This document shows, in pieces, positions 1-34,146 of a DNA stretch of 34,146 nt. The notes below the pieces were generated by a model that saw nothing but the letters and a program-made list of their open reading frames with translations, ran no database searches and was not told the origin of the DNA. The stretch covers positions 1 to 34,146 of IMG/VR virus record IMGVR_UViG_3300012924_000017, one strand, 5' to 3'. Numbering within the stretch: the first letter of the stretch is position 1; every line of letters begins with the position of its first letter. Position numbers and translations under genes: made by a program. The stretch comes from a virus.

Positions 1-48
1 CACCGGGTGCCCACGGACGAGCCGTGGACCCCGGAGTTCGATCAGTGA
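1..48 (+). CDS. C-terminal end of a plus-strand gene (partial)
   Basis: Frame 1 reads 15 codons from the window edge to a TGA at 46-48 (HRVPTDEPWTPEFDQ). It overlaps the end of the convergent gene at 42-290 by a few bases, a normal arrangement for convergent phage genes. Nothing can be said about function, and the stretch is short enough to be open by chance. Confidence 0.3.
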   Translation, partial: HRVPTDEPWTPEFDQ

Positions 49-290
49 CACTTAGCGTCGATCTGGTGATCGGTTTGGCAGTGCTGACAGCCTCCATCGC
101 GTGCGGTGACCGTGATGGTCACGTGCACGGTCGGGTCAGCCAGGACGTCGTGCATCCACTCGCCGACCAGTGACGGGCCGACCTTGGTCAGGTGTAGTGC
201 CAGGATCATGCGTTCGTGCTGGTTGAGCTGAAAGGTCATGGACGAGTCGGCGATCAGGTTGGCTCGCCGTCCGTGTAGCTGGGCGGACAT
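42..290 (-). CDS. small unrecognised protein with C-terminal CxxC
   Basis: An 82-residue protein. I chose the ATG at 288-290 because AAAGGAG lies 7 bases upstream; the longer ORF reading further upstream would run into the neighbouring gene. The C-terminal part has a CxxC pair (Cys68, Cys71) and further His/Cys (H70, H75, C81, H82), which could bind zinc. No family is recognised. It lies 25 bases downstream of the gene at 316-567 on the same strand, so the two are probably co-transcribed. The RBS and even composition support a real gene; the function is unknown. Confidence 0.7.
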   Translation of the reverse strand: MSAQLHGRRANLIADSSMTFQLNQHERMILALHLTKVGPSLVGEWMHDVLADPTVHVTITVTARDGGCQHCQTDHQIDAKCH

Positions 291-315
291 TGGGAACTCC
301 TTTGGCTGGGACTGG

Positions 316-567
316 TCAGTGCTCGGCGTGCTCGCCGTTGACGCGCACCCACTCAAGAAGCAAGCGGAGCTCGTCACGGCACTCGATCGGGTCCTCGAAT
401 CGCTCTGGATTGCCGAGAACGTAGGAGAGCTCGCGGGCGACCTCATCGGCCAGACCGTCGGCAGTCCATCGTGGGTGACCAGTGGCGAACGCGGTCAGGT
501 TTTCGTCGCGCCACGAGGGGGAGATCCACCCGGCGGCGATTTCACGTGCTCTGGACTGGTCGATCAT
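316..567 (-). CDS. small unrecognised acidic protein
   Basis: An 83-residue, mostly helical-looking protein rich in Glu, Asp, Arg and Trp, starting at an ATG preceded by GGAG at 6-base spacing. No membrane segment, signal peptide or known motif is seen. It is the upstream member of a two-gene reverse-strand unit with 42-290 and is transcribed divergently from the terminase-small-like gene at 669. The 568-668 gap should therefore hold the promoters of both. I do not recognise the family. Confidence 0.7.
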   Translation of the reverse strand: MIDQSRAREIAAGWISPSWRDENLTAFATGHPRWTADGLADEVARELSYVLGNPERFEDPIECRDELRLLLEWVRVNGEHAEH

Positions 568-668
568 TGAGTGCTCCGATTCGTTGAATCTCTAACTATT
601 CTCTCGTGACCAAGTGGTCAAAAGCAAGGCACTTGACAGATTGCCGCTCGATTGAAACGGAGGCGGAG

Positions 669-1208
669 ATGACCGCGAACCCTCTCGGTCTCCCCGGGGA
701 GCCAGCGGCTAAGCCGCCGCGTAAGAAGCGGCCGAACCCACAGAACGCGCCGACTAACCCGAAGGTGATGGACCGGCTAGAGCGGGACCTCGAATGTGTT
801 GCGTTGCGCCGTGCCAATCTCGAGTGGGACGTGATCGCTAAACGGCTCGGATACTCTAATCCGAGCCATGCCTATCAGCGGTTCATGCTCGTAATGAAAA
901 GCTACCCGGTCGAGCAAGTTGACGATGCGCGCGAGGTTGAGCTCCAGCGCTACAACGAACTCCTAGCCGCTGTCTGGCCTCAGTGCCTTGATACTGAGAG
1001 TAAAAACCAGCACTGGGCGATAGACCGCGCGGCCAAGCTCATGGACCAACGTGCGCGGCTCATGGGCTGGAATCGACCCGTTCGGCAGGAGATCGCGGTA
1101 CTCACTGAGTCCACGGTGGACAGTGCAATTCGTGATCTTCAGGCGCAGATGGAGTCGCAGATCGCGCAGGCCAAAGCGGCTGGCATTGAGCTGCCAGTGA
1201 CCGTCTAG
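669..1208 (+). CDS. terminase small subunit-like DNA-binding protein
   Basis: A 179-residue protein. The ORF is open from 606, but I chose the ATG at 669 because GGAGG (659-663) lies 5 bases upstream. Residues 1-32 are a Pro/Lys/Arg-rich basic tail. Residues 44-73 form a helix-turn-helix-like segment (ANLEWDVIAKRLGYSNPSHA), and helices rich in Arg, Leu and Glu follow, as in many actinophage small terminase proteins that recognise packaging sites. This layout is family knowledge read by eye. TerL lies 3.2 kb downstream rather than adjacent, with reverse-strand genes between. A different HTH protein is possible. A TTGACA at 633-638 has no convincing -10 partner. Confidence 0.65.
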   Translation: MTANPLGLPGEPAAKPPRKKRPNPQNAPTNPKVMDRLERDLECVALRRANLEWDVIAKRLGYSNPSHAYQRFMLVMKSYPVEQVDDAREVELQRYNELLAAVWPQCLDTESKNQHWAIDRAAKLMDQRARLMGWNRPVRQEIAVLTESTVDSAIRDLQAQMESQIAQAKAAGIELPVTV

Positions 1209-1268
1209 AGGCCATCCATTACCAATGCGCGGTAAAACTCGCGCGTATGTAGCTGCATGGTTACCGAG

Positions 1269-1293
1269 CGTGCACGTACGGTGTACGTGCACG
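1269..1293. terminator. bidirectional hairpin between convergent genes
   Basis: A perfect 11-bp inverted repeat (CGTGCACGTAC, loop GGT, GTACGTGCACG) in the gap between the convergent terminase-small-like gene, ending at 1208, and the recombinase gene, ending at 1301. There is no U tract, which is common for actinobacterial terminators. It would serve both strands. Confidence 0.6.
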
Positions 1294-1300
1294 TCGGAAA

Positions 1301-1882
1301 TCAGGCAGAGCCGATCACCCGGTACGCGGTCGCCCGGGACACTTCGAACGAGCGGCACAGGGCCGCGATCGTCTCGCCGCCAGTGTGCAGCGCGCGCAAC
1401 TGTCGCGCGCGATCCGCATCGAGTCGCGGCGGTCGTCCGGTCTGCTTCCCGCGGGCTTTCGCCGCGTTCCGCGCGTCGGTCGACCGTTCGTTGATCAATT
1501 CGCGTTCGTACTCGGCCAGTGCGGCAAAGATGCCCGCGAGCATGCGCCCGACGCTAGTTGAGTAGTCAATCGACTCCTTTAGCGAGCGAAGCACGATCCC
1601 GCGGCGGTGCAGCTCGTCCGCCGTGGCGATCACCTGGCTCAGTGAGCGGCCCAGACGGTCAAGCGACGTGACCACGATGGTGTCACCCTCGCGTGCTGTC
1701 CGTAGGAGCTCGTCGAGACCCTTCCGGACGAACTTCGCTCCAGAGATCTTGTCGTCGTAGATGTCCGCGGGCTGGACGCCCGCAGCCGTGAGCGCGTCTA
1801 CTTGTCGGTCGTGCGTCTGGTGGCTCGTGGAGACGCGCACGTAGCCCAGAACCTTTGATGTCATGATCGTCGAGTGCCTCAC
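1301..1882 (-). CDS. small serine recombinase (resolvase/DNA invertase type)
   Basis: A 193-residue protein from GTG 1880-1882; an ATG at 1862-1864 (MTSKVLGYVRVST) is an equally likely start, and neither has a good RBS. The catalytic domain has the nucleophile in YVRVSTS (Ser18), the LDRLGRS arginine motif near residues 74-80 and the long helix E region (VGRMLAGIFAALAEYERELI, about 111-130). A C-terminal helix-turn-helix (about 169-190) follows GRPPRL. The size fits Tn3/Hin/Gin-type resolvases and invertases, not large phage integrases. It acts by a covalent phosphoserine intermediate at a dyad crossover site; a good candidate lies about 100 bases upstream (1983-2008). It may invert a segment, resolve multimers or be a moron gene. 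The family is secure, the role is not. Confidence 0.92.
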   Translation of the reverse strand: MRHSTIMTSKVLGYVRVSTSHQTHDRQVDALTAAGVQPADIYDDKISGAKFVRKGLDELLRTAREGDTIVVTSLDRLGRSLSQVIATADELHRRGIVLRSLKESIDYSTSVGRMLAGIFAALAEYERELINERSTDARNAAKARGKQTGRPPRLDADRARQLRALHTGGETIAALCRSFEVSRATAYRVIGSA

Positions 1883-1939
1883 AAGTCGGCGCGTGGCTCG
1901 GATGAGACAACGCTGTTACGAACACCCTTATGATACACC

Positions 1940-1967
1940 CCTGACCAGCACAAAGGCGCTGGTCAGG
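1940..1967. promoter_or_regulatory. inverted repeat upstream of the recombinase gene
   Basis: A perfect 10-bp inverted repeat (CCTGACCAGC, 8-base loop, GCTGGTCAGG) lies 58 bases upstream of the recombinase start. It sits between the end of the 2111-2386 gene and the recombinase. It could be an operator, an accessory recombinase-binding site, or a terminator for the upstream gene. No U tract is seen. Confidence 0.4.
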
Positions 1968-1982
1968 CTATGTGCCGCATGT

Positions 1983-2008
1983 CGTCTCAGTACCTTGGTA
2001 GTGAGACG
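1983..2008. promoter_or_regulatory. 26-bp dyad, candidate serine-recombinase crossover site
   Basis: The sequence is two 12-base half-sites around a central TT: arms CGTCTCA and TGAGACG are perfect complements, then comes a G.G mismatch, then TACC/GGTA. A further TGAGAC lies at 1903-1908. The dimension (half-sites of about 12 bp around a 2-bp core) is what Hin/Gin/Tn3-type recombinases use for strand exchange, and the recombinase gene is adjacent. A repressor operator is the main alternative. I did not find a second full copy by eye. Confidence 0.4.
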
Positions 2009-2054
2009 ATATACGGAGCGTGATTTGGGCGTGGTCTGAGCGACCACCGAGTGC

Positions 2055-2071
2055 CCGCGAGTAACTCGCGG
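2055..2071 (-). terminator. hairpin after the 2111-2386 gene
   Basis: A 7-bp perfect stem (CCGCGAG, loop TAA, CTCGCGG) about 40 bases past the stop of the reverse-strand membrane protein gene. It has no U tract. It belongs to a series of hairpins that follow the genes of this block. Confidence 0.45.
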
Positions 2072-2110
2072 ACCCCGGAATGCGGCTCAGATAGTGCGTC
2101 GTTGGTGGAG

Positions 2111-2386
2111 TCATCGCTGTTCCCGGATACCAATCGAGCGTGGTTGGCCGAGTCGTCGCCGAGCCGCCATCTTGCGCCACTTCAGGTACACGGCGACGGC
2201 GATCACGATTCCGGCGATAACCCAGGTACTGATGAGCACGGTCCATGCCGCTTGGTCGAGCCGCATTAGCGGTCCGGTGCCGTGCGCGTACTGGACGAGA
2301 GACTGCACGAACAGGATGGGTTGACCGAGGATGGCGATCCCTCCGACCCATGCCATGCCGTAGCCCTTGATTCGACTACTGGCCAT
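2111..2386 (-). CDS. small two-pass membrane protein
   Basis: A 91-residue protein from an ATG with GGAGG 7 bases upstream, a strong RBS. Two hydrophobic segments are clear, about residues 11-32 and 47-69, joined by a short polar loop and followed by a basic tail (KWRKMAARRR), which by the positive-inside rule should be cytoplasmic, placing both ends inside. The size and topology would fit a holin, but no endolysin gene is near and the gene is in a reverse-strand cargo block, so I do not call it one. It could equally be a superinfection-exclusion or other membrane moron protein. Confidence 0.7.
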   Translation of the reverse strand: MASSRIKGYGMAWVGGIAILGQPILFVQSLVQYAHGTGPLMRLDQAAWTVLISTWVIAGIVIAVAVYLKWRKMAARRRLGQPRSIGIREQR

Positions 2387-2476
2387 GCTTCTTCCTCCGT
2401 TGGTAGTTGAGTGTGGCCAAATGACCAGGACGCGCCACAGGCGCGGTGTTGATGGCCTTAGTCTGAGCAGACCAGG

Positions 2477-2512
2477 CGAACGAGCGCGCGGTGATTGCCT
2501 CGCGCTCGTTCG
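2477..2512 (-). terminator. strong hairpin after the 2521-2757 gene
   Basis: A perfect 12-bp inverted repeat (CGAACGAGCGCG, 12-base loop, CGCGCTCGTTCG) just past the stop of the reverse-strand gene at 2521. It is a likely transcription terminator without a U tract. Confidence 0.6.
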
Positions 2513-2520
2513 AGAGTGGC

Positions 2521-2757
2521 TCAGCTAGAGATTCGTAGGTAGCGTTCGGCGGCGTGTGCCAGCATGACCGCGGCTACGGTGCGGTCGCTCACCAGGCCCT
2601 GGTACTCGGTGTGCTCGTAGCGGGCAAGCGGGGTGGTAACCAAGTACTGGTGGACGGCGAGCTCAGCGGCCCGAAACTCGGTGGTGGACTCGACTAGGTC
2701 GGTCCTGGCCGCGTCCTCTAGGGACCATGCGGTAGTGGGGTCGTAGGCGACGGTCAT
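2521..2757 (-). CDS. small unrecognised helical protein
   Basis: A 78-residue protein. I chose the ATG at 2755-2757 because AAGGGAG lies 7 bases upstream; the ORF is open further upstream only through the tRNA-like element. It is acidic, alanine-rich and probably helical, with no membrane segment or Cys cluster. A 12-bp hairpin follows it, and the tRNA-like element lies 39 bases upstream on the same strand, so the two may share a transcript. No family is recognised. Confidence 0.65.
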   Translation of the reverse strand: MTVAYDPTTAWSLEDAARTDLVESTTEFRAAELAVHQYLVTTPLARYEHTEYQGLVSDRTVAAVMLAHAAERYLRISS

Positions 2758-2796
2758 GGTGGGTACTCCCTTGGCTGGGTGGTGGCACGGGTGGAG

Positions 2797-2897
2797 TGCC
2801 TCGCCCCGGAATCGAACCGGGAAGCTCGCGCATCCATGGGGTGCCGGTGAACCGGCGCCTTGCGGCGTACGCGCGTGGGATACCAGCCACGCGAGGC
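2797..2897 (-). tRNA. tRNA-like element with an abnormal anticodon arm
   Basis: Read on the minus strand, a perfect 7-bp acceptor stem (GCCTCGC with GCGAGGC, then A as discriminator) and a perfect T arm (CCCGG, loop TTCGATT, CCGGG) sit in normal relation. A D-like arm (GTGG, loop CTGGTATC, CCAC) follows the acceptor with no room for positions 8-9. A stem in the anticodon position (GCGCGT with ATGCGC, one G.U) is followed by a 6-base variable region (GAGCTT). The loop it closes is 35 bases instead of 7 and contains two mini-hairpins. No standard anticodon with U33 can be placed, and no CCA is encoded. It may be a degenerate tRNA, a tRNA with an insertion, or a tRNA-like attachment or regulatory element. 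Confidence 0.35.
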
Positions 2898-3124
2898 GTA
2901 GATCAACTATCCCTCGCACTGTGACGTTTCAGAGGCTGTACGCATCTCGGCGGGTCGGTCTAACCCTTAGCTACCGGATGGCGCTCCGCGACTGACTCAC
3001 GGTTGCGTTATGGATCTTGCGGGCCGGAGGCACTTGGGTCACTTCTGGTCGCGTGTCGTGGGACCTCGCGCCGCGTGTGTGGTCGGCCATGCTATGGAGT
3101 TGATGTAGGTCTGACGACCTGGTC

Positions 3125-3147
3125 AGCGCCCGGGTGACCCGGGCGCT
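3125..3147 (-). terminator. hairpin after the 3158-3364 gene
   Basis: A perfect 10-bp inverted repeat (AGCGCCCGGG, loop TGA, CCCGGGCGCT) 11 bases past the stop of the reverse-strand gene. The rest of 2898-3157 shows no credible gene: the reverse ORF there has no RBS and a poor composition. Confidence 0.6.
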
Positions 3148-3157
3148 CAACGGGCTG

Positions 3158-3364
3158 TCAGACGTGCCATTCACTGGTGGGGTGCACCCAGTACACTTCG
3201 CCGTCCTCGAGCCAGTGCATGCGCACGTAGCCGCGGCCGTCACTCGCTGTGATCTGAACGAGGCCTAGGCCTCGGATCTCGTAGGTGCGCCCGACGTGGA
3301 GTTCGCGGGCAAGGTACACGCGCGCGCGGGGGGCCGCGGGGGCGGTGGTTTCGGTGGTTGGCAT
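3158..3364 (-). CDS. small unrecognised beta-rich protein
   Basis: A 68-residue protein from an ATG with AGGA 7 bases upstream. After a Thr/Pro/Ala-rich N-terminus, residues 15-65 look like a small beta barrel with aromatic residues (RVYLARELHVGRTYEIRGLG, then VQITASDGRGYVRMHWLEDG). It may be an SH3-like or KOW-like fold, but that is a guess from strand pattern. It is monocistronic in appearance, with its own terminator hairpin at 3125-3147. Confidence 0.65.
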   Translation of the reverse strand: MPTTETTAPAAPRARVYLARELHVGRTYEIRGLGLVQITASDGRGYVRMHWLEDGEVYWVHPTSEWHV

Positions 3365-3550
3365 ACGCCAATCCTACCGTCGGGGGGACCTCGGGCATAC
3401 CGCCGAACGAGTGATACCCCCCATGATCAACTTCTCTTGCGAAAATTGGGCAAGGGTATATCGCTGTCAGCGTGCGGACGGATTTTCGGCGGCGATTTTT
3501 CGAAAATGATTCTCAACTAACTGTACGAAGATCATCCCGCCATCCGTTCA

Positions 3551-3567
3551 CGGACGCTCCGCGTCCG
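3551..3567 (-). terminator. hairpin after the 3589-3954 gene
   Basis: A 7-bp perfect stem (CGGACGC, loop TCC, GCGTCCG) 21 bases past the stop of the reverse-strand gene. The rest of 3365-3588 is less GC-rich than its surroundings and I see no gene in it. It should hold the promoter of the 3158-3364 gene. Confidence 0.45.
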
Positions 3568-3588
3568 GAGAACCGGAAAGAGCAAGAA

Positions 3589-3954
3589 CTACCTACGGTC
3601 GCGGAGCCAGACGAAGAACGACCTCGGGTACTCCTGGTCCGGATCCATCCGCAGCTTCACCGCCAACGCCTCCGCGGCTTCACGCGAGCAGCCCAGCGCT
3701 GCCATGACGCCCGCGCGGAACGGAATGCGGCGGTCCTTTCGACGCAAACACCACGTGAGTACCACCCCGGCACCTATACCAAGCCCGGCCCACACACCCG
3801 TGGGGACCGGTCCGGACATGCCCGCCTCGTGCCAGATCCGCGCCGTCAAGCCCGCGGCGCCAACCACCACGACGGTCGCCAGGCAGCCCGCTCCACCGTG
3901 AGCGACGTCATGGGCGGCGACGCCCACGGCGCGTCCGAACATGCGACCGACCAC
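3589..3954 (-). CDS. two-pass membrane protein with basic cytoplasmic tail
   Basis: A 121-residue protein from GTG 3952-3954, one base after the stop of the upstream gene at 3956-4381, so it is translationally coupled to it. Two hydrophobic segments span about residues 22-40 and 53-70. A basic patch follows (CLRRKDRRIPFR), then a soluble helical tail with SREAAEALAVKLRMDP, which resembles a small UBA- or HTH-like helix pair. Its role is unknown. It pairs with the helical protein upstream. Confidence 0.65.
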   Translation of the reverse strand: MVGRMFGRAVGVAAHDVAHGGAGCLATVVVVGAAGLTARIWHEAGMSGPVPTGVWAGLGIGAGVVLTWCLRRKDRRIPFRAGVMAALGCSREAAEALAVKLRMDPDQEYPRSFFVWLRDRR

Positions 3955-3955
3955 G

Positions 3956-4381
3956 TCACTGTCTCCCCGCCGCGATGTCCAGCAGCGCTTTGCGCACGAT
4001 CACGAACGCTTCCCGCTGCTCGTCGGTGAGCTGGTCGTAGTACTCCGAGTGGTGCTCGTCAAGGCGTTCGGCGGTGACCTTCAACGGGCTGTCCTTGAAC
4101 CGCCACCGGATCGTCTCGGCGGGCAGCTGCTCGGCGGGCTTGTTCAGCTCCGCCTCGACTTGCTCCAGCGTCATCCCCTGGCCGGTTTCGAACGCCCGGA
4201 TGGCCAACTCGCCGCCGCCACGTGGAGCGGGATTGGCCCGTGTGTCCGGCACCAGGACGAACTTCTCGTAGTCGTATGCCCCCGGGTCGCGTCGCATGGA
4301 CTTGACCAGCATCAGCCCGCGGCGGGACGCCCCTCGCCGAGCCTTGTTCTCGCGGACCTTATCCGCGGCGCTGCTTCTCAT
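3956..4381 (-). CDS. unrecognised helical protein of actinobacterial type
   Basis: A 141-residue protein from an ATG at 4379-4381. The N-terminus has a basic stretch (KVRENKARRGASRRGLMLVK) followed by SMRRDPGAYDYEKFVLV. This recalls a small-protein pattern seen in many actinobacterial genomes and phages, where basic helices precede a R-D-P...Y...L strand; its function is not known to me. The C-terminal half is helical and acidic (LDEHHSEYYDQLTDEQREAF). It is divergent from TerL with only 49 bases between, so the two genes share a small control region. Confidence 0.75.
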   Translation of the reverse strand: MRSSAADKVRENKARRGASRRGLMLVKSMRRDPGAYDYEKFVLVPDTRANPAPRGGGELAIRAFETGQGMTLEQVEAELNKPAEQLPAETIRWRFKDSPLKVTAERLDEHHSEYYDQLTDEQREAFVIVRKALLDIAAGRQ

Positions 4382-4430
4382 GCCCTAAGTATGCCCGAAG
4401 AGATGCCCGACGTCAACCCGAGGGGGAGCC

Positions 4431-6980
4431 GTGCCCGACGTCCCCCTGATCGAAGCCCCGTTGGAGAAGCTGGAGCTGCTGGCTAAGCTGCGCCAGCAAC
4501 AGCTCGAGCTCAACAAACTGATCGCCATCCACGCCCCCGCGCGTCCGCGTCCGTGGCACGACAAGGCCCGGCCGGAGCAGCGGATTCCGGCGGACGGGGC
4601 TTGGTCGGTCTCGTTGATCTTAGCAGGTCGCGGATTTGGCAAGACGAAATCTGGCTCAGAGTGGATTGCAGAGCAGGCGGCGACACACCCGGAAACAGAA
4701 TGGGCCGTAATCGCACCAACGTGGCGGGACTGCCGCAAAGTCTGTATCGAAGGTCAGTCTGGCATACTGCGAGCACTTTTGCCAGGGGAACTGGAGTCGT
4801 GCAACGCCAGCGACTTGACTGTGCGGCTGTCGAACGGGTCGCGGATCTACGGGTACTCGGCGGACCGGCCGGACCGACTGCGCGGGGCCAACTTGTCCGG
4901 TGCTTGGTGCGTAGCGAAGGGCACGCCGGTCATCACCGCTCGTGGCGACGTCCCTATCGAACGCGTATGCGTTGGCGACCGAGTGGCGACCCGCCACGGA
5001 TGGCGCCGGGTCAGTGCTGCCCGTCGAACTGGCGTAAGCCGCTCGACCTTGGTGATTACCACCAGTGCTGGAGTGCTGCGCTGTACTCCCAACCATCGCA
5101 TTGCCGTCAGTGAACAAGGGTGGTGCGTCGCTGGTTCAATCAAGCCAGGTGATACACTACTTGGATGCTCCCCGATCCCAGCCCCGGTCCACCCGCATGG
5201 TTCGAGTTCAACGGCCAGCGTTACTACCGAAACGCACGAGTGCGGTACTACTACGATCCCACCGGCAACCTCCTTCACCATGCCGTCTGGGCCGCGGAGC
5301 ATGGGCCAATTCCAGCAGGACATCATGTCCATCACCGCAACCACGACCGCGGCGATAACGCCGAGTCGAACCTGCAGCTGCTCACAGACACTGAGCACTG
5401 GGAACTGCATGCCGCTGAACGGCGATTGCCGGCTGTCCCTCCTCGGCCGTGTGTGGAGTGCGGGAAAGAGTTTCAGCCCTTGGCCGCGAAGGCTCATGTG
5501 CTCTGCTGTTCACGGGCCTGCGGTAGCAAGAAAGCCGTACGTACTCGCGCCGAACGAAGCAAGCCCCGCGAAGAGCGTGAACTGGTTTGCAAGCAGTGCC
5601 TCAGCACGTTCCGCACTACCGCCACTCACGCCGTGTGCTGCAGCGACGAGTGTCGGACTGCCCGGCGTAAGGCACGCAACACTGGCGATCCCCGCTATGA
5701 CCCTGGACGCTATGGCCAGCCGCGTATCAAGACGTGTCCAGTCTGCGGTCAAGAGTTCGAAGCCAAGACCGACCACATCGAGCTGTGCAGTCGCAAATGC
5801 CGCGCAAAACGCAGTTCCGACTGGAACACGGCACGCTGGCGAGAACGCGCGCCCGTCGCGCGTCGCTGCGAGCACTGTGGTGACGAGTTCTTCTCCCGTG
5901 CGACTGCCGGAAGCTGGTGCTCCAAGCTCTGCCGTACTCGGGCCCGTCGTACTCGGAGTCGAGCCAAGCTTGGACTGTGACGTTTTCGACCTAACCGTCG
6001 AAGGCGTGCATGAGTTCTATGCGGGCGGTGTGCTCGTGCACAATTGCGACGAGCTAGCCGCTATGGGTCAGGCCGATGAGCTTTGGGGCGAAAGCCTCAT
6101 GCCCGCGCTGCGGATCGGTGAACACCCCCGAGTGGTGGTCACAACGACGCCGCGGCCGACGAAGTTACTCCGCGAGTTGCTTGCCCGCACCGACGGCTCG
6201 GTACGCGTTGTTCGCGGTTCGACCTGGGACAACGCCGCGAATCTGTCCAAGATGGCACTGGCGGAACTGCGGGCCCGCTACGAAGGCACCAGACTTGGTC
6301 GCCAGGAGCTCGAAGGCGAGCTGCTCGAGGATCTCGAGGGCGCCCTGTGGAGCCGCGACCTGCTCGATCTGACCCGGGTCGACAAGGCACCGTCGCTGGC
6401 CCGGATCGTGGTCGGTGTCGACCCGGCGGTGACCAGCGGCGAGCGGTCCGACTCGACCGGCATCATTGTCGCCGGTCGAGGAGTGGACGGGGATCTGTAC
6501 ATTCTCGAGGACGCGACCTGCAAGGGCACTCCGCACAGCTGCATGTCCAGGGCAGTGCACGCCTATCACCGCTGGCACGCCGATCGGGTGATCGGCGAGG
6601 TGAACAACGGCGGCGACTATATCGAGGGTGTACTGCGCACCGTCGATGCGAACGTCGCGTACAAGTCCGTTCGCGCCACCCGCGGCAAGCTGGTACGCGC
6701 CGAGCCGATTTCGGCGTTGTGGGAACAGGGACGCGGTCACCTGGTCGGAGTATTCCCCTCGCTCGAGGATGAGCTATGTGGGTTCACTAGTGACTCTACG
6801 GAGTCGCCGGACCGCTTGGATGCACTCGTATGGAGTAGCACGGAGCTCCAAATGGGCTCCAGCGCGCTGTCGTACTTGTCCGCGATCTCCAGAATGTGCT
6901 TGAAGTGCGACCTACCAAACCGGCGCAAGGCGACCGTGTGCCGCGGCTGCGGCGGGGAGCTGACCGACGCTGTTGCCTAA
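4431..6980 (+). CDS. terL: terminase large subunit interrupted by an intein
   Basis: The 849-residue precursor starts at GTG 4431 behind AGGGGGAG. The exteins are residues 1-159 and 539-849, 470 in all, the usual TerL size. The ATPase has Walker A (GRGFGKT, about 67-73), Walker B interrupted by the intein (LSGAW, then CDELAAM) and a coupling motif (VVVTTTPRP). The nuclease has metal-binding acids in VVGVDPAV, VIGEVNNGGDYIEG and DRLDALVW. TerL translocates DNA into the prohead and cuts it. An unusual extra is the C-terminal zinc ribbon (CLKCDLPNRRKATVCRGCGG). The intein separates Walker A from the Walker B acids, so splicing should be required for activity. The last 69 bases are antisense to the 6912-7217 gene. 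Confidence 0.95.
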   Translation: MPDVPLIEAPLEKLELLAKLRQQQLELNKLIAIHAPARPRPWHDKARPEQRIPADGAWSVSLILAGRGFGKTKSGSEWIAEQAATHPETEWAVIAPTWRDCRKVCIEGQSGILRALLPGELESCNASDLTVRLSNGSRIYGYSADRPDRLRGANLSGAWCVAKGTPVITARGDVPIERVCVGDRVATRHGWRRVSAARRTGVSRSTLVITTSAGVLRCTPNHRIAVSEQGWCVAGSIKPGDTLLGCSPIPAPVHPHGSSSTASVTTETHECGTTTIPPATSFTMPSGPRSMGQFQQDIMSITATTTAAITPSRTCSCSQTLSTGNCMPLNGDCRLSLLGRVWSAGKSFSPWPRRLMCSAVHGPAVARKPYVLAPNEASPAKSVNWFASSASARSALPPLTPCAAATSVGLPGVRHATLAIPAMTLDAMASRVSRRVQSAVKSSKPRPTTSSCAVANAAQNAVPTGTRHAGENARPSRVAASTVVTSSSPVRLPEAGAPSSAVLGPVVLGVEPSLDCDVFDLTVEGVHEFYAGGVLVHNCDELAAMGQADELWGESLMPALRIGEHPRVVVTTTPRPTKLLRELLARTDGSVRVVRGSTWDNAANLSKMALAELRARYEGTRLGRQELEGELLEDLEGALWSRDLLDLTRVDKAPSLARIVVGVDPAVTSGERSDSTGIIVAGRGVDGDLYILEDATCKGTPHSCMSRAVHAYHRWHADRVIGEVNNGGDYIEGVLRTVDANVAYKSVRATRGKLVRAEPISALWEQGRGHLVGVFPSLEDELCGFTSDSTESPDRLDALVWSSTELQMGSSALSYLSAISRMCLKCDLPNRRKATVCRGCGGELTDAVA
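4908..6044 (+). mobile_element. intein in TerL at the Walker B motif
   Basis: A 379-residue intein, precursor residues 160-538. It begins with Cys1 in block A (CVAKGTPVITARGDVPIERV) and GD-VATRHGWRRV, and block B is CTPNHRIAV. The N-terminal splicing domain ends at about KPGDTLLG (base 5164). The C-terminal domain resumes at CDVFDLTVEGVHEFYAGGVL (block F) and ends in VHN followed by Cys+1 (TGC 6045-6047), all the residues needed for class 1 splicing. The penultimate residue is His. Between the two domains, residues 246-515 in this frame are Ser/Thr/Ala/Pro/Arg-rich with no recognisable endonuclease. The endonuclease lies in another frame (5165-5980). Confidence 0.93.
5165..5980 (+). CDS. HNH homing endonuclease nested out of frame in the intein
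   Basis: 271 residues, read in the -1 (+2) frame relative to the intein. An HNH core sits at about residues 53-82 (HHVHHRNHDRGDNAESNLQL, then H78 and H82). Four zinc-finger-like units follow, with Cys pairs at 96/99 and 115/119, 142/145 and 159/163, 191/194 and 208/212, and 235/238 and 252/256, each with a CS-x2-C second half. HNH homing endonucleases cut intein-less alleles to spread the intein. The ATG at 5165 has AGGTGA 12 bases upstream, and an in-frame TGA at 5150-5152 excludes a start further back, so independent internal initiation is likeliest. The TGA at 5978-5980 falls at the first residues of the C-terminal splicing domain. Confidence 0.9.
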   Translation: MLPDPSPGPPAWFEFNGQRYYRNARVRYYYDPTGNLLHHAVWAAEHGPIPAGHHVHHRNHDRGDNAESNLQLLTDTEHWELHAAERRLPAVPPRPCVECGKEFQPLAAKAHVLCCSRACGSKKAVRTRAERSKPREERELVCKQCLSTFRTTATHAVCCSDECRTARRKARNTGDPRYDPGRYGQPRIKTCPVCGQEFEAKTDHIELCSRKCRAKRSSDWNTARWRERAPVARRCEHCGDEFFSRATAGSWCSKLCRTRARRTRSRAKLGL

Positions 6981-7217
6981 CCAGGACCACCCCGCCGGTT
7001 GCGGCGCGGGCGGGGGACACCAGTTCATCGGGTGCGAAAACGCTTCGTCGTACCCGGGGTCGATGAACTCCAACATCTCCCGAACTTCCTCGCGGCCCCA
7101 GTCCTCGTCGTCGAACTCGGGGTGCACGTACAGCGGCAAGCCGGGGCGCCAGTACCCCTCGGGGTAGTTGCACAACTGGGCCGCCCAGGGGCCATCGTCG
7201 TCGTCGGCGGGGGACAT
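6912..7217 (-). CDS. small acidic unrecognised protein
   Basis: A 101-residue protein from ATG 7217 with no good RBS. The N-terminal two-thirds are acidic and aromatic (MSPADDDDGPWAAQLCNYPE, then YVHPEFDDEDWGREEVREML), a composition unlike a chance ORF. The Ala/Gly-rich C-terminal 22 residues lie antisense to the zinc ribbon of TerL. I recognise no family; the pattern resembles small acidic hypothetical proteins common in actinobacterial phages. It is a convergent neighbour of TerL and is divergent from the portal gene. Confidence 0.55.
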   Translation of the reverse strand: MSPADDDDGPWAAQLCNYPEGYWRPGLPLYVHPEFDDEDWGREEVREMLEFIDPGYDEAFSHPMNWCPPPAPQPAGWSWLGNSVGQLPAAAAAHGRLAPVW

Positions 7218-7516
7218 AGTTCGATTCTGTCACGCGCCGGCAAGTCGGTTGCGCCGGGCGGTGGTCGATCCGCCGGTAAGGACGCGGAAGCACTCCGTTT
7301 AACAGCAGATAGAGCGGATGGACGGACCCGTCACCACCGCCCGCGACCGGCCCACCAGCGGCTAGGTCGTAAACCAGCGCACCGGCCGGACCAGTCCCCG
7401 CGGGGACTTATCGCCGCTGGTGGCGGCCTGCTCGGCGCTGATTCACCCCACGTGCGCGCGCTACAGAGGTGCCGCCCAGCTGACGCAGAATCTAGCACAA
7501 CAGGAAGGGGTGGCCC
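7218..7516. promoter_or_regulatory. divergent intergenic region with nested palindromes
   Basis: This 299-base stretch separates the reverse gene at 6912 from the portal gene and has no credible gene. An outer perfect 11-bp inverted repeat (CCACCAGCGGC 7352-7362, GCCGCTGGTGG 7413-7423) encloses a perfect 16-bp palindrome (7393-7408, AGTCCCCGCGGGGACT). It is likely to contain the promoters of the two divergent units. The palindrome could be an operator or a packaging or recombination site. I see no convincing -35/-10 pair. Confidence 0.5.
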
Positions 7517-9463
7517 GTGTCGCGTCGCCGTCGTCGACCCACGCCACCGCAACCGACGGCCGACGTCCGGCGGATCTTCGCCGAAGAACTACAGAAGGCG
7601 TTGACCCTGCCACCCGGTGCGCAGGCCACCCAGGTGACCGCGGGGTACCTGCAGCAATTGCAGCAGCGTGGCAATCCGCGCGGCAGCGGCGAATTCGCGC
7701 TGACCCGCGACCCGTACACCAACGCCAACTTCGGTCCGGGGATGCCGCTGTACCCGGCACCGCTCGACCCGCCGCTGCCCTCTGGCCGTCCAGCGCCCCG
7801 GCGCTGGGAATACCCGGTCAGTTGGAACCTGCAGACGACCAGCACCCGCAGCGTGCCGTGGAGCGTGCTGCGCGACGCCGCGGATCAGGTATCGGTGATG
7901 CGGTCCTGCATCGAGATCTGCAAGACCGCGCTGACCGGGCTGGACTGGGCATTTACCGTGGACTCCGCGCGGGCTCGACACCTGGCGAAGCGTTCCGGTG
8001 AGTCGAATCACACGGTGATCAGCGACTTGCAGGACAAGTACGCGGACGACATCGATCGGCTGCATTCCTGGTGGCTGAAGCCGGACCGGATCAATAACTG
8101 GACATTCAGCGAGTGGCTAACCGCGTTAATGGAAGACCAATTAACGTTGGACGCCGTGAGTATCTACCCGCACTTGCAGATGAATGGCGACCTCCACTCA
8201 CTAGAGCTGCTTGACAGCACGACTATCAAGCCATTGTTGGACCATCGCGGAGCCACCCCGCAGCCACCCTTGGCTGCGTTCCAACAGATCCTGTGGGGCT
8301 TTCCTCGGGGCGAATTCTCCCAGTCCGCGATCGAGGACGTCGACGCGGAATTCATCTCCGCTATCTACGGCAAGATTAACGGCCTGGAAGCCAAGACGGA
8401 CGGTCTGATCTACAAGGTCCGCAACAGGCGGACCAGGGGCCCGTACGGCTTTTCGAACGTCGAACAGGCGCTCATCGACGTGGATCTCTGGCTGAAGCGG
8501 TTTGACTGGCTGCGCAGCGAATACACCGCCGGGGTCACTCCGGAAATGATCGTCCAGGTGGATGCGTCGATGACCCCGGAGCAGCTGCGCCAGTACGAAG
8601 CGGTGTTCAATGACGAATTGAGCGGTCGAACCGCCGACCGTCACCGGGCCCGGTTCCTGCCGGCCGGGTTCGAGGCGAGTTATCCGCGCATGATGGACTC
8701 GAAGTTCAACTCCGACTTCGATCTGCACTTGATCCGGTTGATCTGTGCCGCATTCGATGTAATGCCCACTTCCCTCGGCTTTACCCCTAACCATGGCATG
8801 GGCGGCATGGGCGGGCAAAGCATGCAGCAGGGCGAGTCGGACACGCAGAAACAGCGTGGTACCAAGCCCACCGCGACCTGGGTCACCGACCTGATCAACG
8901 AGGTGTGTCTGCACTACCTGGACATGCCCGAAGAGCTGACATTCGCTTTCCTCGGGCTAGATGACGATGACGAGGATAAGGAAGCCACCCTGCTGACCAC
9001 CTACGTCGGGGCGGGTCTGCAGACGTTGAACGAGGGCCGCGATCAGCTCAACCTGCCGCGGTATGACTTCCCGGAGGCGAACCAGCCGTACCTGGCCACG
9101 CCAACGGGTCCAGCGTGGCTGAACGTCGACGTCCAACCGGTCGGGATACCCGGGAACCTGCCGTCCGCGGCGGTGAACCAGCAGCAGGCCGCGATCAAGC
9201 CCGGTGATCCGGCGAGCCGTCCAGAACTGCCGGTGGCCAAGAAGCCCGCCAAGCGCGACGAGTCGGTACAAGCCGCGCCGGACGTGGCCCGCCGCGGCGA
9301 GCAGAAGGCGTTCCTCACTTTCGCCGCCAACCGCGCCGGCAACAAGACCTGGCGCGACTTCCAGTTCAAGATCCTCGCCGACGACACCGCCGAGGCTGCT
9401 AACCGGTTGGCCGCGGCCGGCGACCTGGCCGCGGTGAAAGCACTGTTCGCGCTGCATGACTGA
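7517..9463 (+). CDS. portal protein
   Basis: 648 residues, starting at GTG 7517 with GGAAGGGG upstream. After a basic, Pro-rich N-terminus, the core reads as a phage portal: NLQTTSTRSVPWSVLRDAAD and VMRSCIEICKTALTGLDWAF early, a wing with LTLDAVSIYPHLQ, then VEQALIDVDLWLKRFDWLRS and AAFDVMPTSLGFTPN, which are portal stem and clip-type sequences. The portal is the dodecameric ring at the head vertex through which TerL threads DNA. The C-terminal 120 residues are Pro/Ala-rich then helical (QKAFLTFAANRAGNKTWRDF). Its position directly after TerL is canonical. Confidence 0.9.
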   Translation: MSRRRRRPTPPQPTADVRRIFAEELQKALTLPPGAQATQVTAGYLQQLQQRGNPRGSGEFALTRDPYTNANFGPGMPLYPAPLDPPLPSGRPAPRRWEYPVSWNLQTTSTRSVPWSVLRDAADQVSVMRSCIEICKTALTGLDWAFTVDSARARHLAKRSGESNHTVISDLQDKYADDIDRLHSWWLKPDRINNWTFSEWLTALMEDQLTLDAVSIYPHLQMNGDLHSLELLDSTTIKPLLDHRGATPQPPLAAFQQILWGFPRGEFSQSAIEDVDAEFISAIYGKINGLEAKTDGLIYKVRNRRTRGPYGFSNVEQALIDVDLWLKRFDWLRSEYTAGVTPEMIVQVDASMTPEQLRQYEAVFNDELSGRTADRHRARFLPAGFEASYPRMMDSKFNSDFDLHLIRLICAAFDVMPTSLGFTPNHGMGGMGGQSMQQGESDTQKQRGTKPTATWVTDLINEVCLHYLDMPEELTFAFLGLDDDDEDKEATLLTTYVGAGLQTLNEGRDQLNLPRYDFPEANQPYLATPTGPAWLNVDVQPVGIPGNLPSAAVNQQQAAIKPGDPASRPELPVAKKPAKRDESVQAAPDVARRGEQKAFLTFAANRAGNKTWRDFQFKILADDTAEAANRLAAAGDLAAVKALFALHD

Positions 9464-9476
9464 GGGAGAGAACCCA

Positions 9477-9788
9477 GTGAGCAAGCGTCGACCGGCTCGC
9501 AGTCGGACGGTCAGCACCTTTGTCCCCGACCTGGCCGACTACCCGGTAGTGCTCTACCCGGGCGTGGACTACAGCCGGGCCATCGAGATCCTGATCCGCC
9601 TCGCCGACCCCTACGCCCGGGTATCGATTCCGCTGACCGGCCGGGAGATCCCCGTGGAGCTGCGCTACCGCGGCAACGAGAGCTGGTACGAGGCGGCTGG
9701 GGAGCTCGCCGAGGCGATCGGCACCCGGCTACACATGATCGCCGACGTGTGGGTGCTGGCGCCCTGTTGCGGACACAAGCCGCTGTAG
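9477..9788 (+). CDS. small unrecognised head-region protein
   Basis: 103 residues from GTG 9477, chosen because GGGAG (9464-9468) lies 8 bases upstream; the ORF is open from ATG 9456, which would overlap the end of the portal gene. The first 15 residues are basic. The rest is a mixed alpha/beta protein with a C-terminal CCGH. No family is recognised. It lies between the portal and the MuF-like gene, with 3-base spacing to the latter, so it is part of the head operon. Confidence 0.7.
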   Translation: MSKRRPARSRTVSTFVPDLADYPVVLYPGVDYSRAIEILIRLADPYARVSIPLTGREIPVELRYRGNESWYEAAGELAEAIGTRLHMIADVWVLAPCCGHKPL

Positions 9789-9791
9789 GCC

Positions 9792-10454
9792 GTGAACAAC
9801 CCAGGGTCGCGGGCGTTGATGGCGCTGGCCCGCGCCAGTGTGACCAAGGACAGCGAACCAAAGTTCGTGGTGCGCCGGGTGATGGACGGACGGGTCTGTC
9901 AGGCCTGCCTGGACAACGACGATCCGGACGCGCTCAAGGTCCATCCGGGGTGCAGGTGCTGGAAGACACTTGACCACGGCGTCGAGGAGCCGCACGCCCC
10001 GGATGGTTCGAACTTCGGCCGCGACGCCCACGGCGACGAGGTCGACGGCTTCACCCGTAGCGGACCGGACACCCCCGGCGCGGGCTACGTGGTCCCCGTC
10101 TCGCCGGAGACCGAACAGATGCTCCACCCGGAACAGGTCACTCCGGACTTCATCACGAACGTCCGTCAGATCAACCTCGAGACGCTGCACCTCGTACCGG
10201 ACGCGTATGTCGCCGCGTGGGTGACGTCGACCCGAGTGGTGATCGGCATCGTTCGCTACTTCACCGACGCGGGTACGGCTCGCAAGCTTGGCCGTCTGCT
10301 CGGCGCGGCGGTGTTCAACCTGCGTCGCCGTGCCATCTTCGGCCGGTTCTTCCGGCGAGGCACCAAAGCCGCCCGGCCAATTCTGGTGTTACTACCCCGC
10401 CGGGCCAGCAAGGCGGACGTCCTCGCATTCATCGCCACCATTCACGCGAACTAA
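9792..10454 (+). CDS. MuF-like minor head protein
   Basis: 220 residues from GTG 9792. Near the N-terminus is a Cys/His cluster, CQACLDNDDPDALKVHPGCR followed by CW (C36, C39, H51, C54, C56), matching the CxxC...HPxCRC signature of the C-terminal part of SPP1 gp7/Mu F head morphogenesis proteins. Here the signature is at the front, so this is a shortened or rearranged form. The C-terminal 60 residues are strongly basic and helical (ARKLGRLLGAAVFNLRRRAI). It probably acts in the prohead at the portal vertex, or is ejected with DNA. A second protein with a related motif is at 17572-17829. Confidence 0.6.
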   Translation: MNNPGSRALMALARASVTKDSEPKFVVRRVMDGRVCQACLDNDDPDALKVHPGCRCWKTLDHGVEEPHAPDGSNFGRDAHGDEVDGFTRSGPDTPGAGYVVPVSPETEQMLHPEQVTPDFITNVRQINLETLHLVPDAYVAAWVTSTRVVIGIVRYFTDAGTARKLGRLLGAAVFNLRRRAIFGRFFRRGTKAARPILVLLPRRASKADVLAFIATIHAN

Positions 10455-10525
10455 CCCGCACCAGGCCGTTCCCTTCGAGGTCAACGCACCCGCGGCCTTC
10501 CTCTCGCACGAAGGAGCAGTGACCC

Positions 10526-12256
10526 ATGGACAACGCCTCGGTGTTCGCTGGGATTGAGAAGACCGTCGATCAGGACGACGGGAGCTTGCTCGTCTACGGC
10601 AAAGCTACTGACGACAGTCTCGACCTCGACGATCAGCGCTGCGATGCCGACTGGCTGAAGACCGCGATGCCGGCGTGGTTCGGTACAGGTCACGGAGTCG
10701 GCGGCAACATCCGGGAACAGCACCGGGCCGACTCGGCGATCGGTAAGGCCATCGAGCATGAGGCCGCCACTGACGGTCACTACATCACCGCGCGCATCGT
10801 CGACCCACTCGCTGTGGCGAAGACTCGAGCCGGGATCTTCACGGGCTTCTCGATCGGTATCCGCCGACCGAAGATCGTGAAAAGTCCGACCGCGCCGAAT
10901 GGCCTGATCAATGGCGGGACCATCACCGAGGTCAGCCTGGTGGATCGGCCGGCGAACAGCAACGCGATCCTGACGCTCTGCAAGGCCGCTAAGACCGGCT
11001 GGGAGGGCCCTGGCGCCGACCTGGACCAAGAACGCGGGCTGGTGCGCTGCGAGGAGCTGCTCATCGACGACGAGGCGATCGCCAAGGAGTTGCAGGTCAG
11101 CGTGACCAAGGGCGTCGAGGCGGGCGACGACAGCGAGCAGGAGCTGGCTGACGAGCAGCGCCCGACCTTCAACATCACCACTAAGACCCTCGAGCAGGAT
11201 GCAGCCGTGGACGGCTTCGATCGGGATAAGGCAATCGAGCTGGTCGACGCGACCCTCGAGAAGGCCGCGGATGGGCTCGGTCAGAACGAGTCCGGGGATA
11301 TCAGCGGCGCGGACCAGGCGATCGCCACCATCGCCCAGCTCATTATCTCCGAGGCTCAAGACCTCGCCAAGATGCCCAGCCAGGACTGCGACATCCACTT
11401 GCTGATGAGCGCGGTCGACGCGCTGCGGTGCTTCTCTCGCCGGGAACAATCCGAGCAAGCCGGGGTCGACCCGGACGTGTCCTTGCGCGCCGCGGTGGAC
11501 GTCACCAAGGGGAAGTACTCCGCCGATCAGCTCCGCTCGATGCTGGCCAGCGGCAAGGCGATGAAGAACCCGAATGGTGAGCCCAGCTACCCGATCGGCG
11601 ACAAGGAAGACCTGTCCAACGCGATTCACGCGGTCGGCCGCGGTTCTGGTGACCACAACGCGATTCGGGCATACATCAAGCGCCGGGCGAGCGCGCTCGG
11701 TGCCTCCGACATGATTCCAGACAACTGGTCGTCGTCCGGTTCGAACAAGGCCGCTGACTCTGAGGCCGAAGAAGGGAAGACAATGCCCGAACAGGTTGCG
11801 GCTGTGGACACTCCGGTGGATACCGTAGAGGCGGACGCCGCGAAGTCGGCGGATGTCGACACCGAGACCCCCGTTAAAGAGCTGGACGCCACAAAGGCGG
11901 CTGGCGACGCAGCGGATCCCGACGTCCTCATGAAGGCGTTCACGGACGCCCTTGTTGACGGGGAGTCAGAGTTACGTAAGATGTTTGTGGACATCACGGA
12001 GGCATCGACAAAGTCCGCCGTAAAGGCGCTTGGCGACGAGCTGGGCGCGCGGCTGGAAAAGGTCGAGGCGATGGCCACCCCCGGTGGTCCGGCGCTGCGT
12101 CGGACTGAGGCTGAGCGTGTCAGCGCTCGCCGCTCTGATCTGCTGGAGCAGGCGATGCGGTTCAAGGCGCTCGCCAATAGTGCCGAAGACCAGGACCTAC
12201 GCAAGGGCTATGCCACCAAGGCGGCCCGGCTCGAGGCCGAGGTCAAGGCGCTGTAG
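10526..12256 (+). CDS. capsid maturation protease fused to scaffold
   Basis: 576 residues from ATG 10526 with GGAG 9 bases upstream. Residues 1-155 are an XkdF/U35-type prohead protease: start strands with LLVYGKATDDSLDLDDQRCD, NIREQH (His66), VDPLAVAKTRAGIFTGFSIG (Ser109) and ITEVSLVDRPAN. Residues about 327-405 are a helical module (KGKYSADQLRSMLASG, then GDHNAIRAYIKRRASALG) often found in actinophage proteases. The C-terminus is acidic then coiled-coil-like (ELGARLEKVEAM), as expected of a scaffold. The protease cleaves head proteins, and usually itself, during capsid maturation. An internal ATG at 11782 preceded by GAAGGGAAG could express the scaffold part alone. Confidence 0.85.
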   Translation: MDNASVFAGIEKTVDQDDGSLLVYGKATDDSLDLDDQRCDADWLKTAMPAWFGTGHGVGGNIREQHRADSAIGKAIEHEAATDGHYITARIVDPLAVAKTRAGIFTGFSIGIRRPKIVKSPTAPNGLINGGTITEVSLVDRPANSNAILTLCKAAKTGWEGPGADLDQERGLVRCEELLIDDEAIAKELQVSVTKGVEAGDDSEQELADEQRPTFNITTKTLEQDAAVDGFDRDKAIELVDATLEKAADGLGQNESGDISGADQAIATIAQLIISEAQDLAKMPSQDCDIHLLMSAVDALRCFSRREQSEQAGVDPDVSLRAAVDVTKGKYSADQLRSMLASGKAMKNPNGEPSYPIGDKEDLSNAIHAVGRGSGDHNAIRAYIKRRASALGASDMIPDNWSSSGSNKAADSEAEEGKTMPEQVAAVDTPVDTVEADAAKSADVDTETPVKELDATKAAGDAADPDVLMKAFTDALVDGESELRKMFVDITEASTKSAVKALGDELGARLEKVEAMATPGGPALRRTEAERVSARRSDLLEQAMRFKALANSAEDQDLRKGYATKAARLEAEVKAL

Positions 12257-12299
12257 TCATCTGTCTTTGACCATTCCAACCTAAGGAGAAGAGAGGATA

Positions 12300-14021
12300 A
12301 TGCCTCTCCCCAAGCCATCCGACATGTTCGGGGACGCGAGCGACTCGGTAGATATTGCCGATCGGTTCGAGTCCTACAAGTCGGAACTCAACAAGTCGTT
12401 CAGTAACCCGTTGCCCGCGCCGGGTCAGCCGACGATGGACCAGCCAGTTAACCAGCTGGCGGAGCTGCAGAAGAACATCGGTTCCGCCGCGGTGACCAAG
12501 GCGCTGTCTCCGGAACTGCTGGAGTCAGTGCGCACCGCACTGGCTGGCGCGGACGTCCAGAAGGACATTCTGGTTGGCTCTGGTGGTCAGCTGGGTGGTA
12601 CCGGTGGTCTGCAGGCGTACGACCTGGAAGCTCCCGCGAAGCTGCTCGCGCCGCGGCCGACGCCTCTGCGTAACCGCATTGCGCGGCGACACGGTATTGG
12701 TACAGCCCACCAGTTCAAACGGATTAATGGTTTCACCGGTACCGGTACCGGTGGCCTCGGCCTGATTCGTCCGGGTATTACTGAGTCGACGACCACGAGC
12801 TTCGGGTCAGTTCCCTTCCTACGTGGTCCGAAGATCCAATACTCTGGTGACCAGGTGTCGGTCCCTTACATGCAGTACTCCGTGTCGGACCAGGTCAGCT
12901 GGGCCGCGCAGTTCTCCGGCCAGGGCTACCAGGACATCCGGCAGCTCTCTCAAACCAGCGTTCTGTATGCCTCGATGCTGCTGGAAGAGCGGATGATCCT
13001 GGGCGGTCGGGGCACCGCTTCTGGTTTCTCTGGTGCGCTCGCCGCGCCGACTGGCGTTACCACGCCCATTACCGCCGTAGGCGCGACTGGCTATGCCGCG
13101 GTTTCCGGCTACACCACTAACATCTATGTTCGAGTGACCGCGGAGTCGGTGTGGGGTGAATCCGTCGCCGCGTCGCCGACGACAGTGGTTGGCGCTGCGA
13201 CCAGCTACATCCCGGTGTTTGCGACGCTTCCTGCTGGTGCGACCGGTATGAAGGTTTACGTGGGCACGGGTGCTTCGGATCCAGGGCTTCCCGGTAGCTT
13301 CTTTGCCGGTCGTGCGTCGAGCGGCGGCGGTGGTGGGACTAGCCCTGCCAACCCAGGCTTTGTTATCCAGGGCGCGCTGCCGACCACCGGTTCCATCCCG
13401 TCCGCCACGGACTCGTCGGCGTCCGCTACGGATTACGACGGTCTTTTGTCTTACTGCACCGGTTCGCAGTCCGGCTACGTCAAGAACATCAGCCAGATCT
13501 CGAATGGTGGAACTACCGCGGTCTTCGGTGGCCTGAACGTCCCGAACCCTGGGGCGGAATTCTTCAGCGCTTTCGCGTCCATGTACGACAGCGTGAAGGC
13601 GGACCCGGATGAAGTCCTGGCGAATGGTAACGACCGCAAGCAGCTCAGCGATTTGCTGAAGACCTCCTCTAGCTCGAACTACCAGATCAGCCTGATCAAC
13701 GCGCCCGGCACCGAAGGTGTGCACGATGCGAAGGTCGGTTCGCTGGTTACCGGGCTGCAGAACGAGGTCACCGGCAAGATGGTGGCGCTGACGGTTCACC
13801 CCTGGCTGCCGCAGGGCACGATGCCGATCGTTTCCTGGACGCTGCCGCTTCCGGACTCTAACGTCTCGGATGTATTCGCGGTATACAACGTACAGGACTA
13901 TATGGCGATTGAGTGGCCGGTTACTCAGTTCGCATATGAGACCAGCTCGTACTGGTACGGCACGATGGTATGTTATGCCCCGGCCTGGCAGGGTGCCATC
14001 ACTGGTATCACCAAGGTCTAA
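12300..14021 (+). CDS. major capsid protein with a large insertion domain
   Basis: 573 residues from ATG 12300 with GGAG and AGAGG upstream. The N-terminal 90 residues form a scaffold-like delta domain; then APRPTPLRNRIARRHG and FKRINGFTGTGTGGLGLIRP begin the HK97-type fold, and QVSWAAQFSGQGYQDIRQLS and LEERMILGGRG belong to it. Residues about 248-378 are a Gly/Ser/Thr/Val-rich beta insertion resembling an Ig-like decoration domain (TNIYVRVTAESVWGESVAAS). The HK97 fold resumes at DYDGLLSYC and continues to the end. It forms the capsid shell. It is followed by a strong terminator, as expected for the most highly expressed protein. Confidence 0.9.
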   Translation: MPLPKPSDMFGDASDSVDIADRFESYKSELNKSFSNPLPAPGQPTMDQPVNQLAELQKNIGSAAVTKALSPELLESVRTALAGADVQKDILVGSGGQLGGTGGLQAYDLEAPAKLLAPRPTPLRNRIARRHGIGTAHQFKRINGFTGTGTGGLGLIRPGITESTTTSFGSVPFLRGPKIQYSGDQVSVPYMQYSVSDQVSWAAQFSGQGYQDIRQLSQTSVLYASMLLEERMILGGRGTASGFSGALAAPTGVTTPITAVGATGYAAVSGYTTNIYVRVTAESVWGESVAASPTTVVGAATSYIPVFATLPAGATGMKVYVGTGASDPGLPGSFFAGRASSGGGGGTSPANPGFVIQGALPTTGSIPSATDSSASATDYDGLLSYCTGSQSGYVKNISQISNGGTTAVFGGLNVPNPGAEFFSAFASMYDSVKADPDEVLANGNDRKQLSDLLKTSSSSNYQISLINAPGTEGVHDAKVGSLVTGLQNEVTGKMVALTVHPWLPQGTMPIVSWTLPLPDSNVSDVFAVYNVQDYMAIEWPVTQFAYETSSYWYGTMVCYAPAWQGAITGITKV

Positions 14022-14028
14022 GCGTTAG

Positions 14029-14066
14029 GCGCAAAGGGGCGCCCGTCGACTGGCGCCCCTTTGCGC
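14029..14066 (+). terminator. strong hairpin after the major capsid gene
   Basis: A perfect 15-bp inverted repeat (GCGCAAAGGGGCGCC, 8-base loop, GGCGCCCCTTTGCGC) begins 8 bases after the capsid stop codon. There is no U tract, but the stem is the strongest in the window. It could reduce read-through into the downstream genes or protect the 3' end of the capsid mRNA. Confidence 0.8.
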
Positions 14067-14099
14067 TGCCCATTTCATGGCGCATTGAAAGGCTTACCC

Positions 14100-14318
14100 A
14101 TGCCCGAGGACGCCCCAAGTACGCCGGTAAAGCGTGGGCCTGGTCGGCCCCGGAAGACGCAGGAAGAGCCCGAGTCGAAGAAGGCCGAGCGTCCGTCAGA
14201 TCCGGACGACCCGCGTATCGGCCAAGAGTGCCATCCGGACTTTAGCGGGATCGGCTATGACGATGGCTCCACGTATCGCTGTGAAAATGGCGTGATCGTG
14301 GAGAGAGTGAAACTCTGA
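14100..14318 (+). CDS. small protein with AT-hook-like N-terminus
   Basis: 72 residues from ATG 14100, chosen because AAAGG lies 7 bases upstream; the ORF extends upstream only through the terminator. An AT-hook-like KRGPGRPRKT is at about residues 9-18, an acidic Glu/Asp/Pro stretch follows, then a small C-terminal part with two Cys. The stop overlaps the next start (TGATG at 14316-14320). The place between capsid and connector genes is where head decoration and head-tail joining genes usually lie. The function is not known. Confidence 0.65.
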   Translation: MPEDAPSTPVKRGPGRPRKTQEEPESKKAERPSDPDDPRIGQECHPDFSGIGYDDGSTYRCENGVIVERVKL

Positions 14319-14638
14319 TGGCCGTGTACAGTCAAACAGTTTCGCTCCCTGGCGGTTACAGTGACGGTTCTGGAGGGTCGATTCCTGCGGCTCTAACGTC
14401 ACTTTTCCCTTCTCGGGATGCTGCAGCCACGGTTCGTCTGCGTACCAGCTCGATATATGTGACGATCGGAGGGCCGGGGGCAGGAAACCAAGCTTGGACT
14501 CTTCCTGCTAACGTAGAGTACGTTCTTACCGTTCCTCCGAATGAGGAGCTGTTTGCAGTGTTTCCGTCATCTACGAGTAACACCACGCCGGATCATGCCT
14601 ACGTCACTGTTCTCGTGATTAATGAGGTGTCTGACTGA
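14318..14638 (+). CDS. unrecognised beta-rich head protein
   Basis: 106 residues from ATG 14318, overlapping the previous stop by one base. It is Ser/Thr/Val-rich with strand-like repeats (TVRLRTSSIYVTIGGPGAGN, then WTLPANVEYVLTVPPNEELF). Its size and position after the capsid gene suit a capsid decoration or fibre protein, but I see no defining motif. Its base composition is less GC-rich than its neighbours, which might reflect recent acquisition. The stop overlaps the next start by one base. Confidence 0.65.
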   Translation: MAVYSQTVSLPGGYSDGSGGSIPAALTSLFPSRDAAATVRLRTSSIYVTIGGPGAGNQAWTLPANVEYVLTVPPNEELFAVFPSSTSNTTPDHAYVTVLVINEVSD

Positions 14639-14895
14639 TGCCTCGTCTCCTTTCCCCCGACGACGCGTGCGTGAGGGTCAAGATCCCGGTCGGGGATCTC
14701 GAAGCCACCTACAAGGGACGCGTCATTGACGTGGACAGCCCCTCTCACATCAAAATGCTGCGGGATGAGGGCTATGTCCTCGCCGACGTGTCGGGCGGCT
14801 CGTCCCGCGCGAGCGGTTACCGCTGTCCGAAGTGCGCATTCCGGGGATTTTTCAAGGTCTGTGGCCGCTGCGGCGGTGCTTGTGAGAAGGAGTAG
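14638..14895 (+). CDS. small zinc-ribbon protein
   Basis: 85 residues from ATG 14638, coupled to the upstream gene. The C-terminal 25 residues carry two Cys pairs, YRCPKCAF and VCGRCGG, the pattern of a zinc ribbon. The front half (CVRVKIPVGDLEATYKGRVI) is beta-rich with a motif like small actinophage head proteins in which a strand precedes a D-x-P-x-H-x-K-x-L/M helix. Proteins of this sort are common beside the capsid gene in actinophages. The role is unknown. Confidence 0.75.
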   Translation: MPRLLSPDDACVRVKIPVGDLEATYKGRVIDVDSPSHIKMLRDEGYVLADVSGGSSRASGYRCPKCAFRGFFKVCGRCGGACEKE

Positions 14896-14898
14896 TTC

Positions 14899-15201
14899 AT
14901 GGCTACTTATTTGCCCACCGCCAGTCTGTCCCCGGTCTATACGTTTGTTCAGTTCACCTCTGGCGGCGGCGTTTCAGGTCTCCAGACCGCGCTGAATGGT
15001 CTACCGGGGGTTACCAGCGGGACTGTTCAGGTATTCGCTGATGCCCAGGTGGCCACGAATGCGCTGGTTGTCTTCAATGACCAGCAAGTGTTCTCAGTGC
15101 CACTGAACAACTGGGTCGGCTTCAATCAGGGCACCTGGGCGCAGTACACGGCGGCGAAGATGGCCGGCGGCGCCAACAGCACCTTCACCGCCTTCCCCTA
15201 G
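14899..15201 (+). CDS. unrecognised head-region protein
   Basis: 100 residues from ATG 14899 with GAAGGAG close upstream. It is rich in Thr, Ala, Val, Phe and Gly, without charged clusters or Cys (LQTALNGLPGVTSGTVQVFA). The composition resembles virion surface proteins. It lies between the zinc-ribbon gene and the head-tail adaptor and is probably structural. I recognise no family. Confidence 0.65.
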   Translation: MATYLPTASLSPVYTFVQFTSGGGVSGLQTALNGLPGVTSGTVQVFADAQVATNALVVFNDQQVFSVPLNNWVGFNQGTWAQYTAAKMAGGANSTFTAFP

Positions 15202-15220
15202 CTAAACAAGGAGGCACGTC

Positions 15221-16078
15221 GTGACCGCGCCCACCATCGCCTCCGTCTCCACAATGGGGCAGACCGTCCCGTACATCACCGTGGCGGAGCTGAAGCGTTC
15301 TCCGATCTCCACCCAGCTGCACAAGCTGGTCCCGGGGTCCTCGGACGCCGATCGGGACGCTGAGCTAGGCCGGATCATCATGCGTGCATCCGCGATGATC
15401 AATGCTGAGGTCACCCAGAACTTGGCGGCCACCGTCGACACCGAGGTCGGTCGAGTCCGGGTGTCCGACGATGGGGATCTGCGGATTCACTGCCGGAGCA
15501 ATCCGATCATCGAGGTGCGTTCGATCGCTATCGGTGCGGAAGTACGCAATCTGACCGAGTTCACTGATCCCGCGAGCCAGGTAGTGCTTGAGCCCTGGCG
15601 GATCACCATTCCGCGCTGCGCCGGTGGCAACTGGCGTCGGGGAGCGCGGCTCTGGGCGAAGTGGACCTACGTCAACGGCTACCCGGTCACCACGCTGGCG
15701 CAACCGGCCGCGGCCGGCGACACGCACATTGTGGTGAGCAACCCGCTGGGCATCGAGGTCGGCGCGACTGACCTCGCCATCGAGGACGGCAAGTGGGTCG
15801 AGGAGCACCTCGTCCCGAGCGTCGTCACCGGCGACACCCTCACCGTGCCGCCGCTGCTGTTTCCGCACGAGGCGGGGGTGGGGGTGACCGCGCTCCCGAA
15901 TGACCTCAAGGAAGCGACTCTCCTGCTGATTTCACGGCTGCACGACACCTGGAGCTTGTCGATGGGCGCCATCACCCACGACGGCACGGGAGCCGCTAAG
16001 GGAACAGCCGGCCGCGGCGGCGGGGGAGCGATGTGTGACTGCAAACAGATCCTCGCTCCGTATCGGCGCATGTGGTGA
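15221..16078 (+). CDS. head-tail connector (adaptor) protein
   Basis: 285 residues from GTG 15221 with AAGGAGG upstream. The first half is a helical adaptor pattern: YITVAELKRSPISTQL, then RIIMRASAMINAEVTQNLAA, typical of gp6/gp15-type connector rings under the portal. A beta-rich insertion follows (residues about 150-230; HIVVSNPLGIEVGATDLAIE), and a helical end (ATLLLISRLHDTW). The C-terminus has a Gly run and a CDC. It overlaps the next gene by 4 bases. Assigned from position and pattern. Confidence 0.75.
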   Translation: MTAPTIASVSTMGQTVPYITVAELKRSPISTQLHKLVPGSSDADRDAELGRIIMRASAMINAEVTQNLAATVDTEVGRVRVSDDGDLRIHCRSNPIIEVRSIAIGAEVRNLTEFTDPASQVVLEPWRITIPRCAGGNWRRGARLWAKWTYVNGYPVTTLAQPAAAGDTHIVVSNPLGIEVGATDLAIEDGKWVEEHLVPSVVTGDTLTVPPLLFPHEAGVGVTALPNDLKEATLLLISRLHDTWSLSMGAITHDGTGAAKGTAGRGGGGAMCDCKQILAPYRRMW

Positions 16079-16491
16079 GCGGTCGTTACAACGAGATCCG
16101 TTCCAATCTCGGGGCCGCGGTCGCGCAGTGGCTCGGCACCGTGGGCGTCGCTCAGCCGGCGCTGAACGTCTATAACTACGTGCCGCGCACGATTATCCCA
16201 CCGTCGGCGATTATCCAACCGGTGGCTCAGCGGACGATCAACTATATGAACGTGCTCGGGCACGGTGGTCTGGCCGACTGGCATTTCCATGTGCTGGTTG
16301 TTGTCGGGTTTGTGGACGAGGCAGCCGCCCAAGAACTGACCGGGGAAATCATCTCTCCCGGCTCCCCGCTGATCTGCTCGCTGCAAGACTGCATGAGATT
16401 CGTGCAGGTCACCGACGGTGCCATCAGCGAGATGATGTTCGACGGCGCCCTCTACACCTACGCGCGACTGAATTTGACGGTCAAGGCGTAG
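16075..16491 (+). CDS. head-tail joining or tail completion protein
   Basis: 138 residues. The start could be GTG 16072 or GTG 16075; the latter forms the common GTGA overlap with the previous stop. It has a mixed alpha/beta pattern: an N-terminal helix (YNEIRSNLGAAVAQWLG), VYNYVPRTIIPPSAIIQP, then a beta hairpin pair (HVLVVVGFVDEAAAQ) and VQVTDGAISEMMFDGALY. This fits the tail terminator or completion family that joins tail to head. It is followed by a canonical terminator. Confidence 0.7.
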   Translation: MSGRYNEIRSNLGAAVAQWLGTVGVAQPALNVYNYVPRTIIPPSAIIQPVAQRTINYMNVLGHGGLADWHFHVLVVVGFVDEAAAQELTGEIISPGSPLICSLQDCMRFVQVTDGAISEMMFDGALYTYARLNLTVKA

Positions 16492-16512
16492 TTCTTCTCC
16501 ATCTCATGTTCG

Positions 16513-16536
16513 GCCCCCTTCCGTGGGGGCTTTTTT
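16513..16536 (+). terminator. intrinsic terminator with U tract
   Basis: A GCCCCC stem, TTCCGT loop and GGGGGC stem followed at once by six T. It is the only classical intrinsic terminator in the window and separates the head-joining genes from the tail genes. The tail genes could still be reached by read-through or antitermination. Confidence 0.9.
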
Positions 16537-16564
16537 ATTGCCCCCTCACACAGGAAGGCGACTC

Positions 16565-16786
16565 GTGGCAGCAGGAAAGAGTTATCCCGTGCTTCGACCG
16601 TTCCGGTGGGCGGATCCGAATTCGGGAACTGACACCAACTACGAACCGGGCGACACCTTCACCGAGAGCGCCACGGACGACATGACTAGTCCGGATGGCC
16701 CCGACGGTAAGGGTCCTCTGCTCGGTGAAGAGAAGTCCGCCAAGGCCAGTACTCCCACTGCGGCCAGCACCTCCAAGGAGAAGTAA
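16565..16786 (+). CDS. small protein before the major tail gene
   Basis: 73 residues from GTG 16565, with AGGAAGG upstream. A small N-terminal core with strand pattern (SYPVLRPFRWADPNSG) is followed by a Thr/Asp/Pro/Lys-rich flexible tail. It lies 2 bases before the major tail gene. Its place suits a tail completion or tail-tube cap protein, but no family is seen. Confidence 0.65.
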   Translation: MAAGKSYPVLRPFRWADPNSGTDTNYEPGDTFTESATDDMTSPDGPDGKGPLLGEEKSAKASTPTAASTSKEK

Positions 16787-16788
16787 CC

Positions 16789-17568
16789 ATGGCCATCGAC
16801 CTGAACCAGGTGACCGATGTTTACCCCGCGTACAAAACGCAGTGGGGCATCGAGCAGTACCTTTTCGGCGCGCAAGGTAACGACCTGGAACACAGCCGTA
16901 AGGCCGACAAGATTGACGGCTCCGGCTTCGGTACGCGAGTGCGCAACTCGCTGCCCGGTCTCCAGGACGGTTCCCTGAAGATCAAGGGCTTGGCCGCCAT
17001 GGAAAAGGGCGCGCTAAACTGGCAGGTCAACCAGTGGTTCGGGCGGAAGTCCGCCTTAAACGCCTGGTACGCCACCCAGGGGCTGACCGCGCTCTCGCCG
17101 ATCACCATGCAGCCCAGCTCCATTATCGACGCCTCGATCAGCGCCAAGCTGAAGGACGCTGTTGATTTCTCCCTTGAGCTGGACGCGCGCGGTGCCTACA
17201 ACGATGGCGTCATTCTCCTGTCGCCGGGCACTCCGCTCACCACTTCCTCGGGCACCGGCTCGCTGGACGACAACACACTGTTCGGCGGCGCCTCACAGAC
17301 CGGCGCCGCGGCTCAGCTGCACGTGTGGGCAGTGGATGGTGGCACGTCTCCAGCGTCCGCGATCAAGATCCAGCACTCGACGGATGGAACCACCTGGACT
17401 GACCTGATCACCTTTACCTCGGTGACCGCGATCGGGAGCCAGCGCGTCACGCTGCCCTCTACCACGGTGGTGAACGCCAAGGTCCAGGCGGTCTGGACGA
17501 ACACGGGCTCCCCGACTGGCGTGCAGGTACTGCTCGGGTTCGCCCGCGGCGTCAACCTCGATATCTAA
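16789..17568 (+). CDS. major tail (tube) protein
   Basis: 259 residues from ATG 16789 with GGAG upstream. Residues 1-160 match a tube core: YLFGAQGNDLEHSRKADKID, then SLKIKGLAAMEKGALNWQVN and VDFSLELDARGAYNDGVILL. The C-terminal 100 residues form a beta-sandwich (AQLHVWAVDGGTSPASAIKI, then VQAVWTNTGSPTGVQVLLGF), a decoration domain as found on many phage tail tubes. It precedes the chaperone genes and the tape measure, the universal siphovirus order. Confidence 0.85.
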   Translation: MAIDLNQVTDVYPAYKTQWGIEQYLFGAQGNDLEHSRKADKIDGSGFGTRVRNSLPGLQDGSLKIKGLAAMEKGALNWQVNQWFGRKSALNAWYATQGLTALSPITMQPSSIIDASISAKLKDAVDFSLELDARGAYNDGVILLSPGTPLTTSSGTGSLDDNTLFGGASQTGAAAQLHVWAVDGGTSPASAIKIQHSTDGTTWTDLITFTSVTAIGSQRVTLPSTTVVNAKVQAVWTNTGSPTGVQVLLGFARGVNLDI

Positions 17569-17571
17569 GCC

Positions 17572-17829
17572 ATGCCGGAGTTCGAGTCCGAGGCGGCCTG
17601 GCGCGAGTGGGTAGAGGCGGTCTGCACAAACACGACACGCTTTGCCAGCGACCAGATCGCGGCAGTCAAACGGATGCTGGATCCGAAAAATGCCATGGAA
17701 ATGGACTGTCGGGTAAAGAAGCATCCTGACTGCTGCGTTCTCTGCGCTCTCAATAATGACTGCACCCAAATACCGAAGCACGTTCGTTGCCGATGCGAGC
17801 CGGAAATCTACTTCAAGTTCGCGGAATAA
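17572..17829 (+). CDS. small Cys/His-rich protein with MuF-like motif
   Basis: 85 residues from ATG 17572, 3 bases after the tail gene. The first 40 residues are helical. Then a Cys/His cluster (HPDCCVLCALNNDCTQIPKH, then CRC) gives C54, C55, C58, C64, H70, C73 and C75, enough for one or two zinc sites. It shares the CxxC...H..CRC layout of the 9792-10454 protein and of MuF-type proteins. It lies in the tail module rather than the head module, so a different role, such as stabilising the tail tube or the chaperone complex, is possible. Confidence 0.65.
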   Translation: MPEFESEAAWREWVEAVCTNTTRFASDQIAAVKRMLDPKNAMEMDCRVKKHPDCCVLCALNNDCTQIPKHVRCRCEPEIYFKFAE

Positions 17830-17862
17830 ATGAGTAGATCGAGGAGAGGAAGGCCCCCGCGT

Positions 17863-18327
17863 ATGCCCGACACCACCGTCGTGGAAGCCCCAGAGCTAGA
17901 CCTGGAACTGCCCGCAGTCGAGGCGGAAGAGGACGAGGAATTCGAACTCGTTACTAATGCCCGCCAGCTAGCGCCTCCTCCATCGCTGCGCACCGAGAAG
18001 GTCACGCTGAAGGATTGGCCGACCGTCTCCGGTAAGCCGGCGCGCTTCATCGTCTGGGAGATGACCGCGTCCGACTACGAAGACTTCTTCGATGCCGGCC
18101 GCATCTACAAGGACGGTTCCTTCGTTCGCTACAGCTCCAAGTTCGAGGACATTCGCTTCCTGGCCTGGACCGTGCGTGACCAGTACGGCAACCGTCTCTG
18201 GCCGACCGTCGAGGCCGCTAAGGCGCAGCTCGGCGGGGTGGGGCGGGCTTGCCTGAACCTACTGTTGAACGCCGCGAACCGGGTCAACAGTGCCAAGATG
18301 TCGAGCGCCGGGGGAAACTCCGACTAA
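17863..18327 (+). CDS. tail assembly chaperone (G-type)
   Basis: 154 residues. The ORF is open from ATG 17830, but GGAGAGGAAGG lies 8 bases before ATG 17863, so that is the start I choose. The N-terminus is acidic and Pro/Glu-rich (ELDLELPAVEAEEDEEFELV). A folded part follows with FIVWEMTASDYEDFFDAGRI and FEDIRFLAWTVRDQYGNRLW, the pattern of actinophage lambda-G-like chaperones. Translation continues in the -1 frame in a fraction of ribosomes to make the longer GT product. It binds tape measure protein during tail assembly and is not in the virion. Confidence 0.85.
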   Translation: MPDTTVVEAPELDLELPAVEAEEDEEFELVTNARQLAPPPSLRTEKVTLKDWPTVSGKPARFIVWEMTASDYEDFFDAGRIYKDGSFVRYSSKFEDIRFLAWTVRDQYGNRLWPTVEAAKAQLGGVGRACLNLLLNAANRVNSAKMSSAGGNSD

Positions 18328-18590
18328 ACCCAGATGAACTGGTGGCCTACGACCTAGCGTGGGCCCTGGGTTTTGCACATCCCGACATTCTGCGCGCGCA
18401 ATTGTCTAGGTCGCAGTGGTTGGGCTGGTTGGGGTGGATGGTCGTCCGTGGGCCCATCGGACCACAGCGTACCGATTACTACACCTCGTTCATCGCACGG
18501 TTCGCGGGCGGTACCTACAACTCAGAGACTGGCGTCGACGAGTTCGCCATGCCGTGGGACGAGGCTAATCCTGACAAATACCGGAAATAG
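17863..18590 (+). CDS. tail assembly chaperone GT (frameshift product)
   Basis: A 242-residue product joining the G chaperone to a 90-residue extension in the -1 frame. Slippage at GGGAAAC (18312-18318) reads ...GGG AAA CTC CGA..., continuing as KLRLNPDELVAYDLAWALGF and ending at TAG 18588-18590. The extension begins helical and carries Trp/Gly-rich LGWLGWMVVRG. It has no RBS of its own. It is the equivalent of lambda gpGT, which couples tape measure to tail-tube protein. Confidence 0.88.
18312..18318 (+). other. -1 programmed ribosomal frameshift site
   Basis: The heptamer GGGAAAC is positioned as G GGA AAC in the G frame, fitting the X XXY YYZ rule, and closely resembles lambda's GGGAAAG. 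It sits 6 bases before the G stop codon (TAA 18325-18327). A downstream RNA structure was not identified. Confidence 0.88.
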
Positions 18591-18605
18591 CGAGGGGGAT
18601 GCATC

Positions 18606-21600
18606 GTGGCTGTAATCCACCTCGACGTGACCGGTGACTGTACCGGTGCTGTTGATGCGCTGAATAACACCTCGGCGGCGGTCGACAGTCTGCACGGACG
18701 TACTGCCACCGTCGGGGTGCGAGTTGAGGGTGGTCCGGAGGGGGCCGCCGCTATCTCCGCGGTCACCGCCGCCGGTCGGGAGCTGAGCGGCACCACCATC
18801 TCGGTCGTCATGGACTCCAGCGCGATCGGGATGGCGCACAGTGACCTGAGTGGCTTCCGCGGTGAGGTGCGCGGCGCCGCGCGTGACCTCGACGCAATGG
18901 CTGGCAGTCGCGCGTTCAGCATCTCCGACGGTGGCTCGATCAGCGGGATGGCCCGCGAGCTGGTGTCCGCTAACGCTGCGGCGGGTGGCACTGTCGAGCG
19001 GCTGAACCAGGTCGGGCACTCCGCTGGAACGGCCGCGTCCGGGATCGACACCACCAGCGCCTCGCTCGGGGGGCTTTCCTCCACCGGTGCGGACGCGGGC
19101 TCGAACCTCGACTCGATGGCCAGCTCCGCGCAGCAGCTGGAGCGGCGTCTGGGGTCTACCGCTCAGGTGGCCAAGGACGCTCGGATGGAACTGACCGCGA
19201 TGGCGAGCGCGGCCAGCGGTCCGGGCGGTGGCGGCATTCCCGGAATTCCAAGCCTCGGTTCGGCGGGCCCCAACAGCGTCAAGGGCACCTGGCCAGTGAG
19301 CCAAGGCGGTTGGGCGGCAACCGCTGGAGGTCCGCCCGGCGGCGGTACTGGCGGCGGGGGCGGTGGCGGTGGAGGAGGCGGTGGGGGCGGTGGTCGCTCC
19401 GGCGGTGCTGGATCTCCGTCCGACGAGTCCGGCGGCGGCGTAGGTGGTCGCACGGCAATGAATGCCGCGCAGATGGGCCTGATGGCCGGCGCGGTCGGTG
19501 AAATGATCGGTGCGGGCGCCGGACTGCTCTCCGTCAATGCCGCGATCCAGCAGACCCCCGCGCTGGCCTACGCGGCGAACCAGGCGATGCACGAGTTCAA
19601 CATGGGCATCACCAGCACCGCTAAGTCCGCTATTAGTGACGGTGTGCCCGCCCTGCACGCGCTGGGCGATGCACTCCGTCCGCTCGGTGCTGAGATCGGC
19701 ACCGTCGGCGCCCAGCAAATGACCAACGTACTGGGTGGCGTGACCCAGATGGCCGGTACCGCGACCAGCACGTTGCATGCACTCGAGCCTGCTATCGGCC
19801 CCGCCGTCTCTGGCCTGTTCAACATCGCTGACGCGGCCCTGTCCGGCGTCGGCAATCCCGCGGTCGTGAGCTCTATCCAGCAGCTGGGGGAGTCACTCAA
19901 TACCGTTGGAGCCGCCGACGCAACCAGCACCATCACCACCGGGCTGCTCACCGCTGGCGGCATCGCCGGGAAAGTGTTCACTGACATCGCCAGTGGCGCC
20001 GCAGAGACGCTGAACGTACTCACCGGTGGCCAAGAGACCACTGAATCGCTGGCCCCTGGAATTGTCGGCGGCGGTGTCGCCGCCTACGCGCTGCGCGGCG
20101 CTCTCGGCGGTGGAGCGGGCGGCGCTCTCGCCGCCGGCGCCCTGGGCTTCTACGGCTTGCAGACGGCCAGCCAGCAGCAGCAGGCCGGTCAAGATCCCAC
20201 CGCTGGTCTGCTTGCCATGGTGGGCGGCTCGATGTTGGGCAGCAAGATGCTCGGGCCGAAGCTTGGTCCGATTGGCGCGGTAGCCGGCGGTATTGGTGCC
20301 GATTTTCTGGCCCAACAAGCACAGGCGAGGATCCCGGGTCAGGGCGGTATCGACGCCGGAAACATGATCTCCGACGTCGCAACCGGCGCTGGACTGGGCT
20401 TCATGCTCGGGGGCCCGGCGGGCGCGGCGTTCGGCGCCGTTGCCGGCGGCGGTTATGGCATCTACCAGGCGATGACCGCCGCGCAGGGCGGCGCTGGGAC
20501 TACTACTGGTGTCTCCCCCACCGGCGTGATGATGGACGCCGCCGGCAAGTACACCGCCGCGGCGGCTCCGATGACTCAGGCGGAAGCCGACCTCGCTAAC
20601 AAGAACTACCTCACAGACCAGAAGCTGGCTTCCGCGGGCGCGACCCAAATGGAGCCGCAGGCCGCTATCGACCAACTCGCCGGGAAAGGTCCGGGGACCC
20701 CGGCCGCGGCCGGATCGAGGTTCACCCCGTGGCAGCAGGCGGGTACAGAGCCGCAGGCCGCCCTGGACAAGCTGTCGAAGCCGTCGGGTCCCCCGCCTGG
20801 GCCGCAAATCAGTGATTTGATCAACCCGTTCGCTCAACTGCCCACGGGCATTACTGGCGGTTCGTCGGGCCCCACGATTGCTAACGCTACCGCGATGCAG
20901 CAGTTGTACTCGGCGACCAATCAGGTATCGACTGGCACCACCACGGCCACGCAGAACCTCAATCAGATGGCGCAGGCGGCTCAGCCAGTGTCACAGGCCG
21001 TACAACAACTGCCGCAGCTCTCAGCACCGGCCATGCAGAGCATCAGCCAATTGCCCGCCACGGCTGCCACCTCGATCAATCAGGCCAGCTCCGCCATTGC
21101 CAGCGGCGGTACCGCCCTAGGCGCACAAGTCCCGGCGTCGATGAGTCAGGGCATCGCCGCTCAGACTCCTCAGGCCTGTGACGCTTCGGCTGAGATGGCC
21201 GCGTCAATGACGAAGTGCACTTCCGCGGTCCTGAACTCCCACAGCCCATCCAAGGTGTTCTACGGCCTTGGCCAAGGCATCGGTCAGGGCCTGGCGCTGG
21301 GCGTTGCCGACTCGGCGAACTTGGCTAGCGGCGCGGTCGGTTCGGCGATGAGCGGGGTAGTCGCCGCTGGCGCGCACGCACTCGATGCACACAGCCCCTC
21401 GGATGAGTTCTGGAAGCTGGGCATGGCGGTGAACACCGGATTCACCGGCGGCCTGGAGTCCAAGGCGGGTGGCGTGGATTCGGTGCCCGTGTCGAGCAAC
21501 ATCAGCGAATTCACGGCGAATAGGTATGGCGGTGGCGGCGAGTATTACCGCGAACCGCAACACGGAGTGAAAGTCTCGAGTCCGGCGGCACCGCCCGCTG

Positions 21601-22715
21601 GTGGGAAGGACTCCGGCGGCGACTCGTCCCCTCAACAGAAGGGTATTGATTCATTCCGCGCGAGTATCTCCACCCGCCAAACCGACAAAATGGGCCAGGG
21701 TGCGGCGTCGGCGGCCGGCGTCGCCGATCGGGTCACCGCCAAACAGCTCAACGCCGCGGCGCTGGAGAGCTCCCGAAATGAGCGCTCAGCCGCGGCCAAG
21801 TTCGGTGCCACGCATGGCATGACCCCAGCTGAAGCCGCCACGGCACTGTCCGCCAGGGGCGAAAAGGGCGGGGAGTCGACGTGGATCGGTAGGACCAGCC
21901 CCACCGGCAAGCTGGACCCTTCGCAACAGGGTGGGAGGGCTGTTCCGCCGGGGTTCCCGGGTGGTCCGCCGCTCGCGCCATGGCAGCAGGCGGACCAGAA
22001 ACCGAAGCCAACGCCAGGCACATCTCAGCCCGCGGTCAGTCCGACCGTAAACGCCTATGAACAGTTCGCCAAAGGCCACGTCGTTGGGCAGGCGAGCGCC
22101 GACGGCATGACGATGGGTCTGAAGACTGGTCAGGAAGACGTAACTAAGCAAAGCCGGGCACTCGCCCTAGCGCAAATCAATGAACTCAAGAAGAAACTAG
22201 GGATCAGCAGTCCATCCACGGTTACCCGGGAGATGGGCGTCGCAATGGGCGACGGCATGAACATCGGACTGCGCGAGTCCATCTCGAGCAGCGCGGCGAC
22301 AGCCGGTGCGCTGGTCGGAGGATTCGGTTCCGGAGTCCAGGCAGCTAGTGACGGGTCGCTGGCGATCGCTACTAACTCCGGTCTCATGGTCGGTTACACC
22401 TGGGCCCGCAGCGTGACGACGGGGGCTGACACGGTATTGAAGAACGCGGACTATATGACGCTATCAATGCCGCAACTGGGCTCCGCTCTGGCTACATCGG
22501 CACTGGGTGCCGAAGGCCTACTCGGACCGGCCGGATCAGGGGCGTCGATCACTAGTACCGCGTACTTGCAGGGTGGTGGCGCGGTAACCATCCCGAATGT
22601 GAACGCAACCGTCGTCGTGTCTGTTGATGGCACTCCACTGCGGGTGATCGCGCAAGACGTGATGAATGTGACGATCGACAATCTGGCGAATTCGGTCGGA
22701 ACTCAGCGTGGATGA
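18606..22715 (+). CDS. tape measure protein
   Basis: 1369 residues from GTG 18606, the largest gene here. The N-terminal 250 residues are helical and beta-mixed with repeats around Gly/Ser/Ala; an in-frame Gly run lies at about residues 249-263. The middle is hydrophobic and Gly/Ala-rich (GAVGEMIGAGAGLLSVNAAI), as in tape measures that insert in the host membrane. Three copies of an SPS-x-G motif lie at about residues 876, 926 and 1200 (HSPSKVFYGLGQGIGQGLAL; AHSPSDEFWKLGMAVNTGF; ISSPSTVTREMGVAMGDGM), typical of tape measures. By the 0.15-nm-per-residue rule the tail would be about 200 nm. Confidence 0.93.
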   Translation: MAVIHLDVTGDCTGAVDALNNTSAAVDSLHGRTATVGVRVEGGPEGAAAISAVTAAGRELSGTTISVVMDSSAIGMAHSDLSGFRGEVRGAARDLDAMAGSRAFSISDGGSISGMARELVSANAAAGGTVERLNQVGHSAGTAASGIDTTSASLGGLSSTGADAGSNLDSMASSAQQLERRLGSTAQVAKDARMELTAMASAASGPGGGGIPGIPSLGSAGPNSVKGTWPVSQGGWAATAGGPPGGGTGGGGGGGGGGGGGGGRSGGAGSPSDESGGGVGGRTAMNAAQMGLMAGAVGEMIGAGAGLLSVNAAIQQTPALAYAANQAMHEFNMGITSTAKSAISDGVPALHALGDALRPLGAEIGTVGAQQMTNVLGGVTQMAGTATSTLHALEPAIGPAVSGLFNIADAALSGVGNPAVVSSIQQLGESLNTVGAADATSTITTGLLTAGGIAGKVFTDIASGAAETLNVLTGGQETTESLAPGIVGGGVAAYALRGALGGGAGGALAAGALGFYGLQTASQQQQAGQDPTAGLLAMVGGSMLGSKMLGPKLGPIGAVAGGIGADFLAQQAQARIPGQGGIDAGNMISDVATGAGLGFMLGGPAGAAFGAVAGGGYGIYQAMTAAQGGAGTTTGVSPTGVMMDAAGKYTAAAAPMTQAEADLANKNYLTDQKLASAGATQMEPQAAIDQLAGKGPGTPAAAGSRFTPWQQAGTEPQAALDKLSKPSGPPPGPQISDLINPFAQLPTGITGGSSGPTIANATAMQQLYSATNQVSTGTTTATQNLNQMAQAAQPVSQAVQQLPQLSAPAMQSISQLPATAATSINQASSAIASGGTALGAQVPASMSQGIAAQTPQACDASAEMAASMTKCTSAVLNSHSPSKVFYGLGQGIGQGLALGVADSANLASGAVGSAMSGVVAAGAHALDAHSPSDEFWKLGMAVNTGFTGGLESKAGGVDSVPVSSNISEFTANRYGGGGEYYREPQHGVKVSSPAAPPAGGKDSGGDSSPQQKGIDSFRASISTRQTDKMGQGAASAAGVADRVTAKQLNAAALESSRNERSAAAKFGATHGMTPAEAATALSARGEKGGESTWIGRTSPTGKLDPSQQGGRAVPPGFPGGPPLAPWQQADQKPKPTPGTSQPAVSPTVNAYEQFAKGHVVGQASADGMTMGLKTGQEDVTKQSRALALAQINELKKKLGISSPSTVTREMGVAMGDGMNIGLRESISSSAATAGALVGGFGSGVQAASDGSLAIATNSGLMVGYTWARSVTTGADTVLKNADYMTLSMPQLGSALATSALGAEGLLGPAGSGASITSTAYLQGGGAVTIPNVNATVVVSVDGTPLRVIAQDVMNVTIDNLANSVGTQRG

Positions 22716-22730
22716 TAGGGGGTAGCCGTT

Positions 22731-24413
22731 GTGGCGTTAACTAAGGTCACCGTACGCCCCACCTCCGCCACCCAGGGCAGCTGGGGCATTATTGGGGCTG
22801 TTTCTGGCGGCGTTGCCGTGTCGGATAACACCGACTCGACCTATGTGCAATTGACGTCCGGACTCGCTCGGCTGCCCGTTCAGGTGATGAGCATTTCGTT
22901 CCCGGCGGCCAGCATTCCGACCGGCGCCTGGGTGTACTCGGTGGGCGTACGTCGCCGGATCCAGACGATCGTGCAGGGGTTCGACATCCCGCAGTGCCTG
23001 CACTGGTTCCGGTGTAAGACCGGTGCAATCGCGGTGGCGGGAGAGCAGACGCGAGAATCCAGGACTTCGTTCTCCTCCTTCTGTCCCACCAGTCCGGTCA
23101 CCTCCGCCTGGACCGAGGAGACCGTGTTCATCTCCACGATCGGGCCAGACGGGCAGCCGTGGAGCACTCAGAGCAACCTCGGTGCGAGCTCTTTCTTCTA
23201 CGACATGGGCCGCGGTGATGAGTCGACGACCTCGATCTTGCGGGTGAGCGAGGTCTATCTCGACATCACCTACCAGCGGCTGTCCACGGTCACGGTCACC
23301 GGGCCTACTGGCACTTTCCAGGATACGAAGCCGACCATCACCTGGACCTACGCCTCGCTCGACTCCCAGCCTCAGGTCTCCTATCGGGTCGCTATCTACA
23401 CCCAGTCGCAAACCGTGGCGGCCGGGTTCACCCCGTTCACCACGCTGGCCATCGATGGCACCGGCGACTGGGTGCTGGGCGTAGACGCGCAGTGGACGAT
23501 GACCACCGACCTGACCAATGGCTCCTACGTGGCCTATGTACAAGCACAGAGTCAGTGGAGCGGGTCGGGGGACTTTCCGTCCAGTACTGGATCCACGAGC
23601 TGGACCCGCAGCGTCACCGTAGGTGGTGGTGGTGGCTCCGGTGGTCTTCCTCCGGCGGTCGCGGTACTGAACTCCGCGGTCTACGAGGCGGGCACCAATC
23701 GGGTGGCGCTGACCGTCACGGCCGGAGCGACCAGCCCCCCCACGTCCGTCGTCACGGTCTACGCCTCTCGCAACGGTCAACTGTCCTGGAATCAGATCCC
23801 GAGCTTGACCTACGTGCCAATCGGAGCGGGCCCGATCACCGTCTACGACGAGGTCGCGCCGCTCAACATCACCTCTTACTACCGAGTGGTCGCCTACGGG
23901 GGAGCGCCATTGCAGGCCGCCCCCGACCCCTCGAACGTGCTTTCGGCGACTCCGACGACGGACCGCTTCTGGCTGAAGAGTCCGAGCAATCCGCTGCTCA
24001 ATACCGTGTTGCCGATCGCGGCCCCGAAGCAGAGCGATTCCGGGATCAAGATCACGAAGCGCCGGATGATGGGCACCTTCCAGCTTCTGGGAGGCGCCGG
24101 CAAGCAGGTGTTGCCCTTCGTGGTGAATGGCCCGACCTACGGCGACGAATACGAGATTGAGCTGATCTTCATCGACGGCGACCCGGACTACTCGATGGAC
24201 CTGTGGTCGGCGGTCGACCGGCTCGATAACTCCGGAGAGACCCTGCTGCTACAGAAGCCCGACGGGGACCAACTGTGGGTGACCACCGGTCCCGGATCGA
24301 GCGGCACCGAGACCGAAGAGACGTTCAACGTCCTGGCTGGAGATCCCCGATCCGTTTTCTGGCGTCGTCGCAAGCTCGTGCTAACCCAAGTGGACCCTCC
24401 CGCGTATTACTGA
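22731..24413 (+). CDS. distal tail or minor tail protein
   Basis: 560 residues from GTG 22731 with TAGGGGGTAG upstream. It begins with a beta-sandwich (ALTKVTVRPTSATQGSWGII, VYSVGVRRRIQTIVQG). FN3-like repeats then follow around residues 185-400 (TVTVTGPTGTFQDTKPTITW; NITSYYRVVAYGGAPLQAAP), joined by a Gly linker. The last 150 residues (SGIKITKRRMMGTFQLLGG, then GDPDYSMDLWSAVDRLDNSG) resemble a distal-tail domain of actinophage minor tail proteins. Position directly after the tape measure fits the distal tail protein. Confidence 0.75.
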   Translation: MALTKVTVRPTSATQGSWGIIGAVSGGVAVSDNTDSTYVQLTSGLARLPVQVMSISFPAASIPTGAWVYSVGVRRRIQTIVQGFDIPQCLHWFRCKTGAIAVAGEQTRESRTSFSSFCPTSPVTSAWTEETVFISTIGPDGQPWSTQSNLGASSFFYDMGRGDESTTSILRVSEVYLDITYQRLSTVTVTGPTGTFQDTKPTITWTYASLDSQPQVSYRVAIYTQSQTVAAGFTPFTTLAIDGTGDWVLGVDAQWTMTTDLTNGSYVAYVQAQSQWSGSGDFPSSTGSTSWTRSVTVGGGGGSGGLPPAVAVLNSAVYEAGTNRVALTVTAGATSPPTSVVTVYASRNGQLSWNQIPSLTYVPIGAGPITVYDEVAPLNITSYYRVVAYGGAPLQAAPDPSNVLSATPTTDRFWLKSPSNPLLNTVLPIAAPKQSDSGIKITKRRMMGTFQLLGGAGKQVLPFVVNGPTYGDEYEIELIFIDGDPDYSMDLWSAVDRLDNSGETLLLQKPDGDQLWVTTGPGSSGTETEETFNVLAGDPRSVFWRRRKLVLTQVDPPAYY

Positions 24414-24429
24414 CTGAGGGGAGCCGCAC

Positions 24430-24822
24430 ATGCAGGGATTCACCCTCGAATTCGCGGCCGCGGTCAACGAACCGCATATCGCCATCGTGGTCGCCCAGCT
24501 GAGTTACGGCAGCGGTATCCCGACCCGGCAATTGGAAGTGCATGCGGGGTCGGTGCTGGCCGATCGACTCGCCGGTCAAATGCGAACGATCCAGATCGAG
24601 CTGATTGACCGGGACGGAACTCTCACTCCGACCGGTATGACGTCCCAGCTAGCACCGTTCGGTGCCCGTGTCACATTGCGTCGCGGTATTCGCATTCCGA
24701 ACGAGGCCATCGTGGGTCGGCTGTGTGATGCCACGAATTCGTGGCTGCCCGTGACCGCAACCGGCCAGATGGCGTGCGTGAAGGTCGATTCGGCCGATGG
24801 AGGTCTCACGCTTGGTCCGTGA
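24430..24822 (+). CDS. N-terminal half of a minor tail (hub-like) protein
   Basis: 130 residues from ATG 24430 with GGGGAG upstream. It reads like the front part of an actinophage minor tail family in which a strand-rich segment (GSVLADRLAGQMRTIQIELI, then DRDGTLTPTGMTSQLAPFGA) precedes a LRRGIRIP strand. In such proteins a DELVPLG... continuation follows; here the ORF ends at about 130 residues, and that continuation appears instead in the 26578-27903 gene. Three genes separate the two. The fit is from memory of the pattern; the split is my inference. Confidence 0.6.
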   Translation: MQGFTLEFAAAVNEPHIAIVVAQLSYGSGIPTRQLEVHAGSVLADRLAGQMRTIQIELIDRDGTLTPTGMTSQLAPFGARVTLRRGIRIPNEAIVGRLCDATNSWLPVTATGQMACVKVDSADGGLTLGP

Positions 24823-24845
24823 CCAGAAACCAAAGGACTTGACCT

Positions 24846-25301
24846 GTGGCTAACCTCGTATGCGACTACGCCAAGGGTCGTCTTATGCAGCTAGCCTCGC
24901 TCCCCCTGGGCACAGACAATATCATCGTTGTTCTGCTGCAGACGGCCTCGCTGCCTTCGGACACCCTTATTAGGCGCGCCCCGTTCTTGTCGAGCATATT
25001 CACCGCGGGCGCGGTCGAAGCGAACTTCACGAGCTATTCGCGTCAGGTCGTGCTGAATACCAACGTCGTGGTGTCGGTCAATACCTCGACCGACATTGTG
25101 TCGTTCAGCATTCCCAGTCAGGTATGGAACGCCGCCGGTGGAGGTACTAACAACAGCCTGGGGGCGCTACTTGTGTGCTACCGACCGACGTCCTCGTCGG
25201 CGGACTCCGCCATCGTCCCCCTGACGAAACACGACTTTGTAGGCAGTACCACGGGGGGAAACCTCACCGCGTCCATTACGACGATCGCTACGGCTGCCTG
25301 A
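24846..25301 (+). CDS. unrecognised tail appendage protein
   Basis: 151 residues from GTG 24846 with AAAGGA upstream. A beta-rich, Ser/Thr/Ala/Val-rich protein (NIIVVLLQTASLPSDTLIRR, then SYSRQVVLNTNVVVSVNTST). It resembles the small tail-fibre-associated family in which a YTR-x-V strand follows an IVVLL strand. The stop overlaps the next start (TGATG 25299-25303). It is one of three small genes between the two halves of the hub-like protein. Confidence 0.65.
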   Translation: MANLVCDYAKGRLMQLASLPLGTDNIIVVLLQTASLPSDTLIRRAPFLSSIFTAGAVEANFTSYSRQVVLNTNVVVSVNTSTDIVSFSIPSQVWNAAGGGTNNSLGALLVCYRPTSSSADSAIVPLTKHDFVGSTTGGNLTASITTIATAA

Positions 25302-26059
25302 TGCCGGCCTCGTTGTCGTTTTTCGATATGTCCGCGAGCGTCACGCCGCCAGTCGGGTATCTCGAACCGGTCCCGCTCACGCTCGGTCCGAACTGGCAGC
25401 CGAACGATGTCCGGATCTTGATGGTGAACGCCTCCGCTACCGCCCCTTCGGGCTGGGATGACTCGCTCGCGTCCTTCCCGGTGTTGATGACTCCGAGCGT
25501 GCCGACCGGCTTCTCCGCCGCGTGGAACCTGAACCCGGGCCATGAGACGCAGGCCGTGTTCTACCGGCGGCTAGCGACCGGCGACAACTCCGTCGGAACA
25601 ACGTGGATCAAGCCCTCCAACTGGCGCCACTGGCAGTACACGCTGCTGACCGTCCGTGGAGTGAGCCCGACCGGCACCATCGTCGGGGGACCCCTGATCA
25701 TGTCCCACGCGGTAGCGGACCCGAACGCCACGGTGGCTTCAGTGGCGGTGCCCGCGGCGGGAACCATGGTGTTCGCGGTGGGCAGCATTCCGGACCCCGA
25801 GCTCGGGTGGCCGAACTGGGCGATCTCAATGGGCGTACCGACCGGCTGGACTGCCCTGACCGCGACCGACAAGTCGGGGGTTTCCTTCTATGCCTACGAC
25901 ACCAATCCGGCGCTCGTCGTGGCGGGTAAGGCGTATTCGGCGGCGGGCACAACCGGAACGGTATCCATTCCGGTCGCGGCGGGTGCTTCCGCGTTTACCG
26001 GGTTATACGTGTTCCTCCCGCCGGCCTCTGACGTCTCGATAACTGTGGGAGTCGCGTAA
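25301..26059 (+). CDS. tail appendage protein, beta-sandwich type
   Basis: 252 residues from ATG 25301; the ORF is open from 25175 but that reading overlaps the upstream gene by more than 100 bases. The layout (VPLTLGPNWQPNDVRILMVN, a tryptophan-rich middle, VPTGWTALTATDKSG, and a VPAAGTMVFAVGS strand) is that of beta-sandwich proteins in actinophage tail modules with a P-x-GD-x-L strand and a G-W-T loop. The 31026-31838 protein has a similar layout. It probably forms part of a host-binding appendage. Confidence 0.65.
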   Translation: MPASLSFFDMSASVTPPVGYLEPVPLTLGPNWQPNDVRILMVNASATAPSGWDDSLASFPVLMTPSVPTGFSAAWNLNPGHETQAVFYRRLATGDNSVGTTWIKPSNWRHWQYTLLTVRGVSPTGTIVGGPLIMSHAVADPNATVASVAVPAAGTMVFAVGSIPDPELGWPNWAISMGVPTGWTALTATDKSGVSFYAYDTNPALVVAGKAYSAAGTTGTVSIPVAAGASAFTGLYVFLPPASDVSITVGVA

Positions 26060-26577
26060 TGACCACATACCAGTTTGAAAGTCAGCACGCCACGCAATCG
26101 GCGCCGTACTACACGGCTCATGGCGTGTCAGTGAAGGCGGTTACCTATCCAATCCGATTTTCGTCGGTCTACGGTGCAGGCGTTGCAGTCTATCCGGGGC
26201 CCATCTTCCCCATCGTGTCGTCCATGCAACTGAATTTTTACCGGATCACTGGCGTCACTACCCAGTCGGGCACAGTGGTCTCCACACCGCCGGTTCGCCA
26301 GGGGTCACCGGCGGCAACCTGTGTCGCTAAATTCGACACGACGTCAACCCCACCCAGCGGAGGGACAGCCGTAGTCGGCACCCTCAGTGAACGCATTGTC
26401 CCTCCGTACATTCCGAGCGTCGGACAACCGTACACGTGGTCCAGTAACCTCATTATTCTTCCCGGATCCGCCCTCTACATTTATGGAACATACGGGACCA
26501 ACGGCGGGAACCCGGCTAGTTACTACGTGTACACGAATATGTTCTTTGAAGAGCTGCGCCTCGCGTGGAGTTTCTAG
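26059..26577 (+). CDS. unrecognised tail appendage protein
   Basis: 172 residues from ATG 26059, overlapping the previous stop by one base. It is Tyr/Ser/Thr/Pro-rich with strand-like runs (SMQLNFYRITGVTTQSGTVV, LIILPGSALYIYGTYGTNGG). This is a virion-protein composition. No family is recognised. The stop codon abuts the next start. It is less GC-rich than the flanking genes. Confidence 0.65.
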   Translation: MTTYQFESQHATQSAPYYTAHGVSVKAVTYPIRFSSVYGAGVAVYPGPIFPIVSSMQLNFYRITGVTTQSGTVVSTPPVRQGSPAATCVAKFDTTSTPPSGGTAVVGTLSERIVPPYIPSVGQPYTWSSNLIILPGSALYIYGTYGTNGGNPASYYVYTNMFFEELRLAWSF

Positions 26578-27903
26578 ATGGCGGAGACTGATACAGCAAC
26601 CCTCATCACGTTTTCGAATTCAACCGCGGTCACCGTCGCGCAGGGGGCCGCGACCGAGACCGACGTCGCCGCGCAGGTGTTTAACCCGCTCTACGGCTAC
26701 TGGCTCAGTGACCTGATGATCCTGACCGGACTGCCGGTGACCGCATCGGTGGTGCGCTGGTCGGCGACCACTCCGACGGGTACGTCAGTCACGGTCGAGA
26801 CCTCCATCGACAACGGCATGACCTGGGACCTGGCGTCTCAGGGGCAGCCCGTGCCGCGACTGCTGGTCGGGGACACCGTCGTGCAGACGGTACTGGCACG
26901 AGTGACGCTCAGGCGCGACACCGCCGCGACGACTTCCCCAAAGGTGCAGCGGTTCGAGCTCACCATCACCGCCGACGCCCACGTGGACGAGCTGGTGCCG
27001 ATCGGCGTCGGGATGATCGACTCAGTGACGGTGCACGCTACAGCGGGCACCACCGGCTCGGGCAGCACCTCCGATGCGGGCGGGTCAACGGCCGTGGTGG
27101 GTCACGGTGGTGGACAGTCGGGCGGCGGTATATCGATCAAAGTCCATGCCGTCGATCTGTCCGGCCAGATCAAGAGAAACGTCTGGCAGATGCCGTACAC
27201 AGTCCCCTTGGGGCTGCTCTACACCGACGCGATCAAAGCGATGGTGCTCGACCGGTTGCCGGACCAGACCGACTTCCATCTCTACTCAACGACACGCACC
27301 ACACCTCTGCTGGTCTACGGCCTGCAGCAGGGCGGTGACCCCTGGCAGGACATCCTCGAATTAGCGCAAGCGATCGGTTTCGAGGCGTTTTTCGACGCCG
27401 CCGGGGTGTTCGTCTGCCGGCCGGTGCCTGACCCTCGGGTCGGTACGCCGGTGTGGCAGTTCGATGAGGTCGCCAAGCCGATGGTGTCGGAGGCGGAGCG
27501 TCAGCTGTCGTCGGAGCAGACCTTCAACGACATCGTGGTGGTCGGCCAGAGCACCTCAACCACCAACCCGTTCTCGGCGGAAGCCTTCGATGACAACCCG
27601 TCCTCTCCGACCTACATCCTCGGACCCTACGGGCGCGTCACGCAGCGGCTGACCTTCTCCCTTATCACCAGCCAGGACCAGGCGCAGGACACCGCCAACG
27701 CGGCGCTGTTCAACTCCCTCGGCGCCGCGGACACCGTCACGTTGACCGTTCCGCCGATGCCCGCCCTCGAGCCCGGTGACGTCATCAAGATCGTGTGCTC
27801 TGACGTTAACGCCAACGGCACTTACATGATCAACAGCATGACGTGTCCGCTGAGCCCGAAAGACCCGATGCAGCTCACCTGCTTTCGGCAGTCCACCGCT
27901 TAA
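26578..27903 (+). CDS. minor tail protein: beta-sandwich domain plus hub-like C-terminal part
   Basis: 441 residues from ATG 26578. Residues 1-130 are a jelly-roll-like domain (VRWSATTPTGTSVTVETSID, LARVTLRRDTAATTSPKVQR). Residues 139-150 (DELVPIGVGMID) start the hub-like part, a Gly/Ser-rich loop follows, then ISIKVHAVDLSGQIKRNVW and a long conserved region (TPLLVYGLQQGGDPWQDILE, RQLSSEQTFNDIVVVGQST, LITSQDQAQDTANAAL, LEPGDVIKIVCSDV). This part resembles phage tail-tip hub proteins with a GD-x-I OB-fold at the end. Its natural N-terminal partner appears to be the protein at 24430-24822. Confidence 0.7.
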   Translation: MAETDTATLITFSNSTAVTVAQGAATETDVAAQVFNPLYGYWLSDLMILTGLPVTASVVRWSATTPTGTSVTVETSIDNGMTWDLASQGQPVPRLLVGDTVVQTVLARVTLRRDTAATTSPKVQRFELTITADAHVDELVPIGVGMIDSVTVHATAGTTGSGSTSDAGGSTAVVGHGGGQSGGGISIKVHAVDLSGQIKRNVWQMPYTVPLGLLYTDAIKAMVLDRLPDQTDFHLYSTTRTTPLLVYGLQQGGDPWQDILELAQAIGFEAFFDAAGVFVCRPVPDPRVGTPVWQFDEVAKPMVSEAERQLSSEQTFNDIVVVGQSTSTTNPFSAEAFDDNPSSPTYILGPYGRVTQRLTFSLITSQDQAQDTANAALFNSLGAADTVTLTVPPMPALEPGDVIKIVCSDVNANGTYMINSMTCPLSPKDPMQLTCFRQSTA

Positions 27904-27917
27904 ACGAGGAGGCGACC

Positions 27918-28244
27918 ATGGCAACCGGTTCTTCCCTCGATCGACTTGCGCGTGCGATCAAGCAGAGCGGCACGGCGGGTTCATCCCCCGCGTGGCTGCC
28001 GCGTACTCCGCAGATGACCATGCACCAGGGGGTCTTGACCGACGTCGATATAGCCAACGGCCACGTCGACTTCCAGTTCCCTGACCAGGGGCTCGTGGTG
28101 CCGTCGGTCCGGATGTGGCAGGCCTACTCGGCGGACCATGTGCCGCAGGTCGGCCATGTGGCCTGGGGTATCCACTACGGCACCGACTTCGTGGTGATGG
28201 GACAGCACGTTCCCCCGATCAGCCCGTTCATTACTCCGACCTAG
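27918..28244 (+). CDS. small OB-fold-like tail protein
   Basis: 108 residues from ATG 27918, with GAGGAGG 5 bases upstream; the ORF is open from 27843 but that overlaps the previous gene. After a basic helical N-terminus, MHQGVLTDVDIANGHVDFQF and VPSVRMWQAYSADHVPQVG, then VAWGIHYGTDFVVMGQHV, form the five-strand pattern of an OB fold, as in tail spike and baseplate proteins of the gpV/gp5 type. It lies just after the hub-like gene, where tip proteins are expected. It is well supported as a gene, less so as to fold. Confidence 0.65.
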   Translation: MATGSSLDRLARAIKQSGTAGSSPAWLPRTPQMTMHQGVLTDVDIANGHVDFQFPDQGLVVPSVRMWQAYSADHVPQVGHVAWGIHYGTDFVVMGQHVPPISPFITPT

Positions 28245-28862
28245 ATGTTCGACCATCTGGCGAAGTCCTGCGACCGCATCGTGGTAACCGGACCACACCG
28301 GACCGGCACCACCATCGCGGCGCAGATGATCGCCCACGACACCGGCTACCGCTACGTGGACGAGATGGACGATCTGCTGGGGTACTACCCCGGACGCCTG
28401 GACGAGTGGCTGGAGCGCAAGCTCAAGGTCCCGGGCGTCGTCGCGCAGGGACCGTCGCTGCTCAAGATGCTGGTGGATTCCCCACCACCGGACACGCTCG
28501 TTGTGCTCATGCGCCGGGCGCCCCAGGACGTACTCGCCAGCGAGATGCGGGTGGGTTGGGAGTACCGGCAGCGCGAGCTGGAGCTCTACGGCCACACCGA
28601 AGGTGACGTGGCTGAGATCAAGTACGCGTACTGGGACGCGAACGCTCCGCCTAAGTCGATCGAGATCGAGTACCAGTCGCTGCGCGAGCACTGGGCCTGG
28701 GTGGAACCATCCCGCCGCCGCGGCTGGCACCGCAAGCAGACGGCGGTGGGCGCGATGACGATCCGCGGCATGGGGGAGCCCCGCTGGATCGACCAGCAGC
28801 CACCGTGGGCGCCCAGACACGTGGCTACGCCCCCGATGGAAAGGCACTCGTTCCCATGGTGA
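28245..28862 (+). CDS. sulfotransferase-like P-loop protein
   Basis: 205 residues from ATG 28245, directly abutting the previous stop. The N-terminal IVVTGPHRTGTT (residues 12-23) is a P-loop like the 5'-phosphosulfate-binding loop of sulfotransferases (G-x-x-R-S/T-G-T-T). RAPQDVLAS (91-99) fits the 3'-phosphate-binding R...S motif. A C-terminal RRRGWHRKQTA adds basic residues. Sulfotransferases move sulfate from PAPS to hydroxyls; some P-loop kinases share this form, so a kinase-like enzyme is the alternative. An enzyme of this sort inside the tail operon is unusual. It might modify tail or host surface polymers. Motif assignment is by eye. Confidence 0.6.
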   Translation: MFDHLAKSCDRIVVTGPHRTGTTIAAQMIAHDTGYRYVDEMDDLLGYYPGRLDEWLERKLKVPGVVAQGPSLLKMLVDSPPPDTLVVLMRRAPQDVLASEMRVGWEYRQRELELYGHTEGDVAEIKYAYWDANAPPKSIEIEYQSLREHWAWVEPSRRRGWHRKQTAVGAMTIRGMGEPRWIDQQPPWAPRHVATPPMERHSFPW

Positions 28863-29257
28863 TGACGCAGTGTTCTCCGTCCGGGCTCGGGGTACTGGTC
28901 TTCGACCTGGTGATTCCACAAGGCGCCGATTGGCCCGGGATCAACTACCCGATCATCGGTCCCGATGGTCAGCCGTATGACTTGACCGGTTGTTCGACGC
29001 GAGGTCAGATCCGGCCACATCCCGGATCGGATGAAATCTACTTCACCTGGTCGACCAGCCCCACCGTTGGTCAGGGGCTGATCACCCTCACCGGTACCAC
29101 GCTGAACATTCGGATTCTCGCGGAAGAGTCCGCTCCGTGGACCTTTGCCCAGGGCGCCTACGACATTCTGCTGAATAACCCGGCGGCTCCGGTGGGGCTG
29201 CGGATTTCGCGGGTGGCCATGGGTTCCGTCACCGTCTCCCCCGAGGTTACTCAATGA
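28856..29257 (+). CDS. small baseplate/tail protein (BppU-N-like pattern)
   Basis: 133 residues from ATG 28856, with GGAAAGG 11 bases upstream; ATG 28862 is an alternative. It overlaps the previous gene by 7 bases. Beta-rich: VLVFDLVIPQGADWPGIN, then DGQPYDLTGCSTRGQIRPHP, then ILAEESAPWTFAQGAYDILL and VAMGSVTVSPEVT. The D-L-T-G strand followed by an R-x-x strand and a V-x-x-G-x-V-x-V-S-P-E-V-T end matches a common tail-module family in Gram-positive phages, related by pattern to baseplate upper domains. The assignment is tentative. Confidence 0.6.
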   Translation: MVMTQCSPSGLGVLVFDLVIPQGADWPGINYPIIGPDGQPYDLTGCSTRGQIRPHPGSDEIYFTWSTSPTVGQGLITLTGTTLNIRILAEESAPWTFAQGAYDILLNNPAAPVGLRISRVAMGSVTVSPEVTQ

Positions 29258-29463
29258 GTGTTAGTCGCAAGTGCATTTACTGCAACCAGGAAGACGACCA
29301 CCCCAAGCACGAACGCATTCTGCCTGGGTTCGTCTCGGTGTACGGGCACATGGACTGCTGCGCCCTGGCCACTGACTGCGAGTTGTGCGGCCCCGTCGTG
29401 GAAGCCGCGGACGGCAAGCGCGGGGAAGACCTCCGTGCGTACATCATGAGCGAGAAGGGCTGA
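29254..29463 (+). CDS. small zinc-binding protein
   Basis: 69 residues from ATG 29254, overlapping the previous stop (ATGA). Two Cys pairs, CIYCNQ (C7, C10) and DCELCG (C42, C45), and a His/Cys segment in between (GHMDCCALATDC) would form one or two zinc sites. The rest is charged. It is one of several small Cys-rich proteins in this phage. Function unknown. Confidence 0.65.
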   Translation: MSVSRKCIYCNQEDDHPKHERILPGFVSVYGHMDCCALATDCELCGPVVEAADGKRGEDLRAYIMSEKG

Positions 29464-29467
29464 CCCC

Positions 29468-29860
29468 GTGGGAAACGTTGTTACTGTCGAGGCGAACAAG
29501 CTTGTCACCTCTAGTGTGACGGGCGCGTCGTACACCGCAGCTACTGGGGCCATTAATCTGGCGCTTACTACCAGCGTTGGTACCGCCACTGCTGCCGGCA
29601 CTGAGGTGACGGGCGGCTCATACGCGCGTCAGCCGACCACCGGCACTTGGGGCACTGCAGCCTCTGGCACGATCACCAATAGTGTGGGAGCGATCAGTTT
29701 CACGCTTATGCCTGCCTGCACGATCGCCGGAATTGAGCTATGGGACTCGGCTGGTTCTCCAGTACAGCGTTGGTTCGGTGCACTGACCGCCAGCAAGACG
29801 GTAAACGTCGGAGACACTGTGACCTTTGCTACGTCCAGCATCGTGATCTCGCTGACGTAA
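29468..29860 (+). CDS. tail fibre-type protein (small, common phage family)
   Basis: 130 residues from GTG 29468. It has the signature layout of a widespread phage protein family: ITGASYTAATG-like start (SVTGASYTAATGAINLALTT), then AAGTEVTGGSYARQPTTGTW, then ACTIAGIELWDSAG, WFGALTASKTVNVGDTVTFA. Members occur near tail fibre genes in many phages; their precise role is unclear. The 29861-29918 gap after it is AT-richer and contains a TATACG and a TATAAC, a possible promoter for the next gene, but no -35 box is clear. Confidence 0.7.
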   Translation: MGNVVTVEANKLVTSSVTGASYTAATGAINLALTTSVGTATAAGTEVTGGSYARQPTTGTWGTAASGTITNSVGAISFTLMPACTIAGIELWDSAGSPVQRWFGALTASKTVNVGDTVTFATSSIVISLT

Positions 29861-29918
29861 TGCCGCGAGTATACGATGTATAACTCGGTACTGTTAGATA
29901 TGAAGGGTTGCGTTACGT

Positions 29919-30230
29919 ATGGCTGCGAGCATTACTATTGGTGCGGTTGACAGTTCGACGCCACAAATACTGCCGTACCTGGACCCTGCGTACGGAAACA
30001 CGGTACTGGTGCGCAATGTAGGTTTGGAGACCGTGTACTTTGCATCAATCGATACCAGAGCTTCTGCCGCCAATCGGTTGGTTACAGCCGGCTATCCACT
30101 GTTCCCTGGAGATTCTGTGACGTTCCCAGCGTCGCTCGAGGCCGATTTCCACCAAACTGGCTTTAATACGCTTGCTGGCACGTCTGAGATCACGTACGTA
30201 TGCGCCGTACCTAGTTCTCAGTCCAGCTAA
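29919..30230 (+). CDS. unrecognised tail-module protein
   Basis: 103 residues from ATG 29919, with GAAGGG 11 bases upstream. Beta-rich with few charges (ILPYLDPAYGNTVLVRNVGL, then YPLFPGDSVTFPASLEADFH). The composition is that of a virion component, and the V-R-N-V/G-x-x-V-x-F pattern recalls small capsid- or tail-surface proteins. No family identified. A weak hairpin (TGGAGC, GCC, GCTCCA at 30260-30274) follows it. Confidence 0.6.
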   Translation: MAASITIGAVDSSTPQILPYLDPAYGNTVLVRNVGLETVYFASIDTRASAANRLVTAGYPLFPGDSVTFPASLEADFHQTGFNTLAGTSEITYVCAVPSSQSS

Positions 30231-30298
30231 CACTGGTCATGCCTACCTCTAACCTCTGATGGAGCGCCGCTCCAGCGTCATCTAAAAGGCCGGGGCCG

Positions 30299-31015
30299 AT
30301 GGCTAATGACCTAATCACCGTCAGCTCGGTCAACTCTAACGCGATGTGGCAGGCCGGCGGTACCGCGCTCAAGACGCTATCGGTGGCTCCCAGTACGACC
30401 GGTGCGCTGCTGGTCTTGGCCACTACCGCAGGCAGCAACACCGCTAGCACTGCGGTATCCGGCGGCGGATGCAGTGCCAGCGGTTCTGGGTTGCCTGGCG
30501 CGTGGCAGTTGGTCGCCGGTCCGTTTAGTAGCAACGTGCCGTGGAAATTGGAGCTGTGGATGGGCGTGGTTAACACCACTGGGGCATCCACCATCACCAT
30601 CACTAACACCTCGTCCGGCACCAACCGGCTCAATTGCAAGGAGTTCCTCGCCGGGGGTCCGGGCACAACCTGGTCTCAAGACGGTGCGGGTGGCACCAAA
30701 CAGAACGCGACCTCCGCCACTGTCACCTACCCCACCTTAACCCCGTCCGGGGAGAACCGTCTCTACGCCGGGTTCGGCGTCAATGGCACTGGCCTCACCA
30801 CGGGTGCTACCCCCTCGGGAACCATCGTGGAGCTGGACCCAGGAACCAACCCGTATCTCTACAACCCAGACGTGGCGAACTCGGCACAGAGTCCCACCAG
30901 CAACCAGAGCGCGTCGGCGGTGTCTTACACGATCGGCGCACTGATCAAGGCCGACAACCCTGTCCGGCAACCGCTGCCTTACCGAGCGCGGCTCGTGCGC
31001 GCGAGTCACTGGTAG
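30299..31015 (+). CDS. tail appendage protein with shared C-terminal motif
   Basis: 238 residues from ATG 30299. Mostly Ser/Thr/Gly/Ala-rich beta-sandwich (KTLSVAPSTTGALLVLATTA, then WKLELWMGVVNTTGASTITI, then NRLYAGFGVNGTGLTTGATP, and a basic end). The last 10 residues, RARLVRASHW, are identical to the last 10 of the 31026-31838 protein. It probably forms an appendage of the tail tip. The RBS is weak (GGCCGGGG). The two proteins look like a duplicated pair that share a terminal motif. Confidence 0.7.
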   Translation: MANDLITVSSVNSNAMWQAGGTALKTLSVAPSTTGALLVLATTAGSNTASTAVSGGGCSASGSGLPGAWQLVAGPFSSNVPWKLELWMGVVNTTGASTITITNTSSGTNRLNCKEFLAGGPGTTWSQDGAGGTKQNATSATVTYPTLTPSGENRLYAGFGVNGTGLTTGATPSGTIVELDPGTNPYLYNPDVANSAQSPTSNQSASAVSYTIGALIKADNPVRQPLPYRARLVRASHW

Positions 31016-31025
31016 GAGGACCCCA

Positions 31026-31838
31026 GTGGCGGTCGGGTTCGGCTCGCTCAGCGCCTCGCACGTGATCAGCGGGACGGTGGTTACAGCAACCTGCCCGACG
31101 GGAACCGTGCCAGGGGACCTGCTGGTGTTCTTCGCCTGCAACGACGGTCCCAACATCTACAGCACCTGGGATGCGACGCTCACCCCGTTGTACGTGCCGA
31201 CTGCGGCCGACTTCTCGGCGGACGCCGGCCACCAGCAAGATCTGGGGTCGGCTTCGTGGTTCCGGTTCGCCACCGTGGCGGACGTGGCCGGGACAACGAC
31301 CTATACGGCCACCAAGGCTGGCAGCGCGTCCACGCAGCCGAACCAGATCGTCTGCATCCGCTACGGCGGCGCGCTCGGTGGCTACAGCCCCGGCGCGGCC
31401 ACACTGAACAGCTCCACCCCCTCGGCGATCGCGTCGAACTGGGCCTACCGGCAAGGCTTCACCCCCGGGGTGACCTATGGCCTGACCAGCGCGAACGCGG
31501 CATGTCCGGCGCCCGTCAACCCGACCGACACGATCAACCCCACCGACCTAGTGCTGCGGGCCTATGCGTTCGGGTCGAATGCAACAAACAGCGGGTTCAC
31601 GATGTCCGCCGCGCCGGCTGGCTGGACGCAGCGCGGGTCCGGTTCGACGATCACCTCCGATACGACCAAGTTCAACGTGGGCATGTTGATCTGCGATCGA
31701 TTCGGAGCCACCGACACCGCGACGGTGACCGCCAGCGTGGCCGGCAACTTCGACATCTACACGGCGGTGTTCCAAGCCACCCCGGTCCCGCAGCCGCCCA
31801 CCAACAGGGCTCGGCTCGTCCGCGCCAGCCACTGGTAG
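31026..31838 (+). CDS. tail appendage protein with shared C-terminal motif
   Basis: 270 residues from GTG 31026 with GGAGGA upstream. It has the layout of beta-sandwich surface proteins: TCPTGTVPGDLLVFFACNDG, SASWFRFATVADVAGTTTYT, IVCIRYGGALGGYSPGAA, then SAAPAGWTQRGSGSTITSD and FDIYTAVFQATPV. It ends in RARLVRASHW, as does the upstream protein. It has the same P-x-GDLL and P-A-GWT pattern as the 25301-26059 protein. Probably a host-contact protein. Confidence 0.72.
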   Translation: MAVGFGSLSASHVISGTVVTATCPTGTVPGDLLVFFACNDGPNIYSTWDATLTPLYVPTAADFSADAGHQQDLGSASWFRFATVADVAGTTTYTATKAGSASTQPNQIVCIRYGGALGGYSPGAATLNSSTPSAIASNWAYRQGFTPGVTYGLTSANAACPAPVNPTDTINPTDLVLRAYAFGSNATNSGFTMSAAPAGWTQRGSGSTITSDTTKFNVGMLICDRFGATDTATVTASVAGNFDIYTAVFQATPVPQPPTNRARLVRASHW

Positions 31839-31846
31839 GAGACAAC

Positions 31847-32359
31847 GTGACGCTCTACGTCGCAGCCAATGCGGTCATGCCGACAACCGCGGCGCCGCTT
31901 ACCCAGCTCACCGGCACAGCAATCAAGACGATGCTGCAGGTGGCCACTCCGTCGACCCGACAGCTCAAGGTCGTGGCATTCGGTATTGAGTTCGCTAGCG
32001 CGCTCACTGCCGCCGCGACGGTTGAGTTAGTCGACACCGGTACGGTGGCGGCCACAGGCCTGACCGCGCACGTCGCCGCCGGGGTCCAGCCGTACGGGGC
32101 GGATTCGCAGTCCGGCGCGTCGGACATGACGCTAGGCACCGGCGCAACCGGGTACTGGACCACTGGCGGCCCGACCGAAGGCACGATCACGTCAGTCCGG
32201 CACGGGAAATACAAGAATCTGCCGATCGGGGCGACCTCCTACGAGTGGGAATGGTCCCTCGGCCGCGAGTTCGCCGTGCCTGTGTCGCACTTCCTCCGGA
32301 TCCGGGTGACCACGTCGGTCACCATCGGTGTGTACTGCTGGATATTGTGGGACGAGTAG
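31847..32359 (+). CDS. tail appendage protein
   Basis: 170 residues from GTG 31847, with AGGAG 5 bases upstream; the ORF is open from 31256 in this frame but overlaps the previous gene. Beta-rich (VAFGIEFASALTAAATVELV, then SWEWSLGREFAVPV-like YEWEWSLGREFAVPVSHFLR, then TTSVTIGVYCWILWDE). It carries the F/Y-x-W-x-W core pattern and the hydrophobic C-terminal strand usual in small virion proteins. Likely part of the tail fibre network. Confidence 0.7.
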   Translation: MTLYVAANAVMPTTAAPLTQLTGTAIKTMLQVATPSTRQLKVVAFGIEFASALTAAATVELVDTGTVAATGLTAHVAAGVQPYGADSQSGASDMTLGTGATGYWTTGGPTEGTITSVRHGKYKNLPIGATSYEWEWSLGREFAVPVSHFLRIRVTTSVTIGVYCWILWDE

Positions 32360-32411
32360 TCGATCAAGGGCGGTGGTTTGCGGGAGAGTCTTAACTAGAG
32401 AGCGGTGACCT

Positions 32412-34146
32412 ATGGCGCGTCTAGGTCGGAGTCGGCCGAACCGGCACCCCCAGACCGTTGTCCGCGGGATCGTTACTGGATCCGCGACGCTCAGCGCGAC
32501 CGCCGGACTAACCAGCGCGGCAGTAATCACCGAACGTCCAGCGGCGACGCTGTCGGCGACCGCTGGACTGACCAGCGCTGTGTCCGTCACCGAACGCCCA
32601 ACGGCCACTCTCTCGGCGAGTACCTCCCTGACCGCCGCTGCGGTACTGACGAAGCGCCCGTCGGCGACCTTGTCGGCGACCGCCGGACTGACCAGCGCGA
32701 CGGTGATCACCGAACGTCCAGCTGCGGCCCTGTCGGCGACCACTGGCCTGACCGCCGCCGCAAAGCTGACGAAGCTCCCGGGAGCCACCCTCGCGGTGAC
32801 CGCCGGACTGACCAGCGCGACAGTAGTCACCCAACGCCCAGCCGCCGCGCTAAGCGCCTCCACCGGGATCACGGCAGCCGCGTTGGTTGGCACTCCCGCC
32901 TTCGCCACCCTGTCGGCGACCACCAGCCTGACCAGTGCCGGCGTGGTCACCGAACGGCCAGCGGCGGCGTTCTCGAGTACCACCGGCCTCACCGCCGCCA
33001 CAACGCTGACGAAGTTCCCGACGGCCACGTTGCCGGGCGTTACCAGCCTGTCCGCCGCCGCAACGAAGCTCATTGGCGCGGCAGCGTCACTGCCGGGGTC
33101 CGCTGAGCTGACCGCCGTCGCGTTGGTCAGCGTTCCCGCTTCCGGCACCCTGTCGGCGACCGCTGGGCTGACTAGCACCGCCACGGTCACCGAACGCCCA
33201 GCGGCGGCACTGTCGAGTACCAGCGGTCTGACCGCTGCCGCGATATTGACGAAGTTCCCGGCGGCCACCTTACCCGGGGTCACCGGGATGTCGCTGGTGC
33301 CGACCGAGTTCGGGGCCGCAGCGCTGACGCCAGCCACTGGGCTGACCGCCGCCGCAAAGCTAACGAAGTTCCCAGGTGCCACGCTCAGTGCCGCTGGTGG
33401 ACTGAGCAGCGGAGCAGTTGTAACCGAACGTCCAACGGCGACGTTGTCAGCAACCGGCGGGCTGACCGCTACCGCGGCAACCGCCAGGGACGCTGGCACG
33501 GCCACTCTGTACGCCACCACCGGGCTGACCTCGACGGCCCTCTCCGGTCCGTTGGGCAGCGCGACGCTCGCGGGGCAGTCTCAGCTCACCGTCGGTCCCT
33601 ACCCGCTGTTCCCCAGCACGTTCCTGTTCCCGAGCGCCACGCTCTACCCATCCACTGGTCCGTGGGACCAGACCTTCCCGAGCGCCACCCTGTCGGCAAC
33701 GGCTGGTCTGACCGCCGCGGCTGCTGGTGGGCACATCAGCCTCGCCGCCACCCTGAGTGCGACGACGGGCCTCACGGCGAACGCGACGCGGGTTCGGTCG
33801 GGTACCGCGACGTTGAGTGCCTCCACGGCACTGACGGCCGGTGCCACGATCCGTTACCTGCCGAGCGCGACACTGCACGCGTCGACCGGGTTGACCGCTC
33901 AGGCGCGCGACATCATCCGTCCGAGCGCGACCCTGACGGTCGTCGCTGGACTCGTCGTCGCCGCGAAGGTCACACACCTGCCGACATCGACCCTGTCGGC
34001 TTCGACAGGGTTGGTCGCCGCGGTCAGCCTGACCAAGCTGCCCGCCGCCTCGCTGGCGGCGCATGGCGCACTGACCTCGAACGCGCGCGATCTCGTCACG
34101 GCGGCGGCTCCACTGGCCGCCGCCGCGGCGCTGACCGCGCAGGCCC
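32412..34146 (+). CDS. repeat-rich tail fibre-like protein (runs off the window)
   Basis: At least 578 residues from ATG 32412, with no stop before the window end; a TGA lies in frame just upstream of the start, so ATG 32412 is the first possible start. After a basic N-terminal segment (ARLGRSRPNRHPQTVVRG) the whole protein is built of about 28 units of near 20 residues, such as ATLSATAGLTSAAVITERP. Many units end in TERP or T-K-L/F/R-P, often alternating in a near-40-residue period. Ala, Thr, Ser and Leu dominate; Cys is absent. Such repeats suit a trimeric or solenoid fibre. The function is inferred from position at the end of the tail module. Antisense and shifted ORFs over it are shadows. 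Confidence 0.8.
   Translation, partial: MARLGRSRPNRHPQTVVRGIVTGSATLSATAGLTSAAVITERPAATLSATAGLTSAVSVTERPTATLSASTSLTAAAVLTKRPSATLSATAGLTSATVITERPAAALSATTGLTAAAKLTKLPGATLAVTAGLTSATVVTQRPAAALSASTGITAAALVGTPAFATLSATTSLTSAGVVTERPAAAFSSTTGLTAATTLTKFPTATLPGVTSLSAAATKLIGAAASLPGSAELTAVALVSVPASGTLSATAGLTSTATVTERPAAALSSTSGLTAAAILTKFPAATLPGVTGMSLVPTEFGAAALTPATGLTAAAKLTKFPGATLSAAGGLSSGAVVTERPTATLSATGGLTATAATARDAGTATLYATTGLTSTALSGPLGSATLAGQSQLTVGPYPLFPSTFLFPSATLYPSTGPWDQTFPSATLSATAGLTAAAAGGHISLAATLSATTGLTANATRVRSGTATLSASTALTAGATIRYLPSATLHASTGLTAQARDIIRPSATLTVVAGLVVAAKVTHLPTSTLSASTGLVAAVSLTKLPAASLAAHGALTSNARDLVTAAAPLAAAAALTAQA
32478..34146 (+). repeat. about 28 degenerate ~60-bp coding repeats
   Basis: Tandem repeats of about 60 bp (20 codons), with consensus ACCCTGTCGGCGACC-x-GGACTGACC, lie inside the fibre-like gene. 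They are most regular at 32478-33480, with many units paired into about 120-bp higher-order units. Between about 33560 and 33680 the pattern is broken by Phe/Pro-rich sequence. They extend to the window end. Confidence 0.85.

What the first reader, a model, noticed from the sequence alone, without database searches (positions are those of the whole stretch)
5165..5980. Homing endonuclease encoded out of frame inside an intein
The TerL intein has complete splicing blocks at both ends, but the region between them encodes nothing recognisable in the intein frame. In another frame the same 816 bases encode a 271-residue HNH protein with four zinc fingers. The ORF begins where the N-terminal splicing domain ends and stops as the C-terminal domain begins. 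The intein frame stays open throughout, so both frames are under constraint. A TGA at 5150-5152, in the endonuclease frame, rules out an upstream start, which argues for independent initiation at ATG 5165 with AGGTGA upstream. Published inteins usually carry the endonuclease in frame. I am not aware how far this arrangement has been reported. It would let the intein splice whether or not the endonuclease is made.
Basis: partly seen in the sequence, partly recalled or inferred. Interest (0 to 1): 0.93.

Follow-up and report, generated by a model that had tools for sequence, protein, structure and literature searches.

The report
Intein hiding out-of-frame homing endonuclease
A phage packaging gene carries a self-splicing protein insert whose DNA-cutting "homing" enzyme is written in a second, overlapping reading frame, and about a hundred diverse phages do the same, so this is a widespread and largely overlooked way to build a mobile intein and a plausible step towards split inteins.

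Summary
Confirmed and extended. The window's terL (4431-6980) holds an intein at 4908-6044 with Cys1, TxxH and terminal Asn before Cys+1. Inside it, at frame offset 2 (-1), lies an HNH/zinc-finger ORF (5165-5980). AlphaFold gives the splicing domain pLDDT about 97 around a disordered linker of about 255 residues; the other frame folds as HNH plus zinc fingers.

It is not a one-off. A frame-blind search by endonuclease similarity returned 140 loci (94 non-redundant) with the same layout, mostly in terL. One locus uses the other frame; none is in frame. Nine non-redundant relatives have split inteins around the same endonuclease.

Of 103 Hint-flanked endonuclease genes, 94 have no stop in the intein frame (about 18 expected); split and freestanding relatives show no avoidance. 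Substitutions show selection on the endonuclease (omega 0.16) over a nearly free linker (0.69). Acinetobacter phages Highwayman (filled) and Acba_21 (empty) share flanks at least 99.6% identical.

For the window alone the open frame is not significant (P about 0.28), and its AGGTGA encodes a conserved intein Gly-Asp. The closest published case, the out-of-frame ShiLan HNH, lacks splicing domains; one relevant preprint could not be read. Splicing and cleavage are inferred.

The parts
4431..6980 (+). terL, large terminase subunit ORF, 849 aa including the intein (GTG start)
   Evidence: Terminase_6N/6C; PHROG terminase large subunit 1.1e-31
4908..6044 (+). intein, 379 residues, Cys1 to terminal Asn; +1 residue Cys at 6045-6047
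   Evidence: Hint_2, Intein_splicing, intein_Cterm; empty site GAW^(A/C)DEL versus Microcystis phage Mae-JY09; AF2
4908..5174 (+). N-terminal splicing domain (Cys1; TPNH = block B TxxH)
   Evidence: family HMM match; pLDDT 90-98 over residues 1-90
5175..5941 (+). intein-frame linker translated from the overlap: open, predicted disordered, no recognisable domain
   Evidence: pLDDT 42-60; no Pfam domain
5165..5980 (+). out-of-frame HNH endonuclease ORF, 271 aa, ATG start, stop at 5978-5980
   Evidence: HNH_3 4e-13; PHROG HNH endonuclease 1.6e-20; family profile matches I-HmuI 6.6e-5; AF2 mean pLDDT 84
5270..5398 (+). HNH catalytic core of the endonuclease (residues 36-78; invariant H38, H56, H57, N69, H78)
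5450..5932 (+). four CxxC...CxxxC zinc-finger-like motifs of the endonuclease
   Evidence: direct reading of the translation; invariant C142, C145, C159, C163; fingers 2-4 modelled with good confidence, finger 1 at pLDDT about 55
5147..5153 (+). AGGTGAT, Shine-Dalgarno-like but also encoding the conserved Hint Gly-Asp; 11-12 nt before ATG 5165
5942..6044 (+). C-terminal splicing domain (FDLTVEGVHEFYAGGVLVHN)
   Evidence: intein_Cterm 7.6e-5; pLDDT 85-98

Best explanation
This is a mobile intein in which protein splicing and homing are encoded by two overlapping genes. Ribosomes reading terL make TerL-N/intein/TerL-C. The Hint domain (residues 1-89 plus 346-379) splices itself out at the Walker B site (GAW^CDE), and the roughly 255 residues between are a disordered loop that is discarded with it. 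A second initiation inside the intein, most likely at ATG 5165 in the -1 frame, makes a free HNH/zinc-finger endonuclease of 271 aa. That enzyme would cut intein-free terL alleles so that the whole intein plus endonuclease gene is copied in by recombination. Selection keeps the endonuclease sequence; in the intein frame of the overlap it mainly keeps stop codons out, because a stop would truncate TerL. Shown by computation: both reading frames, splicing residues, family-wide stop avoidance, endonuclease-frame purifying selection, and an occupied/empty allele pair in near-identical phages. Inferred: actual splicing, internal initiation, cleavage and homing.
For: Domains in both frames and models. 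Splicing domain matches solved inteins, best gp41-1 at 4e-17 by profile and many by Foldseek; endonuclease profile matches I-HmuI. 140 loci / 94 non-redundant share the layout at offset 2; 88 inteins start with Cys and end in Asn followed by C/S/T. Of 103 non-redundant HNH genes flanked by both Hint halves, 94 have zero intein-frame stops versus 17.9 expected; split (76 observed, 72 expected) and freestanding (193 observed, 180 expected) relatives show no avoidance. Differences by endonuclease codon position in the overlap 0.22/0.185/0.474, switching to intein codon position 3 in the N domain (0.233/0.212/0.44); omega endonuclease 0.16, omega linker 0.69. Endonuclease starts: ATG in 67 of 94; SD match of 5 nt or more in 25% versus 5% at control ATGs. 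Highwayman terL filled, Acba_21 empty, with 1608 nt at 99.6% and 598 nt at 100% identity.
Against: No experiment: splicing, endonuclease expression, cleavage and homing are untested. The window has no near-identical relative in the annotated phages, so its own mobility rests on family evidence. Its SD-like sequence is ambiguous and about a quarter of the family start at GTG. For the window alone the open intein frame could be chance (P about 0.28). The 94 'contiguous' cases have no stops by definition; only the test over all 103 Hint-flanked genes is unbiased.
Confidence: 0.86

Rival explanations
1. The HNH is made by programmed -1 ribosomal frameshifting from terL, giving a TerL-N/IntN/HNH fusion, rather than by internal initiation.
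For: The constant offset 2 equals a -1 shift in every contiguous case but one.
Against: ATG near the conserved start in 67 of 94 and SD enrichment. L117 uses offset 1, and in split relatives IntN lies at offsets 0, 1 or 2 to the HNH. The constant offset is explained by coding: the HNH+2 frame would meet about 13 stops per gene against under 2 in HNH+1. I saw no classical slippery heptamer between 5153 and 5200 when reading the sequence; this was not scanned across the family.
Confidence: 0.06
2. The HNH is not a homing enzyme but a terminase partner (HNH proteins next to terL aid packaging in some phages) that became lodged in the intein.
For: Freestanding relatives often lie beside terL or the portal gene.
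Against: Sporadic presence: 1 of 78 matching Acinetobacter records covers the element at full length, with an exact empty allele. The intein and HNH diverge together (correlation 0.76). One copy sits in a RecT-like annealing gene, not terL (L031). The profile resembles the homing endonuclease I-HmuI.
Confidence: 0.07
3. Assembly or sequencing error hides an ordinary in-frame HNH intein.
For: The window is an IMG/VR virus contig.
Against: Two compensating indels would be needed in each of about 94 diverse loci, always giving the same offset; named phages TJE1 and Highwayman have it too; intein-frame stop avoidance.
Confidence: 0.01

Closest known systems
[quoted passage not shown]
   Same: HNH with zinc-finger motifs hidden in another frame of an open insertion in a phage gene; I find the same offset 2 and a distant match to this family's profile.
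   Different: ShiLan has no splicing domains and is thought to stay in the methylase; here complete Hint halves with all splicing residues flank the HNH, so the insert is an intein. Theirs is in a methylase, this mostly in terL and far more diverse.
Split inteins of 'fractured genes' with a freestanding endonuclease gene between the halves (Dassa et al. 2009; gp41-1, NrdJ-1)
   Same: Splicing domain closest to gp41-1 among solved structures by profile search; relatives of this family include 9 non-redundant split inteins around the same HNH.
   Different: The window intein is contiguous; the endonuclease overlaps it rather than standing between two genes. The 2009 endonuclease family is a different one (from memory; paper not held).
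Canonical inteins with an in-frame HNH domain (e.g. Synechocystis GyrB; from memory)
   Same: Hint domain plus HNH endonuclease in one mobile element.
   Different: There the HNH is an in-frame domain of the intein; none of the 161 Hint-associated relatives here has it in the frame of a contiguous intein.
Group I introns with endonuclease ORFs such as I-HmuI
   Same: A free endonuclease ORF nested in a self-removing element; the HNH profile matches I-HmuI.
   Different: No intron RNA found; the removal machinery is protein and the host frame stays open.
[quoted passage not shown]
   Same: PMC11855218 cites it for overlapping reading frames in actinobacteriophages, so it may describe this arrangement.
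   Different: Not held here and not read; its content is unknown to this report.

Membership tests
Intein (Hint-type, class 1) | Nucleophile Cys1, TxxH of block B, terminal Asn, Cys/Ser/Thr at +1 | tested here: met
   C1, TPNH, VHN|C in the window; 88 family inteins start with Cys and end in Asn before C/S/T
Intein (Hint-type, class 1) | Clean insertion in a conserved site of an intein-free homologue, host frame kept | tested here: met
   GAW^(A/C)DEL versus Mae-JY09; exact empty allele for Highwayman
Intein (Hint-type, class 1) | Self-splicing activity | not testable with these tools
   needs expression of the precursor
HNH homing endonuclease | HNH catalytic motif plus DNA-binding modules | tested here: met
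   HNH_3 in all 52 members scanned; invariant His/Asn/His and zinc Cys
HNH homing endonuclease | Cleaves the empty target site and drives copying of the element | not testable with these tools
   only indirect: filled/empty allele pair
Canonical intein with in-frame endonuclease | Endonuclease is a domain in the intein's own frame | tested here: not met
   offset 2 in the window and in all contiguous relatives except L117 (offset 1)
ShiLan-type out-of-frame HNH insertion | HNH in another frame of an insertion without splicing domains | tested here: not met
   out-of-frame HNH present, but Hint halves are complete
Split intein / fractured gene | Intein halves on separate ORFs | tested here: not met
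   one uninterrupted ORF in the window; met in 9 non-redundant relatives
Group I intron | Intron RNA covariance-model match | tested here: not met
   no Rfam match up to E=1 in 4300-7100

The most novel reading that the evidence does not exclude
Inteins with an out-of-frame, separately initiated endonuclease are a large, previously unrecognised class in phage terminases, and a usual route from an ordinary intein to a split intein: once the endonuclease has its own start and stop, the disordered linker in the intein frame is dispensable, so a stop plus a new start yields two trans-splicing halves around a free endonuclease gene.
Probability: 0.4. Interest if true: 0.85.

Novelty: new variant of a known kind. 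Interest (0 to 1): 0.74.

Why it matters
Textbook inteins hold their endonuclease as an in-frame domain, so splicing and homing share one polypeptide. Here they are separate proteins from overlapping genes, so homing can be expressed, mutated or lost without touching splicing. The class makes two open questions testable: how inteins gain endonucleases (a freestanding gene next to terL is the obvious donor) and how split inteins arise (same endonuclease family, same host gene, both architectures side by side). It also warns annotators: surveys that read only the host frame would call these endonuclease-free inteins with a long linker, and the hidden ORF is not annotated in, for example, Tetrasphaera phage TJE1 and Acinetobacter phage Highwayman. 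The splicing domains are natural examples of Hint folds that tolerate loops of up to about 300 residues.

Tried and rejected
Group I intron in the region: no Rfam match. DNA-level relatives of the window in annotated phages: none. Genome-contig search with the window HNH: three weak hits, none an intein of this kind; the first attempt with alignment A1 failed for lack of conserved columns. Fold search with the HNH model gave no significant hit (zinc-finger chains; I-HmuI at E 0.34), so the HNH identity rests on sequence profiles. Stop avoidance counted only in contiguous inteins was set aside as circular and replaced by the test on all 103 Hint-flanked genes. Wholesale endonuclease swapping between inteins: no pair with very similar splicing domain and dissimilar HNH or the reverse; identities correlate 0.76. 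A single common origin of the nested form is not shown: free and split HNHs are scattered through the tree, with at least 4 changes forced by well-supported branches, but deep branches are weak. The Gosselin 2025 preprint, Gorbalenya 1998 and Dassa 2009 could not be read.

Full report
OBSERVATION. The window is a 34,146-base IMG/VR virus record with terL at 4431-6980, portal at 7517-9463 and tail genes beyond. In the terL frame, 4908-6044 is an intein of 379 residues: Cys1, TPNH, terminal VHN, then Cys+1, with Hint_2, Intein_splicing and intein_Cterm matches. Compared with intein-free TerL of Microcystis phage Mae-JY09 (LRGPQHDAAW-ADELAAW) the insertion lies at GAW^(A/C)DEL, the Walker B motif. 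In the -1 frame, 5165-5980 encodes 271 residues with an HNH_3 domain (4e-13) and four CxxC...CxxxC pairs. AlphaFold on a family alignment gives pLDDT 90-98 for residues 1-90 and about 97 for 351-379 of the intein and 42-60 for the linker between; the other frame gives about 91-98 for the HNH core and high values for zinc fingers 2-4, while the first finger is at about 55.

IS IT MORE THAN CHANCE? For this window alone the open intein frame is not remarkable: reshuffling synonymous codons of the HNH gene gives 0.94 stops on average and none in 28% of trials. The family settles it. Searches by HNH similarity, blind to frame (plus tblastn against phages), gave 196 loci with a family HNH: 140 with the HNH inside one uninterrupted intein ORF at offset 2, one at offset 1 (L117), five where the C half was not detected but the frame is open, 15 with the intein halves on separate ORFs and 35 with no Hint domain nearby. 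None had the HNH in the frame of a contiguous intein. At 70% HNH identity these are 94 contiguous, 9 split and 32 without Hint. Of the 103 non-redundant HNH genes flanked by both halves, 94 have zero intein-frame stops where 17.9 are expected; the rest have 2-14. Split and freestanding genes show no avoidance (76 observed against 72 expected; 193 against 180), an internal control.

WHY ALWAYS THE SAME FRAME. In HNH+1, the frame used, shuffled genes of contiguous inteins meet under 2 stops each; in HNH+2 about 13. One frame is far easier to keep open, so a constant offset needs no frameshifting mechanism. L117 shows the other is possible.

SELECTION. In 30 pairs of relatives, differences within the overlap fall on HNH codon position 3 (0.474, against 0.22 and 0.185), which is intein position 2 and always changes the linker; in the N-terminal splicing domain they fall on intein position 3 (0.44 against 0.233 and 0.212). 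In 11 close pairs, HNH omega is 0.16 and linker omega 0.69. So the enzyme is maintained and the linker is close to free apart from stops. The HNH stop usually overlaps the start of the C-terminal block (86 of 94, median 17 nt).

TRANSLATION. ATG is the likely start in 67 of 94, and a Shine-Dalgarno match of at least 5 nt precedes 25% of starts against 5% of other ATGs in the same inteins (at least 4 nt: 55% against 18%); several are perfect, such as AAGGAGGT in L118. In the window AGGTGA also encodes the Hint Gly-Asp (GGT GAT), so its role is uncertain.

MOBILITY. Acinetobacter phage Highwayman terL carries the element after IDA (IDA^C...HN^CRYAIEK). Acba_21 has IDALRYALEK with 1608 nt upstream at 99.6% and 598 nt downstream at 100% identity. 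Of 78 matching Acinetobacter records only Highwayman itself covers the element at full length. Cys+1 and the changed residue just after it look like co-conversion. Splicing-domain and HNH identities correlate 0.76 over 6,774 pairs, so the two travel together. Insertion sites: 76 of 94 lie within 90 residues of the TerL end (nuclease motif), most of the rest at Walker B; of ten hosts checked nine are TerL and one, L031, a RecT-like annealing protein.

RELATIVES. Freestanding HNHs of the family lie between terL and portal or structural genes in Exiguobacterium, Pseudomonas, Sphaerotilus and Brevundimonas phages, or upstream of terS in Acinetobacter BP10. Lactobacillus CL2 is in fact split: IntN ends the annotated terL, and IntC plus the TerL tail follow the HNH. 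On the HNH tree free and split members are scattered among contiguous ones (16 changes in all; well-supported branches force at least 4 for each label), which suggests repeated moves between states; direction is not resolved. The splicing domain's best solved match by profile is the gp41-1 split intein.

WHAT IS KNOWN. Library searches found one published line: the ShiLan methylase insertion with an out-of-frame HNH and no splicing domains (PMC11855218), followed by a genome announcement reporting the same kind of methylase in phage Applejack (PMC12613952). The ShiLan HNH is also at offset 2 and matches this family's profile distantly. That paper cites a 2025 preprint on actinobacteriophage inteins of 'non-canonical architecture' that I could not read and that may report some inteins of this kind.

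LIMITS. All functional steps are inferred. Most loci are metagenomic contigs; named phage records TJE1, Highwayman and LS06-2018-MD07 agree. HMMs used for classification were built from the family itself, seeded on a few cases found by similarity to the window.

Noticed in passing
L117 (IMGVR_UViG_3300034069_002149), 1570-4746: terL with two inteins: a second Hint-like insertion upstream and a C-terminal intein whose HNH lies at offset 1, the only exception to offset 2.
   Followed up: partly
L002 / L003 (Vibrio phages 1.238.A and 1.245.O), 3-3371: terL appears to combine an in-frame LAGLIDADG-like intein with a split intein whose halves flank the HNH gene; annotated as separate 'hint' proteins.
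   Followed up: partly
L093 (Lactobacillus phage CL2), 455-2771: Annotated terL stops inside IntN; the HNH gene follows; IntC plus the TerL C-terminus is an unannotated ORF, so TerL is probably completed by trans-splicing.
   Followed up: partly
L096 (Acinetobacter phage vB_AbaM_BP10), 2387-3028: Freestanding HNH upstream of terS falls in a well-supported clade with the intein HNH of Highwayman, in a phage whose terL looks intein-free: a possible donor or collaborative homing pair.
   Followed up: partly
L031, 3063-5003: Same intein/out-of-frame HNH element in a RecT-like single-strand annealing protein rather than terL.
   Followed up: no
window 3956-4381 (-): 141-aa ORF on the opposite strand just upstream of terL, highly charged, unidentified.
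   Followed up: no
window 6895-6960: C-terminal tail of TerL has a CxxC...CxxC zinc-ribbon-like motif (CLKCDLPNRRKATVCRGCG).
   Followed up: no
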